Assembly: GCF_013522705.1 (NCBI RefSeq) | Contig: NZ_JAAMRE010000006.1 | Location: 124,001-188,000 of the forward strand | DNA length: 64,000 bases | DNA from: Pseudomonas lurida | Lineage (GTDB): Bacteria; Pseudomonadota; Gammaproteobacteria; Pseudomonadales; Pseudomonadaceae | Reading direction: 5' to 3' | Shown here: positions 1 to 64,000 of the stretch, piece after piece | Position numbering within the stretch: the first letter of the stretch is position 1 | Layout of the letters: every line of letters begins with the position of its first letter | Program-made: the position numbers and the translations under genes | The notes under the pieces: generated by a model | The model's input: the letters and a program-made list of their open reading frames with translations, nothing else | The model's database searches: none | Told to the model about the DNA's origin: nothing

Positions 1-909
1 CGCCACGCCCTTGGCGGTGGAGGAGGAGTTCAGGCCGAGGATGCCCCCATCAGCGTTAATGATCGTCGAGCCTTTGGCGCCATCCAGACGGATATTGGCG
101 TTATTGCCCTTGAAGTAGTTCCAGCTGGGGTTGTTGGCGTAGGTGCCCGCCAGGCAGCTGTTCAAGGTGATGCCAAACGGCTGGGTATCGGTGAACGTCC
201 CTTTGCCGTTGAATACACGTTTTTCCCAGGACCGCATCGGCACTTCGATGATGTTGCCGGTGGCTTGGGGCAGGCTGCAGCCTGCGACCGTCACGCTGCC
301 GTTGATAAAGCCTTTGACCCACTCCAGCGGCGTGCCGGTATCGTTGAGGTCAATGCGGTAAATTTGCAGGTTATTCAAATCGTGGCGCCCCGGCGCGATA
401 GGTCCGGTTTTTACCAGATAGGCGTTGTTGTGAAAGTTGTAAGTGTAGCCACCCGAATTGCAATCGGTATAAACCCAAGGAAAACTCTCGCTGCTAGTCG
501 CCAGACATAAGAACGCAGGTTTGGCGACGGTCCTTACGGCCACACCAAGGCCGGGGATATTGGTTTCGTAAATCGCACCTTTGATTGAATTGCCCGCGGC
601 CACCGCCGCCATGGTTGGTGCCTTAGGCAGCAACATGACGGCCTCTACCGTGAGCGGCTGGGTCGGACAGCCCAGCGATAGCCAAGTGTCGACAATGCCG
701 GGGCCGACTGCGGAGCCCAGCGGAGCATCCTGAGGAATATAGGCATCGCCGAAATCGTATGTGTTGACCGTCGGTTTTTTATCGAAGCACTCCGCCCACG
801 CCGACTCCCCAAACAGCACCTGCGCCACACCCAACGCCAGCAGCGACGTCAATGTTTTGAACCCACCGAGGCGCTTTGCCCCGGCCTTTTTCGCGTTAGA
901 AATCTTCAT
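1..909 (-). CDS. Fimbrial tip adhesin of CUP operon 2 (3' end outside window)
   Basis: This is the last visible gene of the second chaperone-usher operon and runs off the left edge. The ATG at 909 overlaps the TGA of the usher gene (ATGA), so the two are translationally coupled. About 303 codons are present. They begin with a basic N-terminus and a hydrophobic segment ending in SAWA-E, a signal peptide that is long for the class. The mature part has widely spaced cysteines and no homology I can name. Position after the usher, export signal and Cys pattern fit a two-domain tip adhesin (receptor-binding domain, then a C-terminal pilin domain that would lie outside the window). The adhesin role is inferred from context; its ligand cannot be told. 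The reading frame is open with no internal stops down to base 1. Confidence 0.7.
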   Translation of the reverse strand, partial: MKISNAKKAGAKRLGGFKTLTSLLALGVAQVLFGESAWAECFDKKPTVNTYDFGDAYIPQDAPLGSAVGPGIVDTWLSLGCPTQPLTVEAVMLLPKAPTMAAVAAGNSIKGAIYETNIPGLGVAVRTVAKPAFLCLATSSESFPWVYTDCNSGGYTYNFHNNAYLVKTGPIAPGRHDLNNLQIYRIDLNDTGTPLEWVKGFINGSVTVAGCSLPQATGNIIEVPMRSWEKRVFNGKGTFTDTQPFGITLNSCLAGTYANNPSWNYFKGNNANIRLDGAKGSTIINADGGILGLNSSSTAKGVA

Positions 910-3422
910 TTGCTTGGTACTCCACACACAGCATCCATCACCCGATAGCCATCGGTGACCGGTGCCTGACTTATATCCAGGCGGATCGCGCAACGTTGCG
1001 CGGCTTGCTCGCCCCATTTCATGGTGTAAGTCTTGCCGTCGCCCACCGACAGCAGCACTTGCCCGCCCTGCCCGACCACGCCGGCCACACCGTCGGTGTC
1101 ATCCATCACAGTGGTGCCGAACGGCAGCAACGAGCCGTCTTGCAGGCGCACGTTGAGCAGGACTTTTTCCGAGCGGCTGGCGGCGAAGGTGGTCTTGACC
1201 ACCGCGCCGCGACGCGGCGTCACGTTACTCACGCCCTCGGCAATGTCGACATTGGTGTCCACCGCGCTGGTGTCCACGGCGATACGGTTCTTGCGGTACG
1301 GTGTGACATACGGCACCAGGGCATAGCCCTTTTTGTTGGTGACGGTGCCCGGCGCGTTGAGCAGGCCCACATTCGGCGTGTCCTTGACCTCCACCAGCGC
1401 CACGGTTTCGCCCAGGGTCTGGCCGAACTCGATGCCATCGGCATGGCCGAGTACCGAACCGCTGGCGCTCACCGACGTCTGCTTGTAGCCCTGCCCAACG
1501 CTGACGCCGGCGCCCAACTGGGCGAACGGCGCGCGGTAACCGAGCAATACCGAGCCAGTGCTGCCGCGGGTTTCGCCGTGATTGGCGTCGACCGAGTAGT
1601 TGAGGTTGCCGTCGCGACCACTGAGCCCGGCGCGCTGGTCGAACGTGCCGTCGGTGTTGCGGGTGACGCTGTAGCTGCCGGTGTTGCGGGTTTGCCCGAA
1701 CGGCATCGACACGGTGAACACCACTTGGTTGCTCTCGCCGAACGAGTCGGTCAGGGTCTTACTGGCGTAGACGCCGTAGGTCACGCCTTTGTGCTGAGTG
1801 TTGAACCCCAACTGCATCTGTTTATCGGTGCGGCTGGAACCCCAATAATTCTGTTGGCTCACGTTCAAATACAGCGAGCCGTAGCTGTCCAGGGCCTGGT
1901 TGATACTGGCCTCGACTTTGGTGCGCTTGCTGATACCGCCGTATTCGTTGGGCTGCTGCAGCGCCACCGCGTCACTGAAGTCCTGATAACCCTCGGTGGA
2001 ATAGCGATAACCGGCGAAGCGTACCGACGTACCGGTCTCGAACGCCTTGCCGTAGCGCACACCGACACTGCGGCCCTTCTCGCTCGTGCCTTTGGTTGAA
2101 AGGCCCTGAGGGATGTCGGTCTGCGCCTGGGTCACGTCCAGCGACACCGCGCCGAGGCTGCCCAGGCTCTTGCCTACGCCCACCACGCCGGCACGATAGA
2201 AATCCGCACCGAGCAGGCCGCCGTATAAAGTCAGGTCAAATGGCAGCCCGTAGGCCAGCGAGCCCTGCACGAAAGCCGGGCGGGCACCGCCGGATGAGTC
2301 GTTGTACTCGCCCACGGTGGCGCTGTAGCGCCACGTCTTCTCACGCAGCATGTTGCCCAAGGTGGCATATGGCTGGGTGAAGCGGCGCTCACGGCCGTCG
2401 GCTTCGGTGATGATGATTTCCAGATCACCGCTGCCACTGGCGGCGTTCAGATCGTCGATTTCGAACGCACCCGGCGCCACGTAGGTGGTGTAAAGCGAAT
2501 AGCCGTTCTGGCGCACCTCGACCTTGGCCTGGGTGTCGGCAATGCCACGGATCACCGGGGCGTAACCTTGCATCGAGTCGGGCAGCATGCCCATGTCGGA
2601 TGCAATCTGTGCGCCGCGAAACGGGATGGTGTCGAACACATCGCCCGGGGTGAAGCTTTCGCCCAGGGTCAAGGTGCCCTTGATCGCAGTGAGGTCACGT
2701 TGCGCATAGGTGTTGCTGCGCTGCCAGGAGCGTTGGCCATGGTTGTCCTGGCGGAACGAAGAGCTTGAGCGAAAACGCCAGTCGCCCAGGTTGAAACCAC
2801 CGTTGGCGTACAGACTGTATTGGCTGCCGTGGCCCTGGGCATCGCTTTGGGTCTGAGCCGCCGAAAACTGGTAGTTGAGCATCGCGGCATTGATGCCACG
2901 GTCCCAATCCTGCGGCGCCACGTAACCGGCGGCGTCGCGGCGCAGGGCAATCTGCGGCACACTGATGTCCAGGGCCAGGCGATGGGCGTCGAAGCTCACC
3001 GAGGCACCTTCGATCATGCTGGGCAAATCCACGCAGTCCGGCAGCGCCTCGCCCGGCTTCACGAAGGCCTCGAGCTTGATTCCCAGGTCCTTGAGGAAGG
3101 CTTCGGACAGGCACGCTTTAACGTCACCGCTGGCCGCGTCTTTGGCGAACGTCATGTCCCGACGGTCGAAAAAGCTCTGGTTCAAACGCACCAGCACCGG
3201 GTAAATCCCTGGGCCGATTGTGCCGTTATTGGCGATGGCATCCAGGTCGAGGTTAGGCCCGGCGTTGGCGCCGCCGAAACTTTGCATAAAGCCGGAATCG
3301 AATTTATCGCCACTGTCGGCCTGTGCCACGCTGCCCAGCAGCGCACTGAGGACGGCAACACACAATGGCAATGGCACCGATGGAATCGACGAACGTGGCG
3401 TGGTGAAGGTGGCGCTTCGCAT
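906..3422 (-). CDS. Outer membrane fimbrial usher (PapC/FimD family), CUP operon 2
   Basis: This is a beta-barrel assembly platform that accepts chaperone-subunit complexes in the periplasm and polymerises and secretes the pilus. It has a signal peptide ending near AQA-DSG, an N-terminal domain that would bind chaperones, a long Gly/Tyr/Ser-rich barrel region with the typical GDVFDTIPFRG-like and ATLGNMLREK-like stretches of PapC ushers, and a C-terminal domain with a late Cys pair (QRCAIRL...DAVCG). Length (about 838 aa) is normal for the family. I chose the ATG at 3422; an in-frame TTG at 3437 is the alternative. It follows the chaperone gene by about 70 bp and overlaps the adhesin gene by 4 bp. 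Confidence 0.93.
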   Translation of the reverse strand: MRSATFTTPRSSIPSVPLPLCVAVLSALLGSVAQADSGDKFDSGFMQSFGGANAGPNLDLDAIANNGTIGPGIYPVLVRLNQSFFDRRDMTFAKDAASGDVKACLSEAFLKDLGIKLEAFVKPGEALPDCVDLPSMIEGASVSFDAHRLALDISVPQIALRRDAAGYVAPQDWDRGINAAMLNYQFSAAQTQSDAQGHGSQYSLYANGGFNLGDWRFRSSSSFRQDNHGQRSWQRSNTYAQRDLTAIKGTLTLGESFTPGDVFDTIPFRGAQIASDMGMLPDSMQGYAPVIRGIADTQAKVEVRQNGYSLYTTYVAPGAFEIDDLNAASGSGDLEIIITEADGRERRFTQPYATLGNMLREKTWRYSATVGEYNDSSGGARPAFVQGSLAYGLPFDLTLYGGLLGADFYRAGVVGVGKSLGSLGAVSLDVTQAQTDIPQGLSTKGTSEKGRSVGVRYGKAFETGTSVRFAGYRYSTEGYQDFSDAVALQQPNEYGGISKRTKVEASINQALDSYGSLYLNVSQQNYWGSSRTDKQMQLGFNTQHKGVTYGVYASKTLTDSFGESNQVVFTVSMPFGQTRNTGSYSVTRNTDGTFDQRAGLSGRDGNLNYSVDANHGETRGSTGSVLLGYRAPFAQLGAGVSVGQGYKQTSVSASGSVLGHADGIEFGQTLGETVALVEVKDTPNVGLLNAPGTVTNKKGYALVPYVTPYRKNRIAVDTSAVDTNVDIAEGVSNVTPRRGAVVKTTFAASRSEKVLLNVRLQDGSLLPFGTTVMDDTDGVAGVVGQGGQVLLSVGDGKTYTMKWGEQAAQRCAIRLDISQAPVTDGYRVMDAVCGVPSK

Positions 3423-3494
3423 AACGATACTCGACAAGCAGCCCCCGCGAAGTCACAGCGGCGAGCAGATTAAAAAAAGGGCGAAAGTGCGGCG

Positions 3495-4235
3495 TTAAGG
3501 CATGTTGCCCAGCGGGGCGGTCAGCGGTTCGGCGTACCCGCCAAAGTCGTTGATGAAGCTGAACATCACTTCACCGTTGTTGCCTTTAAAGCCCGGCAGT
3601 GCAAAACGCTGGGTGCTCATTGGCGCAACCATCTTCGGCTCCACCACTTCCACTTGCTGTGGACCGGCGCTGACTTTCACCGCGATAAACGACACGTGAT
3701 AAGCGCTGGGGTTGTTCACTTGCAACGCGGTCTTGCCGTTGTCCTGCACCAGGCTCCAGCGCAAGGCGTTGGGCGCGTCGTAGGCCGAGCCGGGCAACTT
3801 GGCCGGGCGATAGAACAGTTTGATGCGGGTACGCATGGCCACTTTCAGGGTGTTTTCATTGCCTTTGCCGGCCACCGGGATTTCCTGGGCGTTGAAATAG
3901 AACACCGACTCACGGTCTTGCGGCAGCGCGCCTGGCACCTTCTGGATGCGCACCATTTGCTCTTTGCGCGGGTCCAGGCGGAACAGCGGCGGCGTGGCCA
4001 CGAACGGTGTGGTGGTGGTGTTGTCGTCGGCCGCGGTGTTGATCCAGGTCTGCACCGCATAAGGTTGCGCGGTGGTGTTGCTGACCATGATCGAAGCGTC
4101 GCGCTTGTTGCCGTCGAACACGATACGGGTGCCGCCGAGCATCACGCCGGCCTGGCCGGCAGTGCTCAACAACACACTGCCCAGTACTACGGCTGCCAGG
4201 GGCAACCGCTTGGAAAAAAGGGATAGAGCGTGCAT
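3495..4235 (-). CDS. Periplasmic fimbrial chaperone (PapD/FimC family), CUP operon 2
   Basis: This is a two-domain Ig-like chaperone that caps pilus subunits by donor-strand complementation and delivers them to the usher. A signal peptide ends around AGQA-GVML. The family signature follows (TRIVFDGNKRDASIMVSN, then QTWI, then a DRESVFYFNAQEIP block containing the conserved motif of PapD-like proteins), then RIKLFYRP, which carries the conserved basic residue that anchors the subunit C-terminus. ATG at 4235 is preferred because an AGGAGG lies 9 nt upstream; the ATG at 4244 directly abuts it. In this operon the chaperone precedes the usher, unlike operon 1. Confidence 0.93.
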   Translation of the reverse strand: MHALSLFSKRLPLAAVVLGSVLLSTAGQAGVMLGGTRIVFDGNKRDASIMVSNTTAQPYAVQTWINTAADDNTTTTPFVATPPLFRLDPRKEQMVRIQKVPGALPQDRESVFYFNAQEIPVAGKGNENTLKVAMRTRIKLFYRPAKLPGSAYDAPNALRWSLVQDNGKTALQVNNPSAYHVSFIAVKVSAGPQQVEVVEPKMVAPMSTQRFALPGFKGNNGEVMFSFINDFGGYAEPLTAPLGNMP

Positions 4236-4285
4236 CTGATTCATCCTCCTGCCGCCCGGGGCCAGGCCCCGAGGCGTGTGGGACG

Positions 4286-4308
4286 ACAGCCGCGCGTCTC
4301 GCGGCTGT
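4286..4308 (-). terminator. Stem-loop between pilin and chaperone genes of CUP operon 2
   Basis: A perfect 9-bp stem (ACAGCCGCG/CGCGGCTGT, 5-nt loop) lies right after the pilin stop codon. It has no T-tract, so it is more likely an mRNA-stabilising or processing hairpin that raises pilin over chaperone/usher expression than a full terminator. A second small GC hairpin lies at about 4257-4271. Confidence 0.5.
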
Positions 4309-4320
4309 TCATCGGCCGAC

Positions 4321-4869
4321 TTACTGGTAGTCGACGGTGAACGCAGCCTTGGCGTTGGCCGGGCCGGAGGTCGCCGTGCCGGTGGCGATGTAGTTGGCTG
4401 TAAAGCGCAGCGGTTGGGTCAGGTCCAGGTACGGAGCGGAGCCCAGCCCCAGTTGCACGTCGTTGCCGTCTTTATCTTTGATCTGTACAGCGACATTGCT
4501 GGCGTGTCCGGCGTCCGGGGTGATGCCAATCCATTGGCCGCTGGCGCTGGCGGTGCCGCTCAGGGACAAGAACTTGACCACCGCTTTCTTGCCAGTGACG
4601 CTGCAGCCTGGGGCGGTAGTGTCGATGGTCAGGGTGAACGCGCCACCACCAGCCACGGCACCGGCAGTTGCCAGGGAGCTGGCAGGGACGCTGCCCAGAG
4701 ACACGTCGCCGGCGCCGGCCGAACCGTTCAGGTCGCTGACCACTACCGGGCACGTGTTGTCGGTCACACTGCCGACGAAGTTGATTTCGCCGTCAGCGGC
4801 CATGGCAGCCTGAGAACCAGCAGCCAGAACCAGAGCAGCGACCAAACCTTTGAGAGCAAACTTGTTCAT
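4321..4869 (-). CDS. Major fimbrial subunit (type 1 pilin family), CUP operon 2
   Basis: This is a secreted pilin of about 182 aa. The signal peptide (MNKFALKG... AMA-ADGE) is followed by a pilin domain beginning GEINFVGSVTDNTCPV. Two cysteines (NTCPV and APGCSVTG) would form the conserved disulfide of type 1 pilins, and the protein ends on an aromatic beta-zipper (AAFTVDYQ). Start chosen at the ATG of MNKF; an in-frame ATG two codons upstream (4875) is possible, with GGAA as the only visible Shine-Dalgarno. It is the first gene of operon 2, expressed from the region 4870-5060, which carries a response-regulator-type dyad. Confidence 0.92.
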   Translation of the reverse strand: MNKFALKGLVAALVLAAGSQAAMAADGEINFVGSVTDNTCPVVVSDLNGSAGAGDVSLGSVPASSLATAGAVAGGGAFTLTIDTTAPGCSVTGKKAVVKFLSLSGTASASGQWIGITPDAGHASNVAVQIKDKDGNDVQLGLGSAPYLDLTQPLRFTANYIATGTATSGPANAKAAFTVDYQ

Positions 4870-5000
4870 TTTCATATTCCAGATAAGAGAGATGTGGGGA
4901 AGCGTGAGTGCTTCGATTCGTCGTGATCGCATTGCCGCCCGGGCGGTGTATTGTGCGTCTCAACGGGGCTCATTATCTGGAGGGGGGTACCCTTTCCACG

Positions 5001-5036
5001 TAGGACTAATGCCGCACGCCTGTAGGAATTTTCCTA
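5001..5036. promoter_or_regulatory. Dyad TAGGAATTTTCCTA plus a half-site 22 bp away, upstream of CUP operon 2
   Basis: Bases 5023-5036 form a perfect inverted repeat of the heptad TTTCCTA/ATTCCTA. A second TAGG-type half-site starts at 5001, exactly 22 bp closer to the pilin gene. The same arrangement occurs before CUP operon 1. BvgA-type regulators bind inverted heptads of this kind and stack at 22-bp intervals; the sequence also resembles the enterobacterial RcsB box. The binding protein is inferred to be one or both of the NarL-family regulators in this cluster. Confidence 0.6.
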
Positions 5037-5060
5037 GCGCTATTTAAAGGGCAACACGCT

Positions 5061-5687
5061 TCAGACCAGCTCATTGCGCCGCGCGAAGGCGGCCAGGCAC
5101 ACCACCGACTTGACCTTCAGCTTCACGATCAAACGGGTTTTGTAGTTGCTCACGGTCTTGATGCTCAGCAGCATGGACGCGGCGATTTCCGGGTTGCTCA
5201 AGCCCATTGCCAACTGCTGCAGGATGGCCAGTTCTCGATCGGTGAGGCTATGGATCAGCTTCAGGTCCTGGCTCTGCACTTCGCTGCGCGCCACCGAATG
5301 CATGCCCAGGTTGGGAAAGAAGGTGTAGCCGTCCATCGCTGCCCGCACTGCCTTGACCAGGTAGTTGAGGTCGTCGGCCTTGGAGATAAACCCGGCGGCG
5401 CCGGCGCGCATGCTGCGCATGGAATAGAACAGCGCCGACTGCGAGGTCAGCACCAGAAATTTGCATGACAGGCCCAGGGCGCGCACGCGGGCGATCACTT
5501 CCAGGCCGTCGAGACGTGCCAGGGTAATGTCCAGCACCATCAGGTCGGGCCGATGCTCGCGCGCCAGTTGCACCGCGTCGGCGCCGTTGTCGGCCTCGGC
5601 GACCACGTTGAACTGCTGCTGTTGCAGCACCATCCGCACCGACGCGCGAATGCACGGATGATCGTCCGCCACTATTGCTTTGAGCAT
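5061..5687 (-). CDS. NarL/BvgA/RocA-type response regulator, fifth gene of CUP operon 1
   Basis: This is a DNA-binding response regulator of 208 aa. The N-terminal receiver has the acidic pair in VADDHP, phospho-acceptor Asp53 (VLDITLARLDG) and a switch Lys (ISKADD). The C-terminal LuxR-type helix-turn-helix contains LTDRELAILQQLAMGLSNPEIA and TVSNYKTRL. ATG at 5687 is preferred, with a GAGGGG Shine-Dalgarno. The closest relatives I recognise are BvgA, EvgA and RocA1. It is a paralogue of the regulator at 14661-15287. It lies 36 bp after the operon 1 adhesin gene and about 190 bp upstream of the operon 2 pilin, so it is probably co-transcribed with fimbria 1 and well placed to act on fimbria 2. 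Confidence 0.92.
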   Translation of the reverse strand: MLKAIVADDHPCIRASVRMVLQQQQFNVVAEADNGADAVQLAREHRPDLMVLDITLARLDGLEVIARVRALGLSCKFLVLTSQSALFYSMRSMRAGAAGFISKADDLNYLVKAVRAAMDGYTFFPNLGMHSVARSEVQSQDLKLIHSLTDRELAILQQLAMGLSNPEIAASMLLSIKTVSNYKTRLIVKLKVKSVVCLAAFARRNELV

Positions 5688-5723
5688 AAGCCCCTCTCTG
5701 AATCGCCGCCCCGGCAACGGGGC

Positions 5724-6731
5724 TCAGTAGTAAACGATCTGCACCACCATCACCGCGTCGAACGGCCCGACTTTGGGGTCACCCAAGGGCACCAGGGTCG
5801 CGTTGAACGGCACGTCGATATGGCTGACGTCCGCCGCGAAGTTGGCCAGGGGAAACGGTTCGTTGATCGGCACCTGGTTGTTGCGCGCATCGCGGATCTC
5901 GATGCCGAACTGGCTGTCGCTGGCTGGCAGGATGTAGTCGCCTTGCACGCTGTTGCTCAGGAACGTCGCACCGATGTTGAGCGCGCTGCTGCATTTCTTT
6001 TCCAGTGCCAGGCTCAAAGGTTTGGTCGGACGCGGCGGCGAGAAGCCTGTGGACGACTTGCCGACCGCGCCGAAGTCGACGATGCCCGGTTCCGGCGTAA
6101 CTTTAACGTCCACCGTGCAGGCCGTGCCGACGATGTTCTGCAAGCCACTGAGCTGGAACCGAAAGTTGCCGAACGGGTTACTCGGCCCACCGTTAAGGCC
6201 GTATAAACCGTCGAACTGGAATACGTCGTAGGTGTCCTGGGATGGCCGTTGCAACGGCAGCAAGCCGCGCTTGCGGATGACCACCTGGAACGCAATGGTC
6301 GGGTTAACCAGGGAACACGCCAGCATGTCTTCGGCGCTGTGTGCATCCGGGCAACCAGGGGAAACAAACCCGCTGTCCACACCTTGTGTGGGGTTGGCAC
6401 TCCAGTCACCGTCCCAGGCCGTCACCTGCCTGTACACCAGGCCGAACTCGATGCCCCATGGCGTAGCGTCGAGGCCTGCGGGGTTACCGTAAAAATAGAT
6501 CGGGTCGTTTTCAGCGTAGTGAATATCGAATTTCTTCCAGCACTTGGCAGAAATCACATGGGTCTTGGAGCGCCAGATGATGGTGCCATCGGGCACCGTG
6601 TCCGGCACCGAAACCGGGCCGATATAATCCGTCAGGTAGCTGCCATCGCTCAGCGACGTGCACTGCATTCCCCAACTGACCTGGGCGCACAACAGCAGCA
6701 ATGCGGCCAGGCACAGTTTGCCAAGCGTCAT
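5724..6731 (-). CDS. Fimbrial tip adhesin, CUP operon 1
   Basis: This is a secreted two-domain protein of 335 aa. A signal peptide (MTLGKLCLAALLLLCAQVSWG) is followed by a Cys-containing N-terminal region (to about residue 195) with many aromatic residues. A C-terminal pilin-like domain starts near CTVDVKVTPEPGIVDFG, with a second Cys in KKCSSALNIG, and ends in the aromatic strand VVQIVYY. This is the layout of FimH-like adhesins: ligand-binding domain first, pilin domain last. Its ATG overlaps the chaperone stop (ATGA). The adhesin role rests on position and architecture; the N-terminal domain is not one I can match, so the receptor is unknown. Confidence 0.78.
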   Translation of the reverse strand: MTLGKLCLAALLLLCAQVSWGMQCTSLSDGSYLTDYIGPVSVPDTVPDGTIIWRSKTHVISAKCWKKFDIHYAENDPIYFYGNPAGLDATPWGIEFGLVYRQVTAWDGDWSANPTQGVDSGFVSPGCPDAHSAEDMLACSLVNPTIAFQVVIRKRGLLPLQRPSQDTYDVFQFDGLYGLNGGPSNPFGNFRFQLSGLQNIVGTACTVDVKVTPEPGIVDFGAVGKSSTGFSPPRPTKPLSLALEKKCSSALNIGATFLSNSVQGDYILPASDSQFGIEIRDARNNQVPINEPFPLANFAADVSHIDVPFNATLVPLGDPKVGPFDAVMVVQIVYY

Positions 6732-7474
6732 GGTTTGACCCCGGTGCAGGTTTCTCCGGCGCATTTGAACAACGTGTCTGACTGCCCGCCGAAGTCATTC
6801 ATGTTGGAGATGCGCAGCGTCTTGAAGCTCGTATTCGCCAAGGCAAAGCGTGCACCGGAAAACGGCGCGATCATGGTCGCAGGCAGCGGCACCGAGGTTT
6901 TTTCCTCTCCCGTCAACAGACCGACCACGGTGATATGGAACGGCGAAGGGTTGTCCAGCAGCAGTTGCTTGCCGGCGCTGTCGATCTTCACGTTCAAACG
7001 CAAGGCCAGATCTTCGCCACGCTCGCGCTTGACCACCGCCGGGCGGTAAAACAGCTTGATCTTGGACTGTAAGGCGATCTGCATCGCGTTCACCACCTCG
7101 GTCTTCGGCGGAATCTCGCGCACATTGAGGTAGAACACCGATTCGCGATCCTTCGGCAACCCCAGCTCCGGCAGCTTGACGATGCGCAGGATGCTGCTCT
7201 CGTTGGCCTCCATCCGCTGCAACGGTGGCAGCACCATGAACGGCGCGGTGACCTTCTGCCCCGCTTCGTTCTCGATCCAGGATTGCACCACGAACGGCAG
7301 TTGCGGGTTCTTGTTGCTCAGGGTCACGCTCACCGAGGGAGCGCTTTCCTCAAACACCAGGCGGGTACGGTCGGGGACCACGGCGGCATTGGCCAGTAAA
7401 GGCGCGCTGGCGAGCATGGCCAGGACCAGGCGGGTAAACAGGCGGTGTGCGTTTACAAAGGAAGTAGGGTGCAT
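6728..7474 (-). CDS. Periplasmic fimbrial chaperone (PapD/FimC family), CUP operon 1
   Basis: This is a PapD-like subunit chaperone of 248 aa. The signal peptide ends at about ANA-AVVP; the fold shows as TRLVFEESAPSVSVTLSNKN, QSWIENE, DRESVFYLNVREIPP and KIKLFYRP, the standard family landmarks. A C-terminal Cys pair (KCAGETC) is an extra not seen in the operon 2 copy. GGAG lies 7 nt before the ATG. It sits between the usher and the adhesin, so the order in this operon is pilin-usher-chaperone-adhesin, which is less common than chaperone before usher. Confidence 0.93.
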   Translation of the reverse strand: MHPTSFVNAHRLFTRLVLAMLASAPLLANAAVVPDRTRLVFEESAPSVSVTLSNKNPQLPFVVQSWIENEAGQKVTAPFMVLPPLQRMEANESSILRIVKLPELGLPKDRESVFYLNVREIPPKTEVVNAMQIALQSKIKLFYRPAVVKRERGEDLALRLNVKIDSAGKQLLLDNPSPFHITVVGLLTGEEKTSVPLPATMIAPFSGARFALANTSFKTLRISNMNDFGGQSDTLFKCAGETCTGVKP

Positions 7475-7520
7475 GGTGTTTCTCCAAAAAGTTCAGGTTC
7501 GCGCCGCTATGGCGCGCGAT

Positions 7521-9971
7521 TCAAAGGCATTGCACAGGCTTGGGAATATCGGTGAGGGCTTGGTCCGTGGGCAGCTTGCCCACTGCACAGTGCTCGGTGT
7601 CGTTCCAGCGCACGACCAGGCGGATGTCGGCGCTGATCCCCAGCAGATAGGTCACACCGCCCTCCCCTACGATGCCCAGCTCACGGTTGTTCTGCGCGTC
7701 CTGCACCGAGGCGCCGAAGGGCACCGGGCGGCCGTCGGAGCGGGTCAGCACGATGTAGGCGTTAAGGCCCTGGCGCGCGGCGAAGTCGACGTAGCCGATC
7801 GCACCCTCGGTCAACGCCAGCCGCTGCACAGGGTTGGAAACCTCGGTGTTGAGCGGCAGTTTTTCCATGTTGATGCGCGCGTCGTAGCCCTGGAACGACG
7901 GCACACCATCCAGTACGGCATAACCGTTTTTGTTCGAATGGACCTGACCGGTCAGCGCCACGTCCGGCACACCATTGGTGGACACCAGCAGCCGCGTGTC
8001 ACCGTTGATGCCGTTACCGTGGGCCGATACGCCATAGCGGGTGGCGATCAACGAACTGTCGATTTCACCGGTGACCGAGCTGTAGGTGCTGCCGTCGGTG
8101 GACACCGACGCGTTGGCGCGGTACGTCGACGTACGCTTGCCCACATAGGCGTTGACGTAGCGGTTATCGCTCACGCCGCCGTACACCTGATAGTTCAGGC
8201 CATCACCATCGTCGTGGCTGTAGCCGACACTGCTCGACGCCCCGCCGCTGCTGGAGCGCTGCATGCTGCTGGAGATGGTCGAATTGCCGCCCAGGGGCAC
8301 GGTCACGCCCAGGTAGATCTGCGAGTCGTAGCGCCGACTGCTCTGGGATTGGTACGCCGACAGGTTGACGTTGACGTTCCTGACGTTACCCACCGAGAAA
8401 CTGCGCGCCAGCGTCAGCCCGAAGCGTTCGGTCGGCGAGGCGTTCCAGTAGGTGGAGTGGTCGTAGGAAAGGGTGGTCGACAGCCCCGAGAATCGCTTGG
8501 AGAGCATCACCGAATAGCGCTGTTTGCTGGCATTGGACGCATAGGCGTCCGGGTCGCCCACAAACTGCGAAAAGTTGGTAAAGGTACGGTCGGAAAACCG
8601 GTAGCCCAGAAAGCGCAGGTCGGTACCCAGGCTGTCGAAGTGCTTGGAATAGTTGATGCGGTACGAGTTGCCCACCACTTTTTCGCCACTCCAGCGCAGC
8701 TTGGCACGCGAGGTGGTGACATCGGCGGACAGCGCACCCAACGCACCGAGGTCCTTGCCCACGCCGACTGCGTTCGACAGGTAGTCGGTAGCCGCCAACA
8801 CGCCGCCATAGACCGTCCAATCCAAAGGCAAGCCATAGGCCACTTCCGAGGCGACGAAACCAGGCTCGATACTGCCGCTGCCGTTTTGGCGGGGCTCACC
8901 GGCGCTCACCTTGTAGCGCAACTCGCCGGCACGGGCCAGGAACGGCACGGCGGCCGTGCTGACGCTGAAGGTTTGCTCGGTGCCGTCTTCCTCGCGCACG
9001 GTCACGTCCAGTGTGCCCTGGGCGCTGCTGCCCAGGTCCTGAATCGTGAAGGCGCCAGGAGTGACCGTGGTCGAATACAGCACACGACCCTGTTGCGACA
9101 CCGTGACCCGCGCATTGGTGCGCGCCACCCCATTGATCAACGGCGCATAGCCACGCAGACTCGGCGGCAGCATGCGGTCGTCACTGCTCAGGCTGACGCC
9201 GCGCAGGGCAAAGGTGTCGAACACGTCGGAGTTCAGGTAATCCTCGCCCACCGACAATTTCGAGCGAATCGACGGCAGCGCGCGGTAGGCATACAGGCGG
9301 TTGAGCTGGAACGCCTTCTCTCGCTCGCCACGGTCCTGGGTTGTCGACTCTTGCTGGGCCTGGTAGTCGGCGCGCAGGCGCCAGGCGTCGATATTCACCC
9401 CGGCGGTACCGTAGCTTTGCAACGAGCGCGAACTTCCCGAGCCGCCCGCACCCCAGGTCTGCCGGTTGTTGGCGATCACGCGGTAATCGAGCATCGCCCC
9501 ATCGAGGCCATCGCTCCAGGCGGCAGGCGGGATGTAAGTGGGATCGTCATACTCGAATGCAGCCTGAGGCAGGCTGATCGCCAGGCGCGCGAGGTTTTTC
9601 TGGTATTTGACGCTGGCCCCTTCGATGCCGCTGAGGTCGACACACTGGCCGTCGGCCAGGCGCGGTAGACCTTTGAACACAGCCGGCTTGAGGCCAAACG
9701 TGGCCACCCATGCTTCGGGCAGGCAGGCATAACTTTCCTGCCCGCTGGCATCGGCTTTGAATTCAACGGAACGGGTGCCGAAATAACGCTGGTTGACACT
9801 GGTGTCCAACAAGTAAGTGCCAGGCACTGTGTATTGCGCACGCGTGAACTGACCGAGGCTGATATCGTCATTATTGTCGATATTCAGAAACTCGTTATTG
9901 AACTCCACGGCATAGGAATACTGCGCAGCGGAAGTTAATAAATAGATCACGATAAGTTTGCGGCAGTACAC
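7521..9971 (-). CDS. Outer membrane fimbrial usher (PapC/FimD family), CUP operon 1
   Basis: This is a pilus assembly platform of 816 aa. It has a short signal peptide (to about YSYA), an N-terminal domain starting VEFNNEFLNID, a Cys pair (YACLPEAW...GQCVDL) typical of ushers, the barrel with SVGEDYLNSDVFDTFALRG and PSLRGYAPLINGVA motifs, and the C-terminal domain with the conserved late Cys pair (EHCAVG...VQCL). The start is a GTG at 9971. The usher is clearly diverged from the operon 2 usher, so the two operons are not a recent duplication. Confidence 0.93.
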   Translation of the reverse strand: MYCRKLIVIYLLTSAAQYSYAVEFNNEFLNIDNNDDISLGQFTRAQYTVPGTYLLDTSVNQRYFGTRSVEFKADASGQESYACLPEAWVATFGLKPAVFKGLPRLADGQCVDLSGIEGASVKYQKNLARLAISLPQAAFEYDDPTYIPPAAWSDGLDGAMLDYRVIANNRQTWGAGGSGSSRSLQSYGTAGVNIDAWRLRADYQAQQESTTQDRGEREKAFQLNRLYAYRALPSIRSKLSVGEDYLNSDVFDTFALRGVSLSSDDRMLPPSLRGYAPLINGVARTNARVTVSQQGRVLYSTTVTPGAFTIQDLGSSAQGTLDVTVREEDGTEQTFSVSTAAVPFLARAGELRYKVSAGEPRQNGSGSIEPGFVASEVAYGLPLDWTVYGGVLAATDYLSNAVGVGKDLGALGALSADVTTSRAKLRWSGEKVVGNSYRINYSKHFDSLGTDLRFLGYRFSDRTFTNFSQFVGDPDAYASNASKQRYSVMLSKRFSGLSTTLSYDHSTYWNASPTERFGLTLARSFSVGNVRNVNVNLSAYQSQSSRRYDSQIYLGVTVPLGGNSTISSSMQRSSSGGASSSVGYSHDDGDGLNYQVYGGVSDNRYVNAYVGKRTSTYRANASVSTDGSTYSSVTGEIDSSLIATRYGVSAHGNGINGDTRLLVSTNGVPDVALTGQVHSNKNGYAVLDGVPSFQGYDARINMEKLPLNTEVSNPVQRLALTEGAIGYVDFAARQGLNAYIVLTRSDGRPVPFGASVQDAQNNRELGIVGEGGVTYLLGISADIRLVVRWNDTEHCAVGKLPTDQALTDIPKPVQCL

Positions 9972-10006
9972 GGAAAGTACCCTATCAATTTGTTTTGGCA
10001 GGCAAG

Positions 10007-10030
10007 AAAAAAGGGGCTTTCACCCCTTTT
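10007..10030 (-). terminator. Intrinsic terminator/attenuator between pilin and usher genes
   Basis: Read on the minus strand, a 6-8 bp stem (AAGGGG/CCCCTT, 6-nt loop) is followed directly by a run of six T. It lies 25 bp after the pilin stop and 36 bp before the usher start. A leaky terminator here would give excess pilin over usher, chaperone, adhesin and the regulator encoded downstream. Confidence 0.75.
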
Positions 10031-10055
10031 ATCCAGAGCTGCTTAAACCGTTGAA

Positions 10056-10589
10056 TCAGTTGTAAGCAACGGTGAAGTTGGCGACGCTGTCTGCTTCACC
10101 GGTGGTTACGGAAGCGGCGGTGGCTTCGTACATGGCAGCGAAACTCACTGTGTTGTTACCGTTCAGCAGCAAGGTCGGAGCAACCTGCTCCTTGCCGTTT
10201 TCCAGCAGTTCGCCGGCACTGCTCTGCAGGCGGATACCGACGTTCTGAGCCAAACCGGTGGTGGCGAACAGGGCCGGAACAGTTGGATCAGTGGTGCCAG
10301 TGAAGGTGAAACGGGCGTTCTTGTAAGTCGTGGTATCACAATCGGTCAGGACGATGTCGAAGCCTTTCGGCTCCGAGCGGTCGGCAATTTTCTTGAACCG
10401 GTTGGAAGGCACCTGGCCCAATGGCACGGTCTGGTCCAGGGAGTTGGCATCAATGCCGCATGCGCCGGAAACGATTTCACCGGTAAAACGTATAACACCT
10501 GGGTTGCCGGTTGGTGAAGACGCCGCGTTGGCGAAAGAAGCAAGGCTCATAACTACGGTAGCGGCGGTAACAGCGACAATCTTTTTCAT
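10056..10589 (-). CDS. Major fimbrial subunit (type 1 pilin family), CUP operon 1
   Basis: This is a secreted pilin of 177 aa. The signal peptide ends at FANA-ASSP, and the pilin domain starts VIRFTGEIVSGACGID. The second Cys of the expected disulfide is in LTDCDTTT, and the protein ends with the aromatic strand SVANFTVAYN. It is followed by an intrinsic terminator, so it is probably the most abundant product of the operon. The region upstream (10590-11012) has no gene and carries the phased dyads described separately. Confidence 0.93.
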   Translation of the reverse strand: MKKIVAVTAATVVMSLASFANAASSPTGNPGVIRFTGEIVSGACGIDANSLDQTVPLGQVPSNRFKKIADRSEPKGFDIVLTDCDTTTYKNARFTFTGTTDPTVPALFATTGLAQNVGIRLQSSAGELLENGKEQVAPTLLLNGNNTVSFAAMYEATAASVTTGEADSVANFTVAYN

Positions 10590-11012
10590 TTAATGTTTCT
10601 CAGAGAAAGTAAGTGATCGGACCAGTTGGCCTGGCTTCGCAACCTTATCGGTAGTGGCAACTTCACTTATTTTAAGCACAAGTGCTGAATCGACGACTGA
10701 AGCCGAACAACTCCATCGCGCTGGTTATCCCCATAACGCTTTAATGTTCAACCAGCTTTCGAAACAGTGATGCCGTACTGACTTAGTAAAGAGGCCTGAG
10801 CAATGTTGCTCCGAGGAGAATAATGCGCGATGGGACTTACCGCTCTCGTAGGGGTTTTCTCTTCGAGATGTAGGAATTTTCCGCAGGACAATTCAATCGC
10901 GATCAGCTCACCCAGATTGACGAAACCTTGCGCTGAAGCGAGCAAGCTTGTTTGCGCGGGGCGCGCAGCGGCCCCAAACCGGACGGCTGGGGTTTATCGC
11001 AGAGAACACCGT
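10590..11012. other. 423-bp regulatory region upstream of CUP operon 1
   Basis: No credible gene lies here. The region separates the kinase stop codon (11013) from the pilin start (10589). The only structure I see is the pair of 22-bp-phased TAGG...TTTTC dyads at 10849-10884 and an AT-richer stretch on the promoter side of them (about 10600-10830). The kinase is therefore likely to end here and operon 1 to start from its own promoter. Confidence 0.6.
10849..10884. promoter_or_regulatory. Two 22-bp-phased response-regulator dyads upstream of CUP operon 1
   Basis: TAGGAATTTTCC at 10871 is preceded, 22 bp toward the pilin gene, by TAGGGGTTTTCT at 10849. The stronger copy is distal to the gene and the weaker copy proximal, the same geometry as before operon 2. 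This matches a primary site plus secondary dimer as known for BvgA. The regulator identity is inferred. Confidence 0.6.
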
Positions 11013-14660
<3,648 letters not shown>

Positions 14661-15287
14661 CTAGATCAGGTTATTGCGCTTGGCGAAATCGGCGAGGTAC
14701 ACCACCGATTTCACGTTGAGCTTTTCGATCAGCCGAGTTTTGTAAGTGCTCACCGTTTTGGCACTCAACAGCAACCCGTCGCCGATTTCCTTATTGGTCA
14801 AGCCGATGGAAAGTTGCTGCAAAATCGTCAACTCACGGTTGGACAGGCTCTGGATTAAGTCCAGGTCGGTGGCGTCGGTGTCTTTACGCCGCACCGAGCT
14901 GTTAGGCAGGTCCGGGAAAAACGTGTAGCCGCCCATCACCGCCTTGATTGCCTTGACCAACTCATCCAGGCCGTGGGTCTTGGAGATATAGGCCGCAGCG
15001 CCGGCTTTCATGCAGCGATTGGAATAGAACAGCGGCGACTGAGACGTGAGCACTAGAATCTTGCTGGGCAGCTCCAGTGCGCAGATGCGATTGATCACTT
15101 CCAGGCCGTCGAGCTTGGGCATGGCAATGTCGAGGATGATCACATCCGGGGCGTGCTCGCGTGCCAGCTGCACGGCGTCGGCGCCATTGTCGGCTTCCCA
15201 GACCTCGCCATAACCTTCCTGCTTGAGCAGCATGCAGACCGAAGAACGAATGAAGGGGTGGTCATCCACCACTAATGCTGTGTTCAT
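14661..15287 (-). CDS. NarL/BvgA/RocA-type response regulator paired with the hybrid kinase
   Basis: This is a 208-aa regulator. The receiver has VVDDHP, phospho-acceptor Asp53 (ILDIAMPKLDG) and Lys in ISKTHG; the LuxR-type helix-turn-helix contains LSNRELTILQQLSIGLTNKEIG and TVSTYKTRL, and ends VYLADFAKRNNLI, very like the BvgA C-terminus. An AGGGG lies 5 nt before the ATG. It is transcribed immediately upstream of the kinase (stop codon adjacent to the kinase ATG). By analogy to RocS1-RocA1 and BvgAS it should accept phosphate from the kinase Hpt and activate fimbrial promoters. It is a paralogue of the regulator in CUP operon 1. Confidence 0.94.
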   Translation of the reverse strand: MNTALVVDDHPFIRSSVCMLLKQEGYGEVWEADNGADAVQLAREHAPDVIILDIAMPKLDGLEVINRICALELPSKILVLTSQSPLFYSNRCMKAGAAAYISKTHGLDELVKAIKAVMGGYTFFPDLPNSSVRRKDTDATDLDLIQSLSNRELTILQQLSIGLTNKEIGDGLLLSAKTVSTYKTRLIEKLNVKSVVYLADFAKRNNLI

Positions 15288-15404
15288 TTGAACCCCTGTA
15301 AGGCATCACTAAAACTGGCCATGGGTACGACAGGAATGCGCAAGCGTGCAGGTTGAACGCGGCAAACCTTATCGCACAGCCGACAGCCAAGTCGCCATAA
15401 GCTG

Positions 15405-15418
15405 TAGGAAGTATCGTC
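15405..15418. promoter_or_regulatory. TAGGAA half-dyad upstream of the RocA-like gene
   Basis: TAGGAAG is present but the inverted partner is poor, so this is a half-site at best. It lies 118 bp upstream of the regulator start and just after the upstream REC-EAL stop. I list it because every other dyad of the cluster occupies the same kind of position; autoregulation is an inference. Confidence 0.35.
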
Positions 15419-15433
15419 GCTTTTCTGAAGAAC

Positions 15434-16636
15434 CTAAACTTTCTTTAAAACCGGTGCCGGCAGCGTCTCCAACCATCGCAGGAAAACACCCGCATTCATC
15501 GGCAATGCCAGGTGGTAACCCTGGCCGATGCGGCAGCCCATGGCCGTCAATGTGTCCTGCATGGTCTGGCTGCTGACCCCTTCGATCACCAGTTCCATGT
15601 GCAACGCACGGGTCAAGGCCAGCGCGCCCGCCACTACGGCGCGGCTGCCGGGGTTGACCAGGTCGTGGATCACCGAACCGTCCAGTTTGAGCTGGTTGAA
15701 CGGTAGTTGACCGAGCATCTTCAACGACGAAAACCCCATGCCGAAGTCATCCACCGCCAAGGAACAGCCGAGCATGCGCAGGCACACCAGGTTTTCCTGG
15801 GTGGCGGGTTTCAGGGCCAACAGGCCGTTTTCGGCCAGTTCGAAGGTGAAGGACTCACCGGGCAGTTCATGCCACAGCAAGGTGCGCTGGATATGCTTGA
15901 CCAGTGCCGGGCCGTCGAGCTGCGAGGCGTGCAGGTTGAATGACAGCTCCAGATCGATCCCCTGCAGGCGCAGTCCCTGCAGCAGGCCCATGGCCTGGTC
16001 GAACAATTGCTTGAACATCTCGTCGATCAGGTTGTATGCCACCATCCCCGCCAGAAACACCTGGGGCAACAGCACGCCTCTGGACGGGTGTTCCCAGCGC
16101 ACCAGCACTTCGGCGCCCGCCAATTGCCCGGTGTCCATGACGCGTTTGGGTTGGTACCAACCACGAAATTCCCCCAGGGCCAGGCCCAGGCGCAGATCCG
16201 CCTCACTGGGCAGCTCCATATTGGCGAGCGAGGCACTGCTCCCAGCGTCGGCGGGTCGACGGTACTGGCTCAGCACTTTGTGTAACGAACGCAGGCTCAA
16301 CGGGCGGTCGAAGACGCCGATCAGCGCCAGGCCACCGAACGACGGCATGTGCCCCAGTGCACGGCGAATATCCGGCGGCGTATCAACCGCCAGAATCAGC
16401 GCTTCGGCCAGGCCTTGCTGACTGACTCTGTCCAGAAACTCCAGGCCCTGGCGATCGCGACCGGTGATGTCACACAGCACCACATCCACTGCGCCCTGTT
16501 GCCGTAAATGCATCAATGCCTGATCGCCATCCACGGCCAGCACCAGATCGCGCGCTCCCAGACGCTGGAGCATCTTAACCAGCGCACTGCGCTTGAAACC
16601 TGGGTTCTCAACAACCAGCACACGTGGATAAGCCAT
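15434..16636 (-). CDS. RocR-like REC-EAL protein with a degenerate receiver
   Basis: This is a 400-aa receiver-EAL protein, colinear with P. aeruginosa RocR. The EAL part keeps Glu176 (EVL), Asn234, Glu266, Asp296-Asp297, Lys317, Glu352 and Gln372. However the EGVE motif reads EGVS (Ser at the position of the second Glu), and the helix after Glu266 reads AENG rather than TETG. The receiver keeps Asp56 but has EN instead of an acidic pair at 10-11 and Arg in place of the switch Lys (FDRP). Phosphodiesterase activity is possible but may be weakened or uncoupled from phosphorylation. It is the second RocR copy in this cluster and lies between the pseudo-receiver and the RocA-like gene. Confidence 0.88.
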   Translation of the reverse strand: MAYPRVLVVENPGFKRSALVKMLQRLGARDLVLAVDGDQALMHLRQQGAVDVVLCDITGRDRQGLEFLDRVSQQGLAEALILAVDTPPDIRRALGHMPSFGGLALIGVFDRPLSLRSLHKVLSQYRRPADAGSSASLANMELPSEADLRLGLALGEFRGWYQPKRVMDTGQLAGAEVLVRWEHPSRGVLLPQVFLAGMVAYNLIDEMFKQLFDQAMGLLQGLRLQGIDLELSFNLHASQLDGPALVKHIQRTLLWHELPGESFTFELAENGLLALKPATQENLVCLRMLGCSLAVDDFGMGFSSLKMLGQLPFNQLKLDGSVIHDLVNPGSRAVVAGALALTRALHMELVIEGVSSQTMQDTLTAMGCRIGQGYHLALPMNAGVFLRWLETLPAPVLKKV

Positions 16637-16666
16637 CGGCTCAAGTCCCTTGGCAGCGAACAGTGT

Positions 16667-16990
16667 CTAGATGGCCAGCGCCGAATGGGCGCACGAAGAA
16701 TCTGTATTGGTCGTAGGCAGCGAGTTCAGATCGTAGATGTAGGCGCTGCGAATATTGCGGCTGCGCCGGATAAAGTCAGCCATGTCCACACCGGCTTCGG
16801 TCGCCAGGGAAGCATTGACGATGACCAGGTCGAAGATCCAGGCATCGGCCTGGGTCAGCACGTCAAGTTCGTGGTAAGACGCTACCGGCGCGATGCGATA
16901 CTGGCCCAGCAGGTTCAAGCGTTTTTCGATCAGCAGCCGTTGGCTGTGACGTTTGTCGGCGATCAGTATCCGCAGGCGTTGCATGGTCAT
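16667..16990 (-). CDS. Stand-alone pseudo-receiver domain
   Basis: This is a 107-aa protein with a receiver-like start (LRILIADKRHSQRLLIEKRLNLLG) and spacing, but the phospho-acceptor position is Asn59 (LVIVNASL) instead of Asp, and no clear switch Lys follows. ATG at 16990 is preferred (GGGAA 9 nt upstream); 16984 is possible. It lies between the two REC-EAL genes. It could compete with true receivers for the kinase Hpt or bind the RocR-like proteins without being phosphorylated. I cannot match it to a named protein; the receiver assignment rests on the first half of the sequence. Confidence 0.65.
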   Translation of the reverse strand: MTMQRLRILIADKRHSQRLLIEKRLNLLGQYRIAPVASYHELDVLTQADAWIFDLVIVNASLATEAGVDMADFIRRSRNIRSAYIYDLNSLPTTNTDSSCAHSALAI

Positions 16991-17097
16991 GGCAGTCGGT
17001 TCCCGCACAATGAATGGAGTGGTCGTTTGCTTACAAGCGATAGGCCATCCTAGGCAGGGACCGGCTCAAACAGAGAAGGAAAACGCCCGCAACCGTG

Positions 17098-17111
17098 TAG
17101 GGCTTTTCCTA
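17098..17111. promoter_or_regulatory. Dyad TAGGGCTTTTCCTA upstream of the pseudo-receiver gene
   Basis: This inverted repeat of the TTTCCTA heptad overlaps the stop codon of the upstream REC-EAL gene and lies about 110 bp before the pseudo-receiver start. It is the same motif as before the fimbrial operons. Function is inferred from recurrence within the cluster. Confidence 0.5.
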
Positions 17112-18311
17112 CAGATTGTTGGATGGCGATGGTTGCCGTTGCAGCCATTGCAGAAAATTCGCTTCATTCATTGGCCGCGCGTACAGATAGCCCTGACCCA
17201 CTTCACCACCCAGGGCCAACAATTGCGCGCGTTGCGTCGGGGTTTCGATGCCTTCGATCACCACGTTCATGCCCAAAGCGTGACCGAGGGCCAGGGTGCC
17301 ACAGATCACCGCTCGGCAACGTGGCTCGTCGTCCAGCGTGCGGATGAACTCACCATCAAGCTTGATCTCGTTGAAGGGCAACTGGCACAGGCGCTGCAAC
17401 GAGGAAAAACCGGCGCCGAAATCATCGATGGACAAGCGGCAGCCCATCATGCGCAAGCGCACCAGGTTTTCCAGGTTGGGCACGGCAGCCTCCAGCAGCC
17501 CGACTTCCGTCAGCTCAAAGGTCAGGCACGAAGCGGGTATGGCATGCAGACGCAGGATGCCCTTGATGGTCGCCACTAACGCAGGGTTGGCCAACTGCGA
17601 CGCGTGCAAGTTGAAGGCGGTGTTTACCTGGAGGTCAAGTTCGCGCAGTCGACGTTGAAAGCTCAGCACCTGATCGAGTTGCGCGAACAGCAGCGTATCT
17701 ATCAATTCCAGGCGTTCCAGCACCGGCATGAAGGACGCCGGCGTCACTACCCCCAATGTCGGGTGCTGCCAACGGCACAATATCTCCGCCCCGCAAACCT
17801 CGCCGGTCAGCAGATTGAATTTGGGTTGATACCACGGCTGGAACTGCTGCTCGGCGATGGCGGTGCACACCTGCTCCTCGGTGGCCAGCCACACTTCTGG
17901 TCGCGCCTGTTTACTCACCGATGAATTCAAGTATCTGTTGATCAACTGCCGCAGCACATCACACGGCAACGGTTTGCCTACATCGCCGAGCAAATCCAGC
18001 CCTAGGATTTTGATGATCTGATGGATCGACCGACGCAGATCGGCGGGCAGCGAGCTGCTGATAATGATCGACTTGACCTGCCCTGACACACCTACCCGCT
18101 TCAAGAACTCCAACCCGTCCATGCCCTCCATTTGCAGGTCGCACAGAGCAATATCCACCCGTCCGACGGCATCCAGCACCGTTAACGCCTCGTAGCCATC
18201 GCTGGCTTCGAACACCTCATCACAGCCGAGGGAACGCAAGAGGTTTACAGCGACGGAGCGCTGAAAAACATGATCTTCGAGGACCAGAACGCGAAGCGGT
18301 AAACGGGACAT
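17109..18311 (-). CDS. RocR-type response regulator with c-di-GMP phosphodiesterase (EAL) domain
   Basis: This is a 400-aa REC-EAL protein with all expected residues. The receiver has an LEDH acidic pair, Asp58 (LCDLQMEGMDG) and Lys113 (VGKP). The EAL domain has Glu176 (EIL), Asn234, Glu266, Asp296-Asp297, Lys317, Glu353/Glu356 (EGIE) and a GQGY loop. It should hydrolyse c-di-GMP to pGpG and compete with RocA-like regulators for phosphate from the kinase, as known for RocR in P. aeruginosa, where it opposes fimbrial gene activation. Start chosen at ATG 18311, which gives the RocR N-terminus; the frame stays open to a TTG at 18425. It is the first gene of the minus-strand signalling block. Confidence 0.93.
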   Translation of the reverse strand: MSRLPLRVLVLEDHVFQRSVAVNLLRSLGCDEVFEASDGYEALTVLDAVGRVDIALCDLQMEGMDGLEFLKRVGVSGQVKSIIISSSLPADLRRSIHQIIKILGLDLLGDVGKPLPCDVLRQLINRYLNSSVSKQARPEVWLATEEQVCTAIAEQQFQPWYQPKFNLLTGEVCGAEILCRWQHPTLGVVTPASFMPVLERLELIDTLLFAQLDQVLSFQRRLRELDLQVNTAFNLHASQLANPALVATIKGILRLHAIPASCLTFELTEVGLLEAAVPNLENLVRLRMMGCRLSIDDFGAGFSSLQRLCQLPFNEIKLDGEFIRTLDDEPRCRAVICGTLALGHALGMNVVIEGIETPTQRAQLLALGGEVGQGYLYARPMNEANFLQWLQRQPSPSNNL

Positions 18312-18391
18312 GGGCGGCGGCTCTTGGGTTGGACGGTGCAAGTCTGCGTGCGATCGGGCTCTATTTGCGCATGAAAAAGCCTTTCTGCGTG

Positions 18392-18405
18392 TAGGAAAAT
18401 TCCCA
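18392..18405. promoter_or_regulatory. Dyad TAGGAAAATTCCCA upstream of the first REC-EAL gene
   Basis: This 14-bp near-perfect inverted repeat is centred about 87 bp before the RocR-like start codon and is the outermost copy of the cluster motif. It marks the probable upstream border of the regulon. Confidence 0.5.
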
Positions 18406-18490
18406 GCAACATCACCATGCTCCAAGCGGACGTTATTCCGTCATCAATGGGCATCATAGTAAGAGGCTCGCCAGCGCCAGGAGCCCATCA

Positions 18491-19012
18491 ATGATTCGCA
18501 AAGCACTCCCCTGCGACGCCCCGGCGATCGCCCAGGTGCATATCCGCAGCTGGCAGCACGCCTATCGTGACCTGATGCCTGCCCACTACCTGGACTCCCT
18601 GGACGCAACCCTGGCTCGCCGTGAAACACACTGGCGACGCGCGCTTGAGTCCGAGCAGTCATGCGTATGGGTCGCACAACTGAACGAGCAAGTCATTGGT
18701 TGGATCTGCGTCGGCGCCAGCCGTGACGAAGATTCTACCGGGGGCGATGTGGGTGAGATCGAAGCCCTCTATGTCATCGCCAGCCATTGGCACACCGGCG
18801 TCGGGCTGGCGTTGTGGAACGCCGGTGTGCGGGCGCTGAAGGCACAGGGCTTTAAGCGCGTGACACTTTGGGTCCTGAGCGGTAACGAACGGGCTCGGCG
18901 TTTTTATCAGCGGGTGGGGTGTCTAGAAGAAACCGGCAGTCGGCGCCCGCTTGAACGGGGTGGTGCCAGCCTGGCAGAGGTGAGATACGGCTTCTCCTTA
19001 CACACAACATAA
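18491..19012 (+). CDS. GNAT family N-acetyltransferase
   Basis: This is a 173-aa cytosolic acyltransferase of unknown substrate. It shows the GNAT order: N-terminal MIRKALPCDAPAIAQVHIRSWQHAYRDLMP, a central beta strand, the acetyl-CoA loop region after IEALYVIASHWHTGVGLALW, and the C-terminal NERARRFYQRVGC motif that contacts the cofactor. The start is flanked by a short intergenic gap and the gene is read away from the fimbrial block, so it marks the end of that region. The HAYRDLMP segment is typical of a common Pseudomonas GNAT subgroup without an assigned substrate. Confidence 0.9.
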   Translation: MIRKALPCDAPAIAQVHIRSWQHAYRDLMPAHYLDSLDATLARRETHWRRALESEQSCVWVAQLNEQVIGWICVGASRDEDSTGGDVGEIEALYVIASHWHTGVGLALWNAGVRALKAQGFKRVTLWVLSGNERARRFYQRVGCLEETGSRRPLERGGASLAEVRYGFSLHTT

Positions 19013-19108
19013 CGCTGTGGTGGCCACAGAGAAGCTCTAGAGATTGCCCCGCCGCCCCGCCCAACCTTATGCTCGAACGCTCCCCGCTCACCCGCACCCG
19101 GAGCCGCC

Positions 19109-19729
19109 ATGGACCTCGCCACCCTCGCCCTCTTCCTCCCCGCCTGCTTTGCGCTGAACATGGCGCCCGGCCCGAACAACCTGCTGTCGGTCAGCAACGC
19201 GACGCGCTATGGCTATCGCACCTCGTGCCTGGCCGGCGTCGGCCGCCTGTTGGCGTTCGCCGGGATGATCGCCCTGGCCTCGGCCGGCCTGGCGGTGGTG
19301 CTGCAAACCTCGGAGCTGCTGTTCTACGTGATCAAGCTGCTCGGCGCGGCGTATCTGTTGTATCTGGCGGTGCAGCTATGGCGCGCCAATCCCGAGGCGC
19401 CGGCCGACTCCGCGACCGCCAAAGTCGGCGTGTGGGTGCTGGCGCGTCAGGAGTTTCTGGTGGCGGCGGGCAACCCCAAAGCCATCCTGATCTTCACCGC
19501 CTTCCTGCCGCAATTCGTAGTGCCCGATCAGCCCGTCACGCCGCAATTCGCCGTGCTCGGCGCGATGTTCCTGGTGCTGGAATGGATTGCTATCTGCCTC
19601 TACGCCTTTATGGGCCTGCATATGCGTCGCTGGTTTGCCGAGCCGCGTGGCAAGCGCTGGTTCAATCGCTGCTGTGCAGGGTTGTTGTCGGCGGCGGCGT
19701 CCGTGTTGCTGATGGCCCGCCGGGCGTAA
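19109..19729 (+). CDS. LysE/RhtB family amino acid exporter
   Basis: This is an inner membrane exporter of 206 aa with the six-helix LysE/RhtB pattern. The hallmark N-terminal stretch FALNMAPGPNNLLSVSNATRYG is present, followed by GVGRLLAFAGMIALASAGLA and a long C-terminal hydrophobic half. The substrate is probably an amino acid or homoserine-lactone-type compound, by family. It is a single gene in a run of plus-strand genes with no obvious functional partner. Confidence 0.92.
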   Translation: MDLATLALFLPACFALNMAPGPNNLLSVSNATRYGYRTSCLAGVGRLLAFAGMIALASAGLAVVLQTSELLFYVIKLLGAAYLLYLAVQLWRANPEAPADSATAKVGVWVLARQEFLVAAGNPKAILIFTAFLPQFVVPDQPVTPQFAVLGAMFLVLEWIAICLYAFMGLHMRRWFAEPRGKRWFNRCCAGLLSAAASVLLMARRA

Positions 19730-19776
19730 AGCGCGTGGTCTAGACTGTGCCCACCCCTTCACGGCGGAGACCGATC

Positions 19777-20277
19777 ATGCCCAGCAAAAATACCGTCTGC
19801 CTCTGGTACGACGGCACGGCCGAAGACGCCGCGCGCTTTTACGCCAAGACCTTTCCAGACAGCGGCGTGGACGCCGTGCACAAAGCGCCCGGCGACTACC
19901 CGTCAGGTAAGCAGGGCGACGTGCTGACGGTGGAATTCCGCGTGATGGGCCTGCCGTGCCTGGGCTTGAACGGCGGGCCGATATTCCCGCAGACAGAAGC
20001 ATTTTCGTTCCAGGTGGCCACTGACGACCAGGCCGAGACGGATCGTTACTGGCACGCGATCATCGACAACGGCGGCCAGGCCAGTGCCTGCGGTTGGTGC
20101 AAGGACAAGTGGGGCGTGTCATGGCAGATCACGCCGCGGGCGTTGACCCAGGCGATTACCCATCCCGACGCCGCCACCGCCAAGCGCGCCTTCGACGCGA
20201 TGATGGGCATGGGCAAGATCGACATCGCCGTCATCGAAGCGGCGGTGAACAGTCCCCAGCTTGGCAAAAAAATCTAA
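19777..20277 (+). CDS. VOC superfamily protein (PhnB/YjdN-like)
   Basis: This is a 166-aa protein of the PhnB-like branch of the vicinal-oxygen-chelate fold, formerly annotated as 3-demethylubiquinone methyltransferase. It starts MPSKNTVCLWYDGTAEDAARFYAKTFP, the usual signature, and has FNGGPIF-like (LNGGPIFPQTEAFSFQV) and GWCKDKWGVSWQI motifs. The start at 19777 follows GGCGGAGA. The true substrate is unknown; the methyltransferase name is not supported. Confidence 0.9.
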   Translation: MPSKNTVCLWYDGTAEDAARFYAKTFPDSGVDAVHKAPGDYPSGKQGDVLTVEFRVMGLPCLGLNGGPIFPQTEAFSFQVATDDQAETDRYWHAIIDNGGQASACGWCKDKWGVSWQITPRALTQAITHPDAATAKRAFDAMMGMGKIDIAVIEAAVNSPQLGKKI

Positions 20278-20335
20278 AGATCAACCTCCGGCGGCCGTCA
20301 CCCTGGCATCCCCGAATGGACTCAATGAGGCTCAT

Positions 20336-21727
20336 GTGCGCGTTTTAACTTCTGTATTGCTTGCCGGTGGCATCGCCAGCCTGTCCGGTTGTGTCACCCA
20401 GTCCGGCAAGGTCGAGCAGATGCTCGCCGACACGCTGGCCCAACCGCTGGTGGAAAACAGCATCGTGCGCGAAGGCGACCTGCTCAGTTTCGAGCTGCTG
20501 ATGCCCGACTCCACCGGCGGCGTGCGGCGCACCATGCAGTTCGAGGCGGCGTGCTCGACCAGGCAATTGCACCTGCTGTACCTAGATGGCTCCCAGCGCG
20601 TGTACCCGCTCAAGGCCGGGCGCTATACCGAGGCGCGCAAACTGTCTGACACGCTGTACACCGCGTTGGCCGCCAACCAGACATTCGTGCGTGCCTGTGC
20701 CGAAACGCCAGCACCGGACTGGCGCCTGGTCCAGACCGATGCGCGCGATAACTGGGTGCTGCTCGACGCCGCCAGCCTCAAGACCGTGCAGGGTGAAACC
20801 CGTTTCTGGGCCGCCTTCGATAACCCGACGGTGCTCAATGACCTGCCCTATGACGCGCCCTATGCGCAAAAACGCCAGCACTTTGCGGTGTCCTGCGCCA
20901 GCGGCACGTACAAGGAACTGGCCGGCTACGACCTGGACGTGCGCAACCGCGTGAGCGATGGCCGCGTCGACAGTTTCCCGACGCCACAACCCATCGCCGG
21001 CAGCGACGCCGACTATGTATTGCTGTTCAACACGGTGTGCGCCAACCCCGAAAAAATCGCCAAGCTGGCGCCCTTCAAGCCGCGCCTGAAAGCGCCGGCG
21101 ATCATCGCCCTGTCGTCGGTGCAGCCCCAGGTGCTGGCCGCGCTTGCGCCGTTCAACCAGGACAAGCCCGCGCGCACCTTGAAGTACGTGCACTTCACCG
21201 GCACATCGACCCTCAAAGGCAAGACGTCCAACAGCACCAGCGAGCACTTCATCAGCCAGGACAAGGCCAGTGGCCAACTGCAGATCGTCCATCGCGGCGA
21301 CGGCTATGAGTCCCAGTCGGTGAGCTGGCGCAACCTGGTCTCGCTGGTATCGAAGACAACGTACGGCGGCACCGGCATGGCCGAAAGCTCGACCTTGACG
21401 CAGTTGAGCTTGACCGGCAATTGGAAAGCCTTGCCCGTCGGCGAAACCGTGGTCTACCAGACCACCCGCTCGACACTCAACAGCCTGGTGGGCAGCTATA
21501 ACAAGGTGCAGACCAACCGCTGCGTCGTCGAACGCCAATTGCCGGCCCGCGAACTCAACCCCAACCTGCTGGGGAACGCCAAGGCCTTGTCATGCCGCAC
21601 CGATGACGATAAGTACAACCGCGTCGAACATCTGTACTACCTGAGCGATTACGCCTACTTCTACGAATCGAGCACGGACAAGAACGAGTTTTTCTACGCC
21701 GATACGCGCATCGATAAGTTCGAATAA
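20336..21727 (+). CDS. Putative lipoprotein of unknown function
   Basis: This is a secreted lipoprotein of about 463 aa. The GTG at 20336 is preferred: GAGG lies 5 nt upstream and translation gives a compact lipoprotein signal (MRVLTSVLLAGGIASLSGC) with the lipobox Cys. A longer reading from an ATG at 20261 would overlap the preceding gene and place the signal internally. The rest has no domain I recognise; it is soluble-looking with several Cys and many Tyr/Asp. No operon partner is evident, and the gene is followed by a repeat block. Confidence 0.7.
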   Translation: MRVLTSVLLAGGIASLSGCVTQSGKVEQMLADTLAQPLVENSIVREGDLLSFELLMPDSTGGVRRTMQFEAACSTRQLHLLYLDGSQRVYPLKAGRYTEARKLSDTLYTALAANQTFVRACAETPAPDWRLVQTDARDNWVLLDAASLKTVQGETRFWAAFDNPTVLNDLPYDAPYAQKRQHFAVSCASGTYKELAGYDLDVRNRVSDGRVDSFPTPQPIAGSDADYVLLFNTVCANPEKIAKLAPFKPRLKAPAIIALSSVQPQVLAALAPFNQDKPARTLKYVHFTGTSTLKGKTSNSTSEHFISQDKASGQLQIVHRGDGYESQSVSWRNLVSLVSKTTYGGTGMAESSTLTQLSLTGNWKALPVGETVVYQTTRSTLNSLVGSYNKVQTNRCVVERQLPARELNPNLLGNAKALSCRTDDDKYNRVEHLYYLSDYAYFYESSTDKNEFFYADTRIDKFE

Positions 21728-21741
21728 CAGGTAACACTTCA

Positions 21742-22330
21742 GCGTCTGGCTTTGGGGCCGCTGCGCAGCCCAGCGCAAGCAAGCTTGCTCACCACAGGGA
21801 AGCGCGGTGCGACCACTCTCTGTGGTGAGCGGTTTCTTGTGTTGAACGGGCCTTTTTAGTGAGCAGTCCTTTTGTGGTGAGCAAGCTTGCTTGCTCACCA
21901 CAGGGGAGCGCGGTGCGACCACTCTCTGTGGTGAGCGGTTTCTTGTGTTGAACGGGCCTTTTTAGTGAGCAGTCCTTTTGTGGTGAGCGGGCTTGCCCCG
22001 CGCTGGGCTGCGCAGCGGCCCCTCCCATCCACCGTGTACTTTCAGGTAAACCCCACCGCCTGGCTTTGGGGCCGCTGCGCAGCCCAGCGCAAGCAAGCTT
22101 GCTCACCACAGGGAAGCGCGGTGCGACCACTCTCTGTGGTGAGCGGTTTCTTGTGTTGAACAGGCCTTTTTAGTGAGCAGTCCTTTTGTGGTGAGCGGGC
22201 TTGCCCCGCGCTGGGCTGCGCAGCGGCCCCCTCCCATCCACCGCGTACTTTCAGGTAAACCCCAGCGCCTGGCTTTGGGGCCGCTGCGCAGCCCTGCGCA
22301 AGCAGGCTTGCTCACCACAGGGGAATTGGA
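21742..22330. repeat. Block of 208-bp tandem repeats built from long palindromic elements
   Basis: The space between two genes (21728-22391) is almost entirely repeat. A unit of about 100 bp starting gcttgctcaccacagg and ending gtggtgagc occurs at 21783, 21889 and 22097. Bases 21889-22096 and 22097-22304 form a 208-bp tandem pair. Each 208-bp unit contains an imperfect inverted repeat (about 21979-22110 and 22187-22318) whose arms start TGTGGTGAGCGGGCTTG and end in the matching CAAGC.TGCTCACCACA. Related copies occur at 28139, 43777 and 63522. The pattern is that of Pseudomonas REP/REPIN-like intergenic elements; no gene is seen here. Confidence 0.85.
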
Positions 22331-22391
22331 CAAGACACACTCGTTGCGGCGGGCCTGTCTTTTGCTGTGGTGGGCAAACTGCGCCAAAGGC

Positions 22392-24590
22392 TTATCGGAT
22401 GGACACCGCCGCTCGCGCGCTGTGCAGCTTCTTGTAGCTGTCGATCAAGCGCAAGTGCCGGTCCAGTCCTTCGAGCTTCATGCTGGTCGGGGTCAACCCA
22501 TGGAACCGCACGCTACCGTCGACCGAGCCGATCACCGCATCCATGCGCTCATCGCCGAACATGCGCCGGAAGTTGGCCTCGTAGTCCGCCAGTTCCAGGT
22601 CGTCGTCCAGTTCCATCTCCAGCACGGCGTTGAGCGCTTGGTAGAACAGCCCGCGCTCGGCGGTGTTGTCGTTGTACTGCAGGAACATCTCCACGCACTC
22701 CTTGGCCTCTTCATACTGGCGCAAGGCAAGGAAGATCAGCAGTTTCAGCTCCAGGATGGTGAGTTGGCCCCACGCGGTGTTGTCGTCGAACTCGATGCCG
22801 ATCAGGGTGGTGATGTCGGTGTAATCGTCCAGCTCGCTTTCGATCAGGCGCTCAACCAAGGCCTCCAGCTCTGCGTCGTCCAGGCGGTGCAGGTTGAGGA
22901 TATCGGCGCGGAAAAACAGGGCCTTGTTGGTGTTGTCCCAGATCAGATCTTCCACCGGGTAGATTTCCGAGTAGTCCGGCACCAGGATCCGACAGGCCGT
23001 GGCGCCAAGGTGGTCGTACACCGCCATGTAGGACTCTTTACCCATGCTATCGAGAATGCCGAACAACGTTGCGGCTTCCTCGACGTTGGAGTTTTCGCCC
23101 TGACCGGAGAAGTCCCATTCGACAAATTCGTAATCCGAACGGGCACTGAAGAAACGCCACGACACCACGCCGCTGGAGTCGATGAAGTGCTCGACGAAAT
23201 TATTCGGCTCGGTCACCGCCTGGCCTTCGAACGTCGGCTGCGGCAGGTCGTTCAGGCCTTCGAAACTGCGGCCCTGCAGCAGTTCGGTGAGGCTGCGCTC
23301 CAGCGCCACTTCCAGGCTCGGGTGCGCGCCGAACGAGGCGAACACGCCACCGGTGCGCGGGTTCATCAGGGTCACGCACATCACCGGGAACTCACCGCCC
23401 AGCGACGCATCCTTGACCAGCACAGGGAACCCCTGGGCCTCCAGGCCTTGAATGCCGGCCAGGATGTTCGGGTACTTGGCCAGCACCTCGGCGGGCACAT
23501 CCGGCAGGGCGAATTCACCTTCGATGATTTCGCGCTTCACCGCCCGCTCGAAAATCTCCGACAGGCACTGCACCTGGGCTTCGGCCAGGGTGTTGCCGGC
23601 ACTCATGCCATTACTGAGGTAGAGGTTTTCGATCAGGTTGGACGGGAAATACACCACCTCGCCATCCGAGCGGCGCACGAACGGCAGCGATACGATGCCG
23701 CGCTCTTCGTTGCCGGAGTTGGTGTCGAACAGGTGCGAACCACGCAGTTCGCCGTCGCGGTTGTAGACCTTCAGGCAATAGGCGTCGAGGATGTCTGTCG
23801 GCAGTTCATCGTTCGGACCGGGCTGGAACCAGCGCTCATCCGGGTAATGCACGAACGGCGCGTTGGCCAGCTCTTCGCCCCAGAACTGATCGTTGTAGAA
23901 GAAGTTGCAGTTGAGCCGCTCGATGAACTCACCCAGCGCCGACGCCAGGGCGCCCTCTTTGGTCGCGCCCTTGCCATTGGTGAAGCACATCGGCGAGTGC
24001 GCATCGCGGATATGCAGCGACCACACGTTCGGCACGATATTGCGCCACGACGCGATTTCAATCTTCATGCCCAGGCCCGCCAGAATGCCGGACATATTGG
24101 CGATGGTCTGCTCCAGCGGCAGGTCTTTACCGGCGATATAGGTTCCGCCGTCGGACAGCGCGCTGGGCATCAACAAGGCCTGGGCGTCGGCGTCGAGGTT
24201 GTCGACTTCTTCGATCACGAATTGCGGCCCGGCCTGCACCACTTTCTTCACGGTGCAGCGGTCGATGGAACGCAGGACGCCTTGACGGTCCTTATCGGAA
24301 ATGTCCGCAGGCAACTCGACCTGGATCTTGAAAATCTGGTTGTAGCGGTTTTCCGGGTCGACGATGTTGTTCTGCGACAAACGAATATTGTCGGTGGGGA
24401 TATTGCGTGTCTGGCAGTACAGCTTCACGAAATACGCCGCGCACAGCGCAGACGATGCCAGGAAATAATCAAAGGGGCCCGGCGCCGAGCCATCGCCTTT
24501 ATAGCGAATGGGCTGGTCGGCAATCACCGTGAAGTCATCGAACTTGGCTTCAAGCCGGAGGTTGTCGAGAAAGTTGACCTTAATTTCCAT
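22392..24590 (-). CDS. OsmC domain-YcaO domain fusion protein
   Basis: This 732-aa protein has an N-terminal OsmC-like domain (about 1-135, with the Cys of SSALCAAYFVK as the candidate redox Cys), then a YcaO domain (about 170-560) with ATP-site-like stretches (SPMCFTNGKGATKEGALASALGEFIERL and AEAQVQCLSEIFERAVK), and a helical, acidic C-terminal part with repeat-like character (about 590-720). E. coli YcaO, which has the YcaO plus C-terminal part only, is reported to help RimO methylthiolate ribosomal protein S12. Stand-alone YcaO proteins use ATP to activate amide bonds. The start at 24590 gives MEIKVNFLDN. The role of the OsmC domain is unknown. The gene is monocistronic. Confidence 0.9.
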   Translation of the reverse strand: MEIKVNFLDNLRLEAKFDDFTVIADQPIRYKGDGSAPGPFDYFLASSALCAAYFVKLYCQTRNIPTDNIRLSQNNIVDPENRYNQIFKIQVELPADISDKDRQGVLRSIDRCTVKKVVQAGPQFVIEEVDNLDADAQALLMPSALSDGGTYIAGKDLPLEQTIANMSGILAGLGMKIEIASWRNIVPNVWSLHIRDAHSPMCFTNGKGATKEGALASALGEFIERLNCNFFYNDQFWGEELANAPFVHYPDERWFQPGPNDELPTDILDAYCLKVYNRDGELRGSHLFDTNSGNEERGIVSLPFVRRSDGEVVYFPSNLIENLYLSNGMSAGNTLAEAQVQCLSEIFERAVKREIIEGEFALPDVPAEVLAKYPNILAGIQGLEAQGFPVLVKDASLGGEFPVMCVTLMNPRTGGVFASFGAHPSLEVALERSLTELLQGRSFEGLNDLPQPTFEGQAVTEPNNFVEHFIDSSGVVSWRFFSARSDYEFVEWDFSGQGENSNVEEAATLFGILDSMGKESYMAVYDHLGATACRILVPDYSEIYPVEDLIWDNTNKALFFRADILNLHRLDDAELEALVERLIESELDDYTDITTLIGIEFDDNTAWGQLTILELKLLIFLALRQYEEAKECVEMFLQYNDNTAERGLFYQALNAVLEMELDDDLELADYEANFRRMFGDERMDAVIGSVDGSVRFHGLTPTSMKLEGLDRHLRLIDSYKKLHSARAAVSIR

Positions 24591-24753
24591 GCGGGCACAC
24601 CAGAATAACGGGCTAAACAAAAATGGCCGCCATTATGGGGTTTTTCATCGGGAAGTTTCAGGCTTTTGACCAGCGGCGGATCAATTGCCAAATGAATATT
24701 AACTTTTTGTGACTTGCCGCCGATGGACTGGGCGCAACCAGGGAGTAGTCCGA

Positions 24754-26319
24754 ATGCGCAACAACCAGCCCGTAACACAGCGTGAGATTTCCCTCGCGCC
24801 GCAGCAGAAACTCATCTCCGCTACAGACGTGCAGGGGATGATCACTTACTGCAACGACGCTTTCGTCGAGATCAGCGGTTTCAACCGCGACGATCTGATC
24901 GGCGCCCCGCAGAACATCGTGCGCCACCCCGACGTGCCACCGGCCGTGTTCGAACACATGTGGAAAGCTCTCAAGCAAGGCCAGCCCTGGATGGGCATCG
25001 TCAAAAACCGCTCGAAGAACGGCGACCATTATTGGGTCAACGCCTACGTCACGCCGATCTTCGACGGCAGTCGGGTGGTAGGTTTCGAGTCGGTGCGGGT
25101 CAAGCCCACCGCCGATGAAATCCGCCGCGCCCAAACCCTCTATCAACGCATCAGCCACGGCAAAACCGGCGTACCGCGCCAGGACGCGTGGCTGGCCGGC
25201 CTGTTGAACGGTGTGCCGTATGCGGCCAGCGGTATCGCCGGCAGCCTGGCCGGGTTGTTTCTCAGCGCACCGGTGGCCGTCGCGGTTGCTGTAGCGGTGG
25301 CGTTGCCGATAGGCATGCTCTGCTCAAGGGCACGCCACGGCAGCACGCTGCGCCTATTGCAAGGGGTCGAGCCCTCCACGTCGGATGCGTTGATCGCGCA
25401 GATGTACAGCGACGCGCGCGGCCCGCAGGCACGTTTGGAAACCGCGTTCCAAAGCCAGAACGCGCGCCTGAAAACCTGCCTCACCCGCCTGCAGGACAGC
25501 GCTGAACAACTCAGCACCCTGGCCGGGCAATCCGACCAGTTGGCCAGCGCCAGCGCCCGGGGCCTGGACCGCCAACGGGTGGAGACCGAACAGGTGTCCG
25601 CTGCCGTTAACCAGATGGCCGCGACGACGCAGGAAGTCGCCAGTCACGTACAGCGCACCGCCGACGCCACCCAGCAAGCCAACGTGCTCACCGGCCGCGG
25701 CCGCGAAGTGGCGCGCGATACCCGTCACGCCATCGAGCGGCTGTCGGCGGTAGTCGGCGAGACCGGCGTCTCCGTGGCGCAACTGGCGCGTGACAGCGAT
25801 GAAATCGGCACCGTGGTCGACGTGATCAAAGGCATCGCAGACCAGACCAACTTGCTGGCGCTCAACGCCGCCATCGAAGCCGCCCGCGCCGGTGAGCAAG
25901 GTCGCGGCTTTGCGGTGGTGGCCGATGAGGTTCGTCAACTGGCCCAGCGTACCTCACAGTCAACGACCCAGATCCACGCGTTGATTACGCAACTGCAAAC
26001 GTCTTCCAGCAACGCGGTGCAAAGCATGCACAACGGTCAGCGCCAAGCGCAGGAAGGCGTGGCGCGGGTGCTCGAAGCAGACCAGGCGCTGGCGGGGATC
26101 AGCGAGGCGGTGTCGCATATTACCGAGATGACCACTCAGATCGCCGCCGCCACCGAAGAACAAAGCGCGGTGGCCGAAGAGATCAGCCGCAACATCACCA
26201 CCATCGCCGAACTGGCCGACCAAACCTCGATGCAGGCCCGTCAATCGACAGACCTGAGCAGGGAACTGACCGACACAGCGTCGACTCAGTACGCGTTGGT
26301 TGAGCGGTTCAATCGCTGA
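24754..26319 (+). CDS. Aer-type aerotaxis receptor (PAS plus methyl-accepting signalling domain)
   Basis: This is a 521-aa chemoreceptor. The N-terminal PAS domain (about 10-120) carries [23 protein letters not shown] and the [21 protein letters not shown] motif of FAD-binding Aer PAS domains. It is followed by a hydrophobic pair of segments (about 155-200, [15 protein letters not shown]... [11 protein letters not shown]) and a cytoplasmic signalling domain with the conserved hairpin tip [32 protein letters not shown]. It senses redox/oxygen through FAD without a periplasmic domain. A GGAG lies 7 nt before the ATG. It matches Pseudomonas Aer in length and layout; which paralogue it is cannot be told here. 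Confidence 0.93.
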
Positions 26320-26360
26320 AGCCGCGACAACGGTGTGACCGAGGTGCATCACCGGCAGCA

Positions 26361-27761
26361 TCAAGGCTGCCGGCGATACATCCCGGTCAGGTAGTCGGGA
26401 AAGTCCGGCTCTGCGTTGTGCCTGATCACCGCGAAATCTTTTACCAGTTGGATGTGATACGGCCCGGTGCCTTTGCTGGCCAAAGGTGCACGCACGATGA
26501 TCAGGTTCTCGGTTTCCATCGGCACGCGCTGCTGCGTGGTGACGATAGGTTTTCCGCTGGCGGTGTCGTGGAGGGTCACGCTGAATTGCGCCACTTCGCG
26601 GCCCTGGGCATCGCGCTGGGGCAGGATCTTCAAGTCCAGGTCACCGTCGCGGCCCAGGTAGTCGTCGCGCATCTGGTAATGGCCGCTGCGCTGGTCGCGG
26701 GCTACGTCGCCGTACTTGGGGTACTCCGGCTCGCGGTCCTCGACATGCAGTTGCACTGCCAACTGCGACGCACCTTTCTTGCCGCTGCTGACCCAGGCGC
26801 CGCGGTAGTCGAAGGGTGCGACGCTGTCACGGGTGATCTGCCAGGTGCCGGTCTGATGGCCGTCGTCAGCCGATTCGTGCAGGTAAACGAAGGGTTTGTC
26901 CTCATAGTCGCCCATCGAGCCCACCAGTTTGATCGGTTTGCCGCTGCCACTTTTGGTGTAGCGCACTTCGCCGATCAGTACCTCGCCTTGCTGCTGATAC
27001 CAGAGTTGCACCGGGATCTTGCCGTTGAGAGTGCCGGCGAGCATCTGCGGATCTTCATTGACCGGCCCTTCCAGGCGCGGGGTTTCACGCCACTGGCCGT
27101 CCTTCCATTCGCCGCTGGTGCGCAGCATGTAGCCTTTGGGCATGCTGGTGCCGTCGTCGCTTGCCGGTACTTCTTCCTGCGTATAGGCGCTGAGTCGCAC
27201 CAGCTCGCCGTGGCGCATCTGCCAACGGCTGGCGCGCGTCCAGCAGCAGCCCCGGTCGGTTTGCGAATGGATGATGCCGTCCTTGGGATTGACCGAGAAC
27301 ATGCCGCCGGAGGTCTCGTTCGCCAGGTCGGTGAGTGGGCGATTGAACACCCAGCGTGGCTGCTGCGGATCTTGCAGGTACACGTCGTAGTTCGACTGAA
27401 AGCCCGCATCGGCGCCGTCGCCGTTACGGATCGCCAGATCCTGGCGACCGTCCTGGTTGATATCGGCGAAATACACCACGCCATTTTCGCCGACCAGGCG
27501 CCACTCCAGAGTCTTGCCGTCGCCGTCGAGCGGCACGCTGGCAGCAGGCGTGCGCAGTTGCTGGAGGATCGCCAGGGTGGTTTTATCGCGCAGGGTGACC
27601 AGCGCCGGCGCCAGTTGCTGCAGGTCTTGCGGCACGTCAGGAAACAGCACTTCCAGCAGAAACCGGCCGCTGGGGTCATTCAGCGAAAACGAGCGGGGCT
27701 CGGCCATGGCCGTGGTCGCGAACATCGTTGAGACAAACACTGCGCTGACGAGCGAACGCAT
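26361..27761 (-). CDS. Periplasmic protein of unknown function with FG-GAP-like segment
   Basis: This is a secreted protein of about 466 aa. The signal peptide ends at TAMA-EPRS, and AAGG lies 9 nt before the chosen ATG (27761; another in-frame ATG is 9 nt upstream). Around residues 105-135 a segment YFADINQDGRQDLAIRNGDGAD resembles an FG-GAP/VCBS calcium-binding repeat. A Cys pair (GCCW) follows. The rest is beta-rich with repeated Tyr/Trp and no domain I can name. It is convergent with the aerotaxis gene and stands alone. Confidence 0.65.
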   Translation of the reverse strand: MRSLVSAVFVSTMFATTAMAEPRSFSLNDPSGRFLLEVLFPDVPQDLQQLAPALVTLRDKTTLAILQQLRTPAASVPLDGDGKTLEWRLVGENGVVYFADINQDGRQDLAIRNGDGADAGFQSNYDVYLQDPQQPRWVFNRPLTDLANETSGGMFSVNPKDGIIHSQTDRGCCWTRASRWQMRHGELVRLSAYTQEEVPASDDGTSMPKGYMLRTSGEWKDGQWRETPRLEGPVNEDPQMLAGTLNGKIPVQLWYQQQGEVLIGEVRYTKSGSGKPIKLVGSMGDYEDKPFVYLHESADDGHQTGTWQITRDSVAPFDYRGAWVSSGKKGASQLAVQLHVEDREPEYPKYGDVARDQRSGHYQMRDDYLGRDGDLDLKILPQRDAQGREVAQFSVTLHDTASGKPIVTTQQRVPMETENLIIVRAPLASKGTGPYHIQLVKDFAVIRHNAEPDFPDYLTGMYRRQP

Positions 27762-27887
27762 GGAAAGCATCCTTGCTGAAATCCGGGGGCCGCAGTGTAA
27801 AGGCAAACCGCGAAGGCTTCGAACAAATTGCTGTGGGCGCGCGGGCGGGCTGTTATGTTGCGTGCTTCTTATGCCTAGGGAGGTGTC

Positions 27888-28064
27888 ATGGAACCGTTAG
27901 CCGACAACGCAGCCTTGCTGCTTATCGACATGCAGCAAGGCATGAACCAGCCGACCCTGGGGCGGCGCAACAACCCGGATGCCGAGCGGCATATGCAGCA
28001 ATTGCTCGTCGCCTGGCGCCAATGCGCGCGTCCGGTGGTGCATGTGCGGCATATCTCCCGTTGA
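27888..28064 (+). pseudogene. Truncated isochorismatase-like cysteine hydrolase
   Basis: The 58 codons start MEPLADNAALLLIDMQQGMNQ and run to PVVHVRHISR before a stop. This is the N-terminal third of an isochorismatase-family cysteine hydrolase, including the catalytic Asp of LLLIDMQ. The remainder, with the catalytic Lys and Cys, is absent. A Shine-Dalgarno (GGGAGG) precedes the ATG, so the gene was once normal. It ends next to a palindromic repeat. A further open stretch (28065-28135) downstream shows no similarity I recognise. It is probably a deletion remnant. Confidence 0.75.
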
Positions 28065-28138
28065 GCAACCTGGCGATGGACTATGCCAACGTGGTCGAAA
28101 GTTCACAGATACTGGACTTAAAGGCTGACACATAAACC

Positions 28139-28288
28139 TGTGGTAAGCGGGCTTGTCGAATCGTCGCACCGCCCGCGCTGGGCCGCGAAGCGGCCCTGTT
28201 CCCAGACACCGCGGTGTGCCAGGCAAAAACGCCTGGCAGGTTTTGGGGCTGCTGCGCAGCCCAGCGCAGGGCAAGCCTGCTCACCACA
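28139..28288. repeat. Palindromic intergenic element of the TGTGGTGAGC family
   Basis: This is a 150-bp element with inverted ends (TGTGGTAAGCGGGCTTG and CAAGCCTGCTCACCACA) and internal GC arms (gggccgcgaagcggccc, gggctgctgcgcagccc). It is related to the elements at 21979-22318. It fills most of the 28065-28388 gap between the pseudogene and nirD; I see nothing else in that gap. Confidence 0.75.
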
Positions 28289-28388
28289 ATAACCTCACAT
28301 TGCTCAGGCTCTGTGTTCTATCGAAGAGGTCTAGATACCTGTGCCTATCGGGGCAGGCTCCCACATCGTGCTCTGTGTAGGTCAGGAT

Positions 28389-28754
28389 TCAGCAAGACAC
28401 TTGCACCTCCACCATCCCACCCTTCAACCGCACCGGCCACACCCGCAGGCGCTGGCGCGGGGTTTCCAGGCATTGGCCGTCGTGCAGGCGGTAATGCTGT
28501 TTGTAGATCGGCGCGGCCACCACCAGCTCGCCCTTGAGGCTGCCCACCAGGCCACGGCCGATTACATTGGCGCCGGACTCCGGGTCGTGGTTGTCGATAG
28601 CGTAAAGCGTCTGTGCTTCGGCGTCGGGCAGGTAGAACAGCGCCACCTGTGCGCCGTCCAGCCACACCACCACGCCGGAATTGCGCACCAGGTCGGTTTC
28701 ATTGCAAACGGCTTTCCAGCTGGCGAGTGTACGTAAGGTATTGGGCTGGCTCAT
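28389..28754 (-). CDS. nirD: Assimilatory nitrite reductase small subunit
   Basis: NirD is the 121-aa partner of NirB in cytosolic NAD(P)H-dependent reduction of nitrite to ammonium. It has a Rieske-like fold but lacks the Cys/His ligands for a cluster, as is normal for NirD. The start ATG shares its A with the TGA stop of nirB (TGATG), which supports coupled translation. Conserved landmarks include VALFYL, YAIDNHDPESGANVIGRGLVG and the C-terminal VWPVRLKGG. It is the second gene of the nirBD operon. Confidence 0.94.
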   Translation of the reverse strand: MSQPNTLRTLASWKAVCNETDLVRNSGVVVWLDGAQVALFYLPDAEAQTLYAIDNHDPESGANVIGRGLVGSLKGELVVAAPIYKQHYRLHDGQCLETPRQRLRVWPVRLKGGMVEVQVSC

Positions 28755-31315
28755 CAGGCAATCTCCTCGGCGACGGCAATCAGGTTGAGTTCGGCGGCCA
28801 TGATCGGGCGACGCTGGCCGCGTTCCTGGACGAAGTGAATGTCCGGGTCCGGGCGTTTGTCGTTGACGAAGGTGCGGAAGCGCTTGAGTTTTTCCGGGTC
28901 TTTGAGGGCGTTGGCCCATTCGCATTCGTAGCGGTCGACCACCTGTTGCATCTGCGCTTCCAGTTCGGCGCCCAGGCCCAGGCTGTCGTGCACGATCACA
29001 TCCTTGAGGAAATCCAGGCCGCCTTCCAGGCTTTCGCGCCACACCGAAGTGCGTTGCAGCTTGTCGGCGGTGCGGATGTAGAACATCAGGAAGCGATCGA
29101 TGTAGCGAATCAGCGTAGCATCGTCGAGGTCGGTGGCGAACAGTTCGGCATGCCGTGGACGCATGCCGCCGTTGCCGGCGATATAAAGGTTCCAGCCTTT
29201 TTCGGTGGCGATCACCCCCACGTCCTTGCTCTGGGCTTCGGCGCATTCGCGGGTGCAACCGGACACCGCGAACTTGAGTTTGTGCGGCGAACGCAGGCCC
29301 TTGTAGCGGTCCTCGATCAACAGCGCCATTTTCACGCTGTCCTGCACGCCATAACGGCACCACGTGCTGCCGACGCAGGATTTGACCGTGCGCGTGGACT
29401 TGCCATACGCATGCCCGGTCTCGAAACCGGCCGCGATCAGCTCGCCCCAGATGTCCGGCAATTCGTGCAGTTGCGCGCCGAACAGGTCGATGCGCTGGCC
29501 GCCGGTGATCTTGGTATAGAGGTTGTATTTTTTCGCCACCTCGCCGATCACGATCAGCTTGTCGGCAGTGATCTCACCGCCCGGTATCCGTGGCACCACC
29601 GAGTAGGTGCCGTTCTTCTGCATATTGGCCATAAAGGTGTCGTTGGTGTCCTGCAACGGCACCAGCGACGGGTCCATGATCGGCTGGTTCCAGCACGAGG
29701 CCAGGATCGAGCCCACCGCCGGTTTGCACACGTCACAGCCGATGTGACCACGGCCGTGCTTGGCCAGCAGTGCTTCAAAGCTGAGCACCCCTTCCACACG
29801 CACCAGGGCATACAGCTCCTGACGGGTATAGGCGAAGTGCTCGCACAAACGCTTGTCGACACTGACGCCACGGGCCAGCAGTTCATGTTCGAACACCTGC
29901 TTGAGCAACCCGGCGCACCCGCCGCAGCCGGTGCAGGCCTTGGTCTGCGCCTTGAGCACGCCGAGGTCGGCGCAGCCGCCGTCGATGGCTGCGCAGATCG
30001 CGCCCTTGGTGACGTTGTGGCACGAACACACCGTGGCCGATTCCGGCAACGCGCCGGGGCCGAGGGTTGGTGCGCCGGCCGAGGACGGCAGGATCAGGCT
30101 GGCGGGTTCGGCCGGCAAGGCGATGCCGTTCTGCAGGTATTGCAGCAGCGTGTCGTAGTAGCTGTTGTCACCCACCAGCACCGCGCCGATCACCTGCCTG
30201 CCGGCGGCATCCACCACCAGACGGCGGTAGCTGGCGGTGGCCTCGTCGATAAACTGATAGCTGCGCGCGCCCGGCGTGTGGGCGTGGGCGTCACCGATGG
30301 AACCGACGTCGACGCCGAGCAACTTGAGTTTGGTCGACATGTCCGCCCCCACAAACGGCTCGGCGCCCTGCCCGCACAGCAACGCCGCCACGCCACGGGC
30401 CATCTGGTAGCCGGGCGCGACCAGGCCGAACAGGCTGCCGTTCCACGAGGCACACTCACCGATTGCGTAGATATGCGGATCGCAGCTCTGGCATTCGTCG
30501 TTGATCACCACCCCACCGCGCGGGCCGATCTCAAGCCCCGCCTGGCGCGCCAGAGCGTCCTGGGCGCGAATACCGGCGGAAAACACGATAAGGTCGGTTT
30601 CCAGAAATTCGTCGTTGGCGAAATTCATGCGATAGCGATACTGCTCGCCAACGCTGATCGACTGCGTGGCACGGGACAAATGCACGCCGACGCCCAGTCG
30701 TTCGATCTGCGCCTTGAGTGCCAGGCCGCCGAAGTCATCCAGCTGCACCGGCATCAGGCGCGGCGCGAACTCCACCACATGGGCTTCCAGGCCCAGGCTT
30801 TTGAGGGCGTTGGCCGCTTCCAGGCCGAGCAGCCCACCGCCGACCACCACACCGCGCCGCGCATTGGCGGCGGCCGCACGGATGGCGTCGAGGTCCTGCA
30901 GAGTGCGGTACACCAGGCGCGAGTCACCTTCGGCGCCCTCTATCGGGGGTACGAAGGGATATGAGCCGGTGGCCAGCACCAGCTTGTCATAGGTGACGCG
31001 ACCCTGGGCGGTGACCACCTGGCGCTGGGCGCGGTCGATATCCAGCACCTGCACGTCAAGGTGCAGGGTCACGCCCGGCGTCTGGTACAGCGCCGCGTCG
31101 GACAGCGCCAGCGACTCGGCATCGCGGCCGGTGAAGTATTCGGATAAATGCACGCGATCATAGGCGCGCATCGGCTCTTCGCTGAACACATGCAGTTGGT
31201 AGTGATCCAGCGCGCCGCGTTCGATCAACTGCTCCACGCAGTGATGACCGACCATGCCATTGCCGACGACGATCAGGGTTTGCAGCTGGTTCAGACTGGC
31301 GTTATTGGCGTTCAT
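28754..31315 (-). CDS. nirB: Assimilatory nitrite reductase large subunit
   Basis: NirB (about 853 aa) reduces nitrite to ammonium with NAD(P)H. It has an N-terminal FAD/NAD-binding module (LIVVGNGMVGHHCVEQL; second Rossmann motif GVVVGGGLLGLEAA), a BFD-like [2Fe-2S] region with the cysteines of CSCHNVTKGAIC and CTGCGGC, a second Cys pair region (IGCDVCKP), and a C-terminal siroheme/[4Fe-4S] sulfite/nitrite reductase domain with CVGSTWCRYG and SGCTRECAEAQ. The ATG at 31315 is preferred over an in-frame TTG five codons upstream. It is transcribed from a sigma-54-type promoter behind a leader terminator. Confidence 0.95.
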   Translation of the reverse strand: MNANNASLNQLQTLIVVGNGMVGHHCVEQLIERGALDHYQLHVFSEEPMRAYDRVHLSEYFTGRDAESLALSDAALYQTPGVTLHLDVQVLDIDRAQRQVVTAQGRVTYDKLVLATGSYPFVPPIEGAEGDSRLVYRTLQDLDAIRAAAANARRGVVVGGGLLGLEAANALKSLGLEAHVVEFAPRLMPVQLDDFGGLALKAQIERLGVGVHLSRATQSISVGEQYRYRMNFANDEFLETDLIVFSAGIRAQDALARQAGLEIGPRGGVVINDECQSCDPHIYAIGECASWNGSLFGLVAPGYQMARGVAALLCGQGAEPFVGADMSTKLKLLGVDVGSIGDAHAHTPGARSYQFIDEATASYRRLVVDAAGRQVIGAVLVGDNSYYDTLLQYLQNGIALPAEPASLILPSSAGAPTLGPGALPESATVCSCHNVTKGAICAAIDGGCADLGVLKAQTKACTGCGGCAGLLKQVFEHELLARGVSVDKRLCEHFAYTRQELYALVRVEGVLSFEALLAKHGRGHIGCDVCKPAVGSILASCWNQPIMDPSLVPLQDTNDTFMANMQKNGTYSVVPRIPGGEITADKLIVIGEVAKKYNLYTKITGGQRIDLFGAQLHELPDIWGELIAAGFETGHAYGKSTRTVKSCVGSTWCRYGVQDSVKMALLIEDRYKGLRSPHKLKFAVSGCTRECAEAQSKDVGVIATEKGWNLYIAGNGGMRPRHAELFATDLDDATLIRYIDRFLMFYIRTADKLQRTSVWRESLEGGLDFLKDVIVHDSLGLGAELEAQMQQVVDRYECEWANALKDPEKLKRFRTFVNDKRPDPDIHFVQERGQRRPIMAAELNLIAVAEEIA

Positions 31316-31354
31316 ATCAGCACCCGACAAAACTCATCACGGTTTGAAAAAAGC

Positions 31355-31390
31355 AAAAAAAAACGCCTGAAACCTTACGGTTCCAGGCGT
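31355..31390 (-). terminator. Leader terminator upstream of nirBD
   Basis: Read on the minus strand, a stem of ACGCCTG/CAGGCGT extended by GGTT/AACC (4-nt loop) is followed by nine T. It lies inside the expected nirBD leader, about 40 nt before the ATG, so it can only control read-through into nirB. This is the layout of NasT-type antitermination described for nirBD of P. aeruginosa. Confidence 0.8.
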
Positions 31391-31491
31391 CTTTGCCTGT
31401 TCTTATACGGTTGGCATCGGACGACTTCGCCGATTCCACCGCTGTTGCCCATGTTGTCGATCGTCGTTGACCGAAGGGGGTTACCGGTGAT

Positions 31492-31510
31492 CTTGCAGGC
31501 TCTGTGCCAA
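31492..31510 (-). promoter_or_regulatory. Sigma-54-type promoter for nirBD
   Basis: On the minus strand TGGCACAGAGCCTGCA matches the -24/-12 consensus (GG and GC with 10 bases between). Transcription would start near 31483, giving a leader of about 170 nt that contains the terminator at 31355-31390. Confidence 0.7.
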
Positions 31511-31677
31511 CCTGTCGCAACCCCGTACCCACAGCCTCCACGCCCGCGCCCCCCTGCCGAACACGCCTCCAACTGGTGCGCAGCGCGTCATAAAAGGGCA
31601 CAGGACGCTTGCTCCCGCGAGTTCGCGCGGCGGCGGCAAGCACCCTCACCACCATCAGTACGGCACCTTGAACAACC

Positions 31678-31693
31678 TGGCGCGCCGCTTGCT
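31678..31693 (+). promoter_or_regulatory. Sigma-54-type promoter for the nitrate reductase gene
   Basis: TGGCGCGCCGCTTGCT differs at one defined position from the -24/-12 consensus TGGCACG-N4-TTGCT. Transcription would start near 31704, giving a leader of about 118 nt that contains the terminator at 31744-31792. Confidence 0.7.
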
Positions 31694-31743
31694 AGGTACA
31701 GCGCCACAGAGCAGTCAACGCTGATTGCCCATCCACGACAAAG

Positions 31744-31792
31744 GCGCCGTGTAATCCCCGTTCCAACGGAGGGTTACGCGGCGCTTTTTTTT
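31744..31792 (+). terminator. Leader terminator upstream of the nitrate reductase gene
   Basis: A long stem (GCGCCG/CGGCGC extended by GTAA/TTAC and CCC/GGG) is followed by eight T. It lies between the sigma-54-type promoter and the ATG at 31822, mirroring the nirBD leader, and is probably an antitermination target. Confidence 0.8.
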
Positions 31793-31821
31793 GCCGGGCA
31801 GAAAAGATTCGAGGGTTATCG

Positions 31822-34800
31822 ATGGCCAACCAACGCGTACGCAGTGTGTGCCCCTATTGTGGCGTGGGCTGCGGCATCGTCATGCAGGTCGAAGACAATA
31901 AGGTGGTCAAGGTGATCGGCGACCCCGACCACCCCACCAATGCCGGTCGCCTGTGCACCAAGGGCAGCACCTGCGGGCAAGCCATCGCCGAGTCCGGGCG
32001 CATGGAAAATGCCTACCTGCGCCAGGCCCGCGACCGCGACCCGGTGCGCATCGCCATGGACGAAGCCATCGCCAGGACCGCCGGGCGCCTGCGCAACGTG
32101 CTGGAGCGGCATGGCCCCGATGCATTGGCGTTTTATGTGTCCGGGCAGATGTCGCTGGAAGCCCAGTACCTGGTCAACAAGTTAGCCAAGGGCTTTGTCG
32201 GCACCCGCCATATCGAATCCAACTCGCGGCTGTGCATGGCCAGCGCCGGCAGCGGCTACAAGCTGTCACTGGGTTCCGATGGGCCGCCGGGCTCCTATGA
32301 GGACTTCGACCGCGCCGACCTGTTCTTCGTGATCGGCGCCAATATGGCCGACTGTCACCCCATCCTGTTCCTGCGCATGATGGACCGGGTCAAGGCCGGG
32401 GCTAAGCTGATCGTGGTCGACCCACGGCGCAGCGCCACCGCGGACAAAGCTCACCTTTACTTGCCGATCAGGCCCGGCACCGACCTTGCGTTGCTCAACG
32501 GCCTGCTGCACCTGTTGGTGAAAAACGGCCATACCGATCCGGCCTTTATCGCCACCTTCACTGAGGGTTGGGAGGTCATGCCTGCGTTCCTGGAGGACTA
32601 CTCACCGCAGCAGGTCGCCGCCATCACCGGCCTGGCCGAAGCCGACATCCGCCAGGCCGCCGCCTGGATCGGCGAGGCTGCCGAGTGGATGAGCTGCTGG
32701 ACCATGGGCCTCAACCAGAGCACCCACGGCACCTGGAACACCAACGCCTTGTGCAACCTGCACCTGGCCACCGGCGCCATCTGCCGCCCCGGCAGCGGCC
32801 CGTTCTCCCTCACCGGCCAACCCAATGCCATGGGCGGGCGTGAGATGGGCTACATGGGCCCTGGCCTGCCGGGGCAGCGCTCGATGCTGGTGGAGGCCGA
32901 TCGCGCCTTTATCGAAGACCTCTGGCAGATTCCCGCCGACCGCCTGCCGCGCCAGGCCGGCGACGGCACCGTGGCAATGTTCGAGCAGATGGCCGCGGGG
33001 CAGATCAAAGCCTGCTGGATCATCTGCACCAACCCGGTGGCCAGCGTGCCCAACCGTCAAACGGTGATCGATGGGCTGCAGGCCGCTGACCTGGTCATCA
33101 CTCAGGACGCCTTCCTCGACACCGAAACCAACCGCTACGCCGACATCCTCTTGCCCGGCGCGTTGTGGGCCGAAGCCGAAGGCGTGATGATCAACTCCGA
33201 GCGCAACCTGACCCTGATGCAACACGCCGTGGAGCCGCCGGGCGAGGCCCTGGCCGACTGGCGGATCATCGCCCGGGTCGCCTGTGCGATGGGCTATGCC
33301 GAAGCGTTCAGCTACGCCAATGCCAGCGAGGTGTTCGAAGAAATCAAACGCGCCTGCAACCCCGCCACCGGCTACGACCTGCGCGGCGCCAGCTATGGGC
33401 GTCTGCGCGAGACGCCGCTGCAATGGCCGCTGGCGACGGCCGAGTCGGCGCCGCGCAACCCGATTCGCTACCGCGAGCACGGCGCGCTGCGTTTCGCCAC
33501 CGCCGGCGGCAAAGCCCAGTTCTTTGCGCGCCCGCACATGCCCCCGGCGGAACTGCCCGACGACACCTTCCCATTCGTGCTCAACACCGGCCGCGTGCAG
33601 CACCAATGGCACACTCTGACCAAGACCGGCAAGATCGCCACGCTGAACAAACTCAACCCCGGCCCCTTCGTCGAGATCCATCCCGACGACGCCGCGCGCC
33701 TGGGCATCCGGGCCAGGCAACCGGTGCAAGTGCTGTCGCGGCGCGGGCGCGCGGTGTTACCCGCATTGATCAGCGACCGCGTGCAACCGGGCCACTGTTT
33801 TGCGCCATTCCACTGGAACGATGTGTTTGGCGAACACCTGGCGATCAATGCCGTGACTTCGGACGCGGTCGACCCGATTTCATTGCAACCGGAATTCAAA
33901 TGCTGCGCGGTCAGCCTGGCGCGCGTCGAGTTGATCGACCATCAGTTCCTCGACACGCCCCCCCAGGCGGCCACCGACCTTCCCGCTCGCGCAGAGCAAT
34001 CCACCCTGTCGCGCATCGACGCCTTCGCCGAAATCGCCGGCCTGCGGCCCCTCACCCCGCCACCCTTGAGCGACAACGAACGCACCTACCTCGCCGGTTT
34101 CATCAGTGGCCTGCGCGCCGACAGCGCACGCCAGCCAGGGGAGGTGCCGGTGTTGCCGCCGAACGCGCCGCTGGCCGGCGAAGCGCGGCTATGGGTCGAT
34201 GGTTTACTCGGCGGGCTGTTCAGTCGCGCGCACGCGACGGGTGTCAGCACGCTGCCCGCCGCACCTGCCTTGACCTTGCTGTGGGCATCCCAGACCGGCA
34301 ATGCCGAAGCATTGGCCGAGCGCTGTGCCCAACGCCTGCGCGAGGCCGGTATCAGCGTCGAGCTGAGCGCGATGGCGGATTTCCCGGCGAGCCGACTGGC
34401 AAGCACCCAGAACCTGGCGCTGATCAGCAGCACCTTCGGCGACGGCGACCCACCGGACAACGGCGAAGGTTTCTGGCACAGCCTCAGCCGCAGCGAAACG
34501 CGCCTGGAATCCCTGCGTTTTGCCGTACTGGCCCTCGGCGATCCAAACTATGACCAGTTCTGCAACCACGGCAAACGCCTCGACCAACGCCTGCTGGAAT
34601 TGGGCGCCACGCGCCTGTTGGAGCGTGTCGATTGCGATACCCAATTCCACGACCGCGCCGATACCTGGCTGCTGCGCCTGCAGCACAGCCTCAACCCGAC
34701 CAAAGCGCCCGCAGCCGCCACGCCCGCCGGCAAGACCAAGCTGTATGGCTCGCGCCTGTTGCTCAACCGCCACCTCAACCCGCACAGCCGCCATAAGGAA

Positions 34801-35829
34801 ACCCGCCAGTTCGCCCTGGACCTGGCCGACTCCGGCCTCAGCTATGAAGCCGGCGATGCCCTCGGCGTAAGGCCGCGTAACTGCCCCGAACTGGTCCACG
34901 AACTGCTCGCGCTGACCGGCCTTAAAGCATCGACCAGCGTCAATATCGAGACCTTCGGCGAGGTCTCTCTGCAACAGGCGCTGACTCAGCATTTTGAAAT
35001 CGCCCGGCCCAGCAGCGAAACCCTGGCGTTTATTGCCGAGCGCAGCGCTGACACGGGCCTTGAGCAGTTGCTGCGGCCCGAACACAAAGCCGAACTGAAC
35101 GACTGGCTATGGGGTCGGCAACTGGCGGACGTGTTGCAGGCCTACCCGATCGAGTGCTCGGCCGCCGAACTGTTGGGCACGCTGCGGCGCCTGCAACCGC
35201 GCCTCTATTCGATTGCCTCCAGCGCCAAGGCCCACCCCGGTGAAGTGCACCTGACCGTCGCGGCCGTGCGCTATGGCAAACGCAAAGGCGTGTCTTCGAC
35301 CTTTCTCGCCGACCGCGTCGGCGACGGTGAAGTGCCGGTGTTCGTACAGCCGTCCAAGCATTTCCGCGCGCCCAGCGACGGCGATGTGCCGATGATCATG
35401 ATCGGCCCCGGCACCGGCGTGGCACCGTTTCGCGCGTTCCTGCAGGAGCGTCGTGCCCTCGGGCATCAAGGCCGCAACTGGTTGTTCTTCGGCGAGCAGC
35501 ACGCCGCCAGCGACTTCTATTACCAGGACGAACTGCAAGGCCTGCAGCGCGACGGTCTGCTCACCCACCTGAGCCTGGCGTTTTCCCGCGACCAGGCGCA
35601 AAAGGTCTACGTGCAGGACCGCCTGCGCGAACAAGGCGCCGAGCTGTGGCGCTGGCTGCAGGACGGCGCCAGGGTGTACATCTGCGGCGACGCCCGCCAG
35701 ATGGCCAAGGATGTCGATCAGGTACTGCGCCAGATCGCACAAACCCACGGCGGGCTGGACCCGGAGCGTGCCGTGGACTATTGGCGCCAGCTGAGCGAGC
35801 AGAAGCGTTACCTGCGTGATGTGTACTGA
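31822..35829 (+). CDS. Assimilatory nitrate reductase fused to a CysJ-like NADPH flavoprotein
   Basis: This 1335-aa protein carries a full electron chain. Residues 1-710 are a NasA-type molybdopterin enzyme with an N-terminal [4Fe-4S] site (Cys10, Cys13, Cys17, Cys45) and Mo-bis-MGD domains. Residues about 745-1335 align end to end with sulfite reductase flavoprotein CysJ: an N-terminal helical piece, flavodoxin/FMN (WASQTGNAEALAERC, about 818), FAD domain (RLYSIASSAKAHPGEVHLTV), NADPH site (MIMIGPGTGVAPFRAF, about 1191) and the terminal RDVY. NADPH would feed FAD, FMN, Fe-S and Mo to reduce nitrate to nitrite, replacing a separate reductase subunit. GAGGG lies 7 nt before the ATG. It diverges from nirBD, which handles the nitrite. 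Confidence 0.94.
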   Translation: MANQRVRSVCPYCGVGCGIVMQVEDNKVVKVIGDPDHPTNAGRLCTKGSTCGQAIAESGRMENAYLRQARDRDPVRIAMDEAIARTAGRLRNVLERHGPDALAFYVSGQMSLEAQYLVNKLAKGFVGTRHIESNSRLCMASAGSGYKLSLGSDGPPGSYEDFDRADLFFVIGANMADCHPILFLRMMDRVKAGAKLIVVDPRRSATADKAHLYLPIRPGTDLALLNGLLHLLVKNGHTDPAFIATFTEGWEVMPAFLEDYSPQQVAAITGLAEADIRQAAAWIGEAAEWMSCWTMGLNQSTHGTWNTNALCNLHLATGAICRPGSGPFSLTGQPNAMGGREMGYMGPGLPGQRSMLVEADRAFIEDLWQIPADRLPRQAGDGTVAMFEQMAAGQIKACWIICTNPVASVPNRQTVIDGLQAADLVITQDAFLDTETNRYADILLPGALWAEAEGVMINSERNLTLMQHAVEPPGEALADWRIIARVACAMGYAEAFSYANASEVFEEIKRACNPATGYDLRGASYGRLRETPLQWPLATAESAPRNPIRYREHGALRFATAGGKAQFFARPHMPPAELPDDTFPFVLNTGRVQHQWHTLTKTGKIATLNKLNPGPFVEIHPDDAARLGIRARQPVQVLSRRGRAVLPALISDRVQPGHCFAPFHWNDVFGEHLAINAVTSDAVDPISLQPEFKCCAVSLARVELIDHQFLDTPPQAATDLPARAEQSTLSRIDAFAEIAGLRPLTPPPLSDNERTYLAGFISGLRADSARQPGEVPVLPPNAPLAGEARLWVDGLLGGLFSRAHATGVSTLPAAPALTLLWASQTGNAEALAERCAQRLREAGISVELSAMADFPASRLASTQNLALISSTFGDGDPPDNGEGFWHSLSRSETRLESLRFAVLALGDPNYDQFCNHGKRLDQRLLELGATRLLERVDCDTQFHDRADTWLLRLQHSLNPTKAPAAATPAGKTKLYGSRLLLNRHLNPHSRHKETRQFALDLADSGLSYEAGDALGVRPRNCPELVHELLALTGLKASTSVNIETFGEVSLQQALTQHFEIARPSSETLAFIAERSADTGLEQLLRPEHKAELNDWLWGRQLADVLQAYPIECSAAELLGTLRRLQPRLYSIASSAKAHPGEVHLTVAAVRYGKRKGVSSTFLADRVGDGEVPVFVQPSKHFRAPSDGDVPMIMIGPGTGVAPFRAFLQERRALGHQGRNWLFFGEQHAASDFYYQDELQGLQRDGLLTHLSLAFSRDQAQKVYVQDRLREQGAELWRWLQDGARVYICGDARQMAKDVDQVLRQIAQTHGGLDPERAVDYWRQLSEQKRYLRDVY

Positions 35830-35979
35830 TTGGATACAGAACAATCACCGATTGTATTGTGTACAAAAAACCCTAAAGATTTACCCAGACCACGCCGAAA
35901 CAGCGGTGATAGCAAATCGCCTCGCTTCTTTCCGAACGCGAGTCGCTTTGGCCGCCCCTCCACGCTGATGGTCATCTTG

Positions 35980-37920
35980 ATGAAAATAAAGAACAAGCTT
36001 GTACTGGCGTTTGTCTCGGTCGCATTTATCCCGGTCAGCCTGGTGGCGGTGATTTCGGTCATGAACACGCGCAGCCAGGCGGTGGAGCAATTCATCGACG
36101 GCAGCACTCGGGAGATTCGCCAGATCGACGGCAATATCCGCCAGTTCTTCGACGGCACTTTGCAGAACGTCGATCAGATGGCCACCGATTCTGTATACAC
36201 CTCCGTCAGCACCCTGAAGAATTACCAACCCGCCGACGCGCCCGCTCAACCGATGCCCGCCGAAGCGCAAACGGTGATCGAGCGCTTCGCGCGCTACGGC
36301 GCGACCCACCCGGCGGCGGCGATCCTGTCTATCGGCCTGGAAGACGGCACCTACGTCAAATGGCCGGATGACCCTCAGTTGGCCAAATACGATCCGCGCG
36401 CACGCCCTTGGTACAAAGCGGCGATGGCCAGCCCCGGCAAAACCGTGCGCACACCGGCCTATTACTACGACAAAGACGACGTGGCCCTGGTGGGCACGGC
36501 GCGCGCCATGCTCGACGGTGCCGGCAAGCCCAAGGGTGTATTCGTGGTCAGTGTGTCGCTCAAAAACCTCACCGAACTGGTCAAGAGCATCAAGCTCGGT
36601 GACAGCGGCTATGTGATGCTGATCGAAGACGGCGTGGTGCTGGTCGACCCGCGCGACGCCGCCCACAGTTTCAAACCGCTCAAGGACCTGGGCACGGCTT
36701 ACGCGCAACTGGCCCAGACGACTCAAGGGTCCACCGAGGTGGAGATCGAGGGCGTGCGCTACATGGCCAACGTGTGGACCTCCCCTGGTCTGGGCTGGCG
36801 CTATATCGGCCTGATCGAAAAAGCCGAAGTGATGGCCGAAGCCACCCGCATGACCTACCTCACCGCGATCATCGTCGGCGTGCTGGTGCTGATTTTCGGC
36901 CTGATCGCCGCGGCGTTTTCCAAAGTGATCGTCAAGCCGATCGGCCAGGTCAGCACGGGCCTGCAGTCGATCGCCGAGGGTGAAGGCGACCTGCGCCATG
37001 AGTTGCAGGTGCAGGGCAAGGACGAAACCGCCGAACTGGCAGGCTGGTTCAATAAGTTCCTCGCCGCCATTCGCCAGTTGATCCAGCACATCGGCGCGGC
37101 CTCGGCCAACCTGCATATCGCTTCGAAGGTCAACAGTGAGGTGGCCCACAACATGAATGAAGCCGCCGGGCGCCAGCGCGAAGCGGTGGAACTGGTGTCC
37201 ACTGCATTCAATGAAATGGTGGCCACGGCCAACGAAGTCGCGCGTTCCTGCAGCGGCGCGGCCGAATCCGCCGAGAACGGCCACCGGCGCGTGGCCGAGG
37301 GTAAACAGCAGATCGAAGCGACCACCGACAACGTCAACCGCCTGGGCCGCCGCTTGAGCGAATCGTCCCAGGCCATGGTCGAGCTGGAGGCCGGCAGCCG
37401 CAGCATCAACCAGATCCTCGGCACCATCCGCGCGATTGCCGAACAAACCAACCTGCTGGCCCTCAACGCCGCCATCGAAGCCGCGCGCGCCGGCGACCAG
37501 GGCCGCGGCTTTGCCGTGGTGGCCGACGAAGTCCGCGCCCTGGCCAAGCGCACCTCCGACTCCACCGGCGAGATCGAGCACCTGCTCGGTACCCTGGAAA
37601 CCAAGACCCAGGAAGTCACCCAGAAGATGGGCAGTTGCATGGACCTGTCGAAAGCCAGCGTGTCGTCCATCGAGAACGCGCGGGACAGCTTCGAAGGCAT
37701 CCAGACCTCGGTCAACGAAATCCGCGACCAGAACCTGCAGATCTCCGCCGCCGCCGAAGAGCAGCACAGCGTGGCCGAAGAGATCAATCGGCATATCCAG
37801 CAGATCTACGACGAAGCGCGCCTGGTGGAAAGCCTGGCCAACTCGGCCCAGGACGACTCGGGTCGGCTGTCGAAGCTGTCGGATGAGTTGAATGGCTTGG
37901 TGGGGCGGTTTAAGTCCTGA
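35980..37920 (+). CDS. Methyl-accepting chemotaxis protein with dCache sensor domain
   Basis: This is a 646-aa transmembrane chemoreceptor: TM1 (about 8-28), periplasmic dCache domain (about 35-275), TM2 (about 288-310), HAMP, and a signalling domain with the tip [32 protein letters not shown]. The membrane-distal dCache module shows the R-x-W-Y motif of amino acid receptors (Arg142-Pro-Trp144-Tyr145) and Tyr161, but the strand where those receptors have their amine-binding Asp reads GVFVVSVSL, with no Asp. The ligand may therefore not be an amino acid. Start chosen at the ATG giving MKIKNKLV; 35968 is possible. It follows the nitrate reductase gene by 150 bp; a nitrate-related ligand is only a guess. 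Confidence 0.9.
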
Positions 37921-38704
37921 GGAGGGTGTCGCGCTGGTGTGAAACCAACCACTCCAGAAACACCTGCAGCCGCGCGCAGAACTGATCGCTCGCGGCGCCA
38001 GGGTTGCGCGCTTCAAACAGAAAGAACGCTACCTGGGTGACCATCGCCGGTTGACTCTGGAGGAACATCGCCACATGTTCTTCCAGTGTTTGTGGCCATA
38101 TCGTTGCCGCTTCCGGGCGCAATATCTGCGTCGCCCTGATCAGTTTGCGCGACGCTTCCCGCTGCAAGCGCAGCCGATCCGACTCGATAACCGTTTGCCC
38201 GATAGCGCAGATATAGGTGTTCAATACCGAATAGACGTCTCCATTTAACGCCAGCGCGATTTCACGGCATGGGCGAAACCGCTCGAAATGGACGGAGAGG
38301 TCATTGCCCCAAATACAACGACACTGATGCTTGAGCCAGAACCCCCAAAGGTTGCGGTTTTCAACCGCCATTACCTGCGCGCGCTCGCCGATATCGAAGT
38401 CGACTTTGGTGACGTGCGGGTGTCGCCGTTCAAGTTCACGGCGAACGCGTTCCAATTGCTCTGCTACCTGCGGGGTCTGCGGCTCGCGCAGCACCAGTGT
38501 AAGGTCCAGGTCGGAATGACCGGGGGTCGCGTCACCCCGTGCGACGCTGCCGTAAACATACAAGCCATCGAGCCCCAACGTTTGCTGCGACAGCAGTGAG
38601 CAGGCATCCGCCAACACCGACTCATACTCAGCCTGCACGGGCGCCTGCGCCACGGTGAGGATAAAACCCTCGGTGTCCAGGCCTTGTGACGCTGAAACGC
38701 TCAC
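37910..38704 (-). CDS. Nucleotidyltransferase-domain protein
   Basis: This 264-aa protein has a Pol-beta-type nucleotidyltransferase core: [21 protein letters not shown] (the G-S motif with the two metal-binding Asp) and a third acidic position in VDFDIG. The C-terminal half is helical, as in ANT/KNTase-like resistance enzymes, but the substrate is unknown. Its ATG overlaps the stop of the P-loop kinase gene (ATGA), so the two are coupled. Its 3' end overlaps the convergent chemoreceptor gene by 11 bp. Confidence 0.85.
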
Positions 38705-39180
38705 GGCCGATGCACTTCAATTACCAGCCCCTCAACCTCGCTCGGCACGCAGAAGTGCCGGGTGATCAGGTCGAACTCGGCGTCGGTGGCGGCAAAGTCG
38801 TGTTCGCCGCCGGCATTGCGTGCATGCAGGCGGGCGCGGCAGGTGGCGTCGTCCAGTTCCAGGTAGTGCAGGCAGTGCGGCACTTGGGCGCTGTGTGCCA
38901 GGCTCAGCAGCCATTCGCGATTGGCCAGGGTGTTGGCCGGAAAATCCAGCACCACATTGACGCCGGACTTGAGCAGGTCGATCACCAGCGGCCCCATCAC
39001 GCCGCGCAGGCGTTGAGCACTGCGCAGGTAGTCGGCGATGGACAGCACCTCACCGGGGTACAGTTGCGCCAGCCAAGTGTCTTCGCTGAGCAGGACCGCG
39101 CGGTGTTCCGCCACCAGGCGCCTGGCCAGTGTGGATTTGCCGGCGGCGATCTTGCCGCACAACAGGTGCAGGGTGGGCAT
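38701..39180 (-). CDS. P-loop kinase-like ATP-binding protein
   Basis: This is a small 159-aa P-loop protein of the AAA_33/zeta-kinase type. The Walker A is GKIAAGKST near residue 9, an LSEDTW motif follows (Asp as candidate base), and LDFPANT and RLHARN provide the later Asp and Arg of the family. The likely role is phosphorylation of a small molecule or nucleotide-like substrate; the substrate is unknown. It lies 20 bp after uvsE and overlaps the nucleotidyltransferase gene, forming a three-gene operon. Confidence 0.85.
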   Translation of the reverse strand: MPTLHLLCGKIAAGKSTLARRLVAEHRAVLLSEDTWLAQLYPGEVLSIADYLRSAQRLRGVMGPLVIDLLKSGVNVVLDFPANTLANREWLLSLAHSAQVPHCLHYLELDDATCRARLHARNAGGEHDFAATDAEFDLITRHFCVPSEVEGLVIEVHRP

Positions 39181-39200
39181 GCCGGGAAACTCCTTTTTGT

Positions 39201-40229
39201 TTAACTGGCCTGTGACTGCCAGTATTCGTAGAACGCTGACGATGCCACGTTCTTGTCCTTGGCTTCCAGCATGATGTCGAAGCGATCCAGAAACTGCAGG
39301 GCGTAGTCGTTGGTCCAGCGGTTCCACATCTGCTCGCTGTGGGCGTACAGCTCGCGCTTGGAGACCACCTGCAACAGCGCCGTCATTTCCAGCTTGTGTG
39401 CGGCGTCGAACCCCAGGTCCTGCAGGCGCTCCTGGGGCTGGGAGTAGTGCATGGTGGGGCGCACGCCGCGCCAGCTGTCGATCACACGGGCCACCCGAGG
39501 CGAGTCGGGGTCGATATAGGCTTCCTCGTGAATCCAGCAATGGTGGATATCGAGCACCACCGGTGCCAGGTCGGCGACTTGCAGGCAGTGGTCAAGGCCG
39601 TAGGTTTTTTCATCGTTCTCGAAGGTGATGCAATGGCGCGCCACCTCCGACAGTCGCGCCCACACCGCGCGGGTGCCTTCCACGCCAAGGCGGCCGGCGA
39701 TATGCACGTTGCATTTGAGGTCCTGAAAGCGCCGGCCGTAGCCCATCATGCGGATCATGTCGGCGTGGTACTCAAATTCGGCCACGCTGTTTTCCACCAC
39801 ATTCGGGTTTTCCGAGCCAAGCACACAGTATTGGCCGGGATGAAACGACAGGCGAATGTCCGAGGCCCGCGCCAGCTCGCCGATGGCGGCGAAGCCCTCA
39901 ATCAATTGCGCCTGGATAGCCGGGTCGCGGTAGACAGGCGCCACTTTGGGATGGCTGTAGAACGGTAACAGATCACTGCTCAGGCGCAGCATGCGCAAGG
40001 TCGGTGGCAGCGTGGCGACGTAACTTAGCAACTGCAATTGTGCTGCCAGGTTGTGGGTGACCACTTCGACCAATTTGTCACGGGCGACGCCGGGGTCGAC
40101 GCTGTCCATCCAGCGCAATGTGGTGGTGCGCGGGTTGAACGGGCCTTCAATCAGTTTCAGCGCGCTGGTCGAGAGCACGCGGTCGGGGTGTTTGTACTGG
40201 CAGGCAAAGCCGATGCGAGGGTGGGTCAT
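39201..40229 (-). CDS. uvsE: UV damage endonuclease UvsE (UVDE)
   Basis: This 342-aa TIM-barrel endonuclease incises DNA 5' to UV photoproducts and other lesions. The start at 40229 gives MTHPRIGFACQYKHPDRVL, the family N-terminus. Metal-binding landmarks are visible: LSFHPGQYCVLGS, VHIAGRLG, ITFENDEKTYG, LDIHHCWIHEE and a late MLEAKDK Glu/Lys. The length fits bacterial UvsE. It is the first gene of an operon with the small kinase and nucleotidyltransferase genes, an uncommon partnership for a repair enzyme. Confidence 0.94.
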   Translation of the reverse strand: MTHPRIGFACQYKHPDRVLSTSALKLIEGPFNPRTTTLRWMDSVDPGVARDKLVEVVTHNLAAQLQLLSYVATLPPTLRMLRLSSDLLPFYSHPKVAPVYRDPAIQAQLIEGFAAIGELARASDIRLSFHPGQYCVLGSENPNVVENSVAEFEYHADMIRMMGYGRRFQDLKCNVHIAGRLGVEGTRAVWARLSEVARHCITFENDEKTYGLDHCLQVADLAPVVLDIHHCWIHEEAYIDPDSPRVARVIDSWRGVRPTMHYSQPQERLQDLGFDAAHKLEMTALLQVVSKRELYAHSEQMWNRWTNDYALQFLDRFDIMLEAKDKNVASSAFYEYWQSQAS

Positions 40230-40330
40230 GGAAGGGCCTGGACTGAGTGAGGGCGAGATCATAAGGGCTTGGGCCGAGGAACACGCCACGCGGTTCATAA
40301 TATTTCGACACGTATCCTCGGTATAACATC

Positions 40331-40366
40331 TATGAACTTTCCTACAAATGACACGCTCCTTTCCTA
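40331..40366 (+). promoter_or_regulatory. Two TTTCCTA heptads 22 bp apart upstream of the DUF2231 operon
   Basis: TTTCCTA occurs at 40338 and again at 40360. The first has a recognisable inverted partner (TATGAAC at 40331), the second does not. The stronger copy is distal and the weaker proximal to the gene, the same geometry as before the fimbrial operons. The region between uvsE and this operon (40230-40424) otherwise holds no gene. Confidence 0.45.
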
Positions 40367-40424
40367 TGCGAAGTCACTGCGTCCCTGAGCCCAGGGCGCT
40401 GCACGATAAGGAGCCGCTTCCCCC

Positions 40425-40841
40425 ATGACTACCCTCCCCACCTACCCCGATATCCGGCCCGGTCCGCTGCACGCGACCCTGCTGGCCGGCAGCGTGCCGC
40501 TGTTTTTGGGCGCCCTGCTCAGTGATATCACCTACGCTCAGACCTTCCAGATTCAATGGGCCAACTTCGCGTCCTGGTTGATTGCCGGTGCACTGGTGTT
40601 CTGTGGCCTGGCCCTGGTGTTCGCGCTGGTCAACCTGCTGCGCGCCACCCACAAAGCCGGACGCCCTGTCGCCTATGTACTGCTGCTGTTGGCCACTTGG
40701 GTGCTGGGGTTGATCGATGCGTTCCAGCACGCCAAGGACGCCTACGCCATGATGCCCGCCGGCCTGGTGCTGTCGGCAATCGTAACCGTGCTGGCAATCC
40801 TCGCCACCTGGACCGGCCTGCGCACCGGAGGTGCCCGATGA
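40425..40841 (+). CDS. DUF2231-type inner membrane protein
   Basis: This 138-aa protein has four predicted membrane helices (about 20-38, 48-68, 80-97, 112-130) and an N-terminus PDIRPGPLHATLLAGSVPLFLGALLSDI that fits DUF2231. Its stop overlaps the start of the following dehydrogenase gene (ATGA). In other bacteria this small membrane protein is often next to sorbosone-type dehydrogenases and may pass electrons or anchor the enzyme; that is an inference from context. Confidence 0.85.
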   Translation: MTTLPTYPDIRPGPLHATLLAGSVPLFLGALLSDITYAQTFQIQWANFASWLIAGALVFCGLALVFALVNLLRATHKAGRPVAYVLLLLATWVLGLIDAFQHAKDAYAMMPAGLVLSAIVTVLAILATWTGLRTGGAR

Positions 40842-42130
40842 AAACCTGCCATGCATTGACCGTGATAAGCACCGCCCTGCTGCTGAGTGCCTGTGGCGCT
40901 GAAGGCGACAAGACCCAGGCGCGCGGCCCCGATCCCAAATTGCCCGAACAACAAAGCAGCCTGCTGCCGAGCATGAAGATCGCCGAGCCAACGCCCTGGG
41001 GCGAGCAGAAACCCACCGTACCCGAGGGCTACAGCGTCACGGCGATTGCCACCGACCTGGCCATCCCACGCCAGACCCTGGTATTGCCCAACGGCGATAT
41101 CCTTGTCGCCGAGGGCCGGGGCGGCAGCGCGGCCAAGCTCAAGCCCAAGGACGTGATCGCCAGCGTGATCAAGGCCCAGGGCAACACCCAGGTCAAGGGC
41201 GGCAACCGCCTCACCCTGCTGCGCGACGCCGACGGTGACGGTACCTACGAGCTCAAGACAGTGTTCGCCGATAACCTCAACGCGCCCTACGGCCTGGCCT
41301 TCGCCGAGGGCAAGCTGTACGTGGCCAACCAGGACGCGCTGGTGCGATTCGACTACACCGATGGCCAGACCAAGGCCAGCGGCGCGCCGGTCAAAGTCAC
41401 CGACCTGCCGGCGCAGATCAACCACCACTGGACCAAATCCCTGGCCGTGAGCGCCGATGGTCGTCAGTTGTATGTGGGTATCGGTTCCAACAGCAACATC
41501 ACCGAGCGCGGCATGGAAGTGGAAATCGACCGTGCCATGGTCTGGCAGATCGATGCCCAGACCGGCGCGCACAGGCCCTATGCAACCGGCCTGCGCAACC
41601 CGACTGCGCTGACGATCCAACCGGATTCCGGGCAATTGTGGACAGTGGTCAACGAGCGCGACGAACTCGGCCCCGACCTGGTACCGGATTACCTGAGCTC
41701 GGTGCGCGAGGGTGCATTCTACGGCTGGCCCTACAGCTACTGGGGCCAGAACGTCGATCCGCGCGTGCAACCGCAGAACCCGGCGAAAGTCGCGGCGGCG
41801 ATCAAACCCGATTACAGCCTGGGTTCCCATGTGGCCGCCCTGGGCGTGGACTTTTCCCTCCCGGCGCTGGGCGAGCGCTTTGCCGACGGTGTGTTTGTCG
41901 GCGAGCACGGCAGTTGGAACCGCGATCAGCCGGTGGGCTACAAGGTGATTTTCGTGCCGTTCAAGGACGGTAAGCCGGCCGGTGAACCGCTGGACTTCGC
42001 TACCGGCTTTCGCGGCGAGGATGGCAAGACGCGTGGGCGTCCGGTGGGGGTGACGGTGGACCCGAAAGGCGCATTGATCATCGCCGACGACCTGGCCAAC
42101 ACCGTGTGGCGGGTAACGCGCAATCGTTGA
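40838..42130 (+). CDS. Sorbosone/PQQ-type sugar dehydrogenase lipoprotein
   Basis: This is a 430-aa lipoprotein with lipobox Cys in LLLSACGAE, so it is probably anchored in a membrane facing the periplasm. The rest is a six-bladed beta-propeller of the soluble glucose/sorbosone dehydrogenase family: PQTLVLPNGDILVAEGRGG-like start, LNAPYGLAF, GIGSNSNITERG, TGLRNPTALTIQP, GWPYSYWGQN and GEHGSWNR. Cofactor is expected to be PQQ; substrate unknown. It overlaps the DUF2231 gene and ends at a strong hairpin terminator. Confidence 0.9.
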   Translation: MKTCHALTVISTALLLSACGAEGDKTQARGPDPKLPEQQSSLLPSMKIAEPTPWGEQKPTVPEGYSVTAIATDLAIPRQTLVLPNGDILVAEGRGGSAAKLKPKDVIASVIKAQGNTQVKGGNRLTLLRDADGDGTYELKTVFADNLNAPYGLAFAEGKLYVANQDALVRFDYTDGQTKASGAPVKVTDLPAQINHHWTKSLAVSADGRQLYVGIGSNSNITERGMEVEIDRAMVWQIDAQTGAHRPYATGLRNPTALTIQPDSGQLWTVVNERDELGPDLVPDYLSSVREGAFYGWPYSYWGQNVDPRVQPQNPAKVAAAIKPDYSLGSHVAALGVDFSLPALGERFADGVFVGEHGSWNRDQPVGYKVIFVPFKDGKPAGEPLDFATGFRGEDGKTRGRPVGVTVDPKGALIIADDLANTVWRVTRNR

Positions 42131-42137
42131 TCGCGCG

Positions 42138-42166
42138 CTGCCGGAGCGGTGTGCCCGCTCCGGCAG
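42138..42166. terminator. Bidirectional hairpin between convergent genes
   Basis: A perfect 12-bp stem (CTGCCGGAGCGG/CCGCTCCGGCAG) with a 5-nt loop lies between the dehydrogenase stop (42130) and the stop of the convergent transporter gene (42173). Confidence 0.8.
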
Positions 42167-42172
42167 ATTGAT

Positions 42173-43576
42173 TTACAGGTCAGTGATTTCCTTGTGGCGT
42201 GGCACCAGGGTCTTCATCACGCTCCAGGCCACCAGATACGCCAGGGCACAGATCGCGAACATGATCATGTAGCCGGTGTGGATGTCATTGATGGACTTGT
42301 AGTAGTCAAATACCCAGCCGCCGATCTTGGTCATCACTACACCGCCCAGCCCGCCGGCCATGCCGCCAATGCCGACCACCGAGGCCACGGTTTTCTGCGG
42401 AAACATATCGGACACCGTGGTGAAGATGTTGCACGACCATGCCTGGTGCGCCGAAGCACCGACGCCGATCAACAATACCGGCACCCAGAAGCTGATGTAG
42501 CCCAACGGCTGCGCCAGCAGGACCACCAATGGGAACAGCGCAATCACCAGCATGGCTTTCATGCGGCCGTCGTAAGGGGCGTCGCCTCGGGCCATGAAGT
42601 AGCTGGGGAACCAGCCGCCGCCGATGCTGCCGACCATGGTCATGCTGTACAGCACGGCCAGGGGCATCACGATATCGGCGCCTTTCATGCCGTATTGCGC
42701 CGCCAGGTAGGTGGGCAACCAGAACAGGAAAAACCACCACACGCCGTCGGTCATGAACTTGCCGAACGCAAAGGCCCAGGTTTGGCGATAGGTGAGCAAC
42801 TTGAACCACGAGACTTTTTTCGGCGTGGCGCCTGCAGGTGCCTGGGCGAACGGCTGAACGGTCTGGTCGCTGCGGATGTAAGCCAACTCCTCGGCCGACA
42901 GGCGTTTCTGCTCTTCAGGCTTCTGATACAGCCCGATCCATACCGCTACCCATACGAAACCGAGCATGCCGATCACGATGAAGGCGGCTTCCCAGCCCCA
43001 CAGGCCGGCGATCAGCGGTACGCAGATCGGCGCCAGGATCGCACCGACGTTAGCACCGGAGTTGAAGATACCGGTGGCCAGCGAGCGTTCTTTTTTGGGG
43101 AAGTATTCAGCGGTAGCCTTGATCGCAATCGGGAAGTTACCCGCCTCACCAACCGCCAGCACCGCGCGGGACAGCATGAAGCCGGCAATCGACACCGGGA
43201 TCACCGCCAGCCCGATGGCGCCACTGATGGCGGCGATGCCCTCGCCCATCGGCACGGAGAACGCATGCATCACCGCACCCGTGGACCAAATGGCGATGGC
43301 GATCACATAGGCCGCCTTGGTACCGATTTTGTCGACGAAGCGTCCGGCGAACAGCATGGAAATGGCATACACAAACTGGAACACGGCGGCGATGTTGGCG
43401 TAATCGGTGTTGCTCCAGCCGAATTGCGTCGACAACTGCGGCGCCAGCAGGCTGAGCACCTGGCGGTCGAGGTAGTTGACGGTCGTGGCGAAAAACAGCA
43501 TCGCGCAGATGGTCCAACGATAGTTGCCGACGGCCTGGCCGACACGATGGGCTTTGATGGGCTCGCTTAGATTCAT
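42173..43576 (-). CDS. MFS transporter of the hexuronate/sugar-acid (ExuT-like) family
   Basis: This 467-aa protein has twelve predicted helices and the anion:cation symporter family features: FFATTVNYLDRQVLSLL in TM1, AGRFVDKIGTK between TM2 and TM3, and AVGEAGNFPIAIKATAEYFPKKERSLATGIFNSGANVGAI in TM4-5, typical of ExuT/GudP/GarP relatives. The substrate is likely a sugar acid; which one is not clear. The start at 43576 gives MNLSEPIKAH. A GntR/FadR-type operator lies about 50 bp upstream. It is a single gene without catabolic neighbours. Confidence 0.9.
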   Translation of the reverse strand: MNLSEPIKAHRVGQAVGNYRWTICAMLFFATTVNYLDRQVLSLLAPQLSTQFGWSNTDYANIAAVFQFVYAISMLFAGRFVDKIGTKAAYVIAIAIWSTGAVMHAFSVPMGEGIAAISGAIGLAVIPVSIAGFMLSRAVLAVGEAGNFPIAIKATAEYFPKKERSLATGIFNSGANVGAILAPICVPLIAGLWGWEAAFIVIGMLGFVWVAVWIGLYQKPEEQKRLSAEELAYIRSDQTVQPFAQAPAGATPKKVSWFKLLTYRQTWAFAFGKFMTDGVWWFFLFWLPTYLAAQYGMKGADIVMPLAVLYSMTMVGSIGGGWFPSYFMARGDAPYDGRMKAMLVIALFPLVVLLAQPLGYISFWVPVLLIGVGASAHQAWSCNIFTTVSDMFPQKTVASVVGIGGMAGGLGGVVMTKIGGWVFDYYKSINDIHTGYMIMFAICALAYLVAWSVMKTLVPRHKEITDL

Positions 43577-43621
43577 GGCATCACTTTTTATTTTTGTTAG
43601 ATAGGACATACGCAACGTCAT

Positions 43622-43636
43622 ATGTCGTCGTACAAC
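43622..43636 (-). promoter_or_regulatory. GntR/FadR-type operator upstream of the sugar-acid transporter
   Basis: On the minus strand GTTGTACGACGACAT contains TTGTACGACGA, an exact match to the FadR-subfamily pattern TNGTNNNACNA. The identical 15-mer occurs at 59181. It is about 46-60 bp upstream of the transporter start. Confidence 0.55.
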
Positions 43637-43776
43637 TGCGACTTTTATATCGGGCCGCGTGGACGCTGTCAATCCGGCATTACCGGTAAATTAGGCAGCC
43701 TCGTTCAAGCAAGGTCATATGATGACAAGGCGGGTAATCACCGTTTTATCAGCGGGAGAAACGCGGTGTGCTTTTG

Positions 43777-43840
43777 AGGGGCTGCTGCGCAACCCAGCGC
43801 GGGGCAAGCCCGCTCACCACAAAAAAACCGCTCACCACAG
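43777..43840. repeat. Half copy of the TGTGGTGAGC palindromic element
   Basis: The right arm of the element (ggggctgctgcgcaacccagcgcggggcaagcccgctcaccaca in pieces) is present without its left arm, followed by a second ccgctcaccacag. Related full copies are at 21979 and 28139. Confidence 0.6.
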
Positions 43841-43856
43841 CGCTGTTGGTCAGCCC

Positions 43857-44387
43857 TCAGGCCGGTTCAGTCGCTGGGCGGCAAACCCGCAGCACCAGGC
43901 TCGGTGCCTGGCCGGGAACGTCGTCGAGCAGGCCGTGGCGCTGCATGCCGATCTTCTCCAGCACGCGGATCGACGCCGTGTGGTCCGGACGCACCAGCCC
44001 GAACACTTCGGGCAATTGGAGGGTTTCGAACGCCAGTGTCAGCGCGTCGCGGCCCAGTTCGGTGGCATAGCCCTGCCCCCAGGCCTGAACGGCAAAGCGA
44101 TAACCAAGGTTGATACGCTGCTGGCCGAGGTAATTCATAGGCGCGATACCACCAAAGCCGATGATGTGGCATGGCGTGTCGCGATGGGCAATCGCCCACC
44201 AGCCGTAGCCGCCGCTGGCCCACTGCGCCATCCATCTGTCGAGCAGCCGTTGTGCATCCGCCCAATGCTGCATAGGCCCCGCCGGGTTGAACAGATTCGT
44301 CTGGGGGTCGCCGAAGATCGCGAACAATCGCTGCACATCATCGAGTTGTGGCGCACGGTAAACCAGGCGTGAGTGGCTGGACGGCAT
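43857..44387 (-). CDS. GNAT acetyltransferase (RimJ/RimL-type)
   Basis: This 176-aa protein belongs to the RimJ/RimL-like branch of GNAT enzymes: an LVYRAPQLDDVQRLFAIFGDPQTN start, then GGIAPMNYLGQQRINLGYRF, then VQAWGQGYATELGRDALTLAF (acetyl-CoA loop), then RPDHTASIRVLEKIGMQRHG. Substrate unknown; such proteins acetylate protein N-termini or small molecules. Its 3' end abuts a palindromic repeat. Confidence 0.9.
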   Translation of the reverse strand: MPSSHSRLVYRAPQLDDVQRLFAIFGDPQTNLFNPAGPMQHWADAQRLLDRWMAQWASGGYGWWAIAHRDTPCHIIGFGGIAPMNYLGQQRINLGYRFAVQAWGQGYATELGRDALTLAFETLQLPEVFGLVRPDHTASIRVLEKIGMQRHGLLDDVPGQAPSLVLRVCRPATEPA

Positions 44388-44541
44388 TCGCTGATTGCTC
44401 CTTAGGGGTTAAGGCCACTCACCCTATCCGCAAAAAAACGCAAATAGCGGTGAATTATTTCGCATGCACTTGTATCTGAAGTGACAGAGCGGTGCTATCG
44501 CAGTGATAGCACCTCCCCTGTTCTGTTTTAGAGTGGTCCGC

Positions 44542-46044
44542 ATGAAATCACGTAAGAAAAGCGTCAATCCCATCGGATTGAATGACATCACCATTGTCGA
44601 TGACACCAAGATGCGCAAGGCGATCACCGCTGCTGCACTGGGTAACGCCATGGAATGGTTCGACTTTGGCGTCTACGGGTTTGTCGCCTATGTGCTGGGC
44701 AAGGTGTTTTTCCCGGACGCTTCGCCCAGCGTGCAAATGATCGCCGCGCTGGCCACCTTCTCTGTACCGTTTTTGATTCGTCCGCTGGGTGGCCTGTTCT
44801 TCGGCGCCCTGGGCGACAAGTATGGGCGGCAGAAAGTCCTGGCGGCGACCATCGTGATCATGTCGCTGAGCACCTTCGCCATCGGCCTCATCCCCGGCTA
44901 CGACAGCATCGGCATCTGGGCGCCGATCCTGTTGCTGCTGTGCAAGATGGCGCAAGGTTTCTCGGTGGGCGGCGAATACACCGGCGCATCGATCTTCGTC
45001 GCCGAATACGCGCCGGACCGTAAGCGCGGCTTCCTCGGCAGTTGGCTGGACTTCGGTTCCATCGCCGGCTTCGTGCTCGGCGCCGGTGTGGTGGTGCTGA
45101 TCTCCAGCATCCTCGGCGAAGCCCAGTTCGAGTCCTGGGGCTGGCGCCTGCCGTTCTTCCTTGCCCTGCCTCTGGGCATGATTGGCCTGTATCTGCGCCA
45201 CGCACTGGAAGAAACCCCGGCGTTCCAGCAGCACATGGACAGCCTCGAACAAGGCGACCGCGAAGGCCTGTCCCACGGCCCGAAAGTCTCGTTCAAGGAA
45301 GTCGCCACCAAACACTGGCGCAGCCTGCTCACGTGTATCGGCATCGTGGCCGCGACCAACGTGACGTACTACATGCTGCTCACGTACATGCCGAGCTATC
45401 TGTCCCACAATCTGCATTACAAAGAAAACAGCGGTGTGCTGATCATCATCGCGATCATGGTCGGCATGCTGTTCGTGCAACCGTTCATCGGATTTGTCAG
45501 TGACAAGATCGGCCGCAAACCCTTCATTATTGCCGGTAGTATCGGCCTGCTGTTGCTGGCGATCCCGGCCTTTATGCTGATCACCAGCGGCAAGATCGGT
45601 CTGATCTTCGCGGGGCTGTTGATCCTGGCCATCGTGCTGAACTTCTTTATCGGCGTCATGGCTTCCACGCTGCCGGCGATGTTCCCCACGCACCTGCGCT
45701 ACAGCGCGCTGGCCAGCGCGTTCAACGTCTCGGTGCTGATCGCAGGCCTGACCCCGACCGCCGTCGCCTGGCTGGTGGAAACCACCAATGACCTGTACAT
45801 GCCCGCCTACTACCTGATGGCGTTTGCGGTGGTCGGCCTGATCACCGGCCTGACGATGAAAGAAACCGCCAACCGCCCTCTGCGAGGTGCGGCTCCGGCT
45901 GCCTCGGACATGGAAGAAGCCAAGGAACTGCTGCAAGAACACCATGACAATATCGAGCAGAAGATCGAAGATATCGACGCCGAGATCGCCGAGCTTGAAG
46001 CCAAGCGTGAAAACCTGGTGCAACAGCATCCTCGCATCAACTAA
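44542..46044 (+). CDS. proP: ProP-like osmoprotectant/proton symporter
   Basis: This 500-aa MFS protein has the size and features of ProP: EWFDFGVYGFVAYVLGKVFFPDASPSVQ at TM1, FLIRPLGGLFFGALGDKYGRQKVL at TM2-3, YDSIGIWAPILLLLCKMAQGFSVGGEYTGASIFVAEYAPD at TM4, and a charged coiled-coil tail (EEAKELLQEHHDNIEQKIEDIDAEIAELEAKRENL) as in E. coli ProP, where it tunes osmosensing. It takes up proline, betaine or related solutes. The ATG at 44542 is preferred. A closely related sugar-acid family member cannot be fully excluded, but the C-terminal coiled coil favours ProP. Confidence 0.9.
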   Translation: MKSRKKSVNPIGLNDITIVDDTKMRKAITAAALGNAMEWFDFGVYGFVAYVLGKVFFPDASPSVQMIAALATFSVPFLIRPLGGLFFGALGDKYGRQKVLAATIVIMSLSTFAIGLIPGYDSIGIWAPILLLLCKMAQGFSVGGEYTGASIFVAEYAPDRKRGFLGSWLDFGSIAGFVLGAGVVVLISSILGEAQFESWGWRLPFFLALPLGMIGLYLRHALEETPAFQQHMDSLEQGDREGLSHGPKVSFKEVATKHWRSLLTCIGIVAATNVTYYMLLTYMPSYLSHNLHYKENSGVLIIIAIMVGMLFVQPFIGFVSDKIGRKPFIIAGSIGLLLLAIPAFMLITSGKIGLIFAGLLILAIVLNFFIGVMASTLPAMFPTHLRYSALASAFNVSVLIAGLTPTAVAWLVETTNDLYMPAYYLMAFAVVGLITGLTMKETANRPLRGAAPAASDMEEAKELLQEHHDNIEQKIEDIDAEIAELEAKRENLVQQHPRIN

Positions 46045-46095
46045 GACCTGTCCGTGCGCGGTGGCCACCACCACCGCGCCTTTGGAGTGTTCAGC

Positions 46096-46602
46096 ATGCT
46101 TTCCAGCGTCACCGCACCACTGTCATTGCTCAGCCCGGAAGAACGCGCCGCCATCGCCGAAATCGAAGCCACCACCAGCATCCTGCAACTCGTCACGCGT
46201 CTGACCGGCATGCGCTTTGCCGGCATCGCCAAATTCACCGACCTGGAATGGGTGGTGTGCTCGGTGCATGACCCTTTCGACATGGGCATCCATCCGGATG
46301 ACGTGCTCGATCTGGAAACCACGCTGTGCAGTGAGTTCTGCATCAACCCGCAGACCCTGTTCATCCCCCAGGTCAGTCAGAACGGCCGCTTCGCCACGCG
46401 TCCGGTGGTCAAGCAGTACGCCATCGAGAGCTACGCCGGTGCTCCGATTTTCCTGCCCGACGGCCGTCTGTTCGGTGCGCTGTGCGCGCTGGACTCCAAG
46501 GCGATGCTGTTCGACGACCCCAACCTCGCCGAAACCCTGAGCCTGTTCGCGCGCCTGATCGGCTGCATCTTCTTCGCCAACCTCACTGCCCACGAGCGCT
46601 AG
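46096..46602 (+). CDS. GAF domain protein
   Basis: This 168-aa soluble protein is essentially one GAF domain: LTGMRFAGIAKFTDLEWVVCSVHD, a Cys pair (LCSEFC), then YAIESYAGAPIFLPDGRLFGALCALDSKA. No output domain is attached, so it may bind a small molecule and act on a partner, or act as a methionine sulfoxide reductase-type GAF. It follows proP by 51 bp and may be co-transcribed. Its stop overlaps the convergent AraC gene stop. Confidence 0.85.
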   Translation: MLSSVTAPLSLLSPEERAAIAEIEATTSILQLVTRLTGMRFAGIAKFTDLEWVVCSVHDPFDMGIHPDDVLDLETTLCSEFCINPQTLFIPQVSQNGRFATRPVVKQYAIESYAGAPIFLPDGRLFGALCALDSKAMLFDDPNLAETLSLFARLIGCIFFANLTAHER

Positions 46603-47498
46603 TGGATGCCTCGGCGCAGCCCGGCGATATCGCGCTTGGGCGGCAAGCCGAACAGTCGACTGTATTCGCGGCTGAATTGCGACGGGCTTTCATAGCCCAC
46701 CCTGAAGGCCGCGCTGGAAACGTCGTGATGCTCGTTGAGCATCAACCGGCGTGCCTCGTTCAAGCGCAACCATTTCTGATACTGCAACGGGCTCATCGCC
46801 GTCAGCTGGCGAAAGTGATGGTGGAACGTGGCCGCACTCATCTGCACGCGCGCCGCCAGCTCATCCACACGCAGCGTCGCGTCGTAGTTGAGCTTTAACC
46901 AGTCGATGGCTTTGGCGATGCGATAGCCCTGCCCGTCCACGGCACAGATGCGTCGCAGGCGACCGGCCTGATCGCTCTGCAGGAGCCGATAATGGATCTC
47001 GCGCTGGATCAACGGCGCGAGCACCGGGATAGCGGCGGGTTCATCCAGCAACGCCACCAGACGCACGAACCCATCGAGCAGGCCGCCGGTGACGGTGCCG
47101 ATACCTACGCCTGTCAATGCGGCCCGCTCACGGGTGGGCGGCGTCTCGCCCTGGGCGATCAACTCCGCAAGCATGCGCAGGTCGAGCTTGAAGGTCAGGC
47201 CCAGGCACGGCTGCTCGGCGCTGGCGCGCACCACCTCGGAATTGGCCGGAATATCCAGGGACGTCAGCAGGAAGCGCGCAGGGTCATAGCCGTAGCCATG
47301 GCCGCCGACCCACAACTGCTTTTCGCCCTGCGCCACCAGCACGATGCATGGCTCGACCATGCACACCACGGGAGGCTGCGGCCATTCACGTCGATAGAAA
47401 CCCAGGCCTGGAATCGGCATCGGGCGGTCGCCGGGGCTTGGCACATGCCGGGCAATCGACTGGATCAGCGCGTCCAGGGGCGCTTGATGGAGGTTCAT
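46599..47498 (-). CDS. AraC family regulator with AraC_N ligand domain
   Basis: This is a 299-aa transcription regulator. The N-terminal domain (about 1-175) carries FYRREWPQPPVVCMVEPCIVLVAQGEKQLWVGG, as in the PF06719 subgroup; the C-terminal region has two helix-turn-helix motifs (LRVDELAARVQMSAATFHHHFRQLTAMSPLQYQKWLRLNEARRLM and SSAAFRVGYESPSQFSREYSRLFG). It is divergent from the alpha/beta hydrolase gene at 47665, which it probably controls, as is common for this subgroup. Confidence 0.93.
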   Translation of the reverse strand: MNLHQAPLDALIQSIARHVPSPGDRPMPIPGLGFYRREWPQPPVVCMVEPCIVLVAQGEKQLWVGGHGYGYDPARFLLTSLDIPANSEVVRASAEQPCLGLTFKLDLRMLAELIAQGETPPTRERAALTGVGIGTVTGGLLDGFVRLVALLDEPAAIPVLAPLIQREIHYRLLQSDQAGRLRRICAVDGQGYRIAKAIDWLKLNYDATLRVDELAARVQMSAATFHHHFRQLTAMSPLQYQKWLRLNEARRLMLNEHHDVSSAAFRVGYESPSQFSREYSRLFGLPPKRDIAGLRRGIH

Positions 47499-47664
47499 AA
47501 GGGGCTCTCTGCTGTGGTCAGTGCACTGTAGCGCGCCACCGCGATACTGTCCCGGTGGGCACGCATGACTCAGAGGATCAGGCAAGTAATCCAGGGTAAC
47601 GCACTACAGATGCCCGGAGGTCTTGAGGACAATAGGCACACCCCTTTCCTCCAAGGATCATCCG

Positions 47665-48687
47665 ATGAAACGCCTCTTGCTCGCTCTGGGTTTGCTGGTG
47701 ACGTCTTTTTCTTCACTGGGAGCCGATATGTCCAACGGTGCCGACAACTTCTACACCAGCCCACAAGTGACCGTCGAAAAGGTCTCTTTCAATAACCAAT
47801 ACGGCCTGCGGGTGGCGGGCAATCTGTTCGTGCCCAAGCACCTCGCCCCCGGCACCCGAAGCGCCGCGCTGGTGGTCGGCCATCCCATGGGCGCGGTCAA
47901 AGAACAAAGCGCCAATCTCTACGCCACCAAAATGGCCGAACAGGGTTTTGTCACGCTGTCCCTGGACCTCTCGTTCTGGGGCGAAAGCGCCGGCCAGCCG
48001 CGCAATGCCGTGCTGCCTGACCTGTATGTCGAGGATTTTAGTGCCGCCGTGGATTTCCTGGGCACTCGGCCCATGGTCGACCGCGAACGCATCGGCGTGA
48101 TCGGTATCTGCGGCAGCGGCAGCTTCGCGATTGCGGCGGCCAAGATCGACCCGCGTTTCAAAGCCATCGCCACGGTCAGCATGTACGACATGGGCGCGGC
48201 CAACCGCAACGGTCTCAAGCACGGCATGACCCTGGAGCAACGGCGCAAGGTCCTGCTGCAGGCGGCCAACCAGCGCTATGTGGAGTTCCAGGGTGGCGAG
48301 ACCGCCTACACCGGCGGCACGCCGCTGACCCTGACCGGGGACGCCGTGGGTGACGAGTTCTACGACTTCTACCGCACCCCGCGTGGCCAGGTCACGCCCG
48401 ACGGCGCCTCGGCCCAGACCACCACGCGGCCGACGTTGACCAGCAATGTGAAGTTCATGAACTTCTATCCGTTCAATGACATCGAGACGCTGTCCCCGCG
48501 CCCATTGCTGTTGATCGCAGGTGCCGACGCACACTCCCTGGAATTCAGCGAGGACGCCTACCAGCGCGCCGCCGAACCCAAGGAACTGCTGATTATCCCA
48601 GGGGCCGGCCATGTAGACCTTTACGACCGGGTCAACCTGATTCCCTTCGCCAAGCTCGGCGCCTTCTTCAAGCGCCAATTGCAATAA
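47665..48687 (+). CDS. Exported YcjY-like alpha/beta hydrolase
   Basis: This is a 340-aa secreted hydrolase. A signal peptide (MKRLLLALGLLVTSFSSLGA) is followed by an alpha/beta hydrolase fold: VVGHPMGAVKEQSANLYA near the oxyanion hole, DLSFWGESAGQPRN, the nucleophile elbow GICGSGSF where Cys149 sits in the nucleophile position as in E. coli YcjY relatives, an Asp in IAGADAHSLEFS, and His in GAGHVDLYD. AAGGA lies before the ATG. Regulated probably by the divergent AraC gene; an MFS gene follows. Confidence 0.88.
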   Translation: MKRLLLALGLLVTSFSSLGADMSNGADNFYTSPQVTVEKVSFNNQYGLRVAGNLFVPKHLAPGTRSAALVVGHPMGAVKEQSANLYATKMAEQGFVTLSLDLSFWGESAGQPRNAVLPDLYVEDFSAAVDFLGTRPMVDRERIGVIGICGSGSFAIAAAKIDPRFKAIATVSMYDMGAANRNGLKHGMTLEQRRKVLLQAANQRYVEFQGGETAYTGGTPLTLTGDAVGDEFYDFYRTPRGQVTPDGASAQTTTRPTLTSNVKFMNFYPFNDIETLSPRPLLLIAGADAHSLEFSEDAYQRAAEPKELLIIPGAGHVDLYDRVNLIPFAKLGAFFKRQLQ

Positions 48688-48751
48688 CCGACGAGCGCGG
48701 TGGCCTGGATCACCGGGCTGCCGCCGTTTGCGCTCTACAGGATTCATGTTC

Positions 48752-49948
48752 ATGAACGCTACCCCGCATTCCCCGCGTTGGGGCGCCGTATTCGCGATGG
48801 CGCTTGCCGCTTTCACTTTGGTCGCCTCGGAATTCATGCCGGTGAGCCTGCTCACGCCGCTGGCCACGGACCTGCATATCAGCCAGGGCCAGGCCGGCCA
48901 GGGCATATCGGTGTCCGGGCTGTTCGCCCTGCTCACCAGCCTGATGATCGCCGCGGTCGCCGCGCGGATGGACCGCAAGCGCCTGCTGCTGGGCTTGACC
49001 GCGCTGATGATCGTGTCCGGCACGGTAGTGGCGATGGCGCCCAGCTTTCAGGTGTTCATGCTTGGCCGCGCGCTGATCGGCGTGGCGATCGGTGGTTTCT
49101 GGTCGTTATCGGCGGCCACTGCCATGCGCCTGGTGCCCGAGGCCCAGGTGCCGCGTGCCTTGGCGCTGGTCAATGGTGGCAACGCCTTGGCGACAGTGAT
49201 CGCGGCGCCGCTGGGCAGTTTTCTCGGCGGCATCATCGGTTGGCGCGGAGCGTTTTTCTGCGTGGTGCCGGTGGCGGTGCTGGCGTTGGTGTGGTTATGG
49301 GTGAGCCTGCCATCGATCACGTCACCGCGACGGGCCGGCACCGGCAACGTTTTTGCGTTGCTCAAGCGCACGCCGGTGGCCCTGGGCATGCTCGCCGTGA
49401 GCGCATTTTTCATGGGCCAGTTCATGTTGTTCACCTACCTGCGCCCGTTTCTGGAAGACGTGACCCACGTCAGCGTGACGCTGCTCTCGTTGATTCTGCT
49501 GGTGCTGGGCGTTGCAGGGCTGGCGGGCACGCTGCTGATCGAACGCTTTGTGCAACGCAACCTGTATCGCACCTTGACCTTGATTCCCCTGGCGATGGCC
49601 GTGATCGCCCTCGCCTTGGTGAGCTTTGGCGGTTCAGCCGTCATCACCACACTGTTGCTGGGGCTCTGGGGGCTGGTGGCCACCGCCGCGCCGGTGGGTT
49701 GGTGGACCTGGCTGGCCCGCACCCTGCCCGACGCCGCCGAAGCCGGCGGCGGCCTGATGGTGGCGATCATTCAATTGGCCATTGCGGCCGGGGCTATGCT
49801 GGGCGGCGCGGTGTTCGATCTGCTGGGCTATCAGGCTACGTTCGAACTGAGCGCGGCGGTCCTGTGCGTGGCGGCGATCCTGGCCTGGGCCACGGCCCGC
49901 GTCAGCCGGCGCGCCTGCGGCCATAACGCCGAAGGCAGTCTCGCCTGA
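48752..49948 (+). CDS. DHA1-family MFS efflux transporter
   Basis: This 398-aa protein has twelve helices and the NepI/AraJ-like start AFTLVASEFMPVSLLTPLATDLHISQGQAGQGISVSGLFALLTS, then MLGRALIGVAIGGFWSLSAATAMRLVP. These exporters handle nucleosides, sugars or drugs; the substrate cannot be set from sequence. The ATG at 48752 is preferred because AGGA lies 9 nt upstream. It is 65 bp behind the hydrolase gene and may be in the same operon. Confidence 0.88.
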   Translation: MNATPHSPRWGAVFAMALAAFTLVASEFMPVSLLTPLATDLHISQGQAGQGISVSGLFALLTSLMIAAVAARMDRKRLLLGLTALMIVSGTVVAMAPSFQVFMLGRALIGVAIGGFWSLSAATAMRLVPEAQVPRALALVNGGNALATVIAAPLGSFLGGIIGWRGAFFCVVPVAVLALVWLWVSLPSITSPRRAGTGNVFALLKRTPVALGMLAVSAFFMGQFMLFTYLRPFLEDVTHVSVTLLSLILLVLGVAGLAGTLLIERFVQRNLYRTLTLIPLAMAVIALALVSFGGSAVITTLLLGLWGLVATAAPVGWWTWLARTLPDAAEAGGGLMVAIIQLAIAAGAMLGGAVFDLLGYQATFELSAAVLCVAAILAWATARVSRRACGHNAEGSLA

Positions 49949-50022
49949 GTTGCTAAATATTTCTGAGGGAGCGCCGATAAACTGTCATATCCATGACTTG
50001 CAGCGACGCCCTGCGGGAAATA

Positions 50023-52575
50023 ATGCCAAATACTCTCGCTCCTATCGTCCGTACCCTCTCCACCCGCACCAGCCTTTCGCTGACCCGCACCTCACTGCTC
50101 AATTTCATGGCCTTGTTGGCGTGTGTGTTTATCGCAGCGGCTTATTCTCTGGTGTACATCGCGCACGACCTGGACCACACCGAGCAGGTCGAAAGCGCTT
50201 TTTATACGCGCAAAGCCATGCAGTCGCTGGAAAAATCCCTGCGCTTGACCGTCAAGGACTACGCGTTCTGGAGCGATGCCTACAAGCATCTGCACGTCAC
50301 CGTCGACACGGAATGGGCCTACGTGCGTGAAAACGTCGGCCCGACGCTCTTCAAGGATTTCGGCTTCCAGGGGCTGTTTGTGGTCAACGAGGCCGACCAG
50401 ACGGTCTACGCCGTGGTCGAGGGCGAAATGCAGAGCGTCGAACTCAGCCAATGGCTGGGGCAGCCCATCACCGGCATTCTTGAGCAGGCCCGCGCCGGTG
50501 CCGAGGACCAGGCTCCGGTCACGCGTTTTATCAACGTACGCGGCAGCCCCGCGCTGGTGGCCGCCGCAGCCATCACCCCAGGCACCGATCCCACGGTCAC
50601 CGTCGATGGCCGGCTGCCCTCGGTGCTGGTGTTCGTCGACCTGCTCACCGCCGACAAGCTGGCGCTAATCGGCCGTGAATTCGGCGTGAACAATCTGCAC
50701 ATCGCCACGCCCGATGACATCGGCAATGTGCTGCTGGTGCCCCTGGGCGAAAACGGCGACGCCGGCAGCCTGCATTGGGACCCCGAACGTCCCGGCCTGC
50801 GCCTTATAGGCATTGGCCTGCCGCTGCTGAGCCTGGCCGCATTGCTGGTGTGCCTGATGGCCTGGGTGATTTCACGCCGGGCCACGGCGGACGCCCTGGC
50901 CCTGGATGCCAGCCATGCCTCGCTGCAGAACAGCCAGAACGCCTTGGCCACCAGCGAAGCGCGTTTTCGCGACGTGGTGGAGGCCAGCTCCGACTGGGTC
51001 TGGGAAATCGACGCACACTGGCGCTTCACTTACCTGTCGGAGCGTTTCCAGAGTGTCACCGGGCTGGACCGCCACGCCTGGATCGGCGCGGCCATGGTTG
51101 ACCTGCTCGGCACCGAGGCAGGCCTGCTCTCGCAATGGCTGGGCGACCCCGAGCGCCGTCCGGACTTGAGCCTGCAATGTCGCTACGTAGATGCCCAGGG
51201 CCAGGAGCGCATGACCCGCCTGGCCGCGCGGGAAATGCCTTGTGGGGGGTTTCGTGGCACCGCGACGGACGTCACCGAAGAAGTCGAGGCACGCCGGCGT
51301 ATCGAGTTCCTGTCCCAGCATGACGCGCTCACCGGGCTGGCCAACCGCACGCGCCTGCAGGCATTCCTCAATGGCAAGCTCAAGACCTTGCCATCTCCGG
51401 ACCGTCCGCTGGTGATGCTCAGCCTGGACCTGGACCGCTTCAAACCGGTCAACGACCTGCTCGGTCACGCCGCCGGCGACCGGGTGCTCAACGAGGTCTC
51501 CGGGCGCCTGGCCGATTGTGTACGCCACGGCGACCTGGTGGCCAGGGTCGGCGGCGATGAGTTTGTGTTGATCCTCAGCGATGCCGGCACCCAGGACGAG
51601 GTCGAGAACCTGTGTCGACGCTTGATCGCCTCCATCGAGCAGGCCGTGCGGATCGACGAGCAGGAGGTGTTTATCAGCGCCAGCATCGGTATCGCCCTGG
51701 CGCCCAATGACGCCGGCAACGTAACCGAGCTGTTGCGCTATGCCGACATTGCGCTCTATGAAGCCAAGTCCGCGGGGCGTAATACCTGGCGTTTCTACTC
51801 CGGGGAAATGAACGCGCGGATCATCGAGCGGCGCCGCCTGGAAAGCGACCTGCGCTTCGCGATCAAGCACGCCGAACTGCGCCTGCACTTCCAGCCGCGT
51901 TACCGCATCACCGACGGGCAAATGGTCGGCGCCGAAGCACTGGTGCGTTGGCAACATCCGGTGCGTGGGCTGATCGCGCCGGACACATTTATTCCGATTG
52001 CCGAAGAGTCCGGGCTGATCCTGGCGCTGAGCGACTGGGTCCTGGAAACGGCCTGTGCTTATGCGGCGCGCTGGCCGGACCTGCTGTTTGTGTCGGTGAA
52101 CCTGTCGCCCACCGAGTTCAAGCGCGGCAATCTGGTGGAGCGCGTGCAGCAGGCGTTGCAGGCCTCGGGCATTGATCCGGCGCGGGTCGAGCTGGAAATC
52201 ACCGAAAGCGTGATGCTCGAAGACGCTCCCGGCGCGCTGGAAGTGATGCATGCCCTCAAGCAGCTTGGGGTGCGCATCGCCATGGACGATTTCGGCACCG
52301 GCTATTCATCGCTGAGCTACCTGCGCGCGTTTCCGTTCGACGGCCTGAAGATCGACCGCAGCTTTCTCAATCGCCTGGAAGAAAGCGAGGATGACAAGGC
52401 TATTATCCAGGCCATCGTCGGCCTGGGTCGCGCACTGTCGCTGACGGTAACCGCCGAAGGCATCGAGACCGCCGAACACTTGGCGATGCTCAAGTCGGTG
52501 GCCTGTGACGAGGGCCAGGGCTATTTCCTGAGCCGCCCGCTGGACATCACTGCGTTCCATGGGTTGCTGGGCTGA
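50023..52575 (+). CDS. Membrane GGDEF-EAL protein with CHASE4-like and PAS domains
   Basis: This is a c-di-GMP turnover protein of about 850 aa. In order: TM1 (about 20-45), a CHASE4-like periplasmic sensor (about 50-260) with KDYAFWSDAYKHL, TM2 (about 266-288), PAS (about 310-425, FRDVVEASSDWVWEIDAHWRFTYLSERF), GGDEF domain with an intact RVGGDEFVLIL, and EAL domain with intact AEALVRW, DDFGTGYSSL, LKIDRSF and AEGIET. Both synthesis and breakdown activities are possible. ATG 50023 is chosen (GGGA just upstream); 49993 is an alternative start. Confidence 0.92.
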   Translation: MPNTLAPIVRTLSTRTSLSLTRTSLLNFMALLACVFIAAAYSLVYIAHDLDHTEQVESAFYTRKAMQSLEKSLRLTVKDYAFWSDAYKHLHVTVDTEWAYVRENVGPTLFKDFGFQGLFVVNEADQTVYAVVEGEMQSVELSQWLGQPITGILEQARAGAEDQAPVTRFINVRGSPALVAAAAITPGTDPTVTVDGRLPSVLVFVDLLTADKLALIGREFGVNNLHIATPDDIGNVLLVPLGENGDAGSLHWDPERPGLRLIGIGLPLLSLAALLVCLMAWVISRRATADALALDASHASLQNSQNALATSEARFRDVVEASSDWVWEIDAHWRFTYLSERFQSVTGLDRHAWIGAAMVDLLGTEAGLLSQWLGDPERRPDLSLQCRYVDAQGQERMTRLAAREMPCGGFRGTATDVTEEVEARRRIEFLSQHDALTGLANRTRLQAFLNGKLKTLPSPDRPLVMLSLDLDRFKPVNDLLGHAAGDRVLNEVSGRLADCVRHGDLVARVGGDEFVLILSDAGTQDEVENLCRRLIASIEQAVRIDEQEVFISASIGIALAPNDAGNVTELLRYADIALYEAKSAGRNTWRFYSGEMNARIIERRRLESDLRFAIKHAELRLHFQPRYRITDGQMVGAEALVRWQHPVRGLIAPDTFIPIAEESGLILALSDWVLETACAYAARWPDLLFVSVNLSPTEFKRGNLVERVQQALQASGIDPARVELEITESVMLEDAPGALEVMHALKQLGVRIAMDDFGTGYSSLSYLRAFPFDGLKIDRSFLNRLEESEDDKAIIQAIVGLGRALSLTVTAEGIETAEHLAMLKSVACDEGQGYFLSRPLDITAFHGLLG

Positions 52576-52584
52576 CGCGACGGC

Positions 52585-53358
52585 TTAGGTAAAAAACTGA
52601 CTCGGCGTTTTGCCGAACTGTTTCTTGAACATGCTGGTGAAGGCGCTGGGGCTGTCGTAGCCCAGCGTCAGCGCCACGTCGATGATTTTCTCGCCCAGCG
52701 CAATGCGCTCCAATGCCAGTAACAGGCGCGCCTGCTGGCGCCACTGCCCGAAGGTCATACCGGTGTCTTTGCGGAACAGACGCTGGATGGTTTTCTGGTC
52801 CAGCGCCAGCCGCGCGCTCCAGTGGGCGACGGTGGAGGCATCACCGGGATCGTGCTGCCAGGCCTCGCAGATCTGCCGGATACGCGGGTCGGCCGGCTGC
52901 GGCAGCGACAGTGGCAAGGCCGGTAACAACGCCAGCTCATCCAGGATCAAGTGCATGATGCGCGCGTCCCGCGAGTCTTCTGCGTACGGCGGCTTGAGGC
53001 TGACCGATGCCTTGATCAGCTCGCTCAGCAGCGGCGAAATGCTCACCGCCTTGGTCTCGCTCGGCAAATTCGGGAAACTTTCGGGACGCACGAACACGCT
53101 GCGCATTTTCAACGCGCCCACGCAGCGCAGGGAATGAACATGACCGCTGGGCATCCAGAAACCGCGATGGGGCGGCACGGTCCACTGGTTGTGCGCCGAA
53201 TGCACCACCATCACACCCTCGGTGGCGTACAACAGTTGGTGCTTCTCGTGACTGTGGTCGGGGATCACCCAGTTTTCCGGGTAGTCGGTGGCCGAACTGA
53301 TCACGGCCCAGTCGCCCTCGTCGATCTCGCGCAGGAATGTGTCCAGTGATTTGATCAT
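52585..53358 (-). CDS. AraC family regulator (NimR-like) beside fsr
   Basis: This 257-aa regulator has an N-terminal cupin-like ligand domain (WVIPDHSHEKHQLLYATEGVMVVHS, PPHRGFWMPSGHVHSLRC) and a C-terminal AraC helix-turn-helix (LDQKTIQRLFRKDTGMTFGQWRQQARLLLALERIA, DVALTLGYDSPSAFTSMFKKQFG). ATG 53358 is chosen from an AAGGGC Shine-Dalgarno; the frame extends upstream to 53430. The gene is divergent from the Fsr-like transporter and is its likely regulator. Confidence 0.93.
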   Translation of the reverse strand: MIKSLDTFLREIDEGDWAVISSATDYPENWVIPDHSHEKHQLLYATEGVMVVHSAHNQWTVPPHRGFWMPSGHVHSLRCVGALKMRSVFVRPESFPNLPSETKAVSISPLLSELIKASVSLKPPYAEDSRDARIMHLILDELALLPALPLSLPQPADPRIRQICEAWQHDPGDASTVAHWSARLALDQKTIQRLFRKDTGMTFGQWRQQARLLLALERIALGEKIIDVALTLGYDSPSAFTSMFKKQFGKTPSQFFT

Positions 53359-53509
53359 TTCGCCCTTTTTGCAATGATTGCCGCCCCAATTACGCGAGAC
53401 AGGCATTTGCGCCGAATCTAGCATAAACACCGCGTCCAGATAGAGAGCAGCGATTCATAGCATCGCTGCCCGTCTCCACACCGTTTGCTGCCTTGTATGG
53501 AATGCCTGC

Positions 53510-54721
53510 ATGTCGACCCTGACCGCCTCACCTGTCGCCACCCCGAGCCCACCCCAAGCCAGTCCGCTGGTGCTGCGCGTCATCGGCGCCTGCGCCCTGG
53601 CGCACCTGATCAATGACCTGATCCAGGCGGTGCTGCCGTCGATCTATCCGATGCTCAAGGCCAACTATGGGTTGAGCTTTACCCAGGTGGGCATGATCAC
53701 CCTCACCTTCCAGCTCACCGCTTCGCTGCTGCAGCCGTGGATCGGCTATCACACCGACCGTCATCCCAAACCGTGGCTGCTGCCGGCCGGCATGGTCTGT
53801 ACGTTGGTCGGCATCCTGCTGCTGGCGTTTGTCGGCAGCTTCGCGGCGATCCTGCTCGCCGCCGGCCTGGTGGGCGTGGGCTCGTCGACCTTTCACCCGG
53901 AAACCTCGCGCGTCGCGCGCCTGGCCTCCGGCGGTCGCTACGGCCTGGCGCAATCGACCTTCCAGGTCGGCGGCAACACCGGCAGCGCATTCGGCCCGCT
54001 GCTGGCGGCGGCGATTATCATCCCCTACGGCCAGGACCATATCGCCTGGTTCGGCCTGTTTGCGGTGTTCGCCATCGGCGTGTTGTATGGCTTGAGCCGC
54101 TGGTATCGCAACCACCTCAACCTGTTCAAGCTAAAGCAGGGCGGCCAGGCCACCCACGGCCTGTCCAAGGGCCGCGTGACGTTTGCCCTGGTGGTGCTCG
54201 CGGTGCTGGTATTTTCCAAGTACTTCTACATGTCCAGCCTGACCAGCTACTTCACCTTCTACCTGATCGAAAAATTCCACCTGTCGGTGGCCAATTCCCA
54301 GCTGTACCTGTTCCTGTTCCTCGGTGCAGTGGCCGCGGGCACGTTCTTCGGCGGGCCGATCGGCGATCGCATCGGGCGCAAGAAAGTCATCTGGTTCTCG
54401 ATCCTCGGCGCCGCGCCGTTCACCCTGGCGCTGCCCTATGTCGACCTGTTCTGGACCGCCGTGCTCAGCGTGGTGATCGGTTTTATCCTGGCCTCCGCGT
54501 TCTCGGCCATCGTGGTGTTCGCCCAGGAGCTGGTGCCGGGCAATGTCGGCATGATCGCCGGCATCTTCTTTGGCCTGATGTTCGGCTTCAGCGGGATCGG
54601 CGCAGCCTTGCTCGGCCTGCTGGCGGACAACCACGGCATCGAATATGTCTACAAGCTGTGTTCGTTCCTGCCGTTGGTGGGGATACTCACGGTGCTGCTG
54701 CCGTCGACTAAAGGGGTTTGA
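53510..54721 (+). CDS. fsr: Fsr-like MFS drug exporter (fosmidomycin resistance family)
   Basis: This 403-aa transporter matches E. coli Fsr in size and in signature stretches: ACALAHLINDLIQAVLPSIYPMLKANYGLSFTQVGMITLTFQLTASLLQPWIGYHTDRHP, then SSTFHPETSRVARLASGGRYGLAQSTFQVGGNTGSAFGPLLAA. It has twelve predicted helices and exports fosmidomycin and perhaps other compounds. The divergent AraC gene is the probable regulator. Which compound is relevant for this organism is unknown. Confidence 0.92.
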   Translation: MSTLTASPVATPSPPQASPLVLRVIGACALAHLINDLIQAVLPSIYPMLKANYGLSFTQVGMITLTFQLTASLLQPWIGYHTDRHPKPWLLPAGMVCTLVGILLLAFVGSFAAILLAAGLVGVGSSTFHPETSRVARLASGGRYGLAQSTFQVGGNTGSAFGPLLAAAIIIPYGQDHIAWFGLFAVFAIGVLYGLSRWYRNHLNLFKLKQGGQATHGLSKGRVTFALVVLAVLVFSKYFYMSSLTSYFTFYLIEKFHLSVANSQLYLFLFLGAVAAGTFFGGPIGDRIGRKKVIWFSILGAAPFTLALPYVDLFWTAVLSVVIGFILASAFSAIVVFAQELVPGNVGMIAGIFFGLMFGFSGIGAALLGLLADNHGIEYVYKLCSFLPLVGILTVLLPSTKGV

Positions 54722-54827
54722 CCGCCGGCCATCGGATGGCGGTATGCCATTACGGTTTATGTTCTGAAAAACCTGTGTGTGCGCTTACAATTCGCGTTTA
54801 AACGCACACCAGGCAGTTCTGCACGCT

Positions 54828-55988
54828 ATGACGCTCGACCCACCCACGATCCTGGCCCTGACCGTCGCCCTGGCGGCCGCGGCTGCACTTTACCTGTTGA
54901 TTGAATGGCGCAGTGTGCGCGAACCCTCCTTGCTCTGTTGGAGCGCCGGTTTCGCCACCATCACCGTCGGCTCGACCCTGGCGCTGCTGCGTATCAATGG
55001 CTACCTGGTGATCGGCATCTGGTTCGCCAACGGTTTGCTGGTGAGCGCACATTTTCTGTTTTTGCTCGGGGTGGCGCGGTTTACCCAAGTGCGTTTGTCA
55101 GCGCTTTGGGCACTGATGCTGCCGGTCTGGCTTGGCATGCTGATGCTGCCGGCCGACCTGCCGTGGTCAAAGGCGATGTTGGCGGTGCAGTCGCTGCTGG
55201 TGGCGTTGCCGACGTTGCGCGCCAGTTCTCTGCTGCGTCCCCATGGCAAATCCCTGAGCGTCGGCGCGGTGCAACTGCGCTATGTTTTATTGATTCATGG
55301 CGCTTTCTACGTGGCCAAGGCTGCGTCGGCGGTGGTTCCCGGCACCTTGATCGACCTCGCGGCGTTCAAGGGCGAAATCATCCAGGTGTCACTGGTGGAA
55401 GGCGCCATGGCGATCATGCTGATTGCGCTGTCGATGACCGGCTCGGAACGCTATCGCCGCGAACAGCACATCGCCCGCCTCGCCGCCCGCGACCCGCTCA
55501 CCGCGCTCTACAACCGCCGCGCCCTGAACCTGCGCGCGCCACGCCTGCTGGCCCAGGCGTCGGCCGCACAACCGGGCGCACTGCTGCTGATCGACATCGA
55601 TCACTTCAAAAGCGTCAACGACCTGCATGGTCACAGCGCCGGTGACCACCTGCTGATCGCATTGAGTGAAATGATCCGCAGCGTCACCCCCGACGGCGCC
55701 TTGGCCGCGCGCCTGGGCGGTGACGAATTCGCCATCCTGCTCAATGCCACCAGTGCGCAGGGGATCGTGGAACTGGGCAATCAACTACGCGGGCAATTCC
55801 AACAACTGGCCTGCCAACGCTTCACCACGCCGCAACCGGTGACACTGAGCATCGGCGCCCTGCTGTTCGACCAACCGCCGGCCAGCCTGGCGGCGTTGAT
55901 CGAACAGGGGGATGCCACGTTGTATGAATCCAAGCGAGGTGGGCGTGACCGGATTCAGTTGGTGAGTGGGACGGGGGCTGGCGTTTGA
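54828..55988 (+). CDS. Membrane-bound diguanylate cyclase (GGDEF)
   Basis: This 386-aa protein has an N-terminal membrane region of about six or seven helices (to about residue 205), then a GGDEF domain with DPLTALYNRRALN, IDIDHFKSVNDLHGHSAGDHLL and an intact LGGDEFAIL. It should make c-di-GMP. I see no RxxD inhibitory site just before the GGDEF motif, so feedback control may be absent. The ATG at 54828 is preferred to the more distant ATG at 54777. Confidence 0.9.
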   Translation: MTLDPPTILALTVALAAAAALYLLIEWRSVREPSLLCWSAGFATITVGSTLALLRINGYLVIGIWFANGLLVSAHFLFLLGVARFTQVRLSALWALMLPVWLGMLMLPADLPWSKAMLAVQSLLVALPTLRASSLLRPHGKSLSVGAVQLRYVLLIHGAFYVAKAASAVVPGTLIDLAAFKGEIIQVSLVEGAMAIMLIALSMTGSERYRREQHIARLAARDPLTALYNRRALNLRAPRLLAQASAAQPGALLLIDIDHFKSVNDLHGHSAGDHLLIALSEMIRSVTPDGALAARLGGDEFAILLNATSAQGIVELGNQLRGQFQQLACQRFTTPQPVTLSIGALLFDQPPASLAALIEQGDATLYESKRGGRDRIQLVSGTGAGV

Positions 55989-56047
55989 GGCGCCGACTGT
56001 TGTGCTGAGCCGATTCGCTACCGCAAGCAGCATCTACCAGAGCGGAG

Positions 56048-56362
56048 CTATCTGCGCGCTGGCGGGGTAAAACCCTTCACCACGAGATACAACAACGGCC
56101 CCACCGATACGAACACCGCCGTCAGCAACCAGTACGGCAGCACCGACACCATCGGCCGCCCGCGCCGACGCGTATCGCGATACATCCACACGCAGGCCAG
56201 CACTGCCATCAAGTACAGGTCGATAACCACCTGCGCCGTGTCCGGGCGTGACAGCAGTTGCCGGCCAAAAGCCAATAGCGATTGCTCGGCAGTGAGCAGG
56301 GTCACAAGGGTATACAGGGAAAACCCCAGCAACGCGGCCAGGGCAATGAAAGGTCTGTGCAT
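56048..56362 (-). CDS. Small DUF2834-like membrane protein
   Basis: This is a 104-aa inner membrane protein with three predicted helices (about 4-26, 40-58, 72-96) and a basic loop (YRDTRRRGRP) between the second and third, fitting DUF2834. GGAG lies 7 nt before the ATG. It is divergent from the XRE regulator gene. No function is known. Confidence 0.8.
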   Translation of the reverse strand: MHRPFIALAALLGFSLYTLVTLLTAEQSLLAFGRQLLSRPDTAQVVIDLYLMAVLACVWMYRDTRRRGRPMVSVLPYWLLTAVFVSVGPLLYLVVKGFTPPARR

Positions 56363-56439
56363 AGTCTGCTCCTTGATGTGATCGAGCATCACCCTAGTGA
56401 TAAGGTGACGCTCCTCGCAATGACCAAGGAGGTCATGAA

Positions 56440-57234
56440 TTGGCCATGGACACCCCTTCGACTGCCGGCGCACAACTGCGCCAATTGCGCCGCCGCGCCA
56501 AGCTGAGCCAGTTGGAACTGGCGCTGGTCACCGGTGTGTCCCAGCGCCATCTCAGTTGCGTCGAAACCGGCCGCGCGAGGGCCAGCCCCGGCACGCTGCA
56601 TAACCTGCTCAGCGCGCTGGACGCACCGTTGGAGCAGTGCAACCGCGTGTTCCTGGCGGCCGGCTACGCGCCGCGCTATACCGCCACTGCGCTCGCCGCG
56701 CCCGGCATGGCGGCGGTTCGCGAAGCCGTCAGCCATGTGCTGCATGCCAACAACCCCGCGCCGGCGATCCTGCTGGGCAGTCATTGGGAGGTACTGGCCG
56801 CCAATGCCAGCACTGGGGTGTTGTTTGAACTGGTCGGGATCGCGCCCCAAGCCACTGACGGCCTGAACCTGATGGCCACGCTGCTACAGCCGGGCGGCCT
56901 GGGCGATCACTTGATCAATGCCGAAGAAATCCGCAGCGTGGCTTGGCAACGCGCCAGCCGCGAAGCGTTGGGTAACCCCGAGTTGGCCACGCTGTTGGCC
57001 GGCTTGCCGGCGCCGGACGTCACCGAATTGCCAGCGTCTATGCCGCCGCTGGTGCTGACGCGCGTCCGTTCGCGCCGGGGCGAGTTGAGCTTCCTATCGA
57101 CCTTCACCACCTTCGGCATGCCCCAGGACATCACCCTCACCTCCTTGCGCATCGAACACCTGATCCCCGCCGATGCGCACACGTGGGAAGTAATGCGCGG
57201 TGCCTATGCGGACTATTGCGCGCTGGTTTTGTGA
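56440..57234 (+). CDS. XRE-family regulator with MmyB-like ligand domain
   Basis: This is a 264-aa regulator. The N-terminal helix-turn-helix is LRQLRRRAKLSQLELALVTGVSQRHLSCVETGRARAS; the C-terminal half is an MmyB-like PAS-type ligand domain (NNPAPAILLGSHWEVLAANASTGVLF, then HTWEVMRGAYADYCALVL). The TTG at 56440 is 7 nt from a GGAGG and is the best start; the ATG at 56446 is only 6 nt further and may be the true one. It is divergent from the DUF2834 gene and upstream of the amidase gene. Confidence 0.9.
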   Translation: MAMDTPSTAGAQLRQLRRRAKLSQLELALVTGVSQRHLSCVETGRARASPGTLHNLLSALDAPLEQCNRVFLAAGYAPRYTATALAAPGMAAVREAVSHVLHANNPAPAILLGSHWEVLAANASTGVLFELVGIAPQATDGLNLMATLLQPGGLGDHLINAEEIRSVAWQRASREALGNPELATLLAGLPAPDVTELPASMPPLVLTRVRSRRGELSFLSTFTTFGMPQDITLTSLRIEHLIPADAHTWEVMRGAYADYCALVL

Positions 57235-57291
57235 AATATCTGTCCGTAGACTGCCGCCATACCTCCCCTCTGAAGGCGGCGAAAAAACGTG

Positions 57292-58998
57292 ATGCAAGTT
57301 ACTGAAGTTTCCATTGCCCAGCTGCGCGCGGCGCTTGAATCCGGCCAGACCACTGCCGTTGAACTGGTCAAGGCCTACCTGGCGCGGATCGATGCCTATG
57401 ACGGTCCGCAAACGGCCACCGCGCTGAACGCCGTGGTGGTGCGCAATCCCCAGGCGCTGGAAGAAGCGCGGGCGTCCGATGCGCGGCGAGCCAAGGGTGA
57501 GACCCTTGGGCCATTGGATGGCATTCCTTACACGGCCAAGGACAGTTACCTGGTCAAAGGCCTCACAGCGGCCTCCGGCAGCCCGGCGTTCGCCAAGCTG
57601 ATGGCCTGTCGTGACGCGTTCACCATCGAACGCCTGCGCGCCGGTGGTGCGATCTGCCTGGGCAAGACCAATATGCCGCCGATGGCCAATGGCGGTATGC
57701 AGCGCGGCGTGTACGGCCGTGCCGAGAGCCCCTACAACGCCGATTACCTGACCGCGCCGTTCGCCTCCGGCTCGTCCAACGGTGCCGGTACCGCGACGGC
57801 GGCCAGTTTCGCCGCGTTCGGCCTGGCTGAAGAAACCTGGTCCAGCGGCCGTGGCCCGGCCTCCAACAACGGTCTATGTGCCTACACGCCGTCACGCGGG
57901 GTGATTTCGGTGCGCGGCAACTGGCCGTTGACCCCGACCATGGACGTGGTGGTGCCGTTTGCACGCACCATGGCCGACCTGCTGGAAGTGCTCGACGTGG
58001 TGGTCGCCGAAGACCCCGACACCCGTGGCGACCTGTGGCGCCTGCAACCCTGGGTGCCGATCCCCAGCGTTACCTCGGTGCGCCCTGCTTCCTATGCTGA
58101 ACTGGCTGTCGACAGCACAACCCTGGCGGGTAAACGCTTCGGCGTGCCACGTATGTATATCAATGCCGACCCTGAGGCCGGCACCAGCGAAAAACCCGGT
58201 ATCGGTGGCCCGACCGGGCAGAAGATCCACACCCGCGCGAGCGTGATTGACCTGTGGCAGGCCGCGCGCCAGGCGTTGGAAGCTGCCGGCGCGGAAGTGG
58301 TCGAGGTGGATTTCCCGCTGGTGTCCAACTGCGAAGGCGACCGCCCGGGCGCACCGACGGTGTTTACCCGTGGCCTGGTGTCCAAGCAGTTCCTGCACGA
58401 TGAATTGTGGGAGCTTTCCGCATGGGCCTTCGACGATTTCCTGCGCGCCAATAACGACCCGGCCCTCAACCGCCTGGCGGACGTCGACGGCCCGCAGATT
58501 TTCCCCCACGACCCCGGCACCCTGCCCAACCGCGAAGACGACCTCGCGGCCGGCATGGACGAGTACGTGCGCATGGCCCAGCGCGGTATCACGCCGTGGA
58601 ATGAAATCGCCAGCGTCCCCGACGGCCTTCGGGGCCTGGAACAGACCCGACGCATCGACCTGGAAGACTGGATGGACAGCCTCGGCCTCGACGCGGTGCT
58701 GTTCCCCACCGTGGCCGACGTTGGCCCGGCGGATGCGGATATCAACGAAGCCAGTGCCGACATCGCCTGGAGCAACGGCATCTGGGTGGCCAACGGCAAC
58801 CTCGCCATCCGCCACCTGGGCGTGCCTACCGTCACCGTACCGATGGGCGTGATGGCGGATATCGGCATGCCGGTGGGGCTGACGTTTGCCGGTCGGGCAT
58901 ACGATGACTCGGCGTTGCTGCGCTACGCCTCGGCGTACGAAGCCACCGGCAGCAAACGCCTGATCCCACCGCGCACGCCGCCACTGAACGCACACTAA
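57292..58998 (+). CDS. Amidase signature family enzyme
   Basis: This 568-aa enzyme hydrolyses an amide bond of unknown substrate. The Ser-cisSer-Lys triad is visible: Lys83 (YTAKDSY), Ser161/Ser162 (FASGSSNG) and nucleophile candidate Ser185 in TWSSGRGPA, which aligns with the family motif DTGGS-x-R-x-PA although the two Gly before it are Trp and Ser. The replaced glycines are worth noting. ATG 57292 follows an in-frame GTG. It lies 57 bp after the XRE gene and could be under its control. Confidence 0.88.
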   Translation: MQVTEVSIAQLRAALESGQTTAVELVKAYLARIDAYDGPQTATALNAVVVRNPQALEEARASDARRAKGETLGPLDGIPYTAKDSYLVKGLTAASGSPAFAKLMACRDAFTIERLRAGGAICLGKTNMPPMANGGMQRGVYGRAESPYNADYLTAPFASGSSNGAGTATAASFAAFGLAEETWSSGRGPASNNGLCAYTPSRGVISVRGNWPLTPTMDVVVPFARTMADLLEVLDVVVAEDPDTRGDLWRLQPWVPIPSVTSVRPASYAELAVDSTTLAGKRFGVPRMYINADPEAGTSEKPGIGGPTGQKIHTRASVIDLWQAARQALEAAGAEVVEVDFPLVSNCEGDRPGAPTVFTRGLVSKQFLHDELWELSAWAFDDFLRANNDPALNRLADVDGPQIFPHDPGTLPNREDDLAAGMDEYVRMAQRGITPWNEIASVPDGLRGLEQTRRIDLEDWMDSLGLDAVLFPTVADVGPADADINEASADIAWSNGIWVANGNLAIRHLGVPTVTVPMGVMADIGMPVGLTFAGRAYDDSALLRYASAYEATGSKRLIPPRTPPLNAH

Positions 58999-59180
58999 CG
59001 TGTCCATCTGATTCTCGGCCAGGGGGAGGCAACGAGCATAGCGATGCGCCAGTTCGACAGGAAGCCGTACGTCCCCATGCACTGTATTAGGACGTCATAC
59101 CAGTTAAATCGAACACGAAGCGCCTTATATTCAGGGATATTTCAAAATTTAATTTCCTTACCCTTTCAAAATATTGCATG

Positions 59181-59206
59181 GTTGTACGACGACATCGAAT
59201 GTCGTC
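59181..59206 (+). promoter_or_regulatory. GntR/FadR-type operator and palindrome upstream of the NTF2-like gene
   Basis: GTTGTACGACGACAT repeats the 15-mer found before the sugar-acid transporter (43622) and contains an exact TNGTNNNACNA match. It continues into a perfect inverted repeat GACGACAT-CGA-ATGTCGTC (59188-59206). It ends 27 bp before the start codon. The gene-free space 58999-59233 shows nothing else. Confidence 0.55.
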
Positions 59207-59233
59207 TCTCTCAACAACAATAAGGAACGCCCC

Positions 59234-59665
59234 ATGCAGAATATGAAAGTGCTGATCGGTTTTCTGTGCCTGTTCAGCGGCTATGTCGCTGCCGCCCCCG
59301 CCGCCGATGACAAGGACGTCGCCCAAGCCGTCGACCACCTGACCCAAGCCATGCTGCACAAGGACATCAATCAGTTACAGGCCCTCACCGCCGAAAAGCT
59401 GACCTACGGCCACTCCAGCGGCAAGATTCAGAACAAGCAGGAATTCATCGCCGACATCGAGACCGGCCGCAGCGGCTTCAAGACTCTGGAAATGCAGAAG
59501 CAGACCATCACCTTGAGCGGCGATACCGCGCTGGTGCGCAATCACTTTCACGCCCAGGCGGTGAACAGCGGTGTCGAGGTGCCCACCGATATCGAGAACT
59601 TCCAGGTCTGGCAGAAACACAAAGGCCACTGGCTGCTGATCGGCCGTCAGGCCTTCAAGTTCTGA
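59234..59665 (+). CDS. Secreted NTF2-like (SnoaL/DUF4440) protein
   Basis: This is a 143-aa exported protein: signal peptide (MQNMKVLIGFLCLFSGYVAAA-PAA), then an NTF2-like cone fold with AVDHLTQAMLHKDINQLQALTAEKLTYGHSSGKIQNKQEFIADI and ending FQVWQKHKGHWLLIGRQAFKF, typical of DUF4440 proteins. Such domains bind or act on small molecules. AAGGA precedes the ATG. The operator shared with the sugar-acid transporter gene suggests joint control by a GntR-type protein encoded elsewhere. Confidence 0.88.
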   Translation: MQNMKVLIGFLCLFSGYVAAAPAADDKDVAQAVDHLTQAMLHKDINQLQALTAEKLTYGHSSGKIQNKQEFIADIETGRSGFKTLEMQKQTITLSGDTALVRNHFHAQAVNSGVEVPTDIENFQVWQKHKGHWLLIGRQAFKF

Positions 59666-59687
59666 TTCCCCGGTGAGCCGGCGCGGC

Positions 59688-61028
59688 TCACCACATCACG
59701 GCACTGCGCACCTTGAGCAATGCTTCGCGCAGTGCCGGCATGTCCACCGACCCCAGGGCCAGGCGCAGTGCATGCGGCACATGGGTCGAGACCGCGAACG
59801 GCTCGGCGGTGGACACCGACACGCCCTGGCGCTGCAGTTGCATCGCCACCTGATCGGCGCGGGCATCTTCGGCCAGGGGCAGCCATAAGAAATACGAAGA
59901 GGGATGAGCGGTGTAAGCCAGCCCCTTGAGCACCTGGGCCGCCAACGCCTGGCGCGCCCGCGCATCCTCGCGCTTTTGCGCTTCCAGCTGTGCCACGGTG
60001 CCGTCTTCGAGCCAACCCACGGCGATTGCGCTCATGACGCCGGGCACGTTCCAGGTGGTCGCCATGACGCTGCGCTCCAACGCCTTGACCCAGGCCGGTG
60101 GCGCGGCGACAAATCCTACCCGCAGGCCAGTGGCGACACTTTTGGATAACCCGCCGACATACACCGTGCGCTCCGGCGCCAGCCTGGCCACGGGTGGCGG
60201 CGCGTCCTCGGCGAGAAACGCGTAGGCCGCGTCCTCGATAATCATCAGATTGTGTTGTTGGGCGATGTGCACCAACCGCTCGCGCTGCGCCAGGTCCATT
60301 ACCCAGCCAAGTGGATTATGCAACGTCGGCATGCTGTACACCGCGCGCACCGGACGGCGACGACACAACGCCTGCAGGGCGTCCAGGTCCGGGCCGTGGG
60401 CGTTGGCCGGCAGGGCCAGGATTTCCAGGTGCAGCGTGTCGGCCAGCACCTTGAACCCCGAGTAGGTCAGCGCATCGACAGCAATCACATCGCCGGGCTT
60501 GAGCAGCGCCATCATCGTCACCGCCAGGCCATGTTGCGCGCCGCTGACCACCAGCACCTGGTCGGCGGTTACGCATAATCCGCGGCTAAGCAAATGCCGA
60601 GCGACAGCGGCGCGCTCGTGCACGCGGCCGGCGTGCGGCTGGTAACGCAGCAATGCCTCCAGGTCGCCCGACAGCGCCAACTGACGCAAAGCCGTGCGCA
60701 GCAGGTCAGCCTGACCAGGCAACGACGGGTAGTTGAAATTCAGGTCGAGCAGCCCCGCCGCCACGTTCATCTGCCCGCTGCCCTGCCCCGGCGGCAAGGC
60801 GATTTCACGCACAAACGTACCGCGTCCGGTTTCGCCACTGACCAGGCCCATGACCTCCAGCTCGGTGTACACCCGGCTCGCGGTGGCCAGCGCAAGGCCA
60901 TGTTCGGCGGCCAACTGACGGTGCGTGGGCAGCCGAGTACCGGGCGCCATCGCGCCTGAGCGAATTGCCTGGGCGAAGCGATCGACCAGCAGTTTGTAAC
61001 GGGCTCGTGGCATGCAAGGTGTATCCAT
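59688..61028 (-). CDS. MocR-type GntR-aminotransferase regulator
   Basis: This is a 446-aa regulator. The N-terminal GntR winged helix (RYKLLVDRFAQAIRSGAMAPGTRLPTHRQLAAEHGLALATASRVYTELEVMGLV) is fused to a fold-type I aminotransferase-like domain with a PLP-binding Lys in VGGLSKSVATGLRVG. MocR proteins bind PLP or amino compounds and usually regulate a divergent neighbour. Start 61028 (MDTPCMPRARY) leaves 74 bp to the divergent DMT transporter gene, the likely target. Confidence 0.93.
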   Translation of the reverse strand: MDTPCMPRARYKLLVDRFAQAIRSGAMAPGTRLPTHRQLAAEHGLALATASRVYTELEVMGLVSGETGRGTFVREIALPPGQGSGQMNVAAGLLDLNFNYPSLPGQADLLRTALRQLALSGDLEALLRYQPHAGRVHERAAVARHLLSRGLCVTADQVLVVSGAQHGLAVTMMALLKPGDVIAVDALTYSGFKVLADTLHLEILALPANAHGPDLDALQALCRRRPVRAVYSMPTLHNPLGWVMDLAQRERLVHIAQQHNLMIIEDAAYAFLAEDAPPPVARLAPERTVYVGGLSKSVATGLRVGFVAAPPAWVKALERSVMATTWNVPGVMSAIAVGWLEDGTVAQLEAQKREDARARQALAAQVLKGLAYTAHPSSYFLWLPLAEDARADQVAMQLQRQGVSVSTAEPFAVSTHVPHALRLALGSVDMPALREALLKVRSAVMW

Positions 61029-61102
61029 GACAATTTTTTGATTGTGCCAATGCTCGCTCCTAGGATGACGCCCACGCAACTTCTCTTTTTCAGGCAGACC
61101 TC

Positions 61103-61987
61103 ATGGAACATACGCTCGACACCCCGGACACCCGCGCACAGGGCTGGATCAACGGTTTTATCGGCGTGGTGATTTTCAGCGGTTCACTGCCGGCCACGCG
61201 CCTGGCGGTAATGGAATTCGACCCGGTGTTCCTGACCGTGATCCGCGCCACCCTCGCCGCGCTGCTCGCGGTAGTGCTGCTGTGGGTGTTCAAGGAAAAA
61301 CGCCCCACACGCCAACAGTGGCTGCCCCTGGTCATCGTTTCGCTGGGCGTGGTGATTGGTTTTCCCCTGCTGACTGCCCTGGCGCTGCAATACGTGACCT
61401 CAGCCCATTCCATTGTGTTTATCGGGCTGTTGCCGCTGGCCACGGCGGTGTTTGCGGTGTGGCGCGGTGGCGAGCGGCCGCGCCCGGTATTTTGGTTGTT
61501 CTCACTGTTGGGCAGCGCGCTGGTGGTGGGCTACGCCTTCGCGCAGGGCCTGACCGCCGCCCCGGCCGGTGACCTGCTGATGCTACTGGCGGTGCTGGTG
61601 TGCGGCCTGGGATACGCCGAGGGCGCCACGCTGTCGCGCAGCCTGGGCGGTTGGCAGGTGATCTGTTGGGCGCTGGTGGTGGCGCTGCCGGTAGTGGCGC
61701 CACTGAGCCTGCTGCTGGCGCCGTCGAGTGTCACCGCGATCAGCCTGCCGGCGTGGCTGAGCCTGGGCTACGTGGCGTTGTTCAGCATGTTGCTCGGCTT
61801 TGTATTCTGGTATCGCGGCCTCGCTCAGGGCGGTATCGCCGCGGTCGGCCAGTTGCAGTTACTGCAACCATTCTTCGGCCTGGCGCTGGCGGCTTGGCTG
61901 CTGCATGAACAGGTCAGCCCAGGCATGCTGTTGGTGACGCTGCTGGTGATCGCGTGCGTGGCGGGCGCCAGGCGTTTTGCGCGGTGA
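61103..61987 (+). CDS. DMT/EamA family transporter
   Basis: This 294-aa inner membrane protein has about ten helices arranged as two EamA repeats (about 12-140 and 155-290), with TVIRATLAALLAVVLLW, QYVTSAHSIVFIGLLPLATAVFAVWRGGERP and GYVALFSMLLGFVFWYRGLAQGGIAAVGQLQLLQPFFGL. It is probably an exporter of amino acids or metabolites. The divergent MocR gene probably regulates it. Confidence 0.92.
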   Translation: MEHTLDTPDTRAQGWINGFIGVVIFSGSLPATRLAVMEFDPVFLTVIRATLAALLAVVLLWVFKEKRPTRQQWLPLVIVSLGVVIGFPLLTALALQYVTSAHSIVFIGLLPLATAVFAVWRGGERPRPVFWLFSLLGSALVVGYAFAQGLTAAPAGDLLMLLAVLVCGLGYAEGATLSRSLGGWQVICWALVVALPVVAPLSLLLAPSSVTAISLPAWLSLGYVALFSMLLGFVFWYRGLAQGGIAAVGQLQLLQPFFGLALAAWLLHEQVSPGMLLVTLLVIACVAGARRFAR

Positions 61988-62086
61988 TACACCGTCTCTG
62001 GGCGGCATCATTACCTCAGCGTTTTATTCCCATTCCTCGTTTGTCCTGCTAAACAGAGTTATCGCCACGGAATAAAAGGATGCGAC

Positions 62087-62581
62087 ATGCACGCCCCTTC
62101 ACTGCAGGACACCACCGCGCCGGAAGGCGTCTGTTACGGCTGCGGCAGCAGCAATCCCCACGGCCTGCACATCAAGAGCCGCTGGGATGAAGACCGCGTC
62201 CATGTGATTGCCGAGCACCAGCCGGACGCCCGCTACTGCGGCTGGCCGGACTTGGTGTATGGCGGCCTGATCGCGATGCTGGTGGACTGCCACTCCAACT
62301 GGACCGCCATGGCTTATCACTACCAGGCCGAACAACGCGAACCCGGCAGCGAGCCGCGCATCGACTGCGTCACCGGCAACCTGGGCATCAAATTCATCAA
62401 GCCCACCCCCATGGGCGTACCGCTGACCTTACGCGCGCGGGTCGAGGGCGATGTCGGGCGCAAAACCCAGGTGATCTGCGAGGTGTACGCCGGCGGCGTA
62501 CTCACGGCCATCGGCGATTCGGTATTTGTGCGTGTCGATACCGGCCAGTTGGCCGCCGCTGCCCACGGTCGCACCGACTGA
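62087..62581 (+). CDS. PaaI-type hotdog thioesterase
   Basis: This 164-aa hotdog protein has an N-terminal CYGCGSSNPHGLHIKSRW segment with a Cys pair, a helix with VYGGLIAMLVDCHSNWTAM (the Asp as candidate catalytic residue) and NLGIKFIKPTPMGVPLTLRARVEG, as in PaaI/YbgC relatives. It likely hydrolyses an acyl-CoA; the substrate is unknown. It lies 44 bp before the dienelactone hydrolase gene and may share its transcript. Confidence 0.9.
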   Translation: MHAPSLQDTTAPEGVCYGCGSSNPHGLHIKSRWDEDRVHVIAEHQPDARYCGWPDLVYGGLIAMLVDCHSNWTAMAYHYQAEQREPGSEPRIDCVTGNLGIKFIKPTPMGVPLTLRARVEGDVGRKTQVICEVYAGGVLTAIGDSVFVRVDTGQLAAAAHGRTD

Positions 62582-62625
62582 ATCCGGGTACCTTTCACTG
62601 CCACCGTTTAGCGAGGACTGCATCG

Positions 62626-63513
62626 ATGGAACGCTTGAGCGCCAAAGACTTCGCCCCCGAACTGCTGGAACTCTATGACGGCTATGCCCATGGCACGATC
62701 AACCGTCGCGAGTTTCTCGACCGCGCCGCGCTGTTCACTTTCGGCGGGCTGACCGCGTCGGCGTTGCTGGCGGCGCTGAGCCCCGACTATGCCCTGGCCG
62801 AACAGGTGAAATTCACCGACCCTGCCATCGTCGCCGACTACATCACCTACCCCTCGCCTCAGGGCCACGGCACAGTACGCGGCTATCTGGTGCGCCCGAC
62901 ACATGCCAGCGGCAAGCTGCCGGCGGTGGTGGTGGTGCATGAAAATCGCGGTTTGAACCCCTATATCGAAGACGTCGCGCGGCGCCTGGCCAAGGCCGGA
63001 TTCATCGCCCTGGCGCCGGACGGCCTGACCTCGGTCGGCGGTTACCCCGGCAATGATGAAAAAGGCAAGGCGCTGCAAGAGCAAGTCGACCCGACCAAAC
63101 TGATGAACGATTTCTTCGCGGCCATCGAATGGCTGATGAAGCACGACAGCGGCAACGGTAAGGTCGGTATCACCGGTTTCTGTTATGGCGGCGGGGTAAC
63201 CAATGCGGCCGCGGTGGCCTATCCCGAACTGGGCGCTGCTGTGTCGTTTTATGGGCGCCAACCGGACACGAAGGACGTTGCACGCATCAAGGCGCCGATC
63301 ATGCTGCACTTCGGCGAGCTGGACACGCGCATCAACGAAGGCTGGCCGGCCTATGAACACGCGTTGAAGGCGGCCGGAACCCTCTATGAGGCGTATATCT
63401 ACCAGGGCGCCAACCATGGCTTTCACAACGACTCGACACCGCGTTACGACGACGCGGCGGCGAACCTGGCGTGGGAGCGCACATTGGGGTGGTTTCGCAA
63501 ATACCTGGCGTGA
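62626..63513 (+). CDS. Dienelactone hydrolase family protein with twin-arginine signal
   Basis: This 295-aa alpha/beta hydrolase has the DLH features: HENRG, nucleophile Cys186 in GFCYGGG, a catalytic Asp in HFGELDTRINEGWP and His in GANHGFHND. Near the N-terminus NRREFLDRAALFTFGGLTASALLAAL is a twin-arginine-type export signal (Arg27-Arg28), so the enzyme is probably exported folded to the periplasm, as in YghX-like relatives. Substrate unknown. Confidence 0.9.
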   Translation: MERLSAKDFAPELLELYDGYAHGTINRREFLDRAALFTFGGLTASALLAALSPDYALAEQVKFTDPAIVADYITYPSPQGHGTVRGYLVRPTHASGKLPAVVVVHENRGLNPYIEDVARRLAKAGFIALAPDGLTSVGGYPGNDEKGKALQEQVDPTKLMNDFFAAIEWLMKHDSGNGKVGITGFCYGGGVTNAAAVAYPELGAAVSFYGRQPDTKDVARIKAPIMLHFGELDTRINEGWPAYEHALKAAGTLYEAYIYQGANHGFHNDSTPRYDDAAANLAWERTLGWFRKYLA

Positions 63514-63521
63514 GAGCGACT

Positions 63522-63600
63522 GTGAGCGGGGTTGCCCGCCTGGAGCTGGAACATAAAACGCTTCTTGCAGTGAGCAGGCTTGCCCTGCTCATAACAGCAA
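63522..63600. repeat. Paired small hairpins, degenerate relative of the palindromic repeat
   Basis: GCGGGgttgCCCGC (63526-63539) and a perfect 8-bp stem TGAGCAGG/CCTGCTCA (63571-63591) lie between two convergent genes. The sequence tgagcaggcttgcc resembles the repeat family arms at 21979 and 28139. They may also end transcription from both sides, though no T-tract follows. Confidence 0.5.
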
Positions 63601-63608
63601 GCTGAGGG

Positions 63609-64000
63609 TCAGTGTTCCAGGGCATATCGCCGGCAGTGGTTGAGGTAGCCTTGCTCATGGCTGCCTACCAGTTGCACCACGCTGGTCCATAACCACGACG
63701 GCGCGTCCAGTTGCCGGGTGCGGTTCTCCTGGAGGACCGCCATCCAGGCCTTGCGGGTGGCGCGGTCCATCTGTCGGGCGTGGGCGATACCGACCACGCG
63801 GGCCAGGTAACCGGCGGCGTGCATGGCGTCGGTTTCGCTCAGTTCGTCCAGTTCCAGCTTCATGTCCTGGGGCAGCAGTTCCCGGATAAAAAAACCATGG
63901 TCCAAAAAGCGCGTCGCCACCATGCGTTCGCCCAATCCCGGCGACAACTGACGCGCGCCCTCAACCACGCGGCGACCATTGTCTCGTGGCATCTTCGCCC
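63609..64000 (-). CDS. DUF2252 family protein (C-terminal part, 5' end outside window)
   Basis: The frame stays open to the right edge, so the Met at 63992 is probably internal. About 130 codons are present. They contain RMVATRFLDHGFFIRELLPQDMKLELDEL and AAGYLARVVGIAHARQMD, which I recognise as the C-terminal part of DUF2252 proteins, a family related to kinase-like folds but with unknown activity. It is convergent with the dienelactone hydrolase gene. Confidence 0.75.
   Translation of the reverse strand, partial: AKMPRDNGRRVVEGARQLSPGLGERMVATRFLDHGFFIRELLPQDMKLELDELSETDAMHAAGYLARVVGIAHARQMDRATRKAWMAVLQENRTRQLDAPSWLWTSVVQLVGSHEQGYLNHCRRYALEH

Follow-up and report, generated by a model that had tools for sequence, protein, structure and literature searches.

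Phased dyads before pilus and signalling genes in a Roc-type cluster of Pseudomonas lurida, probable operators of RocA-type regulators

Introduction

In Pseudomonas aeruginosa, according to the accessible text of PMC12051241, the response regulators RocA1, RocA2 and RocA3 bind roc1, cupB and cupC in vitro with similar motifs, and in vivo RocA1 activates cupC and RocA3 activates cupB. The P. aeruginosa RocA motifs are already in print (supplementary figure S2A of that paper). Apart from this figure, phased sites and a hexamer register were not found in the accessible text on the P. aeruginosa Roc systems (PMC12051241 and PMC3083521), and RocA, PA3948, PA4080, PA3045, BvgA and cupC are all absent from the main text of the SELEX atlas PMC8041468. 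The second point of comparison is BvgA. In the accessible part of PMC7250471, the BvgA promoters Pfha, Pptx and Pfim3 are described as carrying a strong upstream site followed by weaker ones, each placed 22 bp genewards, with the last site abutting a poor -35; the primary site of Pfha is TAAGAAATTTCCTA.

Here we analysed a window of 64,000 nucleotides from Pseudomonas lurida (positions 124,001 to 188,000 of contig NZ_JAAMRE010000006.1), which contains a Roc-type gene cluster. Dyads lying before the genes of this cluster are very probably operators of its RocA-type regulators (BvgA/EvgA family), which would activate through a strong distal and a weak proximal dyad set against the -35; from the sequence we infer the binding, its dependence on phosphorylation, the activation and the acting paralogue. 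The sites represent an unusually clean promoter rule within an already known kind of system.

Results

Gene content and dyad sites of the window

The cluster encodes an unorthodox kinase with a pair of SBP_bac_3 domains and an Hpt domain, and a NarL-type RocA and a receiver-EAL RocR adjoin CUP operons (Table 1). These gene types next to CUP operons are shared with the P. aeruginosa Roc systems as portrayed in the accessible text of PMC12051241 and PMC3083521. Unlike those systems, a single cluster here combines two CUP operons with two regulators each of the RocA and EAL types. The small gene has no match in Pfam or NCBIfam, and the Pfam scan covered 3 of the 21 extra downstream ORFs.

Table 1. 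Dyad sites, predicted -10-like hexamers and genes of the cluster
Feature	Sequence	Position	Strand	Remark
Distal strong dyad, CUP operon A	TAGGAAAATTCCTA	5023..5036	-	0/12 mismatches
Proximal weak dyad, CUP operon A	CGGCATTAGTCCTA	5001..5014	-	+22, 7/12
Distal dyad, CUP operon B	GCGGAAAATTCCTA	10871..10884	-	2/12 mismatches
Proximal weak dyad, CUP operon B	AGAGAAAACCCCTA	10849..10862	-	+22, 7/12
Distal dyad before small gene and EAL_b	TAGGAAAAGCCCTA	17098..17111	-	2/12 mismatches
Proximal dyad before small gene and EAL_b	CGGGCGTTTTCCTT	17076..17089	-	+22, 7/12
Distal dyad before EAL_a	TGGGAATTTTCCTA	18392..18405	-	1/12 mismatches
Proximal dyad before EAL_a	AAGGCTTTTTCATG	18370..18383	-	+22, 7/12
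Half-site before rocA	GACGATACTTCCTA	15405..15418	-	3/12 mismatches, without the layout
-10-like hexamer, operon A	GATAAT	4972..4977	-	predicted; 23 bp after proximal dyad
-10-like hexamer, operon B	CATTAT	10820..10825	-	predicted
-10-like hexamer before small gene and EAL_b	TAGGAT	17047..17052	-	predicted
-10-like hexamer before EAL_a	CAGACT	18341..18346	-	predicted, weak
Operon A pilin gene		4321..4869	-	
Operon B pilin gene		10056..10589	-	
RocA-type response regulator		14661..15287	-	likely acting on the sites
Second RocA-type response regulator		5061..5681	-	
RocS-type kinase		11013..14660	-	two SBP_bac_3, PAS, HisKA, HATPase, receiver, Hpt
EAL_a		17109..18311	-	RocR-like receiver-EAL protein
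EAL_b		15434..16636	-	second receiver-EAL protein
Small gene		16667..16990	-	

The first-pass annotation had reported a TAGGAA-N2-TTCCTA dyad in five copies, and all five lie where it placed them, with the mismatches listed in Table 1. The further TAGG copies that it noted at 5001 and 10849 do lie 22 bp closer to the pilin genes, but the second copy is not limited to these two promoters: the sites at 17098 and 18392 also have a weak copy at +22, and paired dyads precede both pilus gene sets plus two signalling-gene units in the window. The four scores at +22 sum to 28, which ranks first among the tested offsets (mean of the summed score 11.5, s.d. 3.4, four full sites); with the half-site at 15405, which scores 3/12 at this offset, the total is 31 and +22 still ranks first. 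A hexamer of the form xAxxxT is found at 23 bp at all four full sites of the window. At the 15405 half-site the two-dyad and hexamer layout was not found, and EAL_b, unlike in the related loci, has no dyad site of its own in the window. As for the placement of the sites outside or at the edge of coding sequence, the site at 17098-17111 overlaps the EAL_a stop codon (17109-17111), and that at 18392 falls inside an ORF only with a TTG start; the ATG at 18311 is the likely one.

Frequency of the motif in the genome and the genus

Loose motif counting within the window alone was rejected, as it shows no enrichment at 3 mismatches (9 matches vs 5.97 expected, with 17 of 100 shuffles reaching 9). 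Of the 95 sites in the genome at 2 mismatches, 4 are in the cluster, with a Poisson P of 8.5e-5 that is overstated because the bounds of the region are the sites themselves. The bare dyad was also discarded as a genome-wide predictor, being too unspecific (95 places vs 56 for the reversed control); it is outperformed by an extended motif that includes the CA conserved after the downstream half-site (28 vs 6 at one mismatch in the genome). The first-pass annotation would have been contradicted by an equal frequency of the motif elsewhere. For the extended motif the frequencies are unequal, three of its six exact places in the genome being within the cluster; for the bare dyad the excess is mild.

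The strong evidence for the candidate dyads is comparative. Across the genus, the exact extended motif is present in 114 of 168 genomes with RocA vs 2 of 31 without, the latter defined by no match at 1e-50 (Fisher P 7e-11, uncorrected for relatedness), which leaves 54 of the 168 RocA genomes without an exact copy. This co-occurrence bears on the improbable alternative that a dimeric regulator other than RocA, for example of the NarL/FixJ family, uses the dyads as its operators and merely co-occurs with Roc clusters, RocA itself acting elsewhere. In its favour, a threshold of 1e-12 gives ten RocA-like matches in the genome, two of the genomes lacking RocA at 1e-50 still have one exact motif each, and the binding of RocA at this locus is something that we infer. 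However, the motif and RocA occur together across the genus, the letters of the dyad match the BvgA site, and RocA has been reported to bind dyad-bearing promoters, the last two points as far as the published texts were available.

Conservation of the promoter layout

The reading of the dyads as the operator code of the RocA regulon, put forward in the first-pass annotation, draws its support from this tracking of RocA and from the conservation of the layout. The best 80 of 124 matches gave 77 related loci, of which the 56 from Pseudomonas were analysed and the other 21 served as controls only. A dyad with at most one mismatch precedes 26 of 30 EAL_b (rocR-like) genes (in 25 cases at -98 to -103) and 17 of 30 EAL_a genes. 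With at most two mismatches it is found before 13 of 13 genes of the pilinA type, at -161 to -173, and with at most three before 11 of 12 of the pilinB type. Only 0.6 per cent of 17,668 control segments reach at most one mismatch.

For phasing and hexamer counts, 132 sites with at most three mismatches at the usual distance of their class were kept (127 from the loci and 5 from the window), and genes without a site at this distance were removed beforehand. Limiting ungapped flank identity to below 60 per cent left 86 sites, or 81 without the window and 62 without rocA. The second dyad of the relatives lies at +22, or at +21 before most EAL_a genes; thus the exact 22 bp of the first-pass annotation applies to the window and fails for a part of the relatives. 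For the EAL_b genes (n = 20), the EAL_a genes (n = 15) and the pilins (n = 17), the peak of the second dyad lies far above the highest value reached in 300 shuffles. With the spacing taken as the best of 20-23, 59 of the 62 non-redundant promoters have an xAxxxT hexamer that begins precisely 23 bp past the promoter-proximal dyad, whereas each other offset between 17 and 30 is used by 0-8 of the 62; both the 21- and the 22-bp variants keep this register. As the proximal dyad ends 23 bp before the -10-like hexamer, it abuts the predicted -35 position. In the small-gene class, a modest peak lies at +25 (5.1 vs a shuffle maximum of 4.7).

The rocA promoters

A dyad with at most two mismatches precedes rocA in 25 of 66 cases, paralogues included, and the relatives have better dyads than the 15405 half-site at the same distance. 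At the rocA promoters generally, neither a second dyad nor the 23-bp register was found, and the layout is also absent from the sites next to rocA paralogues on C18 and C31. At rocA itself a -10-like sequence lies nearer, at an offset of 31-33 from the start of the dyad, and the dyad would overlap the -35. Such an overlap would suit RocA acting on the dyads mainly as a repressor, or only on its own gene, with the hexamers belonging to promoters of other factors. We consider this marginally less probable than a different regulator: the proximal dyad borders on the -35 slot rather than covering it at 59 of the 62 promoters other than those of rocA, and the accessible text of PMC12051241 reports activation in vivo of cupC by RocA1 and of cupB by RocA3. 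That the dyads are chance palindromes chosen by eye, as the near-expected window count at 3 mismatches and the individually unimpressive half-site and second copies might suggest, has a negligible likelihood and is regarded as already refuted by the comparative counts, given that promoters of low flank identity retain the dyad, the spacing and the hexamer register, the last in both spacing variants. A terminator or hairpin reading of the dyads was set aside without computation.

Discussion

If the dyads are operators of RocA-type regulators, the RocS-type kinase presumably phosphorylates RocA dimers, which would bind the strong distal dyad first. Bound RocA would then recruit a second dimer to the weak dyad, 22 bp closer to the gene, where it would sit against the -35 of a poor promoter, with the -10-like hexamer 23 bp on. 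In arrays of the BvgA type, the phosphorylated regulator binds in the form of head-to-head dimers. Because one layout precedes the pilin operons and the RocR-like EAL genes, RocA would turn on the fimbriae together with the opposing predicted c-di-GMP phosphodiesterases, a putative built-in brake. The layout would provide a base-pair-resolved rule for Roc-controlled genes in Pseudomonas, tied to the well-studied BvgA mechanism, and one prediction from it is that RocR, the antagonist of RocA, is under the control of RocA itself as activator. It also makes testable a question raised in the accessible text of PMC12051241, namely how three RocA paralogues reach different targets although their motifs are highly similar; we suggest the spacing, the strength of the proximal dyad and the -10 register as the basis of this targeting.

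In a P. aeruginosa-clade genome, the dyad precedes rocR and cupC1, and the hexamer at 23 was not found at cupC1 and rocR3. At cupB1 of the same clade genome the sites are limited to one with 3 mismatches at -334 and one with 4 mismatches at -234, compared with a DAP-seq peak reported at 214 bp in the accessible literature, and cupB1 was rejected as an external check for its weakness.

The comparison with BvgA made in the first-pass annotation is borne out, within what is accessible of the BvgA literature, by the Pfha letters, the 22/21-bp phasing, the abutment on the -35 and the tracking of RocA by the motif. In common with the BvgA promoters, the sites here consist of inverted TTTCCTA-like heptads, have a second site 22 bp nearer the gene (four of four full sites in the window), and place the last site against the -35, except at rocA and the 15405 half-site. 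The letters of the Pfha primary site recur identically before rocA in four related loci (L017, L022, L023 and L063). The BvgA promoters, as described in the same source, have three or six sites, whereas the dyads here number one or two; also unlike them, the spacing here is either 21 or 22 bp, the downstream half is followed by a conserved CA, and RocR-type phosphodiesterases fall under the same layout. We propose tentatively, as a possibility somewhat short of an expectation, that a single promoter grammar of ancient origin is common to BvgA and RocA across beta- and gammaproteobacteria. It would lead from a strong dyad over 21-22 bp to a weak one and over a further 23 bp to the -10, and would mark whole attachment regulons that comprise fimbriae, adhesins of the pertactin/AIDA and YadA types and, in most cases, a c-di-GMP phosphodiesterase brake. 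If so, this rule could be used to read such a regulon from the sequence of a BvgA-family genome.

The term BvgA-like, which the first-pass annotation gave to the regulators, stands as a family-level statement because none of the 25 families listed per regulator is a BvgA model; among curated families EvgA and FimZ come nearest, both matched below their cut-offs. RocA at 14661 scores 160.2 of 251 bits for EvgA (NF007419) and 159.1 of 271 for FimZ (NF007403), and the regulator at 5061 scores 157.6 and 155.8 bits. The comparison with these enterobacterial NarL-family regulators was made at the level of the proteins. EvgA also provides the nearest solved structure to RocA.

The Roc cluster and its dyads

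The minus-strand block runs in the order EAL_a, small protein, EAL_b, RocA-type response regulator, RocS-type kinase, CUP operon B (pilin, usher, chaperone and adhesin), second RocA-type regulator and CUP operon A, where EAL_a and EAL_b are receiver-EAL (RocR-like) proteins. Among curated models, RocA comes closest to the named families EvgA and FimZ, and RocS to EvgS, in each case with a score under the curated cut-off; the closest solved structure to EAL_a is RocR. We take the cluster for a Roc (regulation of cup) system. The small protein has no match in Pfam or NCBIfam and is kept beside Roc clusters (35 upstream rows among Pseudomonas loci); in relatives its gene has its own promoter, of the single-site type. 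Elsewhere in the window, the same peptide stretches recur in overlapping ORF translations, suggesting direct DNA repeats.

Every copy of the TAGGAA-N2-TTCCTA dyad named by the first-pass annotation was found in the window. The second copy 22 bp on, which had been ascribed to the two pilin promoters, is indeed present at both, but is not confined to them, as four promoters have one. It scores 7/12 at each of these four full sites, with +22 ranking top among the tested offsets, and an xAxxxT hexamer begins 23 bp past it in 4/4, a distance that a -35 slot of 6 bp and a spacer of 17 bp would together fill. The half-site before rocA scores 3/12 at +22, and the motif scan gave no site immediately upstream of EAL_b or the second rocA in the window.

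Sites and features of the Roc cluster and of related loci
Feature	Coordinates	Strand	Dyad sequence	Hexamer
Pilin A site		minus	TAGGAAAATTCCTA-8-CGGCATTAGTCCTA	GATAAT
Pilin B site		minus	GCGGAAAATTCCTA-8-AGAGAAAACCCCTA	CATTAT
Small gene site		minus	TAGGAAAAGCCCTA-8-CGGGCGTTTTCCTT	TAGGAT
EAL_a site		minus	TGGGAATTTTCCTA-8-AAGGCTTTTTCATG	CAGACT
Half-site before rocA	window 15405			
Small protein	window 16667-16990	minus		
Recurring peptide stretches	window 21590-22130			
Secreted-protein gene site, own genome	G000:C14:20194-20207 (L133)			TAGGCT
Other exact site, own genome	G000:C66:215408-215421 (L002)		TAGGAANNTTCCTA	
Response regulator gene site, G126	G126:C1:1440683-1440696 (L179, 1686-1699)		TAGGAAATTTCCTA	TAGAAT
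rocA upstream region, related locus	L017 9872			
Autotransporter gene site, related locus	L021 15839			
Trimeric adhesin gene site, related locus	L053 15519			
Fimbrial gene site, related locus	L054 11862			

Phasing and promoter register

Sites for the phasing and hexamer tests were picked by motif match, independently of the second copy or the hexamer; for phasing, similar rows and the window were left out, and 300 dinucleotide shuffles served as the reference. The second dyad was best at +22 for EAL_b (n=20; mean 7.40/12, shuffle maximum 4.40) and the pilins (n=17; 6.65/12, shuffle maximum 4.35), and at +21 for EAL_a (n=15; 8.33/12, shuffle maximum 4.80). The small gene gave a modest peak at +25 (n=10; 5.10 against a shuffle maximum of 4.70), and for rocA (n=19) no offset exceeded its shuffles.

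With the small gene promoters counted as single-site, the hexamer lies 23 bp past the promoter-proximal dyad in 59/62 promoters (EAL_b 20/20, pilinB 7/7, pilinA 9/10, small gene 10/10, EAL_a 13/15); at the remaining offsets from 17 to 30, xAxxxT occurs in 0-8 of 62. Given this constancy, the last dyad holds one fixed position against the promoter, whether there is one dyad or two, and at 21 or 22 bp. In many loci, a dyad is retained upstream of rocA and a conserved CACTnnnnnCGnGCTCGTGTATTTT-like stretch comes after it, with neither the 22-bp copy nor the 23-bp register.

Conservation among Pseudomonas

In 56 Pseudomonas loci, genes were located by tblastn, blind to the motif, and 300 nt upstream plus 20 nt inside each gene were scanned. 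A dyad with at most one mismatch precedes EAL_b in 26/30 cases (25 at -98 to -103, one at -295), EAL_a in 17/30 and pilinA in 10/13 (13/13 with at most two). For pilinB, the counts at up to one, two and three mismatches are 2/12, 5/12 and 11/12; at up to one and two they are 11/35 and 17/35 for the small gene, and 7/66 and 25/66 for rocA with its paralogues (rocA_b, 0/3 at one). The corresponding control rates are 0.6 and 1.3 per cent in 17,668 segments from the same loci, a set containing real-looking sites upstream of further adhesin genes, and 0.2 and 0.8 per cent in 5,000 segments from other phyla.

Across 199 genus genomes, GGAANWTTCCTACA occurs at 240 places and its reversed pattern at 8. 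It is present in 114/168 genomes with a RocA match (E <= 1e-50) and absent from the other 54, as compared to 2/31 without one (20 listed, 11 known by absence from the match list), kinship being ignored; among genomes of at most 5.5 Mb, the figures are 23/32 and 2/30.

The own genome (G000, 5.73 Mb) has six exact GGAANWTTCCTACA places, three within the cluster and one 94 bp from a rocA paralogue. The complete layout (dyad, second dyad at +21/22, hexamer at 23) is found at 4 of the 28 places that the extended motif (dyad plus a conserved CA) has in this genome when one mismatch is allowed, three being cluster sites and one lying on contig C14; sites beside rocA paralogues on contigs C18 and C31 lack it. 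The sole other exact TAGGAANNTTCCTA in the genome lies ~350 bp upstream of a gene, without the complete layout.

Of two RocR proteins encoded by genome G126, one shares 97 per cent identity with 3sy8 and the second 49 per cent, the RocR-RocR3 identity given in PMC12051241; from these figures, G126 is probably P. aeruginosa or P. paraeruginosa. The extended motif, one mismatch allowed, has 12 distinct places there, three of them before rocR, rocR3 and cupC1. At the rocR promoter the layout is complete, with the second dyad at +22 and CAGTAT at 23. The cupC1 dyad, at -161, and that of rocR3 have second copies at +22 (8/12 and 7/12), with no hexamer at 23, and cupB1 has weak candidate sites only. 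A perfect dyad with a second at +21 completes the layout before a NarL-type response regulator gene.

Possible mode of action of RocA

RocA1, A2 and A3 are described as binding in vitro at roc1, cupB, cupC and lepBA, with highly similar motifs (Figure S2A), RocA1 activating cupC and RocA3 cupB (PMC12051241). At BvgA promoters, as outlined in PMC7250471, head-to-head dimers are spaced 22 bp from centre to centre; the upstream site is strong (Pfha TAAGAAATTTCCTA), those downstream are weaker, and the last one abuts a poor -35. In sequence, the sites here have the same traits: 22-bp phasing (21 bp for EAL_a), strong then weak sites and a last dyad abutting the predicted -35 position.

The best reading is that RocA would act in a BvgA-like mode. 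Its dimers would occupy the strong distal dyad and load a second dimer beside RNA polymerase at a weak promoter. Since the layout also stands before RocR-like genes, the RocR-type enzyme, which is reported to oppose cup expression (PMC12051241, Figure 2 legend), would be raised by RocA as well. In the searched literature, judged by title or abstract, phased RocA sites are not described. Within the scope of these searches, we claim as new the layout alone, and not the dyad itself.

Further candidate members

The site on contig C14, with the complete layout, lies ~85 bp before the gene of a 168-aa predicted secreted protein that may be NlpC/P60-like; beyond the cluster, this gene is a candidate member of the regulon. 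In related loci, strong sites precede genes for a protein with Pertactin, AIDA and Autotransporter domains, a YadA-type trimeric adhesin and a further Fimbrial-domain protein. At similar places in the loci of other relatives, strong sites stand before adhesin genes adjoining Roc clusters.
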